Part shown: one piece after another, positions 1 to 61,501 of the stretch | Layout of the letters: every line of letters begins with the position of its first letter | How positions within the stretch are numbered: the first letter of the stretch is position 1 | Source: Flavobacteriales bacterium | GTDB lineage: Bacteria > Bacteroidota > Bacteroidia > Flavobacteriales > UBA1820 | Direction of reading: 5' to 3' | DNA length: 61,501 nt | NCBI GenBank assembly: GCA_017620815.1 | Contig: JAGAUI010000021.1 | Location: 1-61,501 of the forward strand | The notes under the pieces: model-generated | What the model was told of the DNA's origin: nothing | Databases searched by the model: none | What the model saw: only the letters and a program-made list of their open reading frames with translations | Program-made: the position numbers and the translations under genes

Positions 1-22
1 CAGACGTGTGCTCTTCCGATCT
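1..22. other. Illumina sequencing adapter remnant
   Basis: The first 22 bases equal the 3' end of the Illumina TruSeq/multiplexing read-2 adapter (it ends GCTCTTCCGATCT). They are not genomic. The DUF192 reading frame runs in from the right and is coding up to about base 25, so the genomic sequence begins at base 23. Recognised from memory of the adapter sequence. Confidence 0.97.
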
Positions 23-567
23 ACACAACCAGCTTTTATGCCTGCTCGTTCACATGTCCCACCGGGTAGTTCCAGAACATATTGAGCAGGAGCAAGTGAT
101 GGACGAGAGGTCTCGTCATAAGGCACTGCACTATGTATAATGCTCACTATACGTCCGTTTGAATTGATATAAATTATGTCTAGTGGCATACGGGTGTTCT
201 TCATCCAGAATGACTGCATCTCTTCTGCTGGGAAGATAAAGAGCATTCCTTGATTATATTCTAGTGAATCACGATACATAAGACCTTGGGCTCTACGGCC
301 TTCGTTATCGGCTATTTCTATATTTCCACTATAAAGGATACCCCCACCTGCTTGTGCTTCACGCACAGTCACCACACCCTGTGGACTGAATGGGATATTG
401 ATATGAGATACTTCGTTCTGGTTTTTATCACTACTCATAGAACTCATAGAGACAAATGAATCAACCACATAGCCTCCTAGAAAGATGATAATAAAACCAA
501 ATGCAACTACTTTCAACCAAGTACCTCTCGTAGAGGTGCTTTTACGTCTGTTTTTCTTATTACTCAT
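23..567 (-). CDS. DUF192 family membrane-anchored protein (3' end missing)
   Basis: My translation from an ATG at 567 gives 181 residues before the frame runs into adapter sequence. A basic N-terminus (SNKKNRRK) precedes one hydrophobic segment at about residues 17-36, so the protein is probably anchored in the inner membrane with the domain outside. The rest matches DUF192 (COG1430): a QGLMYR segment, then GMLFIF, FWMKNT, MPLDI and a final YVLELPGG stretch. The role of the family is not settled. The start overlaps the lgt stop as ATGA, so the two genes are probably translationally coupled. Only the last few residues seem to be missing, because the family usually ends soon after the LKPGD-like segment reached here (IKAGC). 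The truncation is due to the contig end, not to mutation. Confidence 0.88.
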
Positions 568-1394
568 TTTTTATTGATTTTTGAGGGATAAACACGTTTT
601 GATGCTGTAAAAATAAGGATTATTCCAGCGATGATAAATGGTATTGAGAGGATTTGCCCCATATTGAGTATCATACCTTCCTCAAATGCACTTTGATTTT
701 CTTTGAAGAACTCTATAATGATTCTCATACCAAAGAGCCACACCATAAATATACCAAATATAAGTCCTTCGGCCTTTACCCAACCACGCTTATATATATA
801 TGAGAGCAAGACAAATAGAGCCATGTATGCCACAGACTCATATAGTTGGGTGGGATGGCGAGGGATATTTTCTCCCAATGCACGGAATATGACACCATAT
901 GAACTACCACTAGGCAAGCCAACAATCTCGGAATTAAAGAAATTTCCTAGACGTATAAATGCCCCACCTAGAGCAACTACTATCACCAGACGGTCCATGA
1001 GCCATAGAAAATGGCGTTTGATACGACGAGATAGTATCCACACTGCTAGTGGTATGCCTATCGCTGCTCCATGACTCGCTAGACCTTGGTATCCGGTAAA
1101 CTTAAACGGAGATATCTGGAAGGGCAATATCATCTCCAGTATATGATTGCTATAATAATCCCATTCGTAAAATATGCAATGACCTAGTCGTGAGCCTATA
1201 AGCGTTCCAAAGAAAACATAAAGCAACATCGTACCAACTTCTTCCTCGCTCATGGAATCTCTTCGTGCCATCTTATTAAACAGCCACAAGCCCACCGCAA
1301 ATGCAGCAAGCCACATAAGCGAATAATATCTAAGCGTGATAAATCCTAAATCTATCCCCAATGGCGGGTCCCATACTATTGCTAGTGTTATCAT
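564..1394 (-). CDS. lgt: Prolipoprotein diacylglyceryl transferase
   Basis: Lgt transfers diacylglycerol from phosphatidylglycerol to the lipobox cysteine of prolipoproteins in the inner membrane. This is the first step of lipoprotein maturation, needed for the DUF4136 and endonuclease-type lipoproteins in this window. The 276-residue product has several membrane segments, the conserved H108 in an SHGAAIG segment, and the family signature GAFIRLGNFFNSE at about residues 144-156. The open frame extends upstream to 1505, but I chose the ATG at 1394. The protein then starts MITLAIVWDP as in relatives, the upstream residues are basic and unlike the family, and a promoter-like -7 element lies at 1418-1425. 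The gene is followed by DUF192 with a 4-nt overlap. Confidence 0.95.
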   Translation of the reverse strand: MITLAIVWDPPLGIDLGFITLRYYSLMWLAAFAVGLWLFNKMARRDSMSEEEVGTMLLYVFFGTLIGSRLGHCIFYEWDYYSNHILEMILPFQISPFKFTGYQGLASHGAAIGIPLAVWILSRRIKRHFLWLMDRLVIVVALGGAFIRLGNFFNSEIVGLPSGSSYGVIFRALGENIPRHPTQLYESVAYMALFVLLSYIYKRGWVKAEGLIFGIFMVWLFGMRIIIEFFKENQSAFEEGMILNMGQILSIPFIIAGIILIFTASKRVYPSKINKK

Positions 1395-1529
1395 ATATCT
1401 TTTTTTTACTACCGTAACAAATGTACGGCATAAAATACACTCTACCGAAAAATATAGCCTATTTTTTTGAAAAGCTATGTATTTATTCCCTATCTTTACC
1501 CTCATAATAGATATCTCTTACATATAGAT
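1395..1529. promoter_or_regulatory. Divergent promoter region, lgt / Glu-rich protein
   Basis: For lgt on the minus strand, TACATTTG (1418-1425, read in reverse) matches the Bacteroidota -7 consensus TAnnTTTG. For the plus-strand gene, TTTG at 1466-1469 and TATCTTTA at 1491-1498 are 21 nt apart, one base off the -7 consensus. Matches are by eye only. Confidence 0.5.
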
Positions 1530-2981
1530 ATGAAAAATTTACTAGAAAAAGAACTACGCCTTTTGGCACAAGAAATACTAGACATAAAAACAGATGAAGA
1601 CTTATCTTTATGTCATGAAAAAACTCGTCTGCTGTATGAAAAACTCACAGTGATGATGTACACAGGTCATCATTTGGGAAGTCAAAACACTACCGATGTA
1701 AAAGAAGAAACGCCTGTTATTATCCCCACAGAAGAGATTAACCCTTCCAGTAACACAGAAACTTCAATTGTCGATGTAGAAGAAACAGATGAAAAGATAG
1801 AGGAAATACCTACCACAGAGGCAGCAAAAGTAGAGAAAGTAGAAGAGACTATTTCTGAACCTATCCAGAACGTATCTATAGAGGAAATAGTAGCCATAGA
1901 TGAAGATGGTAGCGTTATAGAGGACATTAAAGTAGAAATAAACGAAGAGATAACCCTAGAAGAAGAACCACGCAATAGCGAAAAGAAAAAATCTCGCCGC
2001 ATATCCAAAACCAGCGATATATTCCAGCAGTCTCTCTTTGACCAAGACCTTTTCTCAAACGAAATCATCGGCTTTGACCCAGATGACGACATATTTGAAA
2101 AAGCACCGTCTGTAAACACCGAAAAAGACAGCAGTGAAATCATAGAGCCTGTAGTTCCTATTGCAGATGCTCCACAAGAGGATAAAGAAACAGAAAACTC
2201 CATAGAGAAAGAAGAAGAGAAAGATACTTCAGAGACTCCTGTGGAAGAGGCCATCGCAAATGAAGAAAAAGAGGACAACACTGCCCGTCTTATAGATGAA
2301 ATCATTGATAGTCCTATAAATATAGAACCAGCTTCATCCATCGAGAAAAAATCCTTCTTCTCTTTCCGCATAATGGAAACCGATGATTACGATATAGAAA
2401 CACCTACCGAAAATCCTGCCCCATCTGCCATTACAGAAGAAACATCAGCAGAGGAGAGTGTAGAAGAAGAAATAGTAGGAAACACAGTAGAAGAAGCCCC
2501 CGAAGCACCAGAGGTCATTATTGAGGAGGAAAAAACAGAGGATGCTGCAATAGAAAACGCCCCTTTAACAGAAGGAGCAGCCGATGAATCTATAGAAGAA
2601 ATAATCACAGAAGAAAAGACAGAAGAAAAAGTCATAGAAGATATAGCGGAAGAAACCTCACCTTCCCAAGAGGCTCCTATCACCATCAACGAAGCTCTTG
2701 CACAGAACACTTCTTCATCTAGAAAGCTATCTGTAAATGAGATGTTGGCATCCAGAAACATCGCCATAACTCTTAACGACCGTCTAGCCTTTATAAACAA
2801 CCTATTTGACGGGGAAGTAGAAGATTTTGAAAACACCATACGTTATATCTTCTCCCAAAAAGAAGTAGATGTAGTCATAGAATACATCACCGAAATTATC
2901 AAACCTTACTACAATAACTGGATAGAGAAAGAAGAATACGAAAAACGATTTATGGATATAATCCTCAAGTATTTTTCTTAA
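1530..2981 (+). CDS. Glu-rich protein with conserved C-terminal domain, function unknown
   Basis: The 483-residue product has three parts. The N-terminus (about 1-45) is a short helical segment, MKNLLEKELRLLAQEILD. The middle (about 50-390) is a very acidic, low-complexity region full of Glu, Ile, Thr and Val, including many EE and EEK repeats, and is probably disordered. The C-terminus (about 395-483) is compact, with SVNEMLA, LNDRLAFINNLFDGE and a helical end. I associate that last block with hypothetical proteins found widely in Bacteroidota. There is no signal peptide or membrane segment, so it is probably cytosolic. The ATG at 1530 was chosen over the upstream frame because it follows the promoter-like site and starts the conserved helix. 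It is a single-gene unit facing yigZ. Function unknown. Confidence 0.8.
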   Translation: MKNLLEKELRLLAQEILDIKTDEDLSLCHEKTRLLYEKLTVMMYTGHHLGSQNTTDVKEETPVIIPTEEINPSSNTETSIVDVEETDEKIEEIPTTEAAKVEKVEETISEPIQNVSIEEIVAIDEDGSVIEDIKVEINEEITLEEEPRNSEKKKSRRISKTSDIFQQSLFDQDLFSNEIIGFDPDDDIFEKAPSVNTEKDSSEIIEPVVPIADAPQEDKETENSIEKEEEKDTSETPVEEAIANEEKEDNTARLIDEIIDSPINIEPASSIEKKSFFSFRIMETDDYDIETPTENPAPSAITEETSAEESVEEEIVGNTVEEAPEAPEVIIEEEKTEDAAIENAPLTEGAADESIEEIITEEKTEEKVIEDIAEETSPSQEAPITINEALAQNTSSSRKLSVNEMLASRNIAITLNDRLAFINNLFDGEVEDFENTIRYIFSQKEVDVVIEYITEIIKPYYNNWIEKEEYEKRFMDIILKYFS

Positions 2982-2996
2982 GAAAGAAGAACATGA

Positions 2997-3043
2997 CCAT
3001 CATAGCGATGCGGCACCCTACGGGTGCCGCATCGCTATGATGG
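2997..3043. terminator. Perfect 22-bp hairpin between convergent genes
   Basis: Arms at 2997-3018 and 3022-3043 are perfectly complementary, with a 3-nt loop (tac). The hairpin lies between the ends of two convergent genes and probably acts on both. It has no clear U-tract on the plus strand and only a mixed T-rich tail on the minus strand, so it may block exonucleases or mark a recombination-prone repeat rather than be a classical terminator. Confidence 0.7.
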
Positions 3044-3049
3044 CTGTAT

Positions 3050-3670
3050 CTATTCTTCTATGAGTCTTACCATATACATTTCATCAAATGCTTTTTCTAT
3101 ACGAGAAACCATAGAAAGCCTTACCGAAAAATGCAGACGACAACGTCCCGTAAAATCCTGCTGTCTTATCCTAAGTTCGTTATCTTTCATCACACGCATC
3201 ACAGCACTCATTTGCGGATAATCAAATTCTGCTATAAAATCCTTCTCCACCACACATTCTTTCTTACTCACCTCATCTAGAGCCATCATAGCAGTGTTTT
3301 TATAAGCATTTATAAGCCCCGAAGTGCCCAATAAGATTCCACCAAAATAACGCACCACTACTACCAACACATTGGTAATGCCGCTGGAGAGTATCTGGTT
3401 ATAGATAGGCACTCCTGCCGTACCCGAAGGCTCACCATCATCATTGGCACGATAAGAAACACTATCATACCCCATCTTCCAAGCATAACAATGATGACGG
3501 GCACTATAATGTTCCGCTTTAAGTGCTTGTACCAATGCTTTTACCTCATCTTCGTTTTCTATGTGATACACATAGCCATAGAATTTGCTACCCTTATCCT
3601 TAAACAGAACAGGTTCTTCCAACGGAATATCTACCGTCACATAAGAATCTTTTACCTCACTATCCATCAT
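3050..3670 (-). CDS. yigZ: YigZ/IMPACT family protein
   Basis: The 206-residue protein belongs to the IMPACT (UPF0029/YigZ) family, whose members bind RNA or ribosome-associated factors and are linked to translational control; the bacterial role is not firmly known. Visible family motifs are HHCYAW at about residues 79-84, NDDGEPSGTAGVPI at about 95-108 and VVVRYFGGILLGTSGLINAYK just after. The length is typical (about 200). The start at 3670 overlaps the stop of the upstream GNAT gene in an ATGA arrangement, and a second ATG follows immediately, so either Met could be used. The two genes form a small operon that ends at the hairpin at 2997-3043. Confidence 0.92.
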   Translation of the reverse strand: MMDSEVKDSYVTVDIPLEEPVLFKDKGSKFYGYVYHIENEDEVKALVQALKAEHYSARHHCYAWKMGYDSVSYRANDDGEPSGTAGVPIYNQILSSGITNVLVVVVRYFGGILLGTSGLINAYKNTAMMALDEVSKKECVVEKDFIAEFDYPQMSAVMRVMKDNELRIRQQDFTGRCRLHFSVRLSMVSRIEKAFDEMYMVRLIEE

Positions 3671-4155
3671 TTTATATTTTTCTGCATCACATAGTCATCC
3701 ATCACATACCCATTGCCTATATCTGTTACCACATCATCTATCACCTCATATCCATTCTTTATGTAAATATCATAGGCTCTGGTATTGTATTTGTTTACAG
3801 TAAGATATATTGCTTGTAATTTTTCTTCACTACATTTTCTCTCTAGAGCATCTAGCACTATACGGGAGAGTCCCTTTCCTCTGTAGTCTTTTACTATATA
3901 TAATTTGCTCAGAAAGAGTCTCTTTCCTTCTACTCTCACCCCTGCAAATCCTGCTTTCTTCCCCTCATACTCTATGAAAAAATACTCATATCGCCCCTCC
4001 AAGATTTGTTTTTTCAATGCGTCTATGGATAAAAACACATCCAACATATACTCTATCTGTTCACCAGAAAGTATAGAGGCATAACACTCCCTCCATATAT
4101 CTGCTGCCATAGCCGATACACAGGCTAGTTCCTCAACTTTTACTGCTTTCATCAT
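3667..4155 (-). CDS. GNAT family N-acetyltransferase
   Basis: This is a GCN5-related acetyltransferase that would use acetyl-CoA on an unidentified amine. The acetyl-CoA loop appears as YRGKGLSRIVLDALE, preceded by a beta strand (RLFLSKLYIVKD) and followed by LTVNKYNTRAYDIYIKNGY, the usual C-terminal motif. The open frame extends to 4215, but that part runs through a terminator hairpin (4184-4212) and a -7 element (4173-4180). I therefore set the start at the paired ATGs at 4155/4152, giving 162 residues. It is cotranscribed and coupled (ATGA) with yigZ. The substrate cannot be read from sequence; relatives include RimI-type and small-molecule acetyltransferases. Confidence 0.85.
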   Translation of the reverse strand: MMKAVKVEELACVSAMAADIWRECYASILSGEQIEYMLDVFLSIDALKKQILEGRYEYFFIEYEGKKAGFAGVRVEGKRLFLSKLYIVKDYRGKGLSRIVLDALERKCSEEKLQAIYLTVNKYNTRAYDIYIKNGYEVIDDVVTDIGNGYVMDDYVMQKNIK

Positions 4156-4172
4156 ACATGTTTCCATAGACA

Positions 4173-4180
4173 CAAATGTA
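4173..4180 (-). promoter_or_regulatory. Putative -7 element for the GNAT-yigZ operon
   Basis: Read on the minus strand this is TACATTTG, a match to TAnnTTTG. It is wedged between the upstream terminator hairpin and the ATG at 4155. That placement makes the leader about 10-15 nt and argues against the longer GNAT start. Confidence 0.5.
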
Positions 4181-4183
4181 CAA

Positions 4184-4212
4184 AAAAAGGCTCTGCTTCG
4201 CAGAGCCTTTTT
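4184..4212 (-). terminator. Intrinsic terminator of the nfeD-SPFH operon
   Basis: The stem arms are 4184-4196 and 4200-4212 with loop ttc. The core is GGCTCTGC, and seven T residues end the transcript on the minus strand. It sits 18 nt past the SPFH gene stop and separates that operon from the next one. Confidence 0.88.
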
Positions 4213-4229
4213 CAAATAGCATGAATTAT

Positions 4230-5228
4230 TTACTCATCTTTTTTCTCAAATATCCCCTTTATCGCTCCCAACGAACCTAATGCTGCTGTAGCCTCATAAG
4301 GGATATAAATAGTCTTGTTATCCTCTCCAGAGGCTATATCTTTAAGACTATCTAGATAATGTACTGCTATAAGATACTGTGCTGGGTCTGTCTTACCAGC
4401 AGAAAGAGCAGCAGTTACTCGTTCTATGGCAGCAGCTTCGGCATTTGCGACAGCTATACGAGCCTCAGCTTGACCTTCTGCTTCAAGTATCTGTGAACGT
4501 TTACTACCTTCGGCACGTTTTATCTGAGCCTCCATTTCACCTTCGGCATATAGGATTTGGGACTGTTTAGCACCTTCTGCCTCTAGGATAGTGGCACGTT
4601 TATCTCGTTCTGCACGCATCTGTTTTTCCATCGCATCGCGTATATCGCGAGGAGGATTGATATCCTGTAGTTCCACACGGTTTACCTTTACACCCCATTT
4701 GTTGGTAGCCTCATCCAGTATCTCACGCAAACGACTGTTTATAGTATCACGAGATGTAAGTGTCTCATCTAGGTCTAGGTCTCCTATCACGTTACGCAAT
4801 GATGTCTGTGTGAGTTTTTCTATCGCTTGAGGGAGATTGGATATCTCATACACAGAACGTACAGGGTCCATTATCTGGAAATAGATAAGGGCATTTATTT
4901 CTGTAACTATGTTATCTCTAGTTATCACGTTCTGTTTTGGGAAGTCATATACCGTCTCACGCAAGTCTATACGCTCTTTGGATATATGACGAACTATTAC
5001 TCCACCACCAGGCACCTCTTGGCTGTAACGCCACAGTATGGCACGAGGTTGGTCTATGATGGGTATAATGACGTTAATACCAGAATGCAGAGTCTTGTGA
5101 TAGCGACCCAGACGTTCTATAATCATCACTTCAGATTGTTGAATAATGCGAATTCCCTTGGCAAGTATTATTATGACAAATACCACCAACGCTACTAGCA
5201 CTGTCGTGCCAAATGTAAGTCCATCCAT
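4230..5228 (-). CDS. SPFH/Band 7 (stomatin/paraslipin-like) membrane protein
   Basis: This 332-residue protein is a slipin of the QmcA/paraslipin type. These proteins oligomerise on the inner membrane and organise lipid domains or membrane protein quality control. One N-terminal membrane segment (about 5-24) is followed by the SPFH domain (about 25-190: VMIIERLGRYHKTLHSGINVI, then the RVELQDINPPRDI stretch). A long Ala/Glu-rich coiled coil follows (about 195-265, repeated AEGxxxxQI). It lies 27 nt behind an NfeD-like gene in the same direction. NfeD and slipin genes are commonly paired and interact, which supports both calls. The operon ends at the terminator at 4184-4212. Confidence 0.93.
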   Translation of the reverse strand: MDGLTFGTTVLVALVVFVIIILAKGIRIIQQSEVMIIERLGRYHKTLHSGINVIIPIIDQPRAILWRYSQEVPGGGVIVRHISKERIDLRETVYDFPKQNVITRDNIVTEINALIYFQIMDPVRSVYEISNLPQAIEKLTQTSLRNVIGDLDLDETLTSRDTINSRLREILDEATNKWGVKVNRVELQDINPPRDIRDAMEKQMRAERDKRATILEAEGAKQSQILYAEGEMEAQIKRAEGSKRSQILEAEGQAEARIAVANAEAAAIERVTAALSAGKTDPAQYLIAVHYLDSLKDIASGEDNKTIYIPYEATAALGSLGAIKGIFEKKDE

Positions 5229-5255
5229 TGTTTTATATCTGTTTAAGTTATTTTC

Positions 5256-5705
5256 TTACTCTACAGGTGTAACAACCATAACAATACTCTCTATACGCAC
5301 CACACGCACTTCGACACCTACTGCTATAGGCATATCATCTACACTACGAGCAGGGAAAATATCCCCATCTATCCTCACCTCTCCTTTAAGGCTTGGCAAG
5401 TCAATAGATTTTGATAGACGTCCTACTCGTCCTATGAGTGCATCTTGATTGGTAGAAACGGCATCTTTACCTTTTTTAAGCAAGTATTTGACAGCAAAGG
5501 GACGTATCACCACAAATACCACCAATGACACCACAGCAAATGCTATGAGTTGTACGTTAAGACCAGCTCCACACGCTGAAAGCACAGCCGCCACTGCCGC
5601 CCCCACAGAAAAACATCCTATGGTAAAACTAGGTAGTAGAACTTCGGCTATAAGAGTGATTATGGCTATCACAGCCCATACCCACCATACAAAAATAGTT
5701 TCCAT
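5256..5705 (-). CDS. NfeD-like membrane protein
   Basis: A short NfeD protein (149 residues) of the 1b type, without the ClpP-like protease domain. Two or three hydrophobic segments (about 3-70, including VWAVIAIITLIAEVLLPSF) are followed by a soluble OB-fold domain (about 80-149: ALIGRVGRLSKSIDLPSLKG, then RIDGDIFPARS). The soluble OB fold of this family binds or modulates partner slipins. It is immediately upstream of the SPFH gene and almost certainly cotranscribed with it. Confidence 0.9.
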   Translation of the reverse strand: METIFVWWVWAVIAIITLIAEVLLPSFTIGCFSVGAAVAAVLSACGAGLNVQLIAFAVVSLVVFVVIRPFAVKYLLKKGKDAVSTNQDALIGRVGRLSKSIDLPSLKGEVRIDGDIFPARSVDDMPIAVGVEVRVVRIESIVMVVTPVE

Positions 5706-5743
5706 CGTCTATGAGTTTTAATATCTGTTATACGCCTATAAAT

Positions 5744-6934
5744 TTAGACATTTTTTACACGTTTGCAATATAGTATCTTATATTTTTTTTCACCACAAGA
5801 AAAACCTATGACAAAATCATCATCACTACCGTCCTTTAACTTGAGATTCTTTTTAAGCACATCTGCTCTTTCTGGATAATTCCTGCATACTACATTGGCT
5901 TTAAGGGCAGGCAATAATGTTTTAACATTTTTACGATTCACCTCTCCCACTACCTCAAATACCCTTCCTGCAAATCCCTCTACATATTCCCTAGATGTAT
6001 ATAAAGCAGTTCCTCTACCCACTTTTTTCAATCCCAATTCCATCGCATAACCATCTCCCACTCCCGCCTTACGCATAGCAGCACTCACATCATAAAGATA
6101 ATGATCCACATCTCCCATCTCACATTTTACGTCATCTATTTTTTTATAGACAAATGGTGCATCATTATCATTTTCTATATCTACCGAAAACACATCTGCT
6201 GCACCCTCATGACCTTTTTTCTGAATAACAAGTATTTCTTTTACTTCGCCTTTTAATGCCACCACATGTATCTGCTCCACACATTTCATATCCCTAGATA
6301 TAACATTTATATCTACCATAGGAGATAGTTTGGTCATTATGACATTTGTTTTAGCCATAAGCGTGTCTTGCCATTCTATGACATTTGGCACACAGTCCTC
6401 TATGAGATATACTCTAGCACTTTTATCATCACGGCGTGCTGGGTCTAGATATATGAAATCATATTTTTTTTCATTTGCCAATATCTCTTGCAGGCCATCA
6501 GCAGCATGAACAGCAACATTGGTTTTTCCCATCACATCAAAATTATGTGCCGCCACGTGTGCCAATTCGCTATTTATCTCATAGTAATCAAGCCTACTAC
6601 ACACCTCACACAGAGCCATACTATCCACCCCAAATCCTCCGGTGAGGTCTGCTCCACTCTCCCCTGCCACAAGGCTGGACTTATATCTAGCAGTAGATAA
6701 AGTAGAGCACTGTTCTATGGATACTCCTGCGGGATAGACTATTTTATGATTTTTATATAGATGAGGAAGTTTTTTTTCGGCCTTTAACATACCTTTTATT
6801 TGGTTCATAAGCTCTATATATGGCACATTTGCAAAAGGATTTTTAACTACTCCTTTCACAAAATCGCGTCTGGTAGTATCCAGACGCATATATTTCTGAA
6901 CTTCGTCATCCAAAAGGTTTTTATATCTATCCAT
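5744..6934 (-). CDS. THUMP-like class I SAM-dependent methyltransferase
   Basis: A 396-residue protein of a Bacteroidota family annotated as class I methyltransferase with a C-terminal THUMP-like domain. The SAM-binding motif I is DLTGGFGVDS at about residues 96-105. The acidic motif II is YYEIN, and DPARRDD lies at about 164-170 as the catalytic-site segment. The family resembles RNA methyltransferases; the target nucleotide is not established. The C-terminus (about 300-396) ends with a KKYKILYCKR strand. It has its own short leader and is separated from nfeD by 38 nt, so it may be read into that operon. Confidence 0.85.
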   Translation of the reverse strand: MDRYKNLLDDEVQKYMRLDTTRRDFVKGVVKNPFANVPYIELMNQIKGMLKAEKKLPHLYKNHKIVYPAGVSIEQCSTLSTARYKSSLVAGESGADLTGGFGVDSMALCEVCSRLDYYEINSELAHVAAHNFDVMGKTNVAVHAADGLQEILANEKKYDFIYLDPARRDDKSARVYLIEDCVPNVIEWQDTLMAKTNVIMTKLSPMVDINVISRDMKCVEQIHVVALKGEVKEILVIQKKGHEGAADVFSVDIENDNDAPFVYKKIDDVKCEMGDVDHYLYDVSAAMRKAGVGDGYAMELGLKKVGRGTALYTSREYVEGFAGRVFEVVGEVNRKNVKTLLPALKANVVCRNYPERADVLKKNLKLKDGSDDDFVIGFSCGEKKYKILYCKRVKNV

Positions 6935-6989
6935 AAATTTTTAACAGGAATATAACTTTTCATTCATACTTTTTCAGATTTCGGGAGAG

Positions 6990-7115
6990 TATCTTTGTAA
7001 TGGAAAAAGGAAAGTGTTAGTTCTTTAGAAAGTGAAAAAGTAAAACGTTTTTAGTGTTAATTGTTAGATTTTGAGTAAAAGGGCATTTCGAGTGGTAAAC
7101 GAGATGCCCTTTTAC
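6990..7115 (+). ncRNA. Candidate short transcript (promoter-like site plus terminator hairpin)
   Basis: On the plus strand TATCTTTG (6990-6997) matches the -7 consensus; no clear TTTG lies at the expected upstream position. About 75 nt of purine-rich sequence then lead to a hairpin (7075-7090 with 7100-7115, one G-T pair) that ends in CCCTTTTA. No open frame lies inside. The 5' part shares 19 of 25 aligned positions with the unit at 33632-33758. Expression is inference only. The hairpin alone also serves the minus-strand gene at 7140. Confidence 0.35.
7075..7115 (-). terminator. Terminator hairpin after the DUF7935-like gene
   Basis: Arms 7075-7090 and 7100-7115 (core AAAAGGGCAT with CGAGATGCCCTTTT) pair over 16 bp with one wobble and a 9-nt loop. 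It starts 24 nt past the stop of the minus-strand gene at 7140 and has a short U-rich end in both directions. Confidence 0.7.
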
Positions 7116-7139
7116 TATGTGGTTATTATAGAAATAATC

Positions 7140-7664
7140 TTAAAAAATAGCTCTTATCTCTTTTTTAATATAAGACAGAGCCTCTTCAGATGGTATAGGG
7201 TGAGTCTTGCAATATGACAATACAGCTTCTTTAACATCTGTTACAGTAGAGGCAGACGTTTGTTTTATAGCTTCTTCTATAATATACACAGAACCTATAC
7301 GTGCAGCCTTCACCATCTGCCAAGCAGCGTCTGAAAGATACACCTGCTGGGATAGATTATACTCATACTCCTGTTCTATGTGGTCTATGAGCAGTCTCAC
7401 ATAATCCTCTACCACATCATTGTATGGTTGTACACGACACACAAGAGATACTGGAGATATACGTTCCAGTAGCAAAGCTATACGTTCATATGCCTGAAAA
7501 CGGACGGGCATAGATACTTTTTGTGATTCATCTGCCTCACTACCTTTATTTTTTACGGCTTCGGTATATTTCTTAAAGGCATACCACATAAACACCCCCA
7601 TAAGTATTACAGGCAGCATATATTTCACTAGGTCAAAGACCATAGATAGTGTTGTGTTTTCCAT
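7140..7664 (-). CDS. Membrane-anchored Bacteroidota protein, DUF7935-like
   Basis: The 174-residue product begins with one membrane segment (about 10-28, VFDLVKYMLPVILMGVFMWYAF), followed by a soluble helical domain. The segment MPVRFQAYERIALLLERISP at about 56-75 resembles a family of Bacteroidota proteins that I know as DUF7935; its function is unknown. I start at the ATG at 7664 because the six codons before it are not conserved in character and the remaining N-terminus leads directly into the membrane helix. It lies 58 nt upstream of the recA stop-side neighbour arrangement, in the same direction as recA and downstream of it, so it may be transcribed from the recA promoter. Confidence 0.7.
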   Translation of the reverse strand: MENTTLSMVFDLVKYMLPVILMGVFMWYAFKKYTEAVKNKGSEADESQKVSMPVRFQAYERIALLLERISPVSLVCRVQPYNDVVEDYVRLLIDHIEQEYEYNLSQQVYLSDAAWQMVKAARIGSVYIIEEAIKQTSASTVTDVKEAVLSYCKTHPIPSEEALSYIKKEIRAIF

Positions 7665-7722
7665 CTTTCCTATTTTTAACAAATGGAGAGCCCATAGAAA
7701 GAACTCTCCATTATCATTGTTA

Positions 7723-8775
7723 CTATTTTTCTGCTACTTTTTCACGCACTTTGGCTTCTATCTCTTCTGCCAATTCTGGATTATCACGCAATATACCTAC
7801 CACAGCATCACGACCTTGACCTAGTTTGGAATCGTTATAAGAGAACCAACTTCCACTCTTTTTAACTATATCCATATCTACTGCCATATCCAGCAATTCG
7901 CCCACACGAGAGATACCTTCGCCATATAGCACATCAAATTCTGCACTGCGGAAAGGAGGTGCAACCTTGTTTTTAACAACTTTGACGCGTGTACGGTTAC
8001 CTATCACGTTATCTACCTTTCCATCACCACCCTTTATTTTCTCTCCACGGCGTATGTCTATACGTACCGACGCATAGAATTTAAGTGCATTACCACCTGT
8101 AGTCGTTTCTGGATTACCAAACATCACTCCTATCTTTTCACGCAGCTGGTTGATAAATATCGCTACACATTTGGTCTTGGAGATAGTACCTGTGATTTTA
8201 CGCAATGCTTGGGACATAAGACGTGCGTGAAGTCCCATTTTGGAGTCACCCATATCTCCCTCTATTTCACTCTTTGGAGTAAGAGCGGCCACAGAATCCA
8301 CCACTATAACATCTATCGCACCACTGCGTACTAGATTCTCCATTATCTCTAGAGCCTGTTCACCGTTGTCTGGCTGAGAGATGATAAGATTATCTACATC
8401 TACACCCAATTTTTCGGCATAGAAACGGTCAAATGCGTGTTCGGCATCTATAAATGCCGCTATACCACCTGCCTTCTGTGCTTCGGCTATGGCGTGCAGA
8501 GTAAGAGTTGTTTTACCAGATGATTCTGGACCATATATTTCTACTATACGTCCACGAGGATAACCTCCCACACCTAGTGCCAAATCCAGTCCCAAAGAAC
8601 CCGTAGGGATAACCTCTACTTTTTCTACTTCGTGTTGTCCCATTATCATCACCGAACCTTTACCGTAAGCCTTGTCCATTTTTTCAAGCACCGTTTTAAG
8701 TGATGCTAGTTTGGCTTCACGTGTAGCGTCGGCAGTTGTATCTTGTTGTTTATTTTTACGTTTATCTTCTGCCAT
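7723..8775 (-). CDS. recA: Recombinase RecA
   Basis: RecA forms ATP-dependent filaments on single-stranded DNA for homologous recombination and repair, and triggers LexA-type self-cleavage where an SOS system exists. The 350 residues contain Walker [10 protein letters not shown] at 82-90, Walker [10 protein letters not shown], the DNA-binding loop region with [16 protein letters not shown] and [20 protein letters not shown], and a short C-terminal tail rich in Glu. The ATG at 8775 (MAEDKRKN) is preferred over the upstream frame because a -7 element lies at 8800-8807, inside the longer frame. I see no LexA-box-like palindrome in the short leader, but I did not search exhaustively. Confidence 0.98.
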
Positions 8776-8799
8776 AATTTTTATGTTATTTATATTGGT

Positions 8800-8807
8800 C
8801 AAATATA
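8800..8807 (-). promoter_or_regulatory. Putative recA -7 element
   Basis: Minus-strand TATATTTG matches TAnnTTTG and would start transcription about 15-20 nt before the recA ATG. Confidence 0.45.
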
Positions 8808-8949
8808 CATATAAAAACTCAATCTTCTACTATATGAACTTACATTTTTGGAAATAAAAAATAGACACATTTGGAACTCATTTGATGTATTGCAGATATT
8901 TTTTTTCACACCTCCATCAGGTACTTTTGCTATCTCTAAAAAATCAGAA

Positions 8950-9729
8950 ATGAAAATAATCATAAACCCTAAATATAACCATCTTACACCTCACATTAAA
9001 AAATGGTGTTCACCCACATACTTTTCCTCCCACGGGGAATGCATCCACAGTGGGAGAAACATTTTAAAAATTTTTGAACCTGAGGGAAGGAAATATGTAG
9101 TGAAAAGCTACTCTCAAATGACAACCTTTAACCGTATCATCTATGGAAGATTAAGGAAAAGCAAAGCCCATCGTGCATATATTCATGCTATACGTCTTAA
9201 AAACATAGGCATAGATACGCCAGAACATATAGCCGTAGTAGATATAAGAAAAGGTCTTAAATTATACCACAGCTATTTTATATCTCTATACACAGATTAT
9301 CTACCGTCTTCACAACTTACAGAAAACTTCACAAAAGACACATCTCTAGTTGACGCACTAGATGATTTGAGCAAATTCCTGTCATCATTACACCGCAAAG
9401 GCATCATACACAAAGACCTTAACATCAACAATATACTTTATCATACCTCAGCAAGCGGAGAATATCTATTTTCTCTCATAGATACCAATAGAATGAGTTT
9501 CCATTCCTCTCTTTCAGAAAGAGAACGCATACATAACCTCAAACGTCTATCTTGCTCTACTGTAGCATATACTTACATACTAGAACGATATGCCTATCAC
9601 ACCAAAGGCGACAGCTTAAAAATACAGTTTATAGGATTCATTTCTCGTGCTGCATTTGAAGTGAGAGTATGGTATAAACAACGCATTAAAAAAAACATAA
9701 AAAAACTACTCAATCTTCACATGATGTGA
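8950..9729 (+). CDS. Lipopolysaccharide-kinase-like protein (Kdo/heptose kinase fold)
   Basis: A 259-residue small kinase resembling the KdkA/WaaP/InaA group, which phosphorylates sugars of the LPS inner core. The catalytic loop reads HKDLNINN at 154-161 and the metal-binding Asp is D178 in LIDTN. The N-terminal beta region has GRNILKIF and an invariant-type Lys in YVVKSY (about 49-54). The ATG at 8950 is used; upstream residues in the same frame do not resemble the family. The C-terminus is strongly basic (KQRIKKNIKKLLN), which would suit membrane association. Its last 24 nt overlap the end of dnaE on the other strand. The substrate is inferred from the fold; a RIO-like protein kinase role is an alternative. 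Confidence 0.8.
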   Translation: MKIIINPKYNHLTPHIKKWCSPTYFSSHGECIHSGRNILKIFEPEGRKYVVKSYSQMTTFNRIIYGRLRKSKAHRAYIHAIRLKNIGIDTPEHIAVVDIRKGLKLYHSYFISLYTDYLPSSQLTENFTKDTSLVDALDDLSKFLSSLHRKGIIHKDLNINNILYHTSASGEYLFSLIDTNRMSFHSSLSERERIHNLKRLSCSTVAYTYILERYAYHTKGDSLKIQFIGFISRAAFEVRVWYKQRIKKNIKKLLNLHMM

Positions 9730-12700
9730 AGAGAGCGACTCTAGGTAATCTATAATAGACTGGTCTAGCTCTATCTTCCCATTACTTACAGGCAGAGACA
9801 CAGATACTCCCGTAGGTTTATCTATCACTCTTATTTCTAGAGTATTGTGGCCTTTATGCTTTTTTATAAGTTCGTCTATTTTTTCTATCATTCTATAGTT
9901 TATATCCTCTATATCTATAGTTACAGATATTTTCTTGGGAAAATCATGAGGCACTTCAGAAAGCAGACGTACGTCATTTATCTGAAATCTAGGACGACCC
10001 AATGCTCCTGTTTCCTTATTTACCCAACCCGGCTGCACTCTAGACCTTATATAGACAAATGTATTCACTTGAAGAAATGCACGGAATTTAAGGTAGTCTG
10101 TCCTATATAACGAGAAAGAATAACTGCTAGATGTATCCTCTATGGTATAAAAACCACAAGGGTCGCCTTTGGAAGTAGAGGACTCTTCGGCTTTGGTCAC
10201 CATACCTCCCAACGACACTTCTCTACCCACCAGTCTGTCTAGCCCTGCAGATATTTCTTCCAGCGTCACCGTACAATACTTTTCAAGCACAAAACGATGT
10301 TCGTCTAGAGGATGAGATGATATGTAAAGACCTACTACTTCGCGTTCTTTTTCCAGTTTGTGCATTGGGAGCCATTCTTGGCATACGGGCATAAGTGGTT
10401 CTGGGATATCGGTTCCTCCCCCACCAAACATATCGGCAAAAAGAGATACCTGTGAGCTATTTTTCTGTTCGCGTACAGCCTCACCATATTTTATAGCCTT
10501 ATCCAGCATATCACTCTTGCCGTCTGGCATCAAGTACGTAGCACGAGGATAACCAAAACAGTCAAATGCCCCCGAATATATAAAGTTCTCTATAGAACGT
10601 CGCGAACATGCACTCTTATCTATCCTCACCACAAAATCAAATATGGATTTATAATGACCGTTTTTCTTTCTATCCTCCAGAATATATGCTATCGTGTTTT
10701 CTCCCACGTTCTTAACCGCTCCTAGTCCAAAGCGAATATCACCTTCTTTGGTTACCGAGAATTTATTTTCAGACTCGTTGATATCGGGACACAGGATACG
10801 CACACCCATACGGCGAGCTTCCTCCATATAGAAAGTAACGTCCTTGATATCGTTCATGTTATTGGATAGCACGGCAGCCATATATTCAGATGGAAAATGA
10901 GCCTTGAGATATGCCGTCTGGTATGCCACCCAAGCATAACACGTTGCGTGAGATTTATTAAACGCATATGCTGCAAATGCTTCCCAGTCTTTCCATATCT
11001 TTTCCAGTATTTCTTGTGGATGTCCTTTTTCTCCTGCTTGTTCTATAAATTTAGGTTTCATTTTGGCTAGAACGGCTATCTGTTTTTTACCCATAGCCTT
11101 ACGCAACATATCGGCCTCGCCTTTTGTAAATCCAGCCAATTTCTGGGAGAGAAGCATCACCTGCTCTTGGTAAACCGTGATACCATATGTTTCTGATAGA
11201 TATTCTTCCATTCCCGGCAAATCATAGCTTATCTCTTCCTCACCGTGTTTACGAAGTATAAAAGAAGGGATATATTCCATAGGCCCCGGACGATATAGAG
11301 CATTCATCGCTATGAGGTCTGAAAAAGCTTCAGGGCACAATTCTCGCATGTATTTCTGCATACCGGGAGACTCATACTGGAATACGCCTATGGTCTCTCC
11401 TCTCTGGAATAGTTTATATGTACGAGCATCATCTATAGGTATAGCATTCGGGTCTATCTCTATACCAAATCGTTTTTTTATAAGACGCACCGTATCATTT
11501 ATAAGGGTCAATGTTTTAAGCCCCAGAAAGTCCATTTTAAGTAGTCCTGCATCCTCTACCACCTTGTTATCAAACTGAGTTACCATCATCGTAGAGTCTT
11601 TGGCAGTACCCATAGGGACGTGGTCTCGTATATCGGTAGGAGTGATTATCACTCCACAAGCATGCACACCCAGAGATTTAATAGAGCCTTCTATCTTACG
11701 AGCTTGTTCTATGACATTGGCATCGCTGGACTCACTTTCAGAGAGAGCCTTAAAGGCATTTGCCTTGTCTATTTCCTCCTGACGGTTTTTGAGTTTATCT
11801 TTAAGGTCAGCATCTGAAAGTTTGAATAGTTTTGACAGGCTTACTTCAGGCACTTTTTTACCCAAATCATTGACCTCACTTGGACTATAACCCAATGCAC
11901 GAGCTGTGTCTCGTATAGAGTTTTTGGCAGCCAGAGTACCATAGGTAATGATTTGAGAAACTTGGTTTTTGCCATATTTCTCCACCACCCAGTCTATGAT
12001 ACGTCCACGCCCCTCATCATCAAAGTCTGTATCTATATCGGGGAGAGATACACGGTCTGGATTAAGAAAACGCTCAAAAAGCAAGTCGTATTTTATAGGG
12101 TCAATAGATGTTATACCTATGCAGTATGCCACAGCACTACCTGCCGCCGAACCACGCCCTGGTCCTACCAGTACCCCCATCTCTCGTGCCGCACGTATAA
12201 AGTCCTGTACTATAAGAAAATACCCCGGATAACCCGTTTTGGCTATGATATCCAGCTCAAAATCTATACGTTCACGTGTTTCATCATCCATGTCTGGATA
12301 TACGCGTTTGGCACCTTCATATGTAAGATACCTCAAGTATGCGTTTTCACCACGTTTACCACCGTCTTTTTCATCTTCTGCATCCTTGAAACGCTCTGGT
12401 ATATCAAACTTGGGTAGGAGTACAGGTTTTTTGAGTTTGAAATTCTCCACCTTATCCACCAGATGTGATATATTGCGTATAGCATCTGGAAGGTCATAAA
12501 AGAGACGTTTCATCTCCTCCTGACTCTTGAAATAGAATTCGTTATTGGGGAAACCATAACGATAACCTCTACCCTCTCCTATGGGCGTTGACTGTACCTC
12601 ACCCTCCTTTATACACAAGAGGATATCGTGAGCATTTGAGTCCTTACGGGCTCCATAGAAAGTATTGTTCTGGGCTATGTACTTCACCCCATATTTACGG

Positions 12701-14115
12701 CAGAAAGACAACAACACTTCATTTACTCGGTCGTTTTCTGGAAGTCCATGACGCAATAACTCCACATAGAAATCATCTCCAAATGTCTCTACCCACCACT
12801 TAAATGCTTCTTCGGCACGGCGTTCACCCATCTGCAGTATGAGTTGTGGGACTTCTCCCTGCAAGCCTCCCGATAATGCTATCACATTATCCTTGTACTG
12901 CTCTATCATCTCTTTACCCACACGAGCATACTGTCCATACAGTCCAACGGTATTGGCCTCGGTAGAAAGACGGCATAGGTTGAGATAGCCTTCGCGGTTT
13001 TTGGCTAGTAGAACCTGCTGGAATCGTCTATCGGGTTGTTCTTTGGTGAATTTGGTACGTTTATAGTCTTCGGCTACATATATTTCTGTACCTATGATTA
13101 CCTTACCTTCATAGTGTTCCCATAGTTCTCCTTTGCCTTCTTCTTCTACTTTTTTATTGTGTTTATCTATCTCTTCGTTGAGTTTTCCTATGGCTGTGGT
13201 CATATTAAACGCACCGTACATATTACCTATATCGGTAAGTCCCACAGCAGGCATATTATTCTGCCAAGCAAGACGCACAAGTGATGCGATATCGGTCGTT
13301 GCCTGCAATATAGAGTATTGTGTATGGTTATGTATATGGGAGTATGGAACATCTTGGAGTTCTTCCAGTACTTTCTGTATCTGGAGTTCCTTTTCGCTTA
13401 TATCCAGACTCTCTTTTTCCTCTTCTACACCTTCTGGCACATAGGGCTTTACATTAAGACCTATCGCCTTGATAGGTTCTGGATTTTCCTTGACAAAACG
13501 GGATAGATAATCTTTCTCTACTCCTAGAGCCACAGTGGTAAAATGCCCCAGACGCACCAGTTCCAGAAAACAACGAGCCGTAGCTTCAACGTCTGCCGAA
13601 GCATTGTGTGCCGCATCAAATCCTTCGTTAAAGAGGAACTGATGCAGTTCCATAAGTTTTGGCAGTTTATAGCGTCGTCCTGCACCACCCCCTATCTTAC
13701 ATAGTTCGGCTGTATCTTCTGTACATGTATCCAGCACTCCCTTACTCTCCAGAGTATCTTCCATACCCTTGCGGTAGTACTCACAACGCACCACAGGAAT
13801 GTCAAAATATATGTTATGCCCCACCGCAAAACGGGTCTGTTCTAGAGCCTTGGAAAACTCTCCCAAAACAAACGAAAGTTCTACACCTTCTCTCATAGCA
13901 CGGGCAGTAGATATACCATGTACCTTTTCGGCGTTATATGGTATATCATATCCTTCGGGACGTACTATGTAGTTATGAGCCTCTATAAGACGTCCCATAT
14001 CATCGTGCAGCTGCCAAGCGAGTTGTACCATTCGCGGCCAGTTATCTACTGCCTCTATAGGAGCGTTGCGGTCCTTGGGGAAACCTGTGGTTTCGGTGTC
14101 AAATATCAGATACAT
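9706..14115 (-). CDS. dnaE: DNA polymerase III alpha subunit with N-terminal DEDDh exonuclease domain
   Basis: This is the replicative polymerase (1469 residues; ordinary DnaE is about 1160-1270). Residues 1-190 form an extra DnaQ/epsilon-like exonuclease domain with D6 and E8 (FDTETTG), D105, H170 and D175, all acidic and His positions present, so proofreading may be built in. The PHP domain starts near 257 (HIHNHTQYS). The palm has catalytic aspartates D693 and D695 in LPDIDTDFDD, and a later MDFLGLK provides the third. Near the C-terminus QVSLF looks like a sliding-clamp-binding peptide, followed by an OB-fold region. I recall the same architecture in flavobacterial DnaE proteins, so it is a known but lineage-restricted fusion. 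The promoter-like site is at 14157-14164. Confidence 0.96.
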   Translation of the reverse strand: MYLIFDTETTGFPKDRNAPIEAVDNWPRMVQLAWQLHDDMGRLIEAHNYIVRPEGYDIPYNAEKVHGISTARAMREGVELSFVLGEFSKALEQTRFAVGHNIYFDIPVVRCEYYRKGMEDTLESKGVLDTCTEDTAELCKIGGGAGRRYKLPKLMELHQFLFNEGFDAAHNASADVEATARCFLELVRLGHFTTVALGVEKDYLSRFVKENPEPIKAIGLNVKPYVPEGVEEEKESLDISEKELQIQKVLEELQDVPYSHIHNHTQYSILQATTDIASLVRLAWQNNMPAVGLTDIGNMYGAFNMTTAIGKLNEEIDKHNKKVEEEGKGELWEHYEGKVIIGTEIYVAEDYKRTKFTKEQPDRRFQQVLLAKNREGYLNLCRLSTEANTVGLYGQYARVGKEMIEQYKDNVIALSGGLQGEVPQLILQMGERRAEEAFKWWVETFGDDFYVELLRHGLPENDRVNEVLLSFCRKYGVKYIAQNNTFYGARKDSNAHDILLCIKEGEVQSTPIGEGRGYRYGFPNNEFYFKSQEEMKRLFYDLPDAIRNISHLVDKVENFKLKKPVLLPKFDIPERFKDAEDEKDGGKRGENAYLRYLTYEGAKRVYPDMDDETRERIDFELDIIAKTGYPGYFLIVQDFIRAAREMGVLVGPGRGSAAGSAVAYCIGITSIDPIKYDLLFERFLNPDRVSLPDIDTDFDDEGRGRIIDWVVEKYGKNQVSQIITYGTLAAKNSIRDTARALGYSPSEVNDLGKKVPEVSLSKLFKLSDADLKDKLKNRQEEIDKANAFKALSESESSDANVIEQARKIEGSIKSLGVHACGVIITPTDIRDHVPMGTAKDSTMMVTQFDNKVVEDAGLLKMDFLGLKTLTLINDTVRLIKKRFGIEIDPNAIPIDDARTYKLFQRGETIGVFQYESPGMQKYMRELCPEAFSDLIAMNALYRPGPMEYIPSFILRKHGEEEISYDLPGMEEYLSETYGITVYQEQVMLLSQKLAGFTKGEADMLRKAMGKKQIAVLAKMKPKFIEQAGEKGHPQEILEKIWKDWEAFAAYAFNKSHATCYAWVAYQTAYLKAHFPSEYMAAVLSNNMNDIKDVTFYMEEARRMGVRILCPDINESENKFSVTKEGDIRFGLGAVKNVGENTIAYILEDRKKNGHYKSIFDFVVRIDKSACSRRSIENFIYSGAFDCFGYPRATYLMPDGKSDMLDKAIKYGEAVREQKNSSQVSLFADMFGGGGTDIPEPLMPVCQEWLPMHKLEKEREVVGLYISSHPLDEHRFVLEKYCTVTLEEISAGLDRLVGREVSLGGMVTKAEESSTSKGDPCGFYTIEDTSSSYSFSLYRTDYLKFRAFLQVNTFVYIRSRVQPGWVNKETGALGRPRFQINDVRLLSEVPHDFPKKISVTIDIEDINYRMIEKIDELIKKHKGHNTLEIRVIDKPTGVSVSLPVSNGKIELDQSIIDYLESLSSHHVKIE

Positions 14116-14434
14116 AGGTGTATGACTTGTATAATTTTTATCCTTTGCTTATAGGACAAATATATGATTTTCTATACCTAATTTTTACCTATCCCATTAA
14201 AAGTTATGAACATTTTATTTATCCCTTTTTGAAAAAAAATTAACATCAATTCATAAAAATTTACCGAACTCTCTCTAGTGGCTCTACAAGCAGTGTTTAT
14301 GATAGCTTCCACTCAAACAATTGTCCTATTTTTCCACACAAATGATACATATTGTCATTTTTTCTCCAACGACATAACGATATATGCCAAAACATATATG
14401 TAAAACCAAAAAAAGTTCATAAATTTGCACAATT
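14116..14434. promoter_or_regulatory. 319-nt divergent promoter region, dnaE / lpxD
   Basis: No convincing gene is seen here. For dnaE, minus-strand TATATTTG lies at 14157-14164, about 40 nt before the ATG. For lpxD, TAAATTTG lies at 14420-14427, only 7 nt before the lpxD ATG, so that mRNA could be leaderless or nearly so. No clear TTTG lies 19 nt upstream of either site. The middle is AT-rich without an obvious hairpin. Confidence 0.5.
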
Positions 14435-15469
14435 ATGAAATTCACAGCTAGACAAATATCAGAAATACTTCACGGAAGTATAGAAGGTGATGCAGAAGTG
14501 TGTGTTAACCGCCTTTCCAAGATAGAAGAAGGAGGCGAAGGCAGCATATCATTTCTAGCCAATCCCAAATACACACATCATATATACAACACTACAGCAT
14601 CTGTGGTGATAGTAAATGCAGATTTTGAACCTACAGCACCCATAGCAACTACTCTTATACGAGTAGAAAATGCTTATACGGCATTCACTCAGCTATTGGA
14701 ATTTTATGACAACTACATGAAATCCCTCAAATGTGGCATAGAACAACCTTCCTTCCAGAGTCCAAAAGCTACTCTAGGAGAAGGACTATACTTGGGTGCC
14801 TTTTCATACATAGGCGATGGTGCTGTGATAGGAGACAACGTCAAGATATACCCACAAGTATATATAGGTGATGGAGTAAGCATAGGCAGTGGAACGGTCA
14901 TCTATGCTGGTGCCAAGATTTATTCTGGTTGTAAGATAGGCCGTGATTGTGTTATTCACGCTGGAGTAGTGATAGGAGCAGATGGCTTTGGTTTTGCTCC
15001 ACAGATGGACGGCACATATAAAAAGATACCACAGACAGGTGGTGTCATCATAGAAGACTGTGTAGAGGTAGGTGCCAATACAGCCATAGACCGTGCTACT
15101 ATGGGAAATACTGTCATAGGTCGTGGAACAAAACTGGACAACCTTATACAGATAGCCCACAACGTAGCAGTAGGAGAAAACACCGTTATAGCCTCACAGA
15201 CAGGCGTTGCAGGCTCTACCAAGATAGGTTCTAGCTGCATGATAGGAGGACAGGTAGGATTTGCAGGGCACATAACAGTGGGAGACCGCGTACAGATAGC
15301 TGCACAGAGCGGTATCATTTCAGATGTCAAGGATGACGCTGGCATTATGGGAGCTCCTGCATTTGACCATAAGGAATACGTCAAATCATATGTATATTTC
15401 CGCCGTCTGCCTCAACTATCCAAAAAAATAGACGAGATAAATAAAAAACTCAAAGAAATAAACAAATGA
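14435..15469 (+). CDS. lpxD: UDP-3-O-acylglucosamine N-acyltransferase
   Basis: LpxD adds the second hydroxyacyl chain to UDP-3-O-acylglucosamine in lipid A synthesis, in the cytosol, using acyl-ACP. The 344 residues comprise an N-terminal uridine-binding domain (1-100, with [20 protein letters not shown]), a left-handed beta-helix of hexapeptide repeats (about 105-300, many IGxxxxI units) and a C-terminal helix. The catalytic His is H242 in NLIQIAHN. Its stop overlaps the lpxC-fabZ start (ATGA at 15466-15469), so this is the first gene of the lpxD-lpxC/fabZ-lpxA operon. Confidence 0.97.
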
Positions 15470-16872
15470 GCCAGAAACAAAAAACCATTGCCCGTGAAAT
15501 AAAAATATCGGGCGTAGGTCTTCACACAGGACGCCAAGTGAGCCTCACTTTTAAACCAGCTCCTGTAGATAACGGATACACATTTGTGCGTACAGACCTC
15601 GAAGGTCGCCCTACGGTAGAAGCAGACCCAAACCTAGTATGCTCTACCTCTCGTGGTACAACTCTTGAAAAACGAGGAGTCAAAGTCCACACCACAGAAC
15701 ACACTCTAGCAGCGGCATACGGTTGTGATATAGACAACCTCATCATAGAAATGGACGCCCCAGAGCCTCCTATAATGGACGGAAGTGCCAAATACTTTAT
15801 AGAAGCCCTCCAAGAAGCTGGAGTAGTAGAACAAGATGCACCTCGCCGCGAATATGTGATAAAAGACATCATTACATATTCAGACCCTGCTACAGGTAGC
15901 GAGATTATAGCTATGCCTGCCGATGATTTCCAGATAACTACAATGGTAGATTTCGGCACCAAGGTACTAGGAACACAGAACGCTTCTATAAAAGACATCT
16001 CACAGTTCCGCGAGGAGATAGCTCCTGCCCGCACATTCTGTTTCCTTCATGAACTAGAACAACTACTAGATAACGGTCTTATAAAAGGTGGTGACCTTAC
16101 AAATGCCATAGTATATGAAGATAAAGAAATATCTGAAACTACTATGAACCACCTCAAAGCTGTATTTAACCGCGATACCGTATCGGTAAAACCAAACGGA
16201 GTACTTGACAACCTTACACTCCACTACCCCAACGAAGCTGCACGCCACAAACTGCTAGACGTTATGGGAGATATAGCTCTTGTAGGTCGTCGCATACGCG
16301 GTAAAATCATAGCCAATAAACCCGGACATTTTACCAATACTCAGTTTGCAAAAAAACTTGCCAAAATTATTCACGCCGAAGAGCGTTCTATGATACCAAA
16401 ATTTGATATCTATCAGAAACCATTGATGGACATCAATGACATAATGAAGGTACTTCCTCATCGTCCTCCGTTTCTGCTTATAGACAAGATTTTGGAATTG
16501 TCTGACACCAACGTGGTAGGTCTTAAAAACGTAACGATGAACGAGCCATTTTTTGTAGGACACTTCCCCGGAGCTCCTGTTATGCCAGGCGTACTCCAGA
16601 TAGAAGCCATGGCTCAATGCGGAGGTATCCTAGCTCTACGCAGTGTCCCAGACCCAGAAAATTACCTCACTTTCTTCATGAAGATAGAAAGTGCCAAATT
16701 CAAAACTCAAGTAAATCCTGGAGACACGCTTATATTTAGTTTGAAATTGGCAGCACCCATACGTCGTGGTATATGCCACATGGAGGGTATAATATATGCA
16801 AATAATAAAATAGTATGTGAAGCTGAACTCATGGCTATGCTTAAACGCAAAGACGATGCTCCAGCACTATAA
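15466..16872 (+). CDS. lpxC: Bifunctional LpxC deacetylase / FabZ dehydratase
   Basis: A fusion typical of Bacteroidota. The N-terminal 305 residues are LpxC, the zinc deacetylase that commits UDP-3-O-acyl-GlcNAc to lipid A. The zinc and catalytic residues are visible: H79 with E78 (HTTEHT), H261 and D265 ([11 protein letters not shown]), and H288 (NKPGHF). Residues from about 312 are FabZ, the 3-hydroxyacyl-ACP dehydratase of fatty-acid synthesis, with H366 (GHFPG) and E380 (QIEAMAQ). Joining the two places lipid A commitment and acyl-chain dehydration in one polypeptide, and both use hydroxyacyl-ACP pools. It is coupled to lpxD by a 4-nt overlap and followed 21 nt later by lpxA. Confidence 0.98.
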
Positions 16873-16893
16873 CATATAAAACACACAACATAA

Positions 16894-17673
16894 ATGACAC
16901 AACCATTAGCATACATTCATCCCGATGCCAAGATTGCAGAAGATGTTATAATTGAGCCTTTCACAACCATAGCTGGTGATGTGGAGATAGGTTCTGGCAC
17001 ATGGATAGGACCAAATGTTACTATTATGGACGGTGCCCGCATAGGCAAAAATTGTAAAATTTACCCGGGTGCTGTGATAGCAGGCGAACCTCAGGACTTA
17101 AAATTTGAGGGAGAGAAAACTACCTGTATTATAGGTGATAACACTACTATCCGCGAATGCGTTACCGTAAACCGTGGCACAAATGCTTCGGGTTCTACTG
17201 TAGTGGGTAATAACTGCCTGCTCATGGGTACGGTACACATAGCCCACGACTGCCGTCTAGGTGATAATATAGTCATCGCCAACGGATGTGGAATATCTGG
17301 TCACTGTGAAATAGATGACTATGCCGTGATAGGTGGCATGACTGGAATGCACCAGTTTGTAAAAGTAGGTGCCCACGCTATGGTAGCTGGCGGTTCTATG
17401 GTGAGAAAGGACGTTCCTCCATACGTTTTGGCGGGTAAAGAACCATTGTCATACATAGGTATAAACTCTACGGGGTTGCGTCGTAGAGGTTTCAGTTCAG
17501 ACACGATACACACTATACAGGACATATACCGTATCATCTACCAGGGAGACATGAACATCACGCAGGCTATCAATCATATCGAGGCAGAATTTGAGCCTGG
17601 AGTTGAAAGAGATGCTATCATAGAATTTGTACGTTCTTCTTCTAGAGGCTTGATGAGAGGATTTCACGATTAA
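16894..17673 (+). CDS. lpxA: UDP-N-acetylglucosamine O-acyltransferase
   Basis: LpxA catalyses the first, reversible step of lipid A synthesis, acylating UDP-GlcNAc at O-3 from hydroxyacyl-ACP. The 259 residues match the usual length. A beta-helix of hexapeptide repeats covers about 1-190 and the catalytic His is H118 in VHIAHDC. The C-terminal helical domain (about 195-259, RRRGFSSDTI onward) is present. It is the third lipid A gene in the cluster, 21 nt after lpxC-fabZ, so the pathway order here is LpxD-LpxC/FabZ-LpxA. Confidence 0.97.
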   Translation: MTQPLAYIHPDAKIAEDVIIEPFTTIAGDVEIGSGTWIGPNVTIMDGARIGKNCKIYPGAVIAGEPQDLKFEGEKTTCIIGDNTTIRECVTVNRGTNASGSTVVGNNCLLMGTVHIAHDCRLGDNIVIANGCGISGHCEIDDYAVIGGMTGMHQFVKVGAHAMVAGGSMVRKDVPPYVLAGKEPLSYIGINSTGLRRRGFSSDTIHTIQDIYRIIYQGDMNITQAINHIEAEFEPGVERDAIIEFVRSSSRGLMRGFHD

Positions 17674-17709
17674 GAATTAAATAAACATTAACATAAAAAT
17701 AAAAACAAT

Positions 17710-18279
17710 ATGGCAACATCCAACGATATCAAAAACGGATTGTGCATAAAATTTAACTACGACATATATAAAGTAGTAGAATTCCAGCACGTTAAACCAG
17801 GTAAAGGTGCAGCATTTGTACGTACAAAAATGAAAAGCCTTTCTACTGGTCGTATCCTAGAAAACACTTTCCCAGCAGGTCACAAGATTGAACCTGTACG
17901 TATAGAAAACCGTAAATATCAGTTCTTGTATAATGATGGTCAGGATTACCACTTCATGAACAACGAAGATTTTGATGAGCTTACACTTCAGAAAGAGATG
18001 ATTAACGCTCCTCAATTCCTACGCGATGGAGATATGGTAGATGTTGTTTACAACGCCGAAGACCACACTCCTATGTCTTGTGAACTTCCTGCCAACGTAG
18101 TTCTTACTGTTACATTTACAGAACCGGGAGAAAAAGGTAACACCGCTACCAACACTCTTAAACCTGCAACAGTTGAAACTGGTGCCGAAGTACGTGTACC
18201 TCTATTCATCAACGAAGGTGATAAGATACGTGTAGATACAGAATCTGGTGCTTATCTAGAACGCGTTAATGTATATTAG
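17710..18279 (+). CDS. efp: Elongation factor P
   Basis: EF-P binds between the P and E sites and rescues ribosomes stalled on polyproline. The 189 residues show the three-domain arrangement: the KOW-like N-terminal domain (1-65) with the loop VKPGKGAAF carrying K32 at the tip, the OB domain, and the C-terminal OB domain ending GAYLERVNVY. The tip Lys means it could be modified by an EpmA-like route or left as is; no modification gene is in this window. The gene lies 36 nt after lpxA in the same direction and shares the terminator at 18292-18322. Confidence 0.97.
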   Translation: MATSNDIKNGLCIKFNYDIYKVVEFQHVKPGKGAAFVRTKMKSLSTGRILENTFPAGHKIEPVRIENRKYQFLYNDGQDYHFMNNEDFDELTLQKEMINAPQFLRDGDMVDVVYNAEDHTPMSCELPANVVLTVTFTEPGEKGNTATNTLKPATVETGAEVRVPLFINEGDKIRVDTESGAYLERVNVY

Positions 18280-18291
18280 ACTTCACTATAT

Positions 18292-18322
18292 AAAAAAGTC
18301 GTGCCTATGGCACGACTTTTTT
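18292..18322. terminator. Bidirectional intrinsic terminator, efp / uvrA
   Basis: Arms 18292-18305 and 18309-18322 are perfectly complementary (AAAAAAGTCGTGCC), with loop tat. The A-run and T-run on the two sides give a U-tract in either direction. It ends the lipid A-efp operon and probably backs up uvrA from the other side. Confidence 0.92.
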
Positions 18323-18327
18323 TATGG

Positions 18328-18356
18328 AATCCGCCCAGCCTACGGCTGGGCGGATT
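18328..18356. repeat. Second hairpin with tac loop between efp and uvrA
   Basis: Arms 18328-18340 and 18344-18356 (core CCGCCCAGCC) are perfect with loop tac. No U-tract follows on either side. It resembles the hairpin at 2997-3043 in form, with a GC-rich stem, loop tac and no U-tract, but has different stem bases. Confidence 0.7.
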
Positions 18357-18370
18357 TATTGCCATCGTCT

Positions 18371-21199
18371 TTATCTTTTTAATTCTTCTGCCAGAAAAGC
18401 AGCAGTATAACCTTCGTTCTTTTCCACCACCTGTGTAGGAGTACCTTCGGCAACTATATAACCACCTTCGCCACCACCTTCTGGCCCCATATCTATTATA
18501 TAGTCAGCTAGCTTTATAACGTCCATATTATGTTCTATTATAAGAACGGTATTACCTCTGTCCACCAGACGCTGGAGTATCCCCATAAGCACTCTTATAT
18601 CCTCAAAGTGCAATCCTGTGGTAGGTTCGTCCAGTATATAGAATGTATTTCCTGTATCTTTTTTGGATAGTTCGGTGGCCAGTTTTACACGTTGTGCCTC
18701 CCCTCCCGATAGAGTTGTACTGCTCTGTCCCAATGTAAGATATCCCAATCCTACGTCTTGAAGGGTCTTGATTTTACGATATATGGTAGGTATAGCCTCA
18801 AAAAAAACTACAGCTTCGTCTATACTCATATCCAGCACATCTGATATCGTTTTACCGCGATATCTCACCTCCAGTGTTTCTCTATTATAACGTCTGCCTG
18901 CACATACGGGGCACACCACATGTACATCCGGCAGGAATTTCATCTCTATGACCTTAACTCCCGCTCCCTGACATTCTTCACAACGCCCTCCCTTGACATT
19001 AAAGGAGAACCTACCCGCCTTGTAGCCTCTTATCTGTGCTTCTGGCAACGAAGCATACAGCGAACGAATATCTGAAAATACACCTATGTATGTAGCAGGG
19101 TTGGAACGAGGGGTACGCCCTATGGGGGATTGGTCTATGGCTATGACTTTGTCTATATGCTCTATTCCCTTTATTTCATCATATGCCAATGGTTTTTTGA
19201 GAGCATTGAAAAAATGAGCATTGAGTATAGGATATAGCGTATCATTTATAAGCGTACTCTTTCCACTACCCGACACCCCAGTTACACATATGAGTTTGCC
19301 CAATGGAAATTCTACCGTGATATCTTTAAGGTTATTACCTTTGGCTCCTACTATAGTGAGTGTATGACCGTTTCCTTCGCGTAATTTTTCTGGGATTTCT
19401 ATACGTTTGATTCCGTTTATGTAGTCGGCTGTAAGGGTGTGAGCAGCTCTAAGTTCTTCTGGTGTACCACTCCACACTATCTGTCCTCCGCTATGTCCTG
19501 CCGCTGGGCCTATATCCACTATATGGTCGGCAGCCAACATCATATCCTTGTCATGTTCTACCACTATAACGCTATTTCCAGCATCTCGCAACCTAGATAG
19601 TGAATGTATAAGTTTCTGGTTATCACGCTGATGCAGCCCTATAGATGGTTCGTCAAGGATATAAAGTACATTGACCAGTTGTGAACCTATCTGTGTGGCG
19701 AGTCTTATACGTTGGCTCTCTCCTCCCGATAGTGTCTTGCTACCTCGCGAAAGCGAAAGATAACCTAGTCCCACATCAAGTAAGAACTGTGTACGAGTAG
19801 TTAGTTCCTTAAATATCTCTCCCGATATTTTTTTCTGCTTATCACTCATGGATTCATAGGCCTCTTTATACCATTCTGGCAGTTGGGATATAGACATATC
19901 TGCTACCTGTGTGATATCTTTTCCTGCTATATGAAAACAGCGAGCTTCTTCTTTAAGTCTGGTACCTCCACAGCTAGGGCATACAGTTTCGTTCATAAAC
20001 TCACGAGCCCATCGCGATAGGGTCTTGCTTTCTGTGTCTTCGGCTTGATTGCGGATAAACTGTACTATCCCCTCAAAGTCTATCTCATAACTACGCGTTA
20101 CACCTATCTCCTCTATGAGCATAGAAAAACTATCCTGTCCGCCATAGAGAATGACATTCATAGCTTCTTCCGGAATATCCTCTATAGGTGTATCTAGAGT
20201 AAAGTTATAACGGTGTGCTATGGCTTCTATCTGCTGGAATATCCAAGTCTTTTTATACACACCCAATGGTGCAATTCCCCCCGAACGAATGTTCTGCTTT
20301 TTATCTGGAATGACTTTGTCCATATCTATGAGCAATACTTCGCCCAATCCCGTACAAGCAGGACAAGCACCTTTGGGAGAATTAAAGGAAAAAGTATTGG
20401 GTTCTGGTAGAGGATATGATATTCCTGTGGTAGGACACATAAGAGAACGTGAAAAATAACGTACATCTCCCGTATCATTATCCTGTATCATCATAGTTCC
20501 ATCACCTCTATACATAGCGGTCTTGACGGCTTCATTTAGGCGGGTAGTATCTTTTTCTGGAGAGGCTATACGGTCCACTACTATCTCTATATCGTGAGTC
20601 TTATAACGGTCTAGACGCATACCGTGTGTTATGTCCATTATCTCTCCATCTACCCTCACTTTAAGGAATCCCATCTTGGCTATACTTTCAAATAGTTCGC
20701 GATAGTGTCCTTTGCGTGAGCGTACCACAGGAGAGAGGACTATAATCTTACCTCCAGTATAATCGCGGACTATGATATCCTGTATCTGCTCATCGGTATA
20801 GTTTATCATCTTTTCTCCTGTGGCAGGAGAATAAGCATCGGCTGCACGAGCATATAGCAAGCGTAAAAAGTCATATATTTCTGTGATAGTACCTACCGTA
20901 GAACGAGGATTTTTACCAGTAGTCTTCTGCTCTATGGATATGACAGGTGATAGTCCTTCTACTTTGTCCACATCGGGACGCTGCATACCCCCTAGAAACT
21001 GACGTGCATATGAAGAAAAAGTCTCTACATATCTTCTCTGTCCTTCGGCATATATTGTGTCAAATGCCAACGAAGACTTCCCACTACCCGATAGTCCAGT
21101 TATAACCACCAGTTTATCTCGTGGTATGGATAGAGAGACATCTTTGAGGTTATGCTCTCTGGCTCCGTATATATCTATGGTAGGGATATTTTTTTTCAT
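18371..21199 (-). CDS. uvrA: Excinuclease ABC subunit A
   Basis: UvrA is the damage-recognition ATPase of nucleotide excision repair. The 942 residues contain two ABC modules: Walker [10 protein letters not shown] near 34-42 and GVSGSGKST in the second half, and two signature motifs ([16 protein letters not shown]). The C-terminal zinc module is intact (CEECQGAG then CPVCAGRR). The first zinc module keeps CPAC on one side, but its other knuckle reads CPTTG instead of CxxC, so one Cys is missing. I believe this variant also occurs in other Bacteroidota. It is the last gene of a minus-strand run and lies 21 nt after glgX. Confidence 0.97.
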
Positions 21200-21220
21200 G
21201 GTTATAAGACAGGATAGGTT

Positions 21221-23341
21221 TTATTTGGTTTTCTTTTTTGAGAGGTCTGTGAGAATTACTATAGAGCGGTCTTTGGCCAGATAGTTTTTCTGGTCTATCA
21301 GATGGCTTATCTTAAAGTTTTCATCGGCACCCATGTATGTGTCTGCCACTAGATGCCACTTTCCAAATAGTGGTTTTGGCAGTTCAAAATCCAAATCCTC
21401 CCAATACATATTAAATATCACATATATGTGTTCTCCGCGTGTAGGATGAACCATTTCCATACCTAGGGTATGTGATGAAGGGCTCCAGTCTGCTCGGCTT
21501 TGATTTATACCGTGCCATAGTATATATGGTTGTTCCATATCTGCTCCTACCTTGATACGGTTTTTAAGAGCAAATAGTTGCATGGTATTGGTATATTTTA
21601 TCAATTCACATAGATAATTCAACGTATCACTATGTCTATCCACATCCTGCCAATCAAACCATGATATGGTGTTATTCTGGCAATAGGCATTGTTATTACC
21701 CTTCTGGGTGCGGCATACCTCATCACCCATATTGAGCATAGGTGTTCCCTGTGTAAAGAACATCATAGTCATAAAGTTACGCACCTGACGGCTGCGTATA
21801 GCATTTATATGAGGGTCATCACTAGGGCCTTCTTCACCATAGTTATAACTGTAATTTTCATTAAGTCCATCGCGGTTATCTTCCCCGTTTTCTTCGTTGT
21901 GTTTATGGTCATAGCTCACTAGGTCGCCCATAGTAAAACCATCGTGGCAAGATATAAAATGTATGCTCTGGTTGATGTCTTGGTTGGGATTGGAGTAGAT
22001 ATCTGGAGAACCCAATACTCGTGCAGCAAGTTTTGGCACCATACCTTCATCTCCTCTTACAAAACGACGTATGTCATCGCGGTATGCTCCATTCCATTCT
22101 GCCCAACGTGTATCCCCATTGCGTCCCGCAAAAAATCCCAACTGATAAAGTCCTGCTGCATCCCAAGCCTCGGCTATGAGTTTGGTTTCTGCCAGATGTG
22201 GGTCAACCTCTATAGAACCTACGGCAGGAGAATTGACCAGAACATTACCATCGGTACCACGGGTGAGTATAGACGCAAGGTCAAAACGGAAACCATCTAC
22301 GTGCATCTCCTGCACCCAATATCTCAATGACTGGCGTACCAGACGTCTTACTATAGGGTCTGAAACATTGATAGTATTACCACAGCCGGTATAGTTATGG
22401 AAAGCATTGTCATTGGAGCGGTCCAGCATATAGTATGTAGAAGCCTCTTGTCCTTTGAGAGATAACCATGGCCCTACCTGCCCCGATTCGGCAGTATGGT
22501 TATACACCACATCCAGTATCACCTCTATTCCTGCTCTATGGAGAGCCTTTACCATATCCTTAAATTCCCTGATGGTCTTAAGAGGGTCATCACTAGTTCC
22601 ATAACCCCAGTGTGGAGCAAAAAAACTCACTGGAGAATACCCCCAGTAGTTCCTAAGTCCCAGCGGAGCGTCCTGCGGGTCAAATGCAAAAACAGGCATC
22701 AGTTCCACTGTTGTTATCCCTATTTTTTTAAGGTATGGGATTTTATCTATCACTCCTAGGAATTTACCACGCCGTGATTCCTCCACACCAGAATTGGGAT
22801 TGGAAGTGAAACCTCCCACATGCATCTCATATATCACAGATGATGAGAGTGAATGTCCCAATGGTCTATCTCCCTCCCAGTCATAATTATCTCGCCCTAC
22901 GACCATACTTTTAAGTGCTGTAGAGGTATTGTCTATACCGTACATAGAAGCATCTCCACGTTGGTATTTGGCTCCATACAGTCCTCTTGAAAAAGGGTCT
23001 GAAAGTAGTTTACTCCCATCAAAATAAAGTCCTCGTGATGGAGCATATTCCCCATATATCTTATATCCATAGTAAAGACCTTCTCCTGCTCCATGTACCA
23101 TCACATGCCAATAATGATATGAACGGTTTTTCTCGGGGTCTAGACGTATTATTTGATAAGGAACAGCATCATCACCATGATGGAATAACCATAGTTCTAC
23201 TGCCTGTGCGTTTTTTGAATAGATAGAAAAATTTACCCCATCCCCCGTGATAGTAGCTCCCAGTGGAGCAGCACTTCCTACGCTTGTTATGTGAGGAGAA
23301 GTTTTATCGGCTGTGGATGGTTGTAATATATTTTGAGTCAT
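21221..23341 (-). CDS. glgX: Glycogen debranching enzyme (GlgX/isoamylase type, GH13)
   Basis: This enzyme hydrolyses alpha-1,6 branches in glycogen limit dextrins. The 706 residues begin with a CBM48-type domain (about 20-110, [18 protein letters not shown]), followed by the GH13 barrel. The four conserved regions are visible: [15 protein letters not shown] (nucleophile Asp), AEAWD (acid/base Glu) and [20 protein letters not shown] beta-sandwich domain closes the protein. It is a single glycogen gene here; no glgA, glgB or glgP is adjacent. It lies between lipA and uvrA on the minus strand, and the shared orientation may only reflect packing. Confidence 0.95.
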
Positions 23342-23371
23342 AAAAAGATTCTTGATATGATGGCTAATGTT

Positions 23372-24253
23372 TTACACTTGTTCTTCGGCATGATATGAAG
23401 AACGTACAAGTGGTCCACTCTGTACAAAGAGGAATCCCATCTTACGGGCAAGCGTTCCATAATACGCAAATTTATCTGGATGGACATATTCCTCTACCGG
23501 CAGATGTGAGCGTGTAGGCTGGAGGTATTGACCTATGGTTATTACATCTACTCCTACCCCACGCATATCCTCCATAGTAGTGATAATCTCTTCTTCGCTT
23601 TCTCCTAGCCCCAACATTATACCAGATTTGGTGCGGCGACTACCCATCTGCTTCATAAGGCGTAGCACCTCCAGTGAACGGCGATATTTGGCCTGTACTC
23701 TCACATGAGGAGTAAGTCGTTCTACTGTCTCCATGTTATGGGATATGATATCTGGCGAAGCTTCCACTACTGTTCTGATGTCTTTTTCCACGCCCTTAAA
23801 GTCTGGGACTAGGACTTCGATAGTGGTAGATGGACATACACGGCGTATGGTGCGTATGACATCTGCCCACACAGCAGCACCACCGTCTGGAAGGTCATCT
23901 CTATCTACCGATGTTATTACAGCATGACGCAATCCCATTTCTTTTATAGAAAGAGCTACTTTTTCTCCCTCCAAAGGGTCAACAGGTAACGGACGTCCTG
24001 TTTTCACATTACAGAAACGACACGAACGCGTACATATATCTCCCAGTATCATAAATGTTGCCGTTCCTGCTCTGAAACATTCGCCTATATTTGGGCATGA
24101 ACCACTACGGCATATAGTATGCAGTCCTCTCTCCCCTAACGTCTGACTTACAGCAGCATATGACTCTCCTCCGCTCATGCGTACCTTGAGCCATTCTGGT
24201 TTTCTCAACCGTCCTGTGGACGTTCTGGATTCTTTATTTTCTTTATCTATCAT
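23372..24253 (-). CDS. lipA: Lipoyl synthase
   Basis: LipA inserts two sulfurs into octanoylated E2 and GcvH proteins by radical SAM chemistry. The auxiliary cluster cysteines are C48, C53 and C59 (CRSGSCPNIGEC), and the radical SAM motif is C74, C78 and C81 (CTRSCRFC). The C-terminal RSSY signature (GPLVRSSYHAEE) is present. The 293-residue length is standard. A -7-like element at 24273-24280 gives it a likely promoter of its own. No lipB is visible in the window. Confidence 0.97.
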   Translation of the reverse strand: MIDKENKESRTSTGRLRKPEWLKVRMSGGESYAAVSQTLGERGLHTICRSGSCPNIGECFRAGTATFMILGDICTRSCRFCNVKTGRPLPVDPLEGEKVALSIKEMGLRHAVITSVDRDDLPDGGAAVWADVIRTIRRVCPSTTIEVLVPDFKGVEKDIRTVVEASPDIISHNMETVERLTPHVRVQAKYRRSLEVLRLMKQMGSRRTKSGIMLGLGESEEEIITTMEDMRGVGVDVITIGQYLQPTRSHLPVEEYVHPDKFAYYGTLARKMGFLFVQSGPLVRSSYHAEEQV

Positions 24254-24272
24254 TATATTTATTTTGCAGTTT

Positions 24273-24280
24273 CAAATGTA
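24273..24280 (-). promoter_or_regulatory. Putative lipA -7 element
   Basis: Minus-strand TACATTTG, 20 nt before the lipA ATG and inside the 41-nt gap after the upstream gene. No clear -33 element. Confidence 0.4.
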
Positions 24281-24294
24281 TGAAAAATTATGCT

Positions 24295-25053
24295 TTAATT
24301 CCATTTCTTCCCAAAAAACATTGATATATAAAAAGCATTGTAAAGGCTATAGTTTTTGGCGGGGAATTTCATTATTTTGACATCGGTAAAATAGTAGTCT
24401 ATGACCGTTCCCACCTCTAGGGTAAGTATGTTTTTTTCTTTAATGGAATAGTCAAAATTTATAGCTGCTTTAAGATATATCCCAGGATGGAAATTACTAC
24501 GTTCCAGTCCATTAAAAAACCAAGTTCCACCCATAATAGCACTCTGCGGATATTTTTCTGGGTCATAACGGCGTTTGACTATACCTTCTTCGTCTGCCAC
24601 ATATAGATACACTGGTTTTAGCACTGCCAACGATAGTCCTCCCGCCACATAAGCATTTATCTCCACTGCTCCCATATCCACTCTACTTGCTATTTCTTTA
24701 TTAAGACCATAGCCAGCACGTAAGTTTATATGTGTATTGACCTTGCCATAACAGTAAGGTTTACTACCTAGATAAGCTCCGCTACGCACACTCACTTCCT
24801 TGGGATGGCGTATAAGAGAGAGATCTATCTCATACCCATGTTCATAAAACGCACTTCGCGTATGCTGACGCCGGAACGAAGCCTGATACCCATGTGTAAG
24901 AAAAGAAAGACCTCCGCTAGCATATTTGGTATAGATGATTTCGCGATTATCTACTCCTGCATCTATGGGGAGGAGAACATCATCATCTAGGCTCTGAGGA
25001 TAGAGAAAACAAGAGGATATCACCAGAAAGAGAGAAACACAAAAAATCTTCAT
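24295..25053 (-). CDS. Secreted, probably outer-membrane barrel-like protein of unknown function
   Basis: The 252-residue product starts with a signal peptide (MKIFCVSLFLVISSCFLYPQS, cleavage likely after about residue 20). The mature part has alternating aromatic and polar strands (GGLSFLTHGYQASFRRQH, YEIDLSLIRHPKE, VNTHINLRAGYGL, VVDYYF-type strands near the end) and ends FYISMFFGKKWN. A terminal aromatic-rich strand of this kind is usual for outer-membrane barrels. I do not recognise a named family. It lies 41 nt upstream of lipA and downstream of an ECF sigma gene in the same direction. The start codon is inside a predicted hairpin (25052-25090). Confidence 0.65.
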   Translation of the reverse strand: MKIFCVSLFLVISSCFLYPQSLDDDVLLPIDAGVDNREIIYTKYASGGLSFLTHGYQASFRRQHTRSAFYEHGYEIDLSLIRHPKEVSVRSGAYLGSKPYCYGKVNTHINLRAGYGLNKEIASRVDMGAVEINAYVAGGLSLAVLKPVYLYVADEEGIVKRRYDPEKYPQSAIMGGTWFFNGLERSNFHPGIYLKAAINFDYSIKEKNILTLEVGTVIDYYFTDVKIMKFPAKNYSLYNAFYISMFFGKKWN

Positions 25054-25090
25054 AATCGTAATTTTTAGGCAGGGTAAAAAGCACGATTAT
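25052..25090 (-). promoter_or_regulatory. Hairpin overlapping the start codon of the barrel-like gene
   Basis: In the minus-strand RNA, ATAATCGT (25083-25090) pairs perfectly with ACGATTAT (25052-25059), which includes the first two bases of the ATG at 25053. The loop is 23 nt. Such a stem could limit initiation. It is only 8 bp and AT-rich, so regulation is a guess. Confidence 0.35.
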
Positions 25091-25141
25091 AAATATATCA
25101 AAAGACAGCGGTAAATTATTATGAGTGAAAAAGATATAACT

Positions 25142-25693
25142 TTACTCTACATCTCTATAAAGCATCTTACGGGCACGCATGAGTATGACTTTGACGTTTG
25201 AAGAGGAGATGTTTAATTTTTCTGAAATTTCATTTATGGAGAGTTCTTCTATGTAGTGCAGTCTCATAACCTCACGATAACGTGGCGATAGTCGTTCCAA
25301 TGACTGCCTCACCTGTTCCAACGACTGACGCTCTATCATACGGCTTTCAGGTGTTTCATCTCCCACCATCTCATGCTCATACTCCAAATCTTCCAATATC
25401 TTTTCTGAAAAAAGAGAGAACATATGTGCATTTCTACGCATAAAATCCACATAGTTATTACGAGCTATGTACAGCAGCCACGTCTTGAAAACATACCTAT
25501 GGTCATAAGTAGATAGCTTCTCAAATGCCTTGGAAAAAGTCTCTATACATAGGTCTTCGGCGTCTTCATCACATATATTCTTGCTGGATAGAAACGTATA
25601 TACATCCACCCAATACAGCCCCAAGAGCCTCGCAAATGCCCCCTGCTCCCCCTTCAGAGCTTTTTCTATAAGATGTTTTTCATTTATTTCCAT
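25142..25693 (-). CDS. ECF-type sigma-70 family RNA polymerase sigma factor
   Basis: A 183-residue sigma factor with region 2 (about 15-80, including DAEDLCIETFSKAFEKL and FKTWLLYIARNNYVDFMRR) and region 4 (about 125-180, LSPRYREVMRLHYIEELSINEISEKLNISSSNVKVILMRAR). The frame extends upstream to 25870, but that is antisense-like sequence inside the glycosyltransferase gene. The ATG at 25693 overlaps the glycosyltransferase end by 10 nt, which suggests coupling. No anti-sigma gene is adjacent: the next gene is the secreted barrel-like protein. The regulon cannot be read here; envelope genes of the upstream operon are a fair guess. Confidence 0.92.
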   Translation of the reverse strand: MEINEKHLIEKALKGEQGAFARLLGLYWVDVYTFLSSKNICDEDAEDLCIETFSKAFEKLSTYDHRYVFKTWLLYIARNNYVDFMRRNAHMFSLFSEKILEDLEYEHEMVGDETPESRMIERQSLEQVRQSLERLSPRYREVMRLHYIEELSINEISEKLNISSSNVKVILMRARKMLYRDVE

Positions 25694-26796
25694 CTCGTAG
25701 GAATTTTTATAAACGCCACAATACGCATCAATATATATACTGGAAGTAAAATCACATCGGTTACAGGAGATATGGCAACTAGAGGATTTATATGGAGAAG
25801 TCGCGATGTAAAATAATATATCACACTCATTATCATCATTGGCATGAGTAACATGAGCCACACATACCACTTGTCATACATCATAGTCACACCCCATAGT
25901 GCCACCATCATAAACGCAAGTCTTACAGCTGGGTTAATAATCACCGCCATACGATACCACGAGGATGATATACGCCACATGGCAACACGTCTTACACTCT
26001 TTTTCCACAGTTCTTTCATACTGGCATTTTCTGCTCTCTCCATCATAGATTCTGAATCCATCACCACACATACGCTAGCCTCTCGCTTATCTTGCAATAA
26101 AAACGAAGCCTCTCCGCTAGGAACACGCATATTATTCATATATGCTCCTCCCGAAAGAAAATCACTCTTGAGGAAAGAAAAATTGGACGATTGAGCAGCA
26201 AATGGACGTCCTATCACAGCACATGTTATAGCCCACAGCCTACCAGAATACCCCACCAGCATATCCCACCAAGCACCTACACCATTTATCATTCGTGTCT
26301 TGCACAGACCTATGATATAATTTTTATTCTCACCGCCTTTCATAAGTGATGACAACCATACGTTGGAAGAAGGGCGGTCATTTACATCAACTATCACTAT
26401 ACGCTCATAACTGGCTGCCTTGACACCCATAGAAATAGAGAACTTCCTCCCCGGCCAAGGATACGGAGTATCCTCCCTCACATACACCGTCTTTATAAGC
26501 GAGGAATAATTCTTCTGCACAGTAGATAGAAAATGTGCCGTACCATCACTACTGCGGTCATCTACCACTATCACCTCATATCTAGGATGGTCCTGTGCTA
26601 TAAGAGCAGGTATGATATTACGTAGTTCTACTATATTGTTACGAGCCACCATTATTACAGAGACTGCATCTGTAGGTTTTTCACAAATAGAAGATTTCTT
26701 TTTACGACATATAACCACCAGCATAAAAATCCCCATAGCTATCATAAAGACAGCCATACTTACATATAACACATAGAAAACTATATCTACTATCAT
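25684..26796 (-). CDS. Family 2 glycosyltransferase, membrane-anchored
   Basis: The 370 residues begin with a membrane helix (about 5-30) and continue into a GT-A domain. AVSVIMVARNN and VIVVDDRSSDGT mark the nucleotide-sugar site at about 43-50 and 75-86. The metal-binding region reads IVDVNDRP near 130, where relatives usually carry a DAD-type motif, so this site is altered. Three or more hydrophobic helices close the protein (about 275-365). The architecture resembles enzymes that build lipid-linked or surface polysaccharides. It sits 1 nt after murB and runs into the ECF sigma gene, in a run of envelope genes. Donor and acceptor are unknown. Confidence 0.85.
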   Translation of the reverse strand: MIVDIVFYVLYVSMAVFMIAMGIFMLVVICRKKKSSICEKPTDAVSVIMVARNNIVELRNIIPALIAQDHPRYEVIVVDDRSSDGTAHFLSTVQKNYSSLIKTVYVREDTPYPWPGRKFSISMGVKAASYERIVIVDVNDRPSSNVWLSSLMKGGENKNYIIGLCKTRMINGVGAWWDMLVGYSGRLWAITCAVIGRPFAAQSSNFSFLKSDFLSGGAYMNNMRVPSGEASFLLQDKREASVCVVMDSESMMERAENASMKELWKKSVRRVAMWRISSSWYRMAVIINPAVRLAFMMVALWGVTMMYDKWYVWLMLLMPMMIMSVIYYFTSRLLHINPLVAISPVTDVILLPVYILMRIVAFIKIPTRWK

Positions 26797-26797
26797 A

Positions 26798-27874
26798 CTA
26801 TTTCACCTTTCCTCCCACAGCACAACGTTCCACAAATGCAGCATCTATTATATTTACTTCTGGATATATCTCTACTCCATATTTTTCTCTCACATCTCGA
26901 CATATGTCATTACACAGTTCCAATACATCTCTACCATTTCCCCCTCCATAGTGTACCAGCACCAGAGCTTGGTTATGGTGAACGCCCACGTTACCACGGC
27001 GGTATCCTTTCCATCCAGCACGGTCTATAAGGAATGCAGCAGGCACTTTCTTCCAATGATTATCATCGGCACCTTCTACATCATAGGATGGCATATCTGG
27101 AAGTATCTCTATGAGTTTTTCATATAGAGAACGAGATATGACAGGGTTCTTAAAGAAAGAGCCACTGTTACCTATCTGTGATGGTTCGGGGAGTTTGGAC
27201 TGGCGTATGCAAGTGACTACGTCGGCCACATCGGCTACCGTAGGATTTTCTATACCCCTTTTTTCCAATTCTGTTTTTATATTCCCATAGTCCAGACGCA
27301 AGCTATATCCTTCAGCACTATGCAAACGGAAAAGAACAGATGTTATCACATAACGACCTCTCGCTTCGTTCTTAAATATACTCTCGCGGTATGCAAAACG
27401 GCATTCTCCAGCCATAAAAGTACTTTTCTTCCCAGTGCAGATGTCTATCACATCTACACTTTCTATCACATCACGAGCTTCAACTCCATAAGCACCTATG
27501 TTCTGCACTGGTGACGAACCAACTCTTCCGGGGATATATGCCAAATTTTCCATGCCAGCATATCCATTTTCTATGCTCCACATCACCGTCTTGTGCCAAT
27601 CCTCTCCTGCTGCAACCCTCACTAGTGTATCACTCCCATCACTCCCCTCTACCGTTATCCCGCGAGTATCCATATGAAGTACTACAGCATGAATATCCTC
27701 CACTATAAGCATATTACTACCTCCCGATAGCACTAGCAGTGGCAGGTTAAGTTCACTGGATAATTCTATGGCTTTCATTACATCATCATCACTAGCAGCT
27801 TTTATGTAATAGTCTGCTACAGCACTCATTCCAAATGTGTTGAGCCCATATAAATTTTTGTTTCTCTCTATCAT
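26798..27874 (-). CDS. murB: UDP-N-acetylmuramate dehydrogenase
   Basis: MurB reduces UDP-GlcNAc-enolpyruvate to UDP-MurNAc with FAD and NADPH in peptidoglycan synthesis. The 358 residues match type I MurB. The FAD site is seen in LPLLVLSGGSNMLI (about 44-57) and IPGRVGSSPVQNIGAYGVE (about 109-127). The substrate site is YRESIFK, the catalytic Ser is in GNSGSFFKNP, and the C-terminal Glu is in YPEVNII. It lies 14 nt after sdaA and 1 nt before the glycosyltransferase stop-start junction, in the minus-strand envelope run. Confidence 0.97.
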   Translation of the reverse strand: MIERNKNLYGLNTFGMSAVADYYIKAASDDDVMKAIELSSELNLPLLVLSGGSNMLIVEDIHAVVLHMDTRGITVEGSDGSDTLVRVAAGEDWHKTVMWSIENGYAGMENLAYIPGRVGSSPVQNIGAYGVEARDVIESVDVIDICTGKKSTFMAGECRFAYRESIFKNEARGRYVITSVLFRLHSAEGYSLRLDYGNIKTELEKRGIENPTVADVADVVTCIRQSKLPEPSQIGNSGSFFKNPVISRSLYEKLIEILPDMPSYDVEGADDNHWKKVPAAFLIDRAGWKGYRRGNVGVHHNQALVLVHYGGGNGRDVLELCNDICRDVREKYGVEIYPEVNIIDAAFVERCAVGGKVK

Positions 27875-27888
27875 ATCTTCACCTTCTT

Positions 27889-29322
27889 TTAACAGTCTGG
27901 ATGGTTCACAGGCACCTGTGCTGCCAATCCCCCCAGAGCAGTTTCTTTATATTTGGTATTCATATCCAGAGCTGTCTCCCACATAGTCTTTATCACATTG
28001 TCTAGGGACACCACAGGTACACTAGGGTCGTTATTAAGAGCCCAAGTAGCAGCAGTTATAGCCTTGATAGCACCCATAGAGTTACGTTCTATACATGGCA
28101 CCTGCACAAGCCCTCCTACAGGGTCACAAGTAAGCCCCAGATGATGTTCCATAGTGATTTCGGCTGCTGCTAGACACTGCTGCGGAAGTCCTCCCATAAG
28201 ATGACATAATCCCGCTGCCGCCATAGCCGATGACACACCTATTTCTGCTTGACAACCACCCTGTGCTGCCGATATAGTAGCCTCTTTCTTAAATATAGAG
28301 CCTATCTCTCCACATACCATCAGATACTCTACTATATGGTCTTCGCTGGCCTTTGGATTTACAAATGACAGGTAATAAAGCAGTACAGCAGGTATCACAC
28401 CAGACGAACCATTGGTAGGAGCGGTAACTATACGCCCTAGCGAAGCATTGACTTCGTTTACCGCTATAGCAAATGTACTCACCCATGTAAAGACGTTTTT
28501 GGCATCGGCTTGTACTTGGCGTAACACCCTCGCCCACTCGCGATGGTCGTTGTAAATGAGATATGGTTTGATACGGCCATATACATATGCTGCACGGCGT
28601 TTAACCCTTAATCCTCCGGGTAGTTCTCCCAGTGTATGACAACCCGTATATATACTCTGCAACATCACATCCCATATACCCAGCAGTTTCTCTCTTACTT
28701 CATTCTCACTACGCAATGTCTTTTCATTCTCTAGAACTATATCTGCTATGCTGCATTTGTGAGTCTTGGTGTATGAGAGGAGCTGGTCGGCTTTCTGTAT
28801 GGGGAAAGGAAATTTTTTGGCATCTATACCATCTCCTACCCTCGGTATCTCTCCTTCCTGCACTACAAATCCTCCTCCTATAGAGTAATACGTCTGGCTG
28901 TCTAGCTCATTTCCGTCTTTATCATTAGCCTCAAATTTTATACCATTTGAGTGGAAAGTGAGGAACTTCTTTTCAAATACTATATCCTGCAATGGAAGGA
29001 AAGTAATCTCCCTCTCTCCTCCCAATTTCAAGCTACACTTATCCTCTATACTGGATATAGTAGGACGTATATCATCTGGAGGGATTAACTCTGGGTCTTC
29101 TCCAGACAGTCCCAACATCACAGCAAGGTCTGTATAGTGCCCTCTTCCTGTAAGAGAAAGCGAACCATAGAGAGTAACACGTACTCTTTCCACAGCATCA
29201 AAAACTCCCTTTTCTTTCAGCGACAGTATAAAACGCCCTGCTGCCTTCCATGGGCCCAATGTATGAGATGAAGATGGGCCAATACCCACCTTGAGTATGT
29301 CAAAAACACTTATCTGTTCCAT
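27889..29322 (-). CDS. sdaA: L-serine ammonia-lyase (iron-sulfur type)
   Basis: This enzyme converts L-serine to pyruvate and ammonia with a 4Fe-4S cluster. The 477 residues carry the beta domain first (ISVFDILKVGIGPSSSHTLGPW at the N-terminus) and the alpha domain after (about 190 onward). Cluster-type cysteines appear in CGEIGSIFKKE, GGCQAEIGVSSAM and the LTCDPVGGLVQVPC segment. I chose the ATG at 29322 because it begins MEQISVFDIL as in relatives; codons upstream of it are not conserved. It is located between the pseudouridine synthase and murB, in the same direction with short gaps. Confidence 0.95.
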   Translation of the reverse strand: MEQISVFDILKVGIGPSSSHTLGPWKAAGRFILSLKEKGVFDAVERVRVTLYGSLSLTGRGHYTDLAVMLGLSGEDPELIPPDDIRPTISSIEDKCSLKLGGEREITFLPLQDIVFEKKFLTFHSNGIKFEANDKDGNELDSQTYYSIGGGFVVQEGEIPRVGDGIDAKKFPFPIQKADQLLSYTKTHKCSIADIVLENEKTLRSENEVREKLLGIWDVMLQSIYTGCHTLGELPGGLRVKRRAAYVYGRIKPYLIYNDHREWARVLRQVQADAKNVFTWVSTFAIAVNEVNASLGRIVTAPTNGSSGVIPAVLLYYLSFVNPKASEDHIVEYLMVCGEIGSIFKKEATISAAQGGCQAEIGVSSAMAAAGLCHLMGGLPQQCLAAAEITMEHHLGLTCDPVGGLVQVPCIERNSMGAIKAITAATWALNNDPSVPVVSLDNVIKTMWETALDMNTKYKETALGGLAAQVPVNHPDC

Positions 29323-29341
29323 CGTTTTATAGTTTAAGTTA

Positions 29342-30052
29342 TTATTCTGCATCTTTTTCTCCCAATGCCTCCCATAGTGATGCATCACACTGAGGATAAG
29401 GAGCTGTTATACTCAATTTTTCTCCACTTACAGGATGGACAAACTCCACACGGCGAGCGTGGAGAGATATGCCTCCGTCCTGATTGCTACGAGGTGAGCC
29501 ATATTTAAGGTCTCCCTTGATAGGTAATCCCAAAGTCGCAAAATGACATCTTATTTGGTGATGTCGTCCTGTCTCCAATGTTACATCTAGAGCCATATAA
29601 TTATCTCCGCGAGCTATTATCCTGTAATGTGTTACGGCTCGTTTGGCGGTAGCATTGGGTGGTGTGGCATAGCACCTAGAACGATTAAGGCGTCCGTCTT
29701 TAATCATATATCCCACCAGTGTATCACTCTCTTTTATATCTCCTAATGGCACTAACGCATGATATGTCTTATGCACTCCTCCATTACGGAATAGTTCTGC
29801 CATACGGGACAGACCTTTGGATGTCTTGGCAAATATGACTGCTCCTGTAGTAGGGCGGTCTATACGATGCACCAATCCACAGAACACATTGCCGGGTTTG
29901 GAGTATTTTTCTTTGAGGTAATCCTTCACTATATCCACCAGAGGAATATCGCCAGTTTTATCTCCCTGCACTATATCACCTGCTCGTTTGTTTACCACTA
30001 TGATGTGGTTGTCCTCATAGATGACCTGTAAGTTATCCTTGGTGCTACGCAT
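29342..30052 (-). CDS. RluA-family pseudouridine synthase
   Basis: The 236-residue protein isomerises uridine in rRNA or tRNA. The catalytic motif HRIDRPTTG at 62-70 contains the nucleophile D65, and the C-terminal GRHHQIRCHF matches the family motif. There is no S4 domain, so it is the short form, closer to RluA/RluC-like or TruC-like enzymes than to RluD. The target position cannot be assigned. It starts 3 nt after the glycosyltransferase stop, so it is in the same minus-strand operon. Confidence 0.93.
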   Translation of the reverse strand: MRSTKDNLQVIYEDNHIIVVNKRAGDIVQGDKTGDIPLVDIVKDYLKEKYSKPGNVFCGLVHRIDRPTTGAVIFAKTSKGLSRMAELFRNGGVHKTYHALVPLGDIKESDTLVGYMIKDGRLNRSRCYATPPNATAKRAVTHYRIIARGDNYMALDVTLETGRHHQIRCHFATLGLPIKGDLKYGSPRSNQDGGISLHARRVEFVHPVSGEKLSITAPYPQCDASLWEALGEKDAE

Positions 30053-30055
30053 AGA

Positions 30056-31075
30056 CTACAACTGATTAAAATACTTCTTTCTGAACATAAAATGTGAGAA
30101 CACTATGCTTTCTGTATGATAGTAAGAACGTGTCTTGACAGGAGTCTGTTTTCTCTTCTTCCACATCTTGCCAAAGCCTGCATAGAAAGACCAGTGAGCC
30201 CTCACCAATGCCCATGTATGACGTGGACGCTTCTCTCCCAAAAATCTTACACCCTGTACTCCATCCAGCAATAGCCTTACCAGTATCACATACCACATGC
30301 GGCGTGTAGGCATATTTTTCACTATTGCAAATAGACTATTGCGGAAATTGAGGAAGGTCTTGCGAGCGTCATATTTTTTAAGGGTCGCTCCTCCCACGTG
30401 ATACACTCGCGAGCCTGCTACATAACGTACCTTTTTGCCGCTATTGTGTATCCTCCAGCATAGGTCTATCTCTTCCAGATGAGCAAAGAAATCATCATCA
30501 AATCCTCCCAATGTTTCAAACATCTCTCTCCTTACAAACAGACAAGCTCCCGTAGCCCAGAATATATCTGAATTTTCACTATACTGTCCCTTATCTTCTT
30601 CTAGTACGGTAAATATACGCCCTCTGCAATACGGATACCCAAAACGGTCTATAAATCCTCCTGCCGCACCTGCATATTCAAACATCTTTTTATCCTTGTA
30701 GTCCAAAAGACGTGGCTGGGCGGCGGCAGTGTCCTCTCTGGTTTCAAACTCCTCCACCATAGCATCCATCCAACCTTCCTCCACCTCTATATCACTGTTC
30801 ACCAATGCAAATACATCTTCCTTCAGTCCTTTTAATGCTTCGTTATACCCTTTGGCAAAACCGTAATTATCATCATTGAGTATGATACCCACCTGAGGAA
30901 AATTTTCTTTCACATAATCCAGAGAAGTATCACTTGACGCATTATCGGCTACATATATCTTGCTTTGCGGGTGTGCATAACGCACTACATCTGGAAGGAA
31001 CTTCTCCAATAATTCACGACCATTCCAGTTAAGTATCACTACCGCAAAGGTAAGTTTCTCCCTTTCCTTTATCAT
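30056..31075 (-). CDS. Family 2 glycosyltransferase (rhamnosyltransferase-like)
   Basis: A 339-residue GT-A enzyme. The N-terminal nucleotide-sugar site reads AVVILNWNGRELLEKF at about 11-26, with YVADNASSDTSLDYV at about 41-55. A DxD-type metal site is in LVNSDIEVEEGW at about 92-103, and the acceptor-side GAC and EEIDLCWR segments follow (E-D-x-x-x-R-like motif). The C-terminus is basic with an aromatic stretch. Such enzymes extend O-antigen or capsule chains. The start overlaps the stop of the lipid A-type acyltransferase as ATGA (31072-31075), which supports a shared envelope role. Confidence 0.92.
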   Translation of the reverse strand: MIKEREKLTFAVVILNWNGRELLEKFLPDVVRYAHPQSKIYVADNASSDTSLDYVKENFPQVGIILNDDNYGFAKGYNEALKGLKEDVFALVNSDIEVEEGWMDAMVEEFETREDTAAAQPRLLDYKDKKMFEYAGAAGGFIDRFGYPYCRGRIFTVLEEDKGQYSENSDIFWATGACLFVRREMFETLGGFDDDFFAHLEEIDLCWRIHNSGKKVRYVAGSRVYHVGGATLKKYDARKTFLNFRNSLFAIVKNMPTRRMWYVILVRLLLDGVQGVRFLGEKRPRHTWALVRAHWSFYAGFGKMWKKRKQTPVKTRSYYHTESIVFSHFMFRKKYFNQL

Positions 31076-31971
31076 TTTTTATCCTTTTCCTTTTTTTCTA
31101 TTACTTTCTGGTACTCTCCTTCATACTTCCATCGTCTATGTGTCCATAGCCAACATGTAGGATTTTCTTCTATCTGTCTTTCTAGTCGTGTGTAGAATTT
31201 ATCTATGATATCATATTTTTCTACCTCATCTCCCGGGGTGTATATTTTTTCGGCACATACCGTATAGTGTCCACGAGACACGCGTTTCATGTAAAGGAAC
31301 ACCACTCCAAATTTAAGTCTGGTAGCTATATCATGAGCTCCTATGTGAGCAGGTGTTATCTGTCCAAAGAGTTTTACCCAGTGTTTTATAAGCGTGCGTG
31401 CGGGGGATTGGTCGGCGACAAATGCTATCATCGTGTTACCTGAATTGGGCAGGCGAGATAGTTCCAGTAGCGACACTCTAGATTCTACCACTCGCATACC
31501 AAATCTCTGGCGTGTCTTTTTCATGAATTCGTTCACTTCATGGTTTTCTATACGTTGGTATAGTGCTAGAGCCTCCATATCTGGCATAAGGACTTTGAGG
31601 AACATCAACCATTCCCAGTTAAAGCAGTGTCCAAATATCATTATGTTATCGTGTCCATCCTTGAAATAAGACCTTAACTGCTCTTCGTTTTCTATTGAGA
31701 ATCTTTTCTCTATCTCCTCCCTAGAGATAGTAAATGATTTTACTATTTCTAGAATAACATCTGTAAAGCTTACATAGAACTCTTTTTCTATCTTTTTTAT
31801 CTCTTTAAGAGAACGTGAGGGGAAACACCTCATGAGATTATTTCTCACCACAGCTCTACGGTAACGCACTATATGATAAAGTATAAAAGCAGCCACGTCT
31901 GAAAGGACACACATCACCGCAAATGGCATTCGCGAGATAAACGTAACTATAAATAAGCCTATCTTTTCCAT
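31072..31971 (-). CDS. Lysophospholipid/lipid A acyltransferase family protein (LpxL/HtrB-like)
   Basis: The 299-residue protein resembles the LpxL group, which adds secondary acyl chains to lipid A at the inner membrane. One N-terminal hydrophobic segment (about 5-30) precedes the catalytic HxxxxE motif FGHCFNWE at about 115-122, and the later DQSPARTLIKHWVKLFG segment is also typical. It is first in a coupled run with glycosyltransferase, pseudouridine synthase, sdaA, murB, glycosyltransferase and sigma factor. With lpxA/C/D at 14-18 kb this completes much of a lipid A acylation set. Other lysophospholipid acylation roles are possible. Confidence 0.9.
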   Translation of the reverse strand: MEKIGLFIVTFISRMPFAVMCVLSDVAAFILYHIVRYRRAVVRNNLMRCFPSRSLKEIKKIEKEFYVSFTDVILEIVKSFTISREEIEKRFSIENEEQLRSYFKDGHDNIMIFGHCFNWEWLMFLKVLMPDMEALALYQRIENHEVNEFMKKTRQRFGMRVVESRVSLLELSRLPNSGNTMIAFVADQSPARTLIKHWVKLFGQITPAHIGAHDIATRLKFGVVFLYMKRVSRGHYTVCAEKIYTPGDEVEKYDIIDKFYTRLERQIEENPTCWLWTHRRWKYEGEYQKVIEKKEKDKK

Positions 31972-32119
31972 ATTTTTTTCACTCTATATATAAAAGGCAA
32001 ATTTAAACATTTTTAGCCACTAGAGCCACATCTATTTATTTTTATTTTGTCCTATACAATATTTTGATTTTTTACAAAAAAAACTATATTTGCACATATA
32101 ATCCTTACTTATTTCCTTG
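31972..32119. promoter_or_regulatory. Divergent promoters, acyltransferase / YbhN-like
   Basis: On the minus strand TAAATTTG (31998-32005) lies 27 nt before the acyltransferase ATG. On the plus strand TTTG (32063-32066) and TATATTTG (32085-32092) are 18 nt apart, a close match to the Bacteroidota promoter consensus, 28 nt before the plus-strand ATG. Confidence 0.6.
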
Positions 32120-33166
32120 ATGAAAAGCAGCGAACGTATCAAATCTTTACTAGGGATAATGATAAAATTTGTCCTATTACCACTTTTGGCACTAGGACTA
32201 CTTTTTTACGCATTCCGCGACATGGACCTACGCGAGATATGGAACATCATCAAAGGAGCAGATTATTTATATGTAGCACTCTCATTTTTAACAGGATATA
32301 TAGCTTTTGTCCTCATAGGATTAAGATGGATAATACCTCTAGAATCCATGGGATATAAAAACATTTCCCGTCTTAACTCCATCAATGCCGTAACGGTTAC
32401 CTACATCGTAAACCTAATGATACCGCGTGCAGGAGAGGTTGCACGTTGCACCGCAATGAACCAAGCCGAAGGCATACCCGTAAGCCGACTTTTGGGAACG
32501 GTGATACTTGAAAGAGCGATAGACGTTATAATGCTGGGAGGAAGCATCCTTCTTACCATCGCATTACAATATGACCAAATGGAGGCATTTGCATATAAGC
32601 TACTCACACTACGCCAAGACACCCCCGCCGAACGTGCCATAAGCTTTAAGATGATTATAGTCATCATCATAGTGGCAGGCATTATCATCACATATATATT
32701 CCGTCGTCGTTTGCGTCATACCATCCTCTATCACAAGATAGAAGACTTCATAAAAGGCATGATAACTGGTATAGCCTCTATAGCCCGTATGCCTCACAAA
32801 TGGGCATTTGTAGGATATACCATAGCTATATGGGTGATGTATTACCTCATGATATATTTTATGTCATACGCATTTGAACAGACACATGCTCTTTCTGCCG
32901 CCAATATCCTTTACCTGATGACCGTAGGAGGGTTAGCACAGTTGGTACCAGTACAGGGAGGCATAGGAGCATATCATTCGGCCATGAAGATAGGTATTCC
33001 CATACTTGGCATAGCAGCCATCACACCAGATGTCGCCATGGCATTTGCTACGCTTAACCACGCCACACAGACTATCATGCAGCTATCCACAGGTGCCATA
33101 GCCCTAATCTTGATAAGCCGTGCCCACAAGAGAAGAATAAACCATATCACAAAACAGAAATCATAA
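32120..33166 (+). CDS. YbhN/flippase-like (LPG synthase-type) membrane protein
   Basis: The 348-residue protein has about eight to nine hydrophobic helices and belongs to the YbhN/UPF0104 family, related to the membrane domain of lysyl-phosphatidylglycerol synthase. A lipid flippase-like role is proposed for parts of this family. Typical segments are GLRWIIPLESMGY, IPRAGEVARCTAMNQAEG (about 94-111), LERAIDVIMLG and VGGLAQLVPVQGGIGAYHS. I start at the ATG at 32120; the preceding TTG (32117) is also in frame but less likely. It stands alone on the plus strand with a good promoter match. Confidence 0.88.
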   Translation: MKSSERIKSLLGIMIKFVLLPLLALGLLFYAFRDMDLREIWNIIKGADYLYVALSFLTGYIAFVLIGLRWIIPLESMGYKNISRLNSINAVTVTYIVNLMIPRAGEVARCTAMNQAEGIPVSRLLGTVILERAIDVIMLGGSILLTIALQYDQMEAFAYKLLTLRQDTPAERAISFKMIIVIIIVAGIIITYIFRRRLRHTILYHKIEDFIKGMITGIASIARMPHKWAFVGYTIAIWVMYYLMIYFMSYAFEQTHALSAANILYLMTVGGLAQLVPVQGGIGAYHSAMKIGIPILGIAAITPDVAMAFATLNHATQTIMQLSTGAIALILISRAHKRRINHITKQKS

Positions 33167-33189
33167 AAAATAATTATCAGCTCTATTAA

Positions 33190-33612
33190 ACATTAACCCA
33201 TAAAAAACTCCCCTACCCACACTATAATATATTAAAAACAATCCTTCCTGCTATATTTATAACATTACTCTTCATAGTATCTTACACACGTGATAACATC
33301 ATAACTGCCATAGCCCTTATGAAGGGAGATAAAAACAACGATGGAGATGATGATGACGTTATCATAGGCTCTACTGGCGGCTCTGAACTTAAAAGAAACT
33401 GCACACAGGAAGAAGAGAACGCATGAAAAAAATTCTAGAAAGATTATAAATAGACCAAAAAAGACTATTGGAATCATGGTGGAGCCACATCCCACCCCAA
33501 ACAGTTCTATCCCATATTCTCTACCAAGACTATACCCATAGAACGCGTATCTGATACTACAGTATGCCACCCATATAAATGGTGATGAGATAAAACGATA
33601 TAAGACCTTCAA
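33190..33612 (+). pseudogene. Possible decayed gene(s) after the YbhN-like gene
   Basis: A plus-strand frame without ATG runs from about 33190 to a TGA at 33424-33426. It reads as a hydrophobic segment (LKTILPAIFITLLFIVSY), then an Asp-rich linker and a polar tail; an internal ATG at 33319 would give only 35 residues. The TGA overlaps an ATG at 33423 (ATGA) that starts MKKILERL, then stops, and continues in frame as IDQKRLLESWW up to another stop. The coupling-like overlap and codon use resemble this genome, but the frame is broken. A 115-codon frame on the minus strand (33265-33612) starts only at TTG. Neither is secure. Confidence 0.25.
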
Positions 33613-33631
33613 AATTTAACATTATAGACTA

Positions 33632-33758
33632 TTGCAGGAATGAATAAAAGTCGTATCTTTGCCCCGTTAAAAAAGAAAGTAGTAGTTTCATAGTTATAGT
33701 TTTGAGTTTAGGTTAGTTTTTAGGACTTGTCAAATCTTCTTTGGCAAGTTCTTTTTTT
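33632..33758 (+). ncRNA. Candidate leader or small RNA upstream of deoC
   Basis: TTG at 33632-33634 and TATCTTTG at 33654-33661 are exactly 19 nt apart, a strong promoter match. About 60 nt later a hairpin (33725-33734 with 33740-33749, one G-U pair, loop tcttc) is followed by seven T residues. This predicts a transcript of about 90 nt that ends 50 nt before the deoC ATG, either a free small RNA or an attenuated deoC leader. Its 5' part resembles 7001-7030. No small frame is evident. Confidence 0.5.
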
Positions 33759-33807
33759 ATAAGTAAATTTGTAGAACTATTTACATCACACTTATACACT
33801 CATAAAA

Positions 33808-34551
33808 ATGGACATACGTCAATATCTAGATTCCACTTATCTGGAAACCGCACAAAGCAAAGGTATCTCACAGGAAGAAAACCTTGCTATAGCTTCTTTA
33901 TACATAAAAGAAGCCATAGAACACAATTTCAAACTCATAATGATACGCCCAGATGTCGTCTCTACTGCTCGCAAGATGATAGACGAGGCTGGCAGCAATG
34001 TACTAGTGGGGACAGTCATCGCTTTTCCTGAAGGCACAGCGTCTATAGATGAAAAATTGGCAGAGGCTAGAGAAGTAATAGAAAACGGTGCCGACGAATT
34101 GGATTTTGTGGTGAACTACCCTATGTATAAACGCGGCAAGGTAGAGACTATAAGCGAGGAAGTACGCCGTTGCACAGAACTGGTTCTCAATGCTGGCAAG
34201 ACAGCCAAATGGATAATAGAGACAGCAGCCCTACGCGAAGACGAGATAGAAGGAATCTGTGAACTTATCAAGGACACCGTGATAGACAACTTTGGAGAAG
34301 AAAATGCTCACCGCGTATTCCTTAAAACATCTACCGGTTTCTACAAGACAGAAAACGGCAAACCAGCAGGTGCCACTATAGAAGCCCTTGAAGTGATGAA
34401 AGAATGGGGAAGCCCTCTACCTCTTAAAGCAGCAGGTGGCGTACGAGATATGGCAACAGCTATAAAAATGATAGAGATGGGCGTTACCCGTATAGGCACA
34501 TCATCGGCTCTTAAACTTTACAGCGAAGGCAGTACATCTTCTTCATACTAA
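33808..34551 (+). CDS. deoC: Deoxyribose-phosphate aldolase
   Basis: DeoC splits 2-deoxyribose 5-phosphate into glyceraldehyde 3-phosphate and acetaldehyde in deoxynucleoside breakdown. The 247 residues show the class I fold. The Schiff-base Lys is in VFLKTSTGF at about residues 170-178 and the second Lys in LKAAGGVRD at about 210-218. The ELDFVVNYP segment (about 93-101) supplies the conserved Asp. It begins a two-gene unit with cysQ, 3 nt apart. The leader contains a terminator-like hairpin (33725-33758), so transcription into deoC may be controlled. Confidence 0.96.
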   Translation: MDIRQYLDSTYLETAQSKGISQEENLAIASLYIKEAIEHNFKLIMIRPDVVSTARKMIDEAGSNVLVGTVIAFPEGTASIDEKLAEAREVIENGADELDFVVNYPMYKRGKVETISEEVRRCTELVLNAGKTAKWIIETAALREDEIEGICELIKDTVIDNFGEENAHRVFLKTSTGFYKTENGKPAGATIEALEVMKEWGSPLPLKAAGGVRDMATAIKMIEMGVTRIGTSSALKLYSEGSTSSSY

Positions 34552-34554
34552 ACC

Positions 34555-35364
34555 ATGAACACCCATAACGACATATTACTATCTATGATAAATGCTGCCA
34601 TAGCGGCAGGAGAAGCTATTGAAGAGGTTAAAAGACGTTCCTCATATGCCATACACTGCAAGAGCGACTCCTCTCCTGTTACCGATGCCGACTATGCTTC
34701 GCAGCATACCATAAGTGCTATGCTCTCTCTCTATGGTATTCCCATGATAAGCGAAGAGGAAGATGCTCAACCATATATCATCCGTAAAGGCTGGGAGGAA
34801 CTATTTATCATAGACCCTCTAGACGGCACTGGAGAGTTCATAAACGGAACAAACGAATACGGTGTGAACATCGCTCTATGCCATGGCGAAACCCCTACAA
34901 TAGGAGTTATCTATCTCCCCTCATCACGCGAACTCTACTATGGCAGCAAAAACATCCCTGCTCGCAAAGCTATAATAGGAGATAATCATGATGGTTTTTC
35001 TAGTATAGAAGAGATAGAAAGCACTGCTCTACCTATGACATATGAAAGAGAGAGAGGATATATATGCCTTGCTAGTAAGTCTCGCCGTAGCGAAGAGACA
35101 ATAGCTTACTACGAGAGTCTTAAAAAAGAAAAGGAAGACCTCACCATACTTCCAGTAGGCAGCTGTGTCAAATACTGTAAGATAGCAAGTGGACTGGCAG
35201 ATGAATACACTCGTTTTGGCAGCGTGAAAGAGTGGGATACCGCTGCGGGGGATGCTCTATTGCGTTCTATGGGAATGCCTCTTATGGACATACACACAGG
35301 ACACCCCCTTAAATACAACAAAGAGATTCTCAACAGCAGTGATTTCACCGTAAAACGTAAATAA
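34555..35364 (+). CDS. cysQ: 3'(2'),5'-bisphosphate nucleotidase CysQ
   Basis: A 269-residue member of the inositol monophosphatase superfamily that removes the 3' phosphate of PAP/PAPS formed in sulfate assimilation. Metal-binding motifs are visible: EEED at about 71-74, DPLDGTGEF at about 84-92 and WDTAAGDALL at about 227-236. It follows deoC by 3 nt and ends at a bidirectional terminator. No sulfate assimilation gene is adjacent, so function rests on the family. An inositol-phosphatase activity is the main alternative. Confidence 0.93.
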   Translation: MNTHNDILLSMINAAIAAGEAIEEVKRRSSYAIHCKSDSSPVTDADYASQHTISAMLSLYGIPMISEEEDAQPYIIRKGWEELFIIDPLDGTGEFINGTNEYGVNIALCHGETPTIGVIYLPSSRELYYGSKNIPARKAIIGDNHDGFSSIEEIESTALPMTYERERGYICLASKSRRSEETIAYYESLKKEKEDLTILPVGSCVKYCKIASGLADEYTRFGSVKEWDTAAGDALLRSMGMPLMDIHTGHPLKYNKEILNSSDFTVKRK

Positions 35365-35378
35365 TGTTTATCCCTCAT

Positions 35379-35411
35379 AAAAAAAGGTCGGGCAAAGCCC
35401 GACCTTTTTTT
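35379..35411. terminator. Bidirectional terminator, cysQ / endonuclease-phosphatase
   Basis: Arms 35379-35393 and 35397-35411 are perfect (core GGTCGGGC), loop aaa, with A7 and T7 flanks, so it should stop transcription from both convergent genes. Confidence 0.93.
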
Positions 35412-35425
35412 ATGATTACCACCTT

Positions 35426-36262
35426 CTACCACACTAGGATAGATTTTACTGGATAGTGGTCTGAAATATATGGGACTCCATCATACTCCTTTACCACCGT
35501 TTCAAATTCTTCACAGCTATTGAAATCGCTGTAATACACATAGTCTAGGATGTCTGCTCTTTTACCCCATCCAGTAAAAGATGCCAATGTATCACTCACC
35601 GTAGCCGTAGAACGAGAATCCTGCATATATCCCACCAGCGACACGAGAGCCTCGGCACCGGGCTTCACATTGAAATCTCCTGTAAGCACCATAGGCACAG
35701 CATTTGGATTTATGTCTCGGATACGGGAAACTATAAGTGCCAGTCCGTTTTTTTGAGCCTCTGCTCCACGATGGTCTAGATGGGTATTTACATAGTAGAA
35801 TTCACGACCATTGCGTTTATCTTTCATAAGTGCCCAAGTAGCTGTACGAGGATATGCTGCATCCCAACCTTTGGAAGGGACATCTGGAGTTTCAGAAAGC
35901 CAGAACGTACCCCAGTCTTTCATCTCTATATTCTCTTTATTCCAGAATATAGACATGTATTCGCCTTTTTTATCTCCATCATCACGTCCTACACCCACAC
36001 TAGCATATTCGGGACAGTTTTCCATTATATAATCCACTTGAAATGCAAGAGCCTCCTGCACGCCAAATACATCTGGTTTTTTATCTCTCAACATAAGCGG
36101 AGTGGCACGCTTTCTATTCTCCCAAGAGTTATCCCCATCATCGGTCGTACCTACACGCATATTATAAGATATAACCGTAAGAGTGTGTTTTTCTTCTTTA
36201 CATGAAATAAACGCCAGCACTGCTCCAAGCAATAATCCAGCACTTAAAATTATCTTTTTCAT
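35426..36262 (-). CDS. Endonuclease/exonuclease/phosphatase family lipoprotein
   Basis: The 278 residues begin with a lipoprotein-like signal (KKIILSAGLLLGAVLAFISC, acylated Cys at about 21). An EEP fold follows: SYNMR at about 31-35, QEAL with the metal Glu, HLDHRG, TGDFNV and a final SDHYPV. The family includes secreted nucleases and sphingomyelinase-like phosphodiesterases; the substrate is unknown. It is the last gene of the parE-parC minus-strand run but sits 26 nt after parC and may be read with it. It would depend on Lgt for anchoring. Confidence 0.88.
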   Translation of the reverse strand: MKKIILSAGLLLGAVLAFISCKEEKHTLTVISYNMRVGTTDDGDNSWENRKRATPLMLRDKKPDVFGVQEALAFQVDYIMENCPEYASVGVGRDDGDKKGEYMSIFWNKENIEMKDWGTFWLSETPDVPSKGWDAAYPRTATWALMKDKRNGREFYYVNTHLDHRGAEAQKNGLALIVSRIRDINPNAVPMVLTGDFNVKPGAEALVSLVGYMQDSRSTATVSDTLASFTGWGKRADILDYVYYSDFNSCEEFETVVKEYDGVPYISDHYPVKSILVW

Positions 36263-36288
36263 TTCTTTATATATTAGAATTACTTTTA

Positions 36289-38973
36289 TCAGAACAATGA
36301 CACCTGCCCATCGTCATTTACCACTCCCTGTGGAATATCTTCCTCTACGGCAGCGGGAGTTACATCTGTAGGTTCTTCATCTGGATTTTCATCCATGGTA
36401 GTAGTCTCTACATCTGCATCTTCTATCTCCTCGTCAATGATTTCATCGTCATCATCATCTTCATCTACCTCTTCATATGGCAGAGGTTCCATAGCAGTTA
36501 TAGTTTTTACCTTATCGCTTGAGAGCTGATTACCCATAGCCTTAAATCCTTTCACAGCTATAAATTCGGCGAGGTTTATGATTTCATCTTCGCGTTTTTC
36601 CTTGCCTTTTTCACGAGCAAAAGACACTTTTATCTGTGGCAGGTAATCCACCGATACATATGCAAGGAACGAGCCCTTAGCTTGAGAGATAAACACATCT
36701 GGACGTTGGGTTTTTTCTGGGCAGAAACGTTTTACATAATAACGTTTTCTCTCTCCGTCATAGTAAACAGCCGTTACCACCATACCCTTCTTCCAACGAC
36801 ATATAACAGGGCTATCTGCTTCAAAATGTGTCGTGAAGTCATATGAAAGCATTCTCAACTCTCCACCTGTCGTTATCTCTACTATGCGGTCATCACCATG
36901 AAAACGTCCTAGAGAGCGTCCACGACCTTCGTCATTAAGACGCATAATAGTCTCATCCAGCCATATCTCACGAGCCGATAGCGTAGAAACACCCTTTTCT
37001 GCCAGTTCTACCTTACGCACAGGGAATTTGGTTACCAGATTACCTTTTACCAGCTGACCTTTCACTGCCAACGAAGCAAAATCTATCTCCAGTTTATGTT
37101 TACGCAATTTGGCTTGACTACGTAGATATACATTTACTTTTTCGGCCTCACCATTGGCATTAGCGGTAAGATATAGCAATTGCGAACCTTTTTTACCCTG
37201 TTCATATCGTTTATCACGCGTTACTGCCGTAACCGCAAATCTCTTCATATAAGACCAACCCGATGCTCCGTCTTTATATATCAAGTTATAAATCGTACGT
37301 TTGTCTTTCTTTTTCCATACTCCTGCATAAACTATTCCCTTACCCACAAAACTCTTGGTAGAGATTTTAGTTACCATAAACGAACCATCATCATAGAAGA
37401 CTATGATGTCATCTAGGTCTGAACAGTCGCACACATATTCGCCTTCGCCCTTTTTCATATTGTAGCCCATAAAACCACTCTCTTTATCCACATAGAGTTT
37501 GGTATTTTGGATAGCTACTTTGGCTGCTTCTATATTGTCAAATGCACGCAGTTCTGTACGGCGTTCGCGTCCCTGACCATATTTCTTTTTAAGTGAGCGG
37601 AAATACTCTATCGTCGTACGCACCATATGAGCCAATTTGTCTTCCACGACAGCTATCTGGTCTTCTAGTTCGGCTATAAGACGGTCGGCAGCATCGGCAT
37701 CGTGGCGTGTGATGCGACGCATCTTTATCTCCATGAGATATTCCAAATCCTCCTGTGTGATAGGCAGTAGCAGTCTCTCTTCAAACGGACGCAATCTTTC
37801 ACGGGTAAGCTCTATCGCCTCCTCATATGTAAGCCCATCAAACGCTTTATATATACCCTCCTCTATAAATATCTTTTCTAGAGTCGTGGTATGCCATCTG
37901 GATTGTAATTCATCTAGTTTTACTTGGAGTTCGGCACGCAACATCTCCTGTGTACGGGCAGTAGAATAACGCAATATATCTGAAACACCTATAAACACAG
38001 GTTTTTCATCCTTTATCACACAGGTAAGTGGGGATATAGACACCTCACAGTCTGTAAAAGCATAGAGAGCGTCTATAGTTTTGTCTGGCGAGATACCCGC
38101 CGCCAGATGTATGACTATCTCGACCTTTTGGGCGGTGTTATCATCTACACGTTTTATCTTGATTTTGCCTTTATCATTGGCTTTGAGGATAGACTCTATA
38201 AGCGAAGACGAAGTAGTACCATATGGTATTTCGTCTATTATGAGCGTGGATTTATCGGCTACACGTATGCGAGAACGAACTCTTACCTTTCCTCCACGCA
38301 TACCATCGGCATAGGCCGAAACATCGGCTATACCGCCCTGTGGAAAATCTGGATACAGTTCAAATGGACGTTCTTCCAGTATCGCAACTGAAGCATCTAG
38401 AAGTTCGTTGAAGTTATGAGGAAGTATCTTGGTAGAAAGACCTACAGCTATACCTTCTGCACCTTGAAACAGGAGCAAAGGAAACTTCATAGGCAGATGT
38501 ATAGGTTCTTGGTTACGACCATCATATGATGTCTGCCATTTGGTTATTTTGGGATTATATACAGTCTCCAGAGCAAATTTTGAAAGACGAGCCTCTATGT
38601 AACGTCCTGCCGCTGCTCCATCTCCAGTGAGTATATTACCCCAGTTACCCTGAGTATCTATGAGCAGTTCCTTCTGTCCTAGCTGCGTAAGAGCATCCTT
38701 TATAGAAGCATCACCATGAGGGTGATATTTCATAGTATTACCCACTATATTGGCGACCTTGTTATAACGTCCATCTTCCATCTCACGCATAGAGTGCATG
38801 ATACGGCGTTGTACAGGTTTAAGACCGTCATTTATATCGGGAACAGCACGTTCCAATATAACGTATGAGGCATAGTCCAAAAACCAATCCTCAAACATAG
38901 AATCCACCTTTATAATGCGGTCTGGTTTGACAGAAGCAGCAGGGTTGTTATTATGTAAAATTTCCTCGCTCAT
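36289..38973 (-). CDS. parC: Topoisomerase IV subunit A (ParC-like)
   Basis: Subunit A cuts and rejoins DNA in the chromosome-decatenating enzyme. The 894 residues have the GyrA/ParC domain (about 30-480) with catalytic Tyr Y125 (AGRYIEARLSK). Upstream of it is the quinolone-region-like segment HPHGDASIKDAL at about 84-95. A beta-pinwheel-like C-terminal domain follows, with no GyrA box that I can see. The last 80 residues are very acidic (EEVDEDDDDDEIIDEEIEDAD), an unusual tail. It is paired with parE 39 nt upstream, which supports ParC over GyrA. Confidence 0.93.
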   Translation of the reverse strand: MSEEILHNNNPAASVKPDRIIKVDSMFEDWFLDYASYVILERAVPDINDGLKPVQRRIMHSMREMEDGRYNKVANIVGNTMKYHPHGDASIKDALTQLGQKELLIDTQGNWGNILTGDGAAAGRYIEARLSKFALETVYNPKITKWQTSYDGRNQEPIHLPMKFPLLLFQGAEGIAVGLSTKILPHNFNELLDASVAILEERPFELYPDFPQGGIADVSAYADGMRGGKVRVRSRIRVADKSTLIIDEIPYGTTSSSLIESILKANDKGKIKIKRVDDNTAQKVEIVIHLAAGISPDKTIDALYAFTDCEVSISPLTCVIKDEKPVFIGVSDILRYSTARTQEMLRAELQVKLDELQSRWHTTTLEKIFIEEGIYKAFDGLTYEEAIELTRERLRPFEERLLLPITQEDLEYLMEIKMRRITRHDADAADRLIAELEDQIAVVEDKLAHMVRTTIEYFRSLKKKYGQGRERRTELRAFDNIEAAKVAIQNTKLYVDKESGFMGYNMKKGEGEYVCDCSDLDDIIVFYDDGSFMVTKISTKSFVGKGIVYAGVWKKKDKRTIYNLIYKDGASGWSYMKRFAVTAVTRDKRYEQGKKGSQLLYLTANANGEAEKVNVYLRSQAKLRKHKLEIDFASLAVKGQLVKGNLVTKFPVRKVELAEKGVSTLSAREIWLDETIMRLNDEGRGRSLGRFHGDDRIVEITTGGELRMLSYDFTTHFEADSPVICRWKKGMVVTAVYYDGERKRYYVKRFCPEKTQRPDVFISQAKGSFLAYVSVDYLPQIKVSFAREKGKEKREDEIINLAEFIAVKGFKAMGNQLSSDKVKTITAMEPLPYEEVDEDDDDDEIIDEEIEDADVETTTMDENPDEEPTDVTPAAVEEDIPQGVVNDDGQVSLF

Positions 38974-39012
38974 TATTATGATTGTCTTACTTTCTATCCT
39001 TAAACTATTACT

Positions 39013-40878
39013 CTATTCATCTATCGTAATACCGTCCTGCTGTACACGCAGATTACTAACTATAAAATCTTTACGCTGTGGAGTATTGGCTCCTGAATAA
39101 AATTCAAGCAGTGCAGGAATACGAGACTCTTTATCTATCATCACTGGGTCCAGACGTATATCACGACCTATGAATCCCGCAAACTCATCGGGAGAAATCT
39201 CACCCAGACCTTTGAATCGGGTGATTTCTGGACTACCCTTCAATTTTTTAACAGCAGCCATTTTTTCCTCCTCGCTATAACAATATATCGTTTCCTTTTT
39301 ATTACGCACACGGAATAGCGGCGTCTGGAGAATATACACATGTCCTTCCTTGATAAGTTCTGGATAGAACTGGAGGAAGAACGTCATAAGCAACAGACGT
39401 ATGTGCATACCATCTACATCGGCATCGGTAGCGATGATGATATTGTTATAACGCAGGTTTTCTGTTCCTTCTTCCACATCTAGTGCGGCCTGTAACAGGT
39501 TAAACTCTTCGTTTTCATATACCACCTTTTTACTCATTCCGTAGCAGTTAAGCGGTTTACCTCGCAACGAGAACACCGCTTGTGTATTGGCATCGCGAGC
39601 TTTTGTAATAGACCCACTCGCACTATCACCCTCGGTAATAAATATCGATGAATCCAGACGGCGTTCGTTTTTCATATCGGTACGGTGCACACGGCAGTCG
39701 CGTAACTTGCGGTTGTTAAGACTCGTGCGTTTGATACGTTCTTTGGCTGCCTTGCGTATGCCCGAAAGTTCCTTGCGTTCACGTTCAGCCTCCTGTATCT
39801 TTTTAAGCAGCACCGCTGCCGTATCGGGATTTTTGTGCAGGTAGTTATCCATCTCACGAGAGATGAAATCCACTATATAGCTACGTATAGAAGGTTTACT
39901 ACCGCCCATTTCGTTGGAGGTAAGGCGGGTTTTGGTCTGGTCACCAAATGCTGGTTCCATCACCTTAATACTTATAGCTGCCACGATAGATTTACGCACA
40001 TCGGCAGGGTCAAAAGGTTTGTTCCAGAAATCACGAGCCACCTTTACCACCGCCTCACGGAAGGCAGCCAGATGTGTTCCTCCCAGCGGAGTATATTGTC
40101 CGTTCACAAACGAATAAACATCTTCGCTGTAATGAGACGTAGAGTGAGTTATAGCCACTTCTATATCATCGCCTTTAAGATGTATGATAGGATATGCTAC
40201 TCCACCATCTATCTTATCTTCTATCAAGTCTTTAAGACCATTCTCACTACGGAAAGGTGTACCGTTACAGTATAGCGTAAGCCCTGGGTTAAGGTACGAA
40301 TAGTTACGCAACATTCTCTCCACATATTCCATACGATAACGGAACGGAGGGAAAACACTAGTATCGGGAGTAAAGGTTATACGAGTACCGTTCTTTTCAT
40401 TTGTATCTACTATAGGAGCATCTTCTACTATCTCCCCCGAAGCAAAGACTGCACGCTTACACTTTTTATCACGGCAAGACACCACCTCAAATGAGCTGGA
40501 AAGGAAATTGACAGCCTTGGTACCTACACCGTTAAGTCCCACAGCTTTCTTAAAGGCTTCGGTATTATATTTACCACCGGTATTCATTATAGACACACAG
40601 TCCACTGCCTTTTCCAATGGGATACCACGGCCATAATCTCTCACACTTACCTGTCCTTCATCACTTATCGTGATATCTATACGGTTACCCTCTCCCTGCA
40701 CAAACTCGTCTATTGAGTTATCCACCACTTCTTTAAGAAGGATATAGATACCATCATCGGCCGATGAACCATCGCCTAGTTTTCCTATGTACATACCAGG
40801 ACGCAAACGCACGTGTTCACGAGGAGTAAGCGTCTTGATACTGTCTTCTGTATAAATACTTTGTATGTTCTCTTCCAT
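39013..40878 (-). CDS. parE: Topoisomerase IV subunit B (ParE-like)
   Basis: ParE supplies ATP-driven clamp closure for topoisomerase IV. The 621 residues carry the GHKL ATPase motifs ([37 protein letters not shown]), a transducer domain, and the Toprim motifs ([10 protein letters not shown] and DADVDGMHI). At about 620 residues it is like the short gyrase B/ParE type without the 170-residue GyrB insertion. It is 39 nt upstream of parC, with a -7-like element at 40924-40931. Confidence 0.95.
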
Positions 40879-40923
40879 CTAGAAAATTATTCTATGCTAT
40901 TGAGCTCTATATACGACAATGTG

Positions 40924-40931
40924 CAAAAATA
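40924..40931 (-). promoter_or_regulatory. Putative parE-parC -7 element
   Basis: Minus-strand TATTTTTG, 46 nt before the parE ATG, matches TAnnTTTG; no clear -33. Confidence 0.4.
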
Positions 40932-40984
40932 AGAATTTTGGAGTGTAAAAATAAGTCACACCCTTAAAAGTTATGAACAAAAAA

Positions 40985-41009
40985 AAAGCCTTCGCTTCGC
41001 GAAGGCTTT
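40985..41009 (-). terminator. Terminator of the tRNA-Leu/tRNA-Lys unit
   Basis: Arms 40985-40995 and 40999-41009 (core AGCCTTCGC) form a perfect stem with loop ttc. A run of Ts follows on the minus strand (the A-run just left of 40988), 5 nt after the tRNA-Lys 3' end. Confidence 0.9.
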
Positions 41010-41013
41010 CCAG

Positions 41014-41086
41014 TGATCCAACTGGGACTCGAACCCAGGACCCTTTCATTAAAAGTGAAATGCTCTACCGGCTGAGCTATTGGATC
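41014..41086 (-). tRNA. tRNA-Lys (anticodon TTT)
   Basis: On the minus strand the 73-nt gene folds as a cloverleaf. The acceptor is GATCCAA with TTGGATC, the anticodon loop CTTTTAA gives TTT, and the T-arm is GGGTTCGAGTCCC. The discriminator is A and CCA is not encoded. It is cotranscribed with the tRNA-Leu upstream (28-nt gap). Confidence 0.97.
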
Positions 41087-41114
41087 TCCATATTTTTATC
41101 AACTTAAAGAACTG

Positions 41115-41200
<86 letters not shown>

Positions 41201-41234
41201 TCTCTTGGTGAGCCGCCCTTTCGGAACAGCGATG

Positions 41235-41265
41235 CAAAGGTACGTCTTTTTTTTATTCCTGCAAG
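41235..41265 (-). promoter_or_regulatory. Promoter of the tRNA-Leu/tRNA-Lys unit
   Basis: Minus-strand TACCTTTG (41235-41242) with CTTG (41262-41265) exactly 19 nt upstream, a good match to the TTTG / TAnnTTTG consensus, 35 nt before tRNA-Leu. Confidence 0.75.
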
Positions 41266-41370
41266 TGTTTTTTAATAATTTTTTGAAAAAATTATCCTCA
41301 TCAGGGCATAAAATACACCAAAAGGATTAAAATAAAGTGGATAAAATTTTATTCACTGATTATAAATGCC

Positions 41371-41378
41371 TAACTTTG
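41371..41378 (+). promoter_or_regulatory. Putative mutA-mutB -7 element
   Basis: TAACTTTG matches TAnnTTTG; the -33 region is only TTTA. It lies 86 nt before the mutA ATG, leaving a leader of about 80 nt with no obvious strong stem. Confidence 0.5.
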
Positions 41379-41463
41379 CCAAGCTATACAGTATGTGTAC
41401 CTACTACACGCATATATGCAGCAAAAATGAAATTTATATTCTAAACTTCATATAATAACAACG

Positions 41464-43314
41464 ATGAGTAGTAAAAAATTATTCAGTGAATTTGCACCCG
41501 TATCCAAAGAAGAATGGGTAAAAAAGGCCACAGAAGACCTTAAAGGTGCGGATTTTGAGAAAAAACTCGTTTGGAAAACAGACGACGGTTTTTCTATCCA
41601 GCCGTTCTATACTGCCGAAGATATGGACGGAAAAGAAACAGTAACATCTCTGAGCAAAGCATTTGCTCACGACTGCAACGCTACAGGAGCACGCTCTTGG
41701 GTTAACTATGCTACAGTAGTAGTAAAAGATGAGGCTAGTGCCAATGCCGAAGCACTATCTTATCTAGAAGAACGCGGTGCAGATGGTCTGCTATTTGACC
41801 TTAAAGAAAAAGAAACGGTAGATTTTGCCGTTCTTCTTAAAGGTATAGCAGTAGAGTGCATAGCTGTTTCATTTAAAAATGCCAAATGCCATGGTAAACT
41901 TACAGTGGCTTACATGGAATACCTTGCTGCCGCTGGTGTTGACCTAGGAAAAGTAAGTGGTTATGTGTATAACGACCCTATCGCACGTTGGAACACTACA
42001 GGTGAAGAGCCATGCTACAAATGCCTAGCCAAAGCTATCAAGGCTACAGCAGCTGCTCCTTCATTCTATGCTCTTACTATACAGGGCGTTCCATTTGTAA
42101 ATGCAGGTGCATCTTACACACAGGAAATAGCATTTACATTTGCCAAACTTACAGACTACATAGAAAAACTAGAAAAAGAAGGCGTAAGTGCAGCCGAAGT
42201 ATTTGCTAGTGCTATGCCTATAATGGGTATGAACACAGACTATTTCTTTGAAATAGCCAAATACCGTGCAGTACGTGCATTGTGGATAGAATTTGCAGCT
42301 CTATATGAGTCTGGAATGGACGCCAAAGCAGTTAAAATAGGTGCAGAATCTTCTGTATGGGCTGTTGCCAAATATGACCCATATGTAAATATGTTGCGTG
42401 CCACAACAGAAGGTATGTCTGCTATCCTAGGTGGTGTAGATGCTCTTTCTATAGCTCCATACAACGCTACATTTGAAGAACCAACATCATTCTCTTCTCG
42501 TATAGCTCTTAACATCTCTCACCTTCTTAAAGAAGAGAGCTATTTTGACAAGGTTGTTGACCCAGCTGGTGGTTCATACTACATAGAAAACCTTACTACC
42601 ACACTTATAGAAAAAGCTCTTGAGCTATTCAAATCTACAGAGGCTGCTGGTGGTTATGTAGCACAGTTTGCAGCAGGAGAAATCCAGAAACAGATAGAAG
42701 CTACTCGCAATGCCAAACGCAAAGACATAGCTTCTCGTAAACGCAACTATGTAGGTGTAAACCGCTACCCAAATATCAAAGAAGAACTTGCAGACCCACA
42801 GTGCTGTGGAGGTTCAAAATGTAAAGAAAAAGGCGAAGGTCTAGAACTTCTACCATGCCAGCACGCTGCCAAACCATATGAATGCCTACGTCAGCGTACA
42901 GAAATGTATGCCAAAGCAAATGGCCGCCGTCCACGCGTATTCTTGGCAGGATTTGGAAACCCAGCTATGCGTACAGCACGTTGTATGTTTGCGGGAGACT
43001 TCTTTGGTGCAGCATCATTTGAAATTCTTCCAGAAGTAACATATAAAGACGCTGTTACTGCAGCCAACGAAAGTGCAAAAGTAGATGCAGAAATAGTAGT
43101 TATCTGCTCTTCAGATGACGACTACGCTGCTAGTGCCCTTGATTTTGTAAAAGCATTCCGTGCTGTAAATACAGAAAAACAACTAGTTCTAGCTGGTAAC
43201 CCTGTAGAAATAGCCGAAGAGCTTAAAGCTGCTGGTCTTAACGACTTCATTCACGTACGTGTCAACACTCTTGAAGCCCTTAACGGTTATCAGGAAAAAC
43301 TTGGCATCAAATAA
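41464..43314 (+). CDS. mutA: Methylmalonyl-CoA mutase small (beta) subunit
   Basis: The 616-residue beta subunit of the B12-dependent enzyme that interconverts succinyl-CoA and (R)-methylmalonyl-CoA, central to propionate formation in Bacteroidota. It has the mutase barrel (about 30-460) and a cobalamin-type C-terminal domain (about 490-616) that lacks the DxHxxG B12 motif, as expected for this subunit. The stretch CCGGSKCKEKGEGLELLPC near 440-460 carries several cysteines, perhaps metal-related. It is first in an operon with mutB (32-nt gap). Codon use is rich in preferred CTT and GCT codons, suggesting strong expression. Confidence 0.96.
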   Translation: MSSKKLFSEFAPVSKEEWVKKATEDLKGADFEKKLVWKTDDGFSIQPFYTAEDMDGKETVTSLSKAFAHDCNATGARSWVNYATVVVKDEASANAEALSYLEERGADGLLFDLKEKETVDFAVLLKGIAVECIAVSFKNAKCHGKLTVAYMEYLAAAGVDLGKVSGYVYNDPIARWNTTGEEPCYKCLAKAIKATAAAPSFYALTIQGVPFVNAGASYTQEIAFTFAKLTDYIEKLEKEGVSAAEVFASAMPIMGMNTDYFFEIAKYRAVRALWIEFAALYESGMDAKAVKIGAESSVWAVAKYDPYVNMLRATTEGMSAILGGVDALSIAPYNATFEEPTSFSSRIALNISHLLKEESYFDKVVDPAGGSYYIENLTTTLIEKALELFKSTEAAGGYVAQFAAGEIQKQIEATRNAKRKDIASRKRNYVGVNRYPNIKEELADPQCCGGSKCKEKGEGLELLPCQHAAKPYECLRQRTEMYAKANGRRPRVFLAGFGNPAMRTARCMFAGDFFGAASFEILPEVTYKDAVTAANESAKVDAEIVVICSSDDDYAASALDFVKAFRAVNTEKQLVLAGNPVEIAEELKAAGLNDFIHVRVNTLEALNGYQEKLGIK

Positions 43315-43346
43315 GATAAATAGCTCTCATAAAAAAAGAATAAAAG

Positions 43347-45494
43347 ATGAAACCAGATTTCTCCAAAATAAAAGTCGAAACCTTAGGGGTTAAAGACATG
43401 GCAGAATGTAAATGTGACGTTGCTGGTGTTCCTGTATGGGAAACAGCCGAACACATAGACGTTAAACCATGTTTCTCAAAAGAAGATATTAAAGACGCAG
43501 AACATCTACAGTATGCTGCTGGTCTTCCACCTTTCTTGCGTGGTCCTTACTCTACCATGTATGTACAGCGTCCATGGACAGTACGTCAGTATGCAGGATT
43601 CTCTACTGCGGCAGAAAGTAACGCTTTCTATCGTCGTAACCTAGCAGCTGGACAGAAAGGTCTTTCTGTAGCATTTGACCTTGCTACTCACCGCGGTTAT
43701 GATGCCGACCACCCACGTGTAGTAGGTGACGTAGGTAAAGCCGGTGTATCTATCTGTTCTGTAGAAGATATGAAAGTCCTATTTGACGGCATACCACTAG
43801 ACAAGATGTCTGTGTCTATGACTATGAACGGTGCAGTACTTCCAGTGCTAGCATTCTACATAGTTGCTGCCGAAGAACAGGGCGTTACCAAAGAACAGCT
43901 TTCTGGTACTATCCAGAACGACATTCTTAAAGAATTCATGGTGCGTAACACATACATCTATCCTCCGCTACCTTCTATGCGTATCATAGGTGATATCTTC
44001 CGTTACACATCACAGTATATGCCTAAATTCAACTCTATCTCTATATCTGGTTACCACATGCAGGAAGCGGGTGCTACATCGGCTATTGAGATGGCATACA
44101 CACTAGCAGACGGTATGGAATACATACGTACAGGTATCAAGGCTGGTCTTACTGTTGACCAGTTTGCACCTCGTCTATCATTCTTCTGGGCTATAGGTAT
44201 GAACCACTTCATGGAAATAGCCAAGATGCGTGCTGCTCGTATGTTGTGGGCAAAAATCGTCAAATCATTTGACCCAAAGAACCCAAAATCAATGGCATTG
44301 CGTACACACAGCCAGACATCTGGTTGGTCACTATCAGAACAAGACCCATTCAACAACGTAGCTCGTACAGCTATCGAAGCTATGGGTGCTGCTCTAGGAC
44401 ACACTCAGTCTCTACACACCAATGCTCTTGACGAGGCTATCGCTCTTCCTACAGACTTTTCTGCACGTATCGCTCGTAACACTCAGCTTTACATTCAGGA
44501 CGAGACTAACGTATGCCGCGTAGTTGACCCATGGGCTGGTTCTTACTATGTAGAATATCTTACAGAAAAGATAGCTCAGGAAGCATGGAAACTTATAGAG
44601 GAAGTAGAAGAACTAGGTGGTATGGCCAAAGCTATCGAGACAGGTGTACCTAAGATGCGTATCGAGGAAGCAGCTGCTCGCAAACAGGCTCGTATAGACT
44701 CTGGTAAGGAAACACTGGTAGGTGTAAACAAATACCTTACAGATGAACCTTCAAATATCGAAATCCTTGAAGTAGATAACACAGCAGTACGTAAAGAACA
44801 GATAGAACGTCTTAACGACATGCGTTCAAAACGCGACAACGAAGCTGTTAAAGCTGCTCTTGACGCACTTACAGAATGTGCCAAAACTGGTGAGGGCAAC
44901 CTACTAGAATTGGCTGTAAACGCTGCTCGTGTACGTGCATCATTGGGTGAAATATCAGATGCTCTTGAAGTAGTATTTGGTCGTCATAAAGCTGTAATTA
45001 AAACTATATCTGGCGTGTATTCAAAAGAAGCTCAGAACAACGCTGTCTTCCAGGAAGCTAAAGCTATGGCAGACAAATTTGAAGAAATAGAAGGTCGCCG
45101 TCCTCGTGTGATGGTTGCCAAAATGGGTCAAGACGGTCACGACCGTGGTGCAAAAGTAGTTGCTACTTCTCTTGCCGACATAGGTTTTGACGTTGACATG
45201 GGACCTCTTTTCCAGACTCCAGAAGAAACTGCACGTCAGGCTGCCGAAGCAGACGTTGATATGGTAGGTGCTTCTTCTCTTGCTGCTGGTCACAAGACTC
45301 TTATCCCACAACTCATAGAAGAACTTAAGAAACTAGGTCGTGAGGACATCGTGGTATTTGCCGGCGGTGTAATCCCAGCCCAAGACTACCAGTATCTATA
45401 TGACCGTGGTGTAGCAGCTGTATTTGGCCCTGGTACCAAAATCCCAGAATGTGCCAAAAAGATGTTGGGCATACTGCTAGACGCTCGTAAATAA
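43347..45494 (+). CDS. mutB: Methylmalonyl-CoA mutase large (alpha) subunit
   Basis: The 715-residue catalytic subunit. The B12-binding domain contains D596, H598 and G601 (DGHDRG), followed by [10 protein letters not shown] and GGVIPAQDY. The N-terminal barrel binds acyl-CoA and includes [19 protein letters not shown] near 70-88. With mutA it forms the alpha-beta dimer. No meaB chaperone, epimerase or decarboxylase is in the window, so partner genes are elsewhere. The operon ends at a strong terminator 26 nt past the stop. Confidence 0.98.
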
Positions 45495-45520
45495 TATGAT
45501 ATAATCATACTTTTACATAG

Positions 45521-45550
45521 ACTCGCCCCCTTTCGGGGGCGAGTTTTTTT
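45521..45550 (+). terminator. Terminator of mutA-mutB
   Basis: Arms 45521-45530 and 45535-45544 (ACTCGCCCCC) with loop tttc and seven Ts. Confidence 0.95.
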
Positions 45551-45638
45551 ATAGAAGATATATTGATAAAACATTATATATGTAGGTAAATCATTTTTTG
45601 TATATTAGCAGGGACTTTTAACCATAAAGATACTAGCT

Positions 45639-46067
45639 ATGAGTTCAAAAGAAAAAGACATAAAGAAACCTGATGCCAACGAAATAGAAAAATACAGCTC
45701 CAACTATACCGAAAAAGGATTTTGGAGTAAGATAAAACATTTCCCTCGCTGGGCAGGACGCAAGGTTCTCTACTATGCTCTCACTCTACATTACACCCTG
45801 CAAAGCCCCGCCATATCCTCCAAGGACAAAGTTCTTATATATGGAGCATTGGCATATTTTATACTTCCTACCGACCTAGTAAGCGATTTTCTACCCGTAG
45901 TAGGTTTTACCGATGATATGGCAGCCCTTGCTCTGGCAGCATCACGCGTTATACGTAACATAACACCCGATATAAAAGCTAAAGCCCGTCATAAACTCAA
46001 CAAATGGTGGGGTGATAATAATACCCAAAGCAATGACAACTACCTACCAGATTCTGAAGACATATAA
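45639..46067 (+). CDS. YkvA/DUF1232 family membrane protein
   Basis: The 142-residue protein has a polar N-terminus (about 1-40) and a YkvA-type domain (about 55-110): ISSKDKVLIYGALAYFILPTDLVSDFLPVVGFTDDMA, with the conserved PxDxxPDxxPxxGxxDD-like pattern (here PTDLVSDFLPVVGFTDD). One or two hydrophobic segments suggest membrane association; the function is unknown. The C-terminus is polar. It converges on the LysR gene, 4 nt apart, without an obvious terminator between. Confidence 0.88.
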   Translation: MSSKEKDIKKPDANEIEKYSSNYTEKGFWSKIKHFPRWAGRKVLYYALTLHYTLQSPAISSKDKVLIYGALAYFILPTDLVSDFLPVVGFTDDMAALALAASRVIRNITPDIKAKARHKLNKWWGDNNTQSNDNYLPDSEDI

Positions 46068-46071
46068 AAAT

Positions 46072-46956
46072 TTAATCTCTTATAGTTTTTATAAACAGTG
46101 AGGCATTACCCGAAAGTTCGCCTCTTAACGATACTTGGTAGAATTTACGTTTAAGTTCTAGACCTTTTATAGAGAGTATTTCCAGATTTTTGAGTTCCCA
46201 TTCGTGTTTGAGGGCTTGTTTTGAGATGAAAGCCACACAGTCTGTCTCACACACAAATGCCTTGATACTTTCTGTACTACCTAGTTTGATGATGATATTT
46301 AGTCCTGTTTCTCTAGATGACAGTCCCTCTCCCAAAAGTTTTTTCTGCACTATATCCAGTGTTCCCGACCCATCCTCTCGCATGACCAGTGGGAGTTCCC
46401 TTATATCCTCCAACGAATACTTTTTAAGAGTATAGAGCCCACCCTTACGCGTTATGGGCAGAAGTTCATCATCCATGTATTCGGTATAGTGCAGCAGATG
46501 ATTGGAAGGAAGTCCCTCCACAAATCCCAAATCTATACGTTTTTCCAGCAGTGCTTCTTCTATTTGTTCTGTGTTACCACTTATAAGTGAAAGATTTATA
46601 GATGGATATCGATTATAAAAACGTGCTATAACCCCCGGCAATACATACTGGGCGATAGAGGTAGATGCCCCTAGACGCAACTCCCCTTTATGTTCAGACT
46701 TAAGCGATGATATGCGATAGTCTATCTCACGATATATGGAGTCTATGTTTTTGGCTTGGTCATAAAGTACACGACCTGCCTCGGTGAGTACCACACTACT
46801 CCCCTTACGTTCAAAGAGTGTTATCCCATATATACGTTCCAGTTCCTGTATATGTTTGGATACAGCGGGCTGAGTGATATGGTGACGTGCAGCAGCTTTG
46901 GTAAAACTTTTTTCTGTTGCTACAGAAAAAAACACCTTAAGACGGAAATCCAACAT
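46072..46956 (-). CDS. LysR-family transcriptional regulator
   Basis: A 294-residue regulator with an N-terminal winged helix-turn-helix (about 1-60: FFSVATEKSFTKAAARHHITQPAVSKHIQELE) and a substrate-binding effector domain from about 90 on (LRLGASTSIAQYVLPGVIARFYNRYP). The pattern resembles CysL/CysB-type LysR proteins in Bacteroidota, but the ligand cannot be inferred. The acyl-CoA ligase gene lies just upstream in the same direction, 57 nt away with a terminator between, so LysR is probably transcribed separately. Confidence 0.93.
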   Translation of the reverse strand: MLDFRLKVFFSVATEKSFTKAAARHHITQPAVSKHIQELERIYGITLFERKGSSVVLTEAGRVLYDQAKNIDSIYREIDYRISSLKSEHKGELRLGASTSIAQYVLPGVIARFYNRYPSINLSLISGNTEQIEEALLEKRIDLGFVEGLPSNHLLHYTEYMDDELLPITRKGGLYTLKKYSLEDIRELPLVMREDGSGTLDIVQKKLLGEGLSSRETGLNIIIKLGSTESIKAFVCETDCVAFISKQALKHEWELKNLEILSIKGLELKRKFYQVSLRGELSGNASLFIKTIRD

Positions 46957-46983
46957 TATTTATTCTCCTTCTTACAATGAAAA

Positions 46984-47007
46984 ACGCCTCGGCTGTGGCC
47001 GAGGCGT
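46984..47007 (-). terminator. Terminator of the acyl-CoA ligase gene
   Basis: Arms 46984-46993 and 46998-47007 (ACGCCTCGGC) with loop tgtg and a short T-rich tail on the minus strand, 7 nt after the stop. Confidence 0.85.
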
Positions 47008-47013
47008 ACATAT

Positions 47014-48804
47014 TTACAAATTTGTTTTTTCTTCGTCTTTATACATTTCGGCTATCTCTTTTGCATATAGCTCCATGAGATTTTTACGTTTCAGTTTAAG
47101 AGTAGGTGTTATGAGTTTATTTTCCACTGTCCATACATCTGTTACCACATGGAAGCGTTTCATCTTCTCCCAACCCGAAAGCGTTTTATTGACTTCGTTT
47201 ATCTCGCTACGATATAGTTTCTGTACCTTTTGATGAGTTACCATCGCCTTGAGGTCACTAGTGTCTATACCTTCCTTTTCACACCAAGCCTTAAGTTCTA
47301 CCATATCTGGCTCAATGATAACACCTGGATGCTGACGTCCATCCCCTATCACCATAGCCTGTTCTATAAATTTAGAACGACCTAGACGTGTTTCCATTGG
47401 TTGAGGGGTGATATACTTACCTCCCGAAGTCTTGAACATCTCTTTCTTACGGTCTGTGATATAGAGGAATCCGTCTTTAAGATATCCTACATCTCCTGTA
47501 TGGAGGTATCCGTCTTCATCTATCGCTTCGGCAGTACGTTCTGGGTCTTTGTAATAACCTTTCATCACACAAGGGCCTTTTACCAGTATCTCACCGTCCT
47601 CGGCTATTTTCACATCATTACATGGCAATGGACGACCTATGGAGCCTATACGCAATCCGCGATTGTTATATATATTGGTAGATATGATAGGCGAAGATTC
47701 TGTAAGACCATAACCTTCGTTAAGCATCATGCCAGTAGCACAGAATAGACGTGAAAGACGTGGGTCTAGAGCAGAAGAACCACTTATGATAAGATTAAGG
47801 TTTCCTCCCAATGCTTCACGCCATTTATTGAACACCAGTTTACGAGCCACCCATAACTGAGCATTGTAAAATATGTTTTTGCTATATGGTTTATACCTAC
47901 GACCTACGCCTACTGCCCAGAAGAAAATAGCCTTTTTAATACCTTTAAGAGCTTCTCCTTTGGCTATTACTTTGGCATACACACGTTCTATCACACGAGG
48001 CACCACCATCATCACCACAGGATGTACTGCTTGGGCATCGGTGGCAATGGTTTCGGTACTTTTGGCGTAGTATATAGAGCAGCCCAAGAGCTGATACGCC
48101 ACGTCCACCGTGCGTTGGAATATATGACACAATGGCAGAAAGCTCAATGCTACTTTTTCTTCCACCTCCTTAACCAGAGGAAGAGCCACAATGGCATTGG
48201 TAAGGATATTACGGTGTGTAAGCTGAACGCCTTTTGGGGTACCTGTAGTGCCACTAGTATATATAAGAGTAGCTACATCATCTTCATCTACACTAGCTGC
48301 CACTTCTTCTAGTTTACTTTGGAGGGAAGCATCGTCATATTTCTTTACAAATTCCTCCCAGTATGGAAGAGATTCGCCTTTATCAAAAGTATATATACCC
48401 TCTAGAGCAGGAGTATCTTCTTTTACTTTTAATATCTTGTTATATAGAGATTTATCTGATGTAAAACAAAGTCTCAATCCAGAATGATTGAACATATATT
48501 TGTAATCATCTATAGATATAGTAGGATAAACAGGAACTGTTATAGCTCCGGCCTTTAAGATAGCATGGTCTAGCAGAGTCCATTCTATACGGTTTCCAGA
48601 TATAAGACCTATGCGGTCGCCTTTCTTAATACCATAGCCCACCAATGCACGAGCTACAGTATTTACCCCATCTAGCCACTCCTGTGATGAAATAGTCTTC
48701 CATGGGCCATTTACTCTATGACCAAAAGCTACTGGACGATTATATCTATCTCTTTGGAATTGACTTACATCAAATAATCTTTTAACCTGTGATAATTCTT
48801 TCAT
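47014..48804 (-). CDS. fadD: Long-chain acyl-CoA synthetase (AMP-forming)
   Basis: The 596-residue enzyme activates fatty acids with ATP and CoA. It shows the AMP-binding P-loop-like motif LIYTSGTTGTPKG at about 179-191, and later the GYGLTESSP and LHTGDVGY segments (the second contains the Asp that binds the ribose). The C-terminal lid has GGKYITPQPME, close to the A8-A10 motifs. It has no signal peptide. It is monocistronic, with a promoter-like site at 48893-48900 and a leader hairpin at 48834-48874. Confidence 0.93.
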   Translation of the reverse strand: MKELSQVKRLFDVSQFQRDRYNRPVAFGHRVNGPWKTISSQEWLDGVNTVARALVGYGIKKGDRIGLISGNRIEWTLLDHAILKAGAITVPVYPTISIDDYKYMFNHSGLRLCFTSDKSLYNKILKVKEDTPALEGIYTFDKGESLPYWEEFVKKYDDASLQSKLEEVAASVDEDDVATLIYTSGTTGTPKGVQLTHRNILTNAIVALPLVKEVEEKVALSFLPLCHIFQRTVDVAYQLLGCSIYYAKSTETIATDAQAVHPVVMMVVPRVIERVYAKVIAKGEALKGIKKAIFFWAVGVGRRYKPYSKNIFYNAQLWVARKLVFNKWREALGGNLNLIISGSSALDPRLSRLFCATGMMLNEGYGLTESSPIISTNIYNNRGLRIGSIGRPLPCNDVKIAEDGEILVKGPCVMKGYYKDPERTAEAIDEDGYLHTGDVGYLKDGFLYITDRKKEMFKTSGGKYITPQPMETRLGRSKFIEQAMVIGDGRQHPGVIIEPDMVELKAWCEKEGIDTSDLKAMVTHQKVQKLYRSEINEVNKTLSGWEKMKRFHVVTDVWTVENKLITPTLKLKRKNLMELYAKEIAEMYKDEEKTNL

Positions 48805-49026
48805 ATAAAGTTTTTATTTCATAAATTATAACACGTCTTGCATTAGTATAGGTTCTTTACAGTATAGCAAGACGGCACCTAATATAATTGAACAAATTTA
48901 TAATTTTTTGTTATAATCCCCAACTTTATTTCATAAAAATATAGACACTGACAGTGGATTATATCGGGATAATTTCTCTATATATAGAACCTTTACATAC
49001 AGAGTTCCCACATTGTAGCCCCCCAA
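48805..49026. promoter_or_regulatory. fadD leader and 5' region
   Basis: Minus-strand TAAATTTG at 48893-48900 is a -7 match. In the predicted leader of about 80 nt, CGTCTTGC (48834-48841) pairs with GCAAGACG (48867-48874) around a 25-nt loop. The rest of the gap up to the tRNA terminator is AT-rich with no gene seen. Confidence 0.45.
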
Positions 49027-49062
49027 AAAAAACCTCCACAACACAAGTTATGAAGGTTTTTT
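49027..49062 (-). terminator. Terminator of tRNA-Lys(CTT)
   Basis: Arms 49027-49035 and 49054-49062 (AAAAAACCT with AGGTTTTTT) with an 18-nt loop; on the minus strand a run of T follows. Confidence 0.75.
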
Positions 49063-49077
49063 ACATACTACACATTG

Positions 49078-49150
49078 TGTCCTGAGAGGGACTCGAACCC
49101 TCGACCCATTGATTAAGAGTCAATTGCTCTACCAACTGAGCTATCAAGAC
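49078..49150 (-). tRNA. tRNA-Lys (anticodon CTT)
   Basis: Minus-strand 73-nt cloverleaf: acceptor GTCTTGA with TCAGGAC (one G-U pair), anticodon loop CTCTTAA (CTT), T-arm AGGGTTCGAGTCCCT, discriminator A and no encoded CCA. The second Lys isoacceptor of the window reads AAG. Confidence 0.97.
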
Positions 49151-49162
49151 GCATTACGGGTG

Positions 49163-49193
49163 CAAAAATACTATTTTATCTATCCATGGCAAA
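49163..49193 (-). promoter_or_regulatory. Promoter of tRNA-Lys(CTT)
   Basis: Minus-strand TTTG (49190-49193) and TATTTTTG (49163-49170) are exactly 19 nt apart, a perfect match to the Bacteroidota consensus, 13 nt from the tRNA. Confidence 0.85.
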
Positions 49194-49266
49194 ATTTTTA
49201 AGACATATTTTTTAATTAAAGGCTAAAAAAATATCACATATAATTTATGATTTAACAAAAAATTTT

Positions 49267-49274
49267 TAGATTTG
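49267..49274 (+). promoter_or_regulatory. Putative -7 element for the PUR-type gene
   Basis: TAGATTTG matches TAnnTTTG, 30 nt before the ATG at 49304. Confidence 0.5.
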
Positions 49275-49303
49275 TAGCACACTTAAACAATACTTGTAAC
49301 ACG

Positions 49304-49699
49304 ATGGAAGAACGCGATTTTATGGAGAACGAAGAAATTTTTTCCAAAGCCCTAAGAGCTGGCCGTAGAACTTATTTCTTTGACGTAAGAACCACCAAGG
49401 CAGGAGATTACTATCTTACTATTACTGAAAGTAAAAAATTCTCAACCGATGGCGGTGAAGGAGAATATAAAAAACACAAAATCTACCTCTATAAAGAGGA
49501 CTTCACTGCATTTAAGAGTTTTCTAGAAGAAACTACTAGTTTCATTCTGCGTGAAAAAGGCGAAGAGGTTATATCTGAACGCCACATAAAGGACTTCAAA
49601 AAACCTATCTATCACACAGAAGAAAAATCTGTTGAAAAAGTAGAGGATGACAACTCTCTTTCCAGCAGATTTACAAACATTGAATTTGAAGATATTTAA
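49304..49699 (+). CDS. PUR-domain (DUF3276) nucleic-acid-binding protein
   Basis: The 131-residue protein matches DUF3276, a Bacteroidota family with a PUR fold related to Pur-alpha, which binds single-stranded DNA or RNA. One PUR repeat is visible at about 8-85: EEIFSKALRAGRRTYFFDVR, then DYYLTITESKK, KHKIYLYKEDFTAFKSFLEE. The C-terminus is acidic. It is monocistronic and converges on the Dna2-like gene, sharing a terminator; both are nucleic-acid proteins, but nothing else links them. A second in-frame ATG lies five codons in. Confidence 0.92.
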   Translation: MEERDFMENEEIFSKALRAGRRTYFFDVRTTKAGDYYLTITESKKFSTDGGEGEYKKHKIYLYKEDFTAFKSFLEETTSFILREKGEEVISERHIKDFKKPIYHTEEKSVEKVEDDNSLSSRFTNIEFEDI

Positions 49700-49706
49700 T
49701 CTGCCA

Positions 49707-49733
49707 CGCCCCGCACTAGTGCGGGACGTTTTT
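49707..49733. terminator. Terminator, PUR-type gene / Dna2-like gene
   Basis: Arms 49707-49716 and 49719-49728 (CGCCCCGCAC with GTGCGGGACG; one C-A mismatch) with loop ta, then five Ts on the plus strand, between two convergent genes. Confidence 0.8.
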
Positions 49734-49737
49734 CATT

Positions 49738-52700
49738 TTACTTTTCTATCACACTGCATCTTTCCAGCAGAGCCTTATAGAACTTATCACTACATAATGG
49801 CTCTCTTTCTCCCAACAGTATAAAACGTTCGCGGGAGCGGGACACCATTACGTTGAGTTTTCTATCTACACTCTCTTGTCTATTTACAGAACGTATCATC
49901 TTCATCTGTCCTTCGCTAGAGACTGCCATAGAGGCTATGATAATATCTCTTTCTCCTCCTTGGAATCTTTCCACGGTATCTATTATCACTTTTTCCTTTA
50001 GCTCTTCATCTTTTATCATATCTCTTATGACCGCTATCTGAGCTCTGAAAGGCGTTACCACTCCCACCGTACTACCTGTGAAGTTTTCTTTATACTCTGC
50101 CTTTATTTCAGACAATAGAGATACTACCTTTTTGGCTTCGCTTATATGTTTTTTATATGAGTCCTCATGGGAAGAAGGACAATACACCAGTCTAGGCTTG
50201 TCTATTACCTTTTTCTGTCTTTCGCTACCGCTACGCAATTCCCCGTTATAGAAACCATTTACCGCTGCGGCTATATCTTCGTGCATCCTGAAATGAGTAT
50301 CTAGCATAGCACTATGACTCTCTATTCCTTTTGATACCAACATTGATTGCAGACGTTCAAAAAGCGATACTCTCATATCCTCTAGACATATCCCTTTCAA
50401 ATTCTCATCATCTACCTTAGAGAAAGTTTCGCTCTGTGCCACTACCGATGGCAGTTGCATCTGGTCACCTACCAGTACCCATTTTTTGAAATATCCCAAT
50501 ACCCCTACCAGTTGTATTTCTGTAAGCTGCGAAGCCTCATCTACTATCACCTGCTCTAGTCTTACCACACTAGACAAATCATTTGCTCTCACTGCAAATG
50601 CACTCACGGTAGATAGAAATACCCTCTGTGATGAGACTATGTTTTTTACCTCGTTTATCTTACGATTGGCAGAAATCACACTCAGAGTCTTCTCTCCTGC
50701 CGATGCGTTTTCGTGTCCTATCCTTAGATAATCTATACCCGCTGCTCGTAATTTGACTCCCAGTTCATCTACCGCCCTATTGGTATAAGCCAGCAGGGTG
50801 AGCGTATCACTGGTAGATGAGAGGATATGAGATACCATTGCCATTATAGCTCCCGATGTCTTACCTGTACCCGGAGGCCCTTGCAGGAGAAAGAAATCTT
50901 CGGTTTTGAGGGCTTTCTCCACACATTGGTTTTGGTTACTGGTGAGGTTATCTCTCCAACTATAATTACTAGAAGAAACCTTTGGCTCTCTTTCACCAAA
51001 TATCACCCTAGATGAGACACTATCTCCTCCCACAAAATCCTTCAACGAAGCCATCGCACTCCAATATCCCTTCTCCATAACATCGTGTTCCATCGCCCAA
51101 TTATCACACATAGACATATATCTCTCATACACCTTCCCTCTCAATTCTACCACTACTCTGCTATCATCTACATCTCTTAAAACTCCTTTGAGCACCTGTG
51201 AAAGGTGCGCATCTCGTAACCCCTCTTTATGAGGGTAGAGAATGACAACATCGCCTATGCGGAAACTATGTTCTACCTCTCGGCATATTTCAAATTCTAC
51301 ACGTGAGTTTTCTTTATCACTCTTTACATATCTAAGTGATGGCAATATGGCAAAATTGCGTATTTTTTCTTCATCTCCCGCTCGCCATAGTCGGCTGTAC
51401 GCATCTCTTCTATCTCTGTCGGCATCTCCCATAGCTCCCGTCTTCACACATATCATCTCCCTTATGTAAAAGGAGAGAAATGTGTGGTAATAAGCACGAC
51501 GCGTGGGAGATATAGAGGTATAAAACTTGGCAAAATCTTCTATACGGGCTCGCACATAGGGCTGATAATCACCTATCTGTTCTATATTTATCTTTTCAAG
51601 CAAACTAAAGTCTCCGCATGCCATATCATACACATTTCTCACTATATGATTACGCAATGCACACACCAGTATTTTATCTTCTAGTGTAGATAGATAGTTC
51701 CTAAGCGGCGAAGTAGCACTCATAGAATACAGCACCGCCGAAGTTCCCCTCCTGTCCTTTCCATATGTAGATTCCAGCAGCATATTATAACAAGCCACCT
51801 GCATGGCATTTGCTCTCCATAGGCTTCCTCCAGATGGAGCTTTACCGCTTTTAAGTTCATACACGTCTTTACGCAACGGGTAATTATCATACTCTACCAT
51901 CACGTCTAGACGCCCCTGTATGCCATAAAGCGGTGATATGAACGAAGGCTCTACCGTTACACGTCTATTTCTCAAAGTAGATGAGAAACGCTCTATATTT
52001 GCCCAATGATATCGTCCCACCTCCTGCCAGATGTTTTTCACCACTTCTCCGCCATATCTTATAGACTTAAGGATATTTTTGGAAAGAGCATTACGGAACA
52101 CTTTATCCAATTCTACCTCTTCTCCTTCAAGACTCGCATCTAGGACATCATTGACAAGTGTTCCTTTGAGCATGGACTCACTATCGTTATCGGTAGATAA
52201 TTTGGAGAGGAAAAAGAGATTTTCGTTGTATCCGTTAGAGGTAAAACACGCCGCCAAATCTGTTACATCCACTAGATAATCTGGTTCCAGTATTATGAGT
52301 GAGGATTGTGTAGTAGAGTATCTATCCTTCCCGTCACACATTATAGATGTAACATTTATACAGTCATACTCTCGTATCAATTCCCTTACGTCAAAAAGGT
52401 CATCGCGAGGAGAAAGAGCCGCATTTTCTCTTACTTGTAACTCTATCTTGTGCTTCAAGGAATAGTTTTCTTTATCTCTGTCTTCCAGTAGCAATCCCAG
52501 TGTATAATACCTGCCATTTTCATCATACTCTACCCCCGATATACTATCCACAACAGCCATTGTGCTTATAAGACCGCTTTCCATAGAGGCATTCCTCAAC
52601 TCATAGATAGGATAATTTTCTATAAGGAGCATTAGCTCATGAGGTATTTTACTATGACTTATAGCCTCTATGATATGACATAGTGTGGATAGAGCTGTCA

Positions 52701-52992
52701 TAAACTCATCCTTACCACACTCACTCTCACCTATATGACGCACACGCCTGTGGAATTCGCCACATAGACGCTCTATAGAAGCATCTACATTTGAGTTGCG
52801 GCAAGCATATATAACTCTAGAATACGACGAACCAAACACCCTCATCTCTCCGTCCAGCATCACCGCTACCAATTCCTCATATACACCCACCACGTCCATT
52901 AAAGCATCGTGATAATTATCGCCACATGCCTTTATTATAGACGTCAGCCTCTTATACAGAGCCTCATATGTATCCACAGAGAGTGTTTTCAT
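49738..52992 (-). CDS. Dna2-like RecB-family nuclease fused to SF1B helicase
   Basis: A 1084-residue protein with two enzymatic parts. The N-terminal half has a Cas4/RecB-type PD-(D/E)xK nuclease: LEPDYLVDVTDLAACF at about 235-250, GRLD at 360-363, E379-x-K381 (YELKSGK) and QVACY at 398-402, the classic order of metal and Lys residues. The C-terminal part is a UPF1/Dna2-type SF1B helicase: Walker A GPPGTGKT at 705-712, DEAS at 818-821, GDQMQLP, VVTPFRAQ and VERFQGGERD, then VMVSRSRER. I see no four-Cys pattern for the Fe-S cluster of eukaryotic Dna2. A single-stranded DNA end-processing or RNA-DNA role is inference. The start at 52992 is the only in-frame ATG near the operon terminator. Confidence 0.9.
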   Translation of the reverse strand: MKTLSVDTYEALYKRLTSIIKACGDNYHDALMDVVGVYEELVAVMLDGEMRVFGSSYSRVIYACRNSNVDASIERLCGEFHRRVRHIGESECGKDEFMTALSTLCHIIEAISHSKIPHELMLLIENYPIYELRNASMESGLISTMAVVDSISGVEYDENGRYYTLGLLLEDRDKENYSLKHKIELQVRENAALSPRDDLFDVRELIREYDCINVTSIMCDGKDRYSTTQSSLIILEPDYLVDVTDLAACFTSNGYNENLFFLSKLSTDNDSESMLKGTLVNDVLDASLEGEEVELDKVFRNALSKNILKSIRYGGEVVKNIWQEVGRYHWANIERFSSTLRNRRVTVEPSFISPLYGIQGRLDVMVEYDNYPLRKDVYELKSGKAPSGGSLWRANAMQVACYNMLLESTYGKDRRGTSAVLYSMSATSPLRNYLSTLEDKILVCALRNHIVRNVYDMACGDFSLLEKINIEQIGDYQPYVRARIEDFAKFYTSISPTRRAYYHTFLSFYIREMICVKTGAMGDADRDRRDAYSRLWRAGDEEKIRNFAILPSLRYVKSDKENSRVEFEICREVEHSFRIGDVVILYPHKEGLRDAHLSQVLKGVLRDVDDSRVVVELRGKVYERYMSMCDNWAMEHDVMEKGYWSAMASLKDFVGGDSVSSRVIFGEREPKVSSSNYSWRDNLTSNQNQCVEKALKTEDFFLLQGPPGTGKTSGAIMAMVSHILSSTSDTLTLLAYTNRAVDELGVKLRAAGIDYLRIGHENASAGEKTLSVISANRKINEVKNIVSSQRVFLSTVSAFAVRANDLSSVVRLEQVIVDEASQLTEIQLVGVLGYFKKWVLVGDQMQLPSVVAQSETFSKVDDENLKGICLEDMRVSLFERLQSMLVSKGIESHSAMLDTHFRMHEDIAAAVNGFYNGELRSGSERQKKVIDKPRLVYCPSSHEDSYKKHISEAKKVVSLLSEIKAEYKENFTGSTVGVVTPFRAQIAVIRDMIKDEELKEKVIIDTVERFQGGERDIIIASMAVSSEGQMKMIRSVNRQESVDRKLNVMVSRSRERFILLGEREPLCSDKFYKALLERCSVIEK

Positions 52993-53067
52993 GTCGCAAA
53001 ATTAGAAAGTAAATTTACTACACTAGAGCTACATAGACAAATATTTTTATACACTATCATCACCCAT

Positions 53068-53094
53068 AAAAAGAGGCCGCCCACTTGGGCGGCC
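53068..53094 (-). terminator. Terminator of thrS-infC-rpmI-rplT
   Basis: Arms 53075-53082 and 53087-53094 (GGCCGCCC) with loop actt, followed on the minus strand by TCTTTTT (53068-53074), 45 nt past rplT. Confidence 0.9.
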
Positions 53095-53138
53095 GTCTAT
53101 AAACATATATCGTTTTTTACTCTATGATGGTTAATGAT

Positions 53139-53483
53139 TTATTTTACTTGAGCAACGACTGCTTTAAACGCTTCTGGGTTATTAAGAGCTAGGTCGGCTA
53201 GAACTTTACGGTTAAGCTCGATACCAGCTTTTTTAAGTTTACCCATAAGTACAGAATAAGACATACCTTCCATGCGGGCAGCTGCACTTATACGTACTAT
53301 CCACAATGAGCGGAAATTGCGTTTTTTCTGCTTACGGTCGCGGTAAGCATAAACCAAACCTTTTTCGACAGTATTTTTGGCTACTGTCCATACATTTTTT
53401 CTCGCACCGTAGTTACCTTTTGCGAGTTTCAGGATTTTTTTTCTGCGAGCGCGTGAAGCGACTGCATTTACTGATCTTGGCAT
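53139..53483 (-). CDS. rplT: Ribosomal protein L20
   Basis: The 114-residue L20 of the large subunit binds 23S rRNA early in assembly and, in several bacteria, represses its own operon. The protein shows [23 protein letters not shown] at the N-terminus and the C-terminal [21 protein letters not shown]. It is the last gene of the thrS-infC-rpmI-rplT operon. The 149-nt gap from rpmI is long for this gene pair. Confidence 0.98.
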
Positions 53484-53632
53484 AATTAAAATTTTATTTT
53501 TTTGTGGCTGGCGACACTGTTTTTATATAGGGTACTTAGGAGCCAGACACATGGTTAATATTGTTAAACCCTTGCCGTATCCCTACGGCTATAATTGTTT
53601 TAAGAAAACTATTCTTCCCTAGTGGCAGAATA
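53484..53632 (-). promoter_or_regulatory. rpmI-rplT spacer with stem, possible L20 regulatory leader
   Basis: The 149-nt spacer contains GCCGTA (53574-53579) perfectly paired with TACGGC (53584-53589), loop of 4, and a weaker TGGCT/AGCCA pairing closer to rplT. No gene is seen. L20 control of this operon is known in other phyla; here the regulatory role is only a proposal. Confidence 0.35.
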
Positions 53633-53827
53633 CTAGATGCACAACTGTTTTCTTACGCTTGCAACGTCAGCAGAATCTACTAGACCTGGAAGAGTAAGGT
53701 TGTGTTTACGTTTAGTTTCTTTTTTAGTAAGAATGTGGCTTTTGTAAGCGTGTTTTCTTTTGATTTTACCAGTACCTGTAAGTTTGAAACGCTTTTTGGC
53801 ACTAGATTTAGTTTTTAATTTTGGCAT
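53633..53827 (-). CDS. rpmI: Ribosomal protein L35
   Basis: The 64-residue basic protein of the large subunit. [30 protein letters not shown] and LTKKETKRK are diagnostic. It lies between infC and rplT, the usual order in this operon, 41 nt after the infC stop and 149 nt before rplT. Confidence 0.98.
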
Positions 53828-53868
53828 CTTTAAAAAATGTTTTTGAGAGTATAACGATATCTATGTTT

Positions 53869-54438
53869 TTATTTCTTCTTTTTGGGAGATAGGAACATTA
53901 TCATCTGCTTACCTTCCAGTTTTGGCAGTTGGTCCACCTTTCCATATTCTTCTAGGTCTGTTGCAAGACGTAGAAGCAGAATTTCACCCTGTTCCTTAAA
54001 TATTATAGAACGTCCCTTAAAGAACACATATGCTTTTACTTTTGCTCCTTCCTGAAGGAAACGTATAGCGTGGTTCTTTTTAAAATCATAGTCGTGGTCA
54101 TCTGTCTGAGGCCCAAAACGTATCTCTTTTACCACTACTTTGGTAGCATTGGCTTTCATAGCCTTCTGACGTTTTTTCTGTTCGTATAGGAATTTACTAT
54201 AATCCACTACACGGCACACAGGAGGCACGGCATTTGGGGAGATTTCCACTAGGTCTGCTTCCTGTTCTTCGGCTATACGCAAAGCCTCGGCGATGGGATA
54301 TACACCCATTTCCACGTTTTCACCTACCAGACGCACTTCGCTGGCACGTATCTGACCATTTACTCGATGTTGGTCTTCTTCTTGTTTGCCCTTCTGCCCT
54401 ACTTGACGTACGGGGCGTGGTTTGTTAATTAAAGCGAT
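53869..54438 (-). CDS. infC: Translation initiation factor IF-3 (non-canonical start)
   Basis: IF-3 prevents subunit joining and checks the start codon. The C-terminal domain is clear ([23 protein letters not shown] and [11 protein letters not shown]), as is the N-terminal [16 protein letters not shown] and [25 protein letters not shown]. The only ATG/GTG/TTG start in the expected region is a GTG at 54336, which would cut off about 34 conserved-type residues. In frame upstream, before the stop at 54451-54453, lie only ATC at 54436-54438 (then ALINKPRP) and ATT at 54448-54450, so one of these is the likely start. I chose ATC, giving 189 residues. infC starts at AUU in enterobacteria, with autoregulation; the same idea fits here. 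Confidence 0.92.
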
Positions 54439-54461
54439 GGCTCTAAAAATTTAAATTAAAC

Positions 54462-56405
54462 TTATTTGAATTGTTGAATAGATTCTTTGACTTCGCGGTT
54501 GATAGCCTCACACAGAGCATCCACTGTCATTACGCCCATATCTCCTACCTGATGGCGACGTACAGAGACAGTACCGTCTTTTTCTTCGTTTTCACCTACT
54601 ATTACCATAAATGGCATCTTCTGCAATTCGGCTTCGCGTATTTTTTTACCTACCTTTTCATTGCGTAGGTCAACGCGGGCTCTCACATCGTTTTCTTCCA
54701 TCATAGCGGCTACCTTCTGTGCATAAGCGTTGTACTTCTCACTTATAGGAAGCACCACCACCTGTTCTGGAGTAAGCCATAGAGGGAATATACCACCTGT
54801 AGATTCTATAAGGATAGCTATGAAACGTTCCATAGAACCAAATGGTGCACGGTGTATCATCACTGGACGGTGAGGTAGGTTATCGGCACCGGTATATGTA
54901 AGGTCAAAACGTTCTGGCAGGTTGTAGTCCACCTGTATGGTACCCAATTGCCATTTACGACCTATGGCATCTTTTACCATAAAGTCTAGTTTAGGGCCAT
55001 AGAATGCAGCTTCACCATACTCTACCACTGTCTGAAGACCTTTTTCTGCAGCTGCCTGAATAATAGCATTTTCTGCTTTTTCCCAGTTTTCATCTGTACC
55101 TATGTATTTGTCTGGGTTTTCTGGGTCACGCAATGATATCTGAGCAGTGTATTCGCCAAATCCTAGCGATGAGAACACATACTTAACCAAGTCTATCACA
55201 CCCTTGAACTCTTCTAGAAGTTGGTCTGGAGTACAGAAAAGGTGAGCATCATCCTGTGTAAAGCTACGCACACGAGTAAGACCGTGAAGTTCACCACTCT
55301 GTTCATAACGATACACCGTACCAAATTCGGCATAACGTTTAGGAAGGTCACGGTATGACCATTGGTGAGACTTGAATATCTCACAGTGGTGAGGGCAGTT
55401 CATAGGTTTAAGCAGATATTCTTCGCCTTCTTCTGGAGTGTTTATAGGCTGGAAGCTATCCTGTCCATATTTTGCAAAGTGACCAGATGTAACATAAAGG
55501 TCTTTTGCTCCTATGTGTGGAGTGATAACCATCTCATATCCTGCACGTTTCTGAGCTTTTACTAGGAAATCCTCTAGACGACGACGCAATGCAGCACCCT
55601 TTGGCAACCATAGAGGAAGACCCTGCCCTACACGAGTAGAGAATGTAAACAGTTCCAGTTCTTTACCTAGTTTGCGGTGGTCGCGTTTTTTGGCTTCCTC
55701 CATACGTTCTAGATATTCTGTAAGCAGTTTGGCCTGAGGGAAAGAGATAGCATAAACACGTGTAAGCTGTTTGTTTTTCTCATCTCCTCTCCAGTAAGCA
55801 CCTGCTATAGAAGTGATTTTAACAGCCTTGATAAGACCTGTATGAGGGATATGACCTCCACGGCATAGGTCTGTAAAATCTCCATGGTCACAGAAAGTGA
55901 TAGAACCATCTTCCAGAGCCTCTATAAGTTCTACTTTATATGGGTTTTCTTCCTTACGATAGTAATCCAGTGCAGCTTCCTTGCTCATCTCACGCAATGT
56001 GAATGCGTTTTTCTCACGAGCAAGTTCCATAAATTTATCTTCTACGCGTTTGAAATCGGCATCGGTAAATTTCTCACCACCGAAATCTATATCATAATAA
56101 AAACCGTTTTCTATCGCTGGGCCTATTGTCAGTTTGGCTTGTGGATAAAAACGCAATATAGCCTGTGCCAAAACGTGTGCAGACGAATGCCAGAATGCTT
56201 TTTTACCTTCTTCACTATCCCAAGTGTGGAGCGTAAGAGCGACATTGGTAGTAAGTGGCGTAGTTACCTCTATGGTAGTTCCGTCTGCCGTAGCAGATAT
56301 AACATTACGTGCCAATCCTTCGCTTATGCTTTTGGCTACTTCTAGGGGAGTTATCCCTTCCTCATACTCTTTGACGTTCCCGTCGGGAAAAGTAACTTTT
56401 ATCAT
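54462..56405 (-). CDS. thrS: Threonyl-tRNA synthetase
   Basis: ThrRS charges tRNA-Thr and edits misacylated serine. The 647 residues comprise a TGS domain (1-60), the editing domain with [11 protein letters not shown] and [10 protein letters not shown], and a class II core with [10 protein letters not shown] (zinc and catalytic region), [24 protein letters not shown] and [19 protein letters not shown]. The C-terminal anticodon domain ends with [12 protein letters not shown] start at the ATG at 56405 (MIKVTF); a TTG three codons earlier is less likely. First gene of the operon with infC, rpmI and rplT. Confidence 0.97.
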
Positions 56406-56540
56406 GATAGACAATATATGTTTTAGTTATTTAATTTCAGTTTGATACAGCTTGCAAATTTAATCATTTTTGCAGACATATATACCTATTTGTAGCAAAT
56501 TTTATCATCATTTTGTTTTACCTCATCTCTCTAGGCTCTT

Positions 56541-56583
56541 ATCATCAAAAAAAGGCGGCCAAAGGCCGCCTTTTTTTGATGAT
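56541..56583 (-). terminator. Long terminator stem after the barrel protein gene
   Basis: Arms 56541-56560 and 56564-56583 form a perfect 20-bp stem (core AAAAAAAGGCGGCC) with loop aaa. The run of T inside the stem gives a U-tract. It lies 8 nt past the barrel gene stop and before thrS. Confidence 0.93.
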
Positions 56584-56590
56584 ATTGTCA

Positions 56591-57289
56591 TTACATAAAC
56601 TTGACATAGATACCAGCCCCTATCCTCAAGAAAGAAGGAGAAGACAACGTAGCATCTACCGTTTCAACTTCGCCAAAATACTGGCTATAAGTAACTGCAA
56701 CGTTATATCCCACCGTCTGTCCTTTATCAAAGAAACCGCGTAATCCTACCTCTGGAGCAACTATAGGCATCCATTTTTTCCCCTGGAATTCATACTGGTC
56801 AGAAATCTCGGTAGATAGTTTCACACTACCCATACCTACTGCCAGTCCCACATAAGGTTTAAGGTACTGTGAGAAATCTTTAACACAGAACTCTCCACCT
56901 ACCAATAGGTTATTTATGCTCACATCGTGTACTTTTTCTCCCGATACGGCTTCGTATTGGCTTATAATTATACGGTCATACCCCGTATCTTCCATCAAAG
57001 CTGCAGACTGATACATAAAGAATGCTTTCCATTTTTTGGAGAAAGAATAACCCAATCCCAGTTCAAATGATGGAGAAGGAGTCTGTGAAGCATAATCACT
57101 TATACCATTGAGAGCCATAGCATAGCCCATAGTAAAGTCTATAGTAAATCCTTTGTCTGGAGCATAATAGCTCTTAATATGTTCTGCACGTCCTTGACGT
57201 TCTACCATCACTGGCTGAGCTGTAGCACCTAGTGCCATACACACTACAAAAGCGAGTGTCAATATATATTTTTTACTCATCATCTTCAT
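56591..57289 (-). CDS. Outer-membrane beta-barrel protein
   Basis: The 232-residue protein begins with a signal peptide (residues about 1-23, KKYILTLAFVVCMALGATAQ). The mature part has barrel-like strands with alternating hydrophobic residues (FTIDFTMGYAMAL, SFELGLGYSFSKKWKAFFMY, YLKPYVGLAVGMGS, VGYNVAVTYSQYFG) and ends with an aromatic-terminated strand (IGAGIYVKFM). This looks like a small OmpA/OmpX-type barrel, with no OmpA periplasmic domain. It lies 18 nt after the DUF4136 lipoprotein and probably shares an mRNA with it. Function unknown. Confidence 0.78.
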   Translation of the reverse strand: MKMMSKKYILTLAFVVCMALGATAQPVMVERQGRAEHIKSYYAPDKGFTIDFTMGYAMALNGISDYASQTPSPSFELGLGYSFSKKWKAFFMYQSAALMEDTGYDRIIISQYEAVSGEKVHDVSINNLLVGGEFCVKDFSQYLKPYVGLAVGMGSVKLSTEISDQYEFQGKKWMPIVAPEVGLRGFFDKGQTVGYNVAVTYSQYFGEVETVDATLSSPSFLRIGAGIYVKFM

Positions 57290-57307
57290 TTTTTAATGTG
57301 TTATACA

Positions 57308-58042
57308 TTAGTGATTTACATCTAGATATGACGATTGTACAAAGGCAGATGGAAGATTTACCAATATACGAGTATTGTCATTCACGTTTTTATCTTCCAA
57401 ATCTCCTATCACTTCTGCCACCCAAGGGATATTAACTTGGTATTCGGCTGGAACGTGTGCCTTGCCGGGAGTTTTACCGGGATTGGATGGCATCCAAGTA
57501 TTTACATACCAATCACGATACTTACGCAATGATTCTGCCTCTATCATCTCTACACGCAATACATTGGTAGCCACCGTAATAGTATATATTGGAAGCCAAG
57601 GATAATAACCTCCCCAAAATGCCAGATATGGGTCTAGATATGCAGAACCCGGAACCCACGATATCAATGAGAAATACAGTTTGATATTTACAGCATTCAT
57701 CACAAAATCGGCATCGTCTTCTACATCTACTATAGTATAGCCATAGTTTTTCATAGCCTTTGTTATCTCATCTGCTATACCTTTGCTATATGAGCTTACT
57801 ACAGCATCATCATGACCTGTAACCACATACACACTAGGATTTACATAGACTTTGGTCTTACCCTGTGCTATCATTTGGTCAAACTGAGCCCCAGTGGCAA
57901 AAAAAGCCGGGTTACCCGCTGTATGCACTGCATAGGTCTTATCATAGGTGTCTATCAAACTCTTTTTCATACAAGAGGAAAACAGCAAAACACCCGCCAT
58001 AACTATCACAACCAGAGTGCTTCTTTTCAAGATTTTCTTCAT
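57308..58042 (-). CDS. DUF4136 lipoprotein
   Basis: A 244-residue lipoprotein with signal peptide MKKILKRSTLVVIVMAGV and acylated Cys at about 24 (FSSCMKK). The rest matches DUF4136: an N-terminal TYAVHTA and a central SKGIADEITKAMKNYGYTIV, followed by a beta-rich region. Function unknown; several relatives are exported. The ATG at 58042 was chosen over a TTG 17 codons upstream because it gives the normal signal peptide. It lies just upstream of the small barrel gene on the same strand. Confidence 0.82.
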   Translation of the reverse strand: MKKILKRSTLVVIVMAGVLLFSSCMKKSLIDTYDKTYAVHTAGNPAFFATGAQFDQMIAQGKTKVYVNPSVYVVTGHDDAVVSSYSKGIADEITKAMKNYGYTIVDVEDDADFVMNAVNIKLYFSLISWVPGSAYLDPYLAFWGGYYPWLPIYTITVATNVLRVEMIEAESLRKYRDWYVNTWMPSNPGKTPGKAHVPAEYQVNIPWVAEVIGDLEDKNVNDNTRILVNLPSAFVQSSYLDVNH

Positions 58043-58187
58043 TTTTATATTATGATTTTGGTTTTTATTTCCTGTTTTTATTGTGAGGGACAAAATTGAG
58101 CATAATTTTTCACATACAGCACTTACTTGAGCATATTTAACTAAAACTTATGTTTTAGTTTTCAAAATACACTCTTTATACGCCCGC

Positions 58188-59168
58188 TTATAGTTTACTC
58201 ATAAAAAATACTTTCTCTTTTTCCATATCCAAAGTTGGATACATATCACATATAGCTGCTATCTCATCAAGATTCTTTTTACAGAAGAGACGATACTGCT
58301 CACTATCTGGATTTTTGGGACGATGAGCAGCTGCACTCACGACCGATGTTACCCTTTGCAAAAAAGACACAGTACTTGCATTAAAAAATGCCCCTTGTAT
58401 TTTTTCCCATATATAGTCCACTGCCACACCAGATGGATGAATCATATCCTCTCCATAGTAACGATAATCCCTCAATTCGTCCATAACTATCTCATATGAA
58501 GGGAAATAGTCTGCCATAGTAGAATCACTTACTATACGTTCTATGGCACAGAACAATTTTGATTTGATTACACTTGACCTCAATGCTCCATCACCCATAT
58601 ACCTCACAGGACTCACCGTATAATACAGCCTAGCACCCTTATTTATCTCTGCCAAAAGACGCTCCACTCTCATCGCTCCATCATATATTTCATCTATACT
58701 CATCTGTTCTATGGTGAAAAATTTTGATGGTATTTTATGGCAGTTTGAGCATAGGCGTCCGCTAGGGTTATAACGATAAACCTGTGATGTACCATATGTT
58801 ATAAATATGTGAGTAGCCTTCCTCAATGACTCATGCAATTCATCTATAAGGCTATTTACCACCCTTAAAGCCTCACTCACACTACCATACGAATGCATGC
58901 TGTGTAATTCCATAGACATATACATCCCGTCCTTTTCAAAAAAATCATCGGCGGTGAAGTATCTCTTTTCTATCACTCTTATCATCGCCTCACTCACCGA
59001 ATGTGGAGAAAACAACGTCCCAAATGGATTTACTACAGTAGGTATCTTTATAGCAGAAAACTTATCTCCCACATTACTTGCAAAACACGAACCTATAAAC
59101 CATAGATGAGAATCATATGATATAGGGTTGTCATATACAGGTATGTGGATAGGTGTGGATAGTTTCAT
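58188..59168 (-). CDS. GSCFA domain protein
   Basis: The 326-residue protein has the defining GSCFA motif at 27-31 (FIGSCFASNVGDKF) and the SGNH-like residues that follow: FITYGTSQVYR, and DMIHPSG near the C-terminus, which would supply the His of a hydrolase triad. The family is found mostly in Bacteroidota and its substrate is unknown; an SGNH hydrolase/esterase fold is likely. There is no signal peptide, so it is probably cytosolic. It is 9 nt from the MBL-fold gene on the same strand. Confidence 0.88.
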   Translation of the reverse strand: MKLSTPIHIPVYDNPISYDSHLWFIGSCFASNVGDKFSAIKIPTVVNPFGTLFSPHSVSEAMIRVIEKRYFTADDFFEKDGMYMSMELHSMHSYGSVSEALRVVNSLIDELHESLRKATHIFITYGTSQVYRYNPSGRLCSNCHKIPSKFFTIEQMSIDEIYDGAMRVERLLAEINKGARLYYTVSPVRYMGDGALRSSVIKSKLFCAIERIVSDSTMADYFPSYEIVMDELRDYRYYGEDMIHPSGVAVDYIWEKIQGAFFNASTVSFLQRVTSVVSAAAHRPKNPDSEQYRLFCKKNLDEIAAICDMYPTLDMEKEKVFFMSKL

Positions 59169-59176
59169 TTATAGTA

Positions 59177-59830
59177 TTATTTTCTTATCTCTATGTTACT
59201 CATATCTTTAAGAGCCTCTTTCAAACTCTCCATATCCAACTCAAAATAATGGATAGGATACACTACTCTAGGTTCTATCATTCGCACGGCATCTACCCAC
59301 ATCTCATCACTCATAGTATAAGGCAGATTTTTGGGAAGGAATGCCACATCTACCTTACCTTTAAGGGCTGCCATTTCGGGGATATTTTCTGTATCTCCTG
59401 CTATATACAGCGTACAACCATCTACCGTAAGCAAATACCCGTTGCCTACTCCACGAGGATGAAAATGATTACCCTCATCATTGCGATGTTCTATATTATA
59501 TGCTGGGACAGCCTCTATTTCAATACCCAAAACTTCTATCTTATCACCATAGGACATAACGTGTGCAACATCTGTAAGACGAGCCACATCGGCATTGGCA
59601 ATGATGATGGTGTTTGGATTGAGTATATGACGTAATGCCTCTATGTCATAGTGGTCATAATGGTCATGGGTGATGAGTACTACATCGGCTATAGGCATAC
59701 CTTTGTACTGGGCAGCCTCACTGTATGGGTCAAAATATATATTCTTTCCATCTACCGTAAGCAAGATTCCTGCATGTCCCAATGTATTGACCTCTATCTG
59801 CCCTTGAGCCGTTTTTATCATTGATTTCAT
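59177..59830 (-). CDS. MBL-fold metal-dependent hydrolase (UPF0173/YtkL-like)
   Basis: The 217-residue protein is a UlaG/UPF0173-like hydrolase. Metal-binding motif THDHYDHYD lies at about 54-62, the second metal Asp is in GDTENIPE, and the last His is in YPIHYFELD. The N-terminal LGHAGILLTVDGKNIYFDPY is typical. Substrate unknown. It is coupled closely with GSCFA downstream (8-nt gap). Confidence 0.92.
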   Translation of the reverse strand: MKSMIKTAQGQIEVNTLGHAGILLTVDGKNIYFDPYSEAAQYKGMPIADVVLITHDHYDHYDIEALRHILNPNTIIIANADVARLTDVAHVMSYGDKIEVLGIEIEAVPAYNIEHRNDEGNHFHPRGVGNGYLLTVDGCTLYIAGDTENIPEMAALKGKVDVAFLPKNLPYTMSDEMWVDAVRMIEPRVVYPIHYFELDMESLKEALKDMSNIEIRK

Positions 59831-59907
59831 ATCTTTATGTATTTAATTTTTACACGGGATAAATATATAAATTTTTCATTTATCATAAATGACTTTTTAC
59901 CACATCT

Positions 59908-61014
59908 CTACACCTTTAAAAAGGTATTTTTACGATATAGAAAATACAGAAACAGCCAACATACCACCATATATCCCCCCTGAAGAACCAACGCAGCCCA
60001 ATCCTCTGGCAGGGCATTGGCTACTCCTCCCACAAAAAAGTTTGCTATTCCCTTAAAGCCTATTATGCGTTGGGCGAGGTATATGGTTATAGAATTCATC
60101 CCCACAACCCTCAACACCAATGTCCAACTCTTATATCCACGCACATCTATCACATAATAAAACACAGCCATCATCACCAACGAATATGCTCCCACAGCAC
60201 ACACAAAAGTACTAGACCACAACATCTTGTTTATAGGCACATAATTTTTACCTATGATAGCTACGATTGCTAGAGCCACAGCCCCCGCCAACATATACAA
60301 AGCCTTACGATTACCCGAAAGTCGGTTTTGAGGCAGACGTATAAGCTCTCCCGTAAAAATACCCAACATAGCCGTCACGACAGCAGGCAGTGCCGACAGC
60401 AAACCTTCTGGGTCAAAATGATTATTATATAATAGTCGGCCGGGTAAAAACAAACGGTCTATATATCCTACTATATTCCCTTCAAGGGAAAGCGGGGAGG
60501 CATTTACAACATCTGGAGCTGCTACATATTTGGTCAGCAGAGCATAACCCAGCAATATCACCACACATATAGCCGCACGCATTTTAATACCAAAATTCAC
60601 ATACAACAACGCTGCCACCATCCACGCAATGCCTATCCTAGCTAGAACACTAGCATAACGCATATTATCAAAATTAAGTTTTAGCAGGCCGTTATATATC
60701 ATTCCCAAAAAAACAAGTATTACAGCACGTTTTACTATCTTTATCACTATAGATTTGGTAGAGGCTCCTTTTTCACGTTGGGAGGCATAGGAAAAAGGAA
60801 ATGACACCCCAGCTAGAAATAGGAATAATGGAAATATGGTATCGTGATGATAAAGTCCATCCCACGCGACATGTTTCATGGATTGAGCGACAGCTTCACT
60901 CACATCTCCAGGGCACAAGGCACACAGAGCCGTTATAAACCCAGACAACCCCATGATGAAAAACATATCAAAACCTCGCAAAGCGTCAAGCGACATAAGA
61001 CGATTACTCTTCAT
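59908..61014 (-). CDS. DUF5009/heparan acetyltransferase-like membrane protein
   Basis: The 368-residue protein has about ten hydrophobic helices and starts with the family motif RLMSLDALRGFDMFFI at about 5-20, with a conserved His pair at about 55-57 (YHHDTIFPLFLFLAGVSFP). It resembles DUF5009 and the HGSNAT/YeiB group, which are related to acyl-CoA-dependent transmembrane acetyltransferases; in Bacteroidota some relatives neighbour N-acetylglucosamine use genes. No such neighbour is here. The catalytic His pattern is compatible, but function is not proven. It has its own transcription unit. Confidence 0.85.
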   Translation of the reverse strand: MKSNRLMSLDALRGFDMFFIMGLSGFITALCALCPGDVSEAVAQSMKHVAWDGLYHHDTIFPLFLFLAGVSFPFSYASQREKGASTKSIVIKIVKRAVILVFLGMIYNGLLKLNFDNMRYASVLARIGIAWMVAALLYVNFGIKMRAAICVVILLGYALLTKYVAAPDVVNASPLSLEGNIVGYIDRLFLPGRLLYNNHFDPEGLLSALPAVVTAMLGIFTGELIRLPQNRLSGNRKALYMLAGAVALAIVAIIGKNYVPINKMLWSSTFVCAVGAYSLVMMAVFYYVIDVRGYKSWTLVLRVVGMNSITIYLAQRIIGFKGIANFFVGGVANALPEDWAALVLQGGYMVVCWLFLYFLYRKNTFLKV

Positions 61015-61166
61015 AACTATAAATATATTTTGATGTAGGATATAAATATAAACACATGTAGCATAACTACCCTTTCTCTACAAATATACGACAATTTGCA
61101 TATCCCGTACTATTGCAGTAAAATTTTTATGACATATAGATTTTAATGGTATCAAGTGTTTTTTAG

Positions 61167-61393
61167 GCAAAACCATTTAAAATAAAAAAGCCACTCTACG
61201 AGTGGCTTTTATCGTGGGAGCAGAGGGACTTCACTCGCCCCAGGTGACTTGAAAAGCAAAACCATTTAAAACTAAAAAGCCACCTCTTGGCGGCTTGTGG
61301 GAGCAGAGGGACTTCATTCGCCCCAGGTGGCTTGAAAAGCAAAACTATTTAAAACTAAAAAGCCGCCTCTTGGCGGCTTGTGGGAGCAGAGGG
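61167..61393. repeat. Tandem repeats downstream of tRNA-Val
   Basis: Units are 61167-61255 (89 bp), 61256-61338 (83 bp) and 61339-61393 (partial). In tRNA orientation each unit has the final bases of the tRNA 3' end (CCCTCTGCTCCCAC; on the plus strand copies at 61214-61228, 61297-61311 and the real one at 61380-61394), then a GC-rich hairpin with a U-tract, then AGTTTTAAATGGTTTTGC. The hairpins are 61186-61210, 61277-61296 (one A-C mismatch) and 61360-61379 (perfect). So a tRNA 3'-end/terminator segment is duplicated twice. No integrase lies nearby. Confidence 0.85.
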
Positions 61394-61455
61394 ATTCGAA
61401 CCCCCGACCCTCTGCTTGTAAGGCAGATGCTCTGAACCAACTGAGCTATGCTCCC
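61381..61455 (-). tRNA. tRNA-Val (anticodon TAC)
   Basis: The 75-nt minus-strand cloverleaf has acceptor GGGAGCA with TGCTCCC, anticodon loop CTTACAA (TAC) and T-arm GGGGGTTCGAATCCCTC. Discriminator A; CCA is not encoded. It is followed on its 3' side by three copies of a terminator module. Confidence 0.95.
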
Positions 61456-61475
61456 TTGTGTCTTAAAGACGAGTG

Positions 61476-61483
61476 CAAAGATA
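61476..61483 (-). promoter_or_regulatory. Putative tRNA-Val -7 element
   Basis: Minus-strand TATCTTTG, an exact TAnnTTTG match, 21 nt before the tRNA. The expected -33 element would lie beyond the end of the window. Confidence 0.7.
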
Positions 61484-61501
61484 CATAAAATTTATATCCC
61501 C

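Follow-up and report, generated by a model that had tools for sequence, protein, structure and literature searches.

The window analysed here, a stretch of 61,501 bases, is one complete contig (C35) from end to end. At its left end, an open frame on the minus strand (positions 1-567, 189 residues) encodes a DUF192 protein (PF02643; 113.2 bits against the Pfam curated cut-off of 27), with the match spanning residues 82-180 and profile positions 2-91 of 96. It is adjoined by lgt, the gene for prolipoprotein diacylglyceryl transferase (PF01790, 201.2 bits; 564-1394, minus strand, start codon chosen by eye). Positions 1-22 of the plus strand, CAGACGTGTGCTCTTCCGATCT, are an exact copy (22/22 nt) of the last 22 nt of the Illumina TruSeq-type read-2 adapter. 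The minus strand reads AGATCGGAAGAGC..., and on the coding strand this is the form seen when read 1 passes beyond the end of a short insert and enters the read-2 adapter. As the window is the whole of C35, the match lies at a true contig end, and the GATCT of the adapter at base 1 points inward.

The copy at base 1 was the sole match to the 22-mer in the window with up to three mismatches allowed, and none of 100 shuffles gave a match. By our own arithmetic, an exact 22-mer is expected by chance about 7e-9 times in 61.5 kb of both strands. The 22-mer was found once in the genome (42 contigs, 1,733,009 bases, 1.73 Mb), and neither its last 13 nt nor its last 11 nt had a second genome copy. When the 13-mer alone was searched with two mismatches allowed, one occurrence was found against 1.06 expected, which is not significant; the significance rests on the whole 22-mer at base 1. 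In the read-2 adapters tabulated in PMC6791345, the common part is GTGACTGGAGTTCAGACGTGTGCTCTTCCGATCT, in which GTGACTGGAGTT is followed by the same 22 nt. PMC9387291 gives AGATCGGAAGAGCACACGTCTGAACTCCAGTCA for its TruSeq Nano library, and reverse-complementing the first 22 bases of this sequence yields window 1-22. The 22-mer and the word 'adapter' occur together in 707 of the papers searched.

The junction between this sequence and the gene was then examined. The genuine part of the DUF192 gene occupies 23-567 on the minus strand, that is, residues 1-182 less one base, and is cut by the contig end. Base 22 coincides with the third base of its last Val codon. Since codon 182 consists of GT and base 22 and specifies valine with any third base, residues 1-182 stand and residues 183-189 are adapter. 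Among 60 genomes (our own and 59 relatives), DUF192 protein matches were present in 21, our own included, and the 22-mer in our own only. Blastp alignments showed that all three same-genus relatives carry VSW...stop at the position of DRKSTRL, with tails of GCMVSWIRTDEE, GNVVSWVEADQ and GDSVSWTQD against GCVDRKSTRL in the window. Of the 20 DUF192 proteins from relatives, 19 stop within their locus, none of them ending in DRKSTRL, and the twentieth (L144) runs off its locus. The protein aligns over all 182 residues, the DNA of the relative G002 aligns up to the junction (78% identity over window 25-567), and homology is lost at base 22/23.

These results bear on a preliminary description of the contig, which had placed an adapter at its start, regarded any call in bases 1-22 as spurious and held that the adapter truncates the DUF192 gene. 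The exact 22-mer, its position at base 1 of a whole contig and the loss of homology at the junction confirmed the adapter itself. The calls are indeed spurious, the seven false codons at the end of the open frame (1-21, minus strand; DRKSTRL) being translated adapter where same-genus relatives read VSW and a stop. The statement on truncation holds in that the gene is affected and has gained false codons, and can be refined: the contig end cuts the gene, and the adapter keeps the frame open for seven codons. The prediction lacks the stop codon and some 6-9 residues before it, and has gained seven false residues. Because so little is missing, the DUF192 domain match is nearly whole.

We also examined the same 22-mer in GTDB species genomes, where it was found in at least 120 stretches. 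Among the 125 matches listed in these, 121 had 200 or fewer bases outside the match (90 had 50 or fewer, 3 had none) and four lay deeper; these distances were measured to the outer end of the stretch, which need not be the contig end, since some contigs may be longer than the stretch. Outer bases were present for 122 of the listed matches; in 114 of these they agreed with GTGACTGGAGTT as far as they reached, and in 99 of the 114 along its full 12 bases. Of the remaining eight, four differed by 1-2 bases, one resembled a one-base deletion, and three (one of two matches in L026, plus L087 and L097) differed more. On the inner side, the matches listed had no letters in common in the first six bases. 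As the outer bases continue the adapter and the inner six share nothing, the 22-mer behaves as an adapter and unlike any gene. By reading, the 80 stretches with titles came from many phyla, and two (L034 and L073) were titled cultured isolates. In L026 (783-835), L087 (1678), L097 (1755) and L066 (479), adapter 22-mers lie deeper inside the stretch, with an adapter pair back-to-back in L026 and an adapter just after an N in L087; these are possibly chimeric joins in those assemblies. In the titles and abstract openings of literature on adapters in public assemblies, we found nothing directly on point. The adapter peptide KSTRLNSSH was not found in the papers searched.

Taking these results together, we regard it as virtually certain that window 1-22 is untrimmed Illumina adapter at a contig end, and we found no sequence evidence against this explanation. 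That the frame stays open through the 22 bases would also be expected if they were genuine chromosomal sequence resembling an adapter by chance. However, such a match, already of the rarity calculated above, must in addition fall exactly on base 1, the same-genus relatives have a different DUF192 tail, and in unrelated organisms the 22-mer is likewise found close to contig ends, in most cases continued outward by the remaining adapter bases. On the odds, the relatives' tails and the contig ends of other genomes, we rejected a chance resemblance, which is so improbable as to be negligible. An artefact extending further inward, with the contig end chimeric and some bases beyond 22 also foreign, is slightly less remote and still very unlikely. 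A misligated fragment could carry foreign DNA together with the adapter, and the sequence after DUF192 does differ among relatives, but the DNA identity to G002 extends over window 25-567, the protein aligns over all 182 residues, and the order lgt-DUF192 is common to the window and the relative G001. The intact lgt adjoining DUF192 shows that normal genome lies inside base 23.

We then compared the 84 ends of the 42 contigs. Adapter was present at one end only, the 22 nt at the left of C35. The other 83 ends had no terminal match longer than 2 nt to the two TruSeq read-through forms or the Nextera form, and no 11-mer of the TruSeq read-through or Nextera forms in their last 60 bases. With just one of 84 ends affected, contamination is not widespread in the assembly. 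We detected 44 exact end-to-end overlaps of at least 12 bases, four of exactly 141 bases, one of 137 and the rest of 18-98. The four 141-base overlaps fit short-read de Bruijn assembly with a final k of 141, the assembler presumably being MEGAHIT. C35 took part in none of the 44. When its true end, from base 23 inward, was compared with the terminal 400 bases of the other contigs, no overlap reached 12 nt, and the last 150 bases of that end had no 14-mer in common with other contig ends.

As for the right end of C35, a tandem 83-bp repeat (window 61214-61394, 2.2 copies, 95% matches) adjoins tRNA-Val(tac) (61380-61455, minus strand) and by eye resembles a decayed tRNA 3' end together with a hairpin. 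These repeats recur at the start of contig C19, where a further tRNA-Val gene can be made out by eye, and C15 has a weaker 49-base match. There was no exact end overlap between the right end of C35 and the left end of C19.

The adapter explanation can be extended to a sequence of events. A short library fragment would have ended at the present base 23, and read 1, passing beyond that fragment, would have continued into the ligated read-2 adapter. The adapter would have escaped trimming, and the assembler would have extended the contig 22 bases into it where true sequence gave out. If the read ended at the contig end and reads were 150-151 bases long, the insert would have measured about 128-129 bases. 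The true chromosome would continue from base 23 with the last 6-9 DUF192 codons, a terminator region and perhaps tsf, which lies at the left edge of C34 and would be convergent with DUF192.

The last of these elements came from gene order, in which gene names other than lgt and DUF192 were assigned by eye. The same-genus relative G001 has tsf, an acidic-protein gene (other strand), lgt and DUF192, then a yigZ-like gene and a GNAT/ribD-like frame (opposite strand). The window has its yigZ-like and GNAT-like genes on the other side of the acidic protein-lgt-DUF192 block; between window 1-3670 and G001:C51 (L150), the block seems inverted relative to them. This is most simply read as an inversion of the three genes between our genome and G001, which predicts tsf beyond the left end of C35. 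In a search made after this prediction, tsf was found once in the genome (C34:68-1063, minus strand), its TAA stop just outside the match, so that about 64 bases separate the end of this outward-pointing gene from the left edge of C34. The chance that a random gene is so placed at a contig edge is about 0.2% by our own arithmetic. The C34 edge (L129, G000:C34, 1-67), 3' of tsf, contains a 12-pair hairpin that is terminator-like on both strands (-17.2 kcal/mol as DNA, z -7.68). The placement of tsf and the two-strand hairpin make it probable that convergent tsf and DUF192 genes flank the gap, beside a two-way terminator, and we infer that C34 neighbours the left end of C35. Counting against tsf as the neighbour, G003 has a small multidrug-resistance-type frame after DUF192; the order therefore varies in the genus. 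In G002 and G003, tsf and DUF192 are on separate contigs, which tells nothing for or against the neighbour. Our genome gave no match to a pattern built on the tail in G002; the pattern was strict, and the result says little. It is conceivable, though we consider it rather unlikely, that the assembly breaks at this point because a strong bidirectional terminator hairpin between tsf and DUF192 impedes the amplification or sequencing of the library; short fragments that end next to the hairpin, with adapter read-through, would then dominate, and the assembler would walk into adapter. If true, the presence of a hairpin would allow adapter-capped contig ends to be predicted.

The importance of the finding is one of data quality only; this is a known kind of artefact, without biological novelty. 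Bases 1-22 call for trimming, and the 189-residue DUF192 prediction should be marked partial and its last seven residues dropped, as DRKSTRL otherwise enters protein databases. The number of similar stretches in species-representative genomes indicates that the problem is not rare. Compared with the TruSeq-type read-2 adapter, the window has the last 22 of 34 nt, exact and with the ligation end toward the contig, and lacks the outer 12 nt and the index, as do 3 of the 125 matches listed elsewhere. With the adapter remnants in public assemblies, which are mostly metagenome-assembled, it shares the 22-mer, its orientation and its place near a contig end. The difference is one of size: 65 of the 80 contigs listed were shorter than 13 kb by our own count, whereas the contig here is 61.5 kb long.
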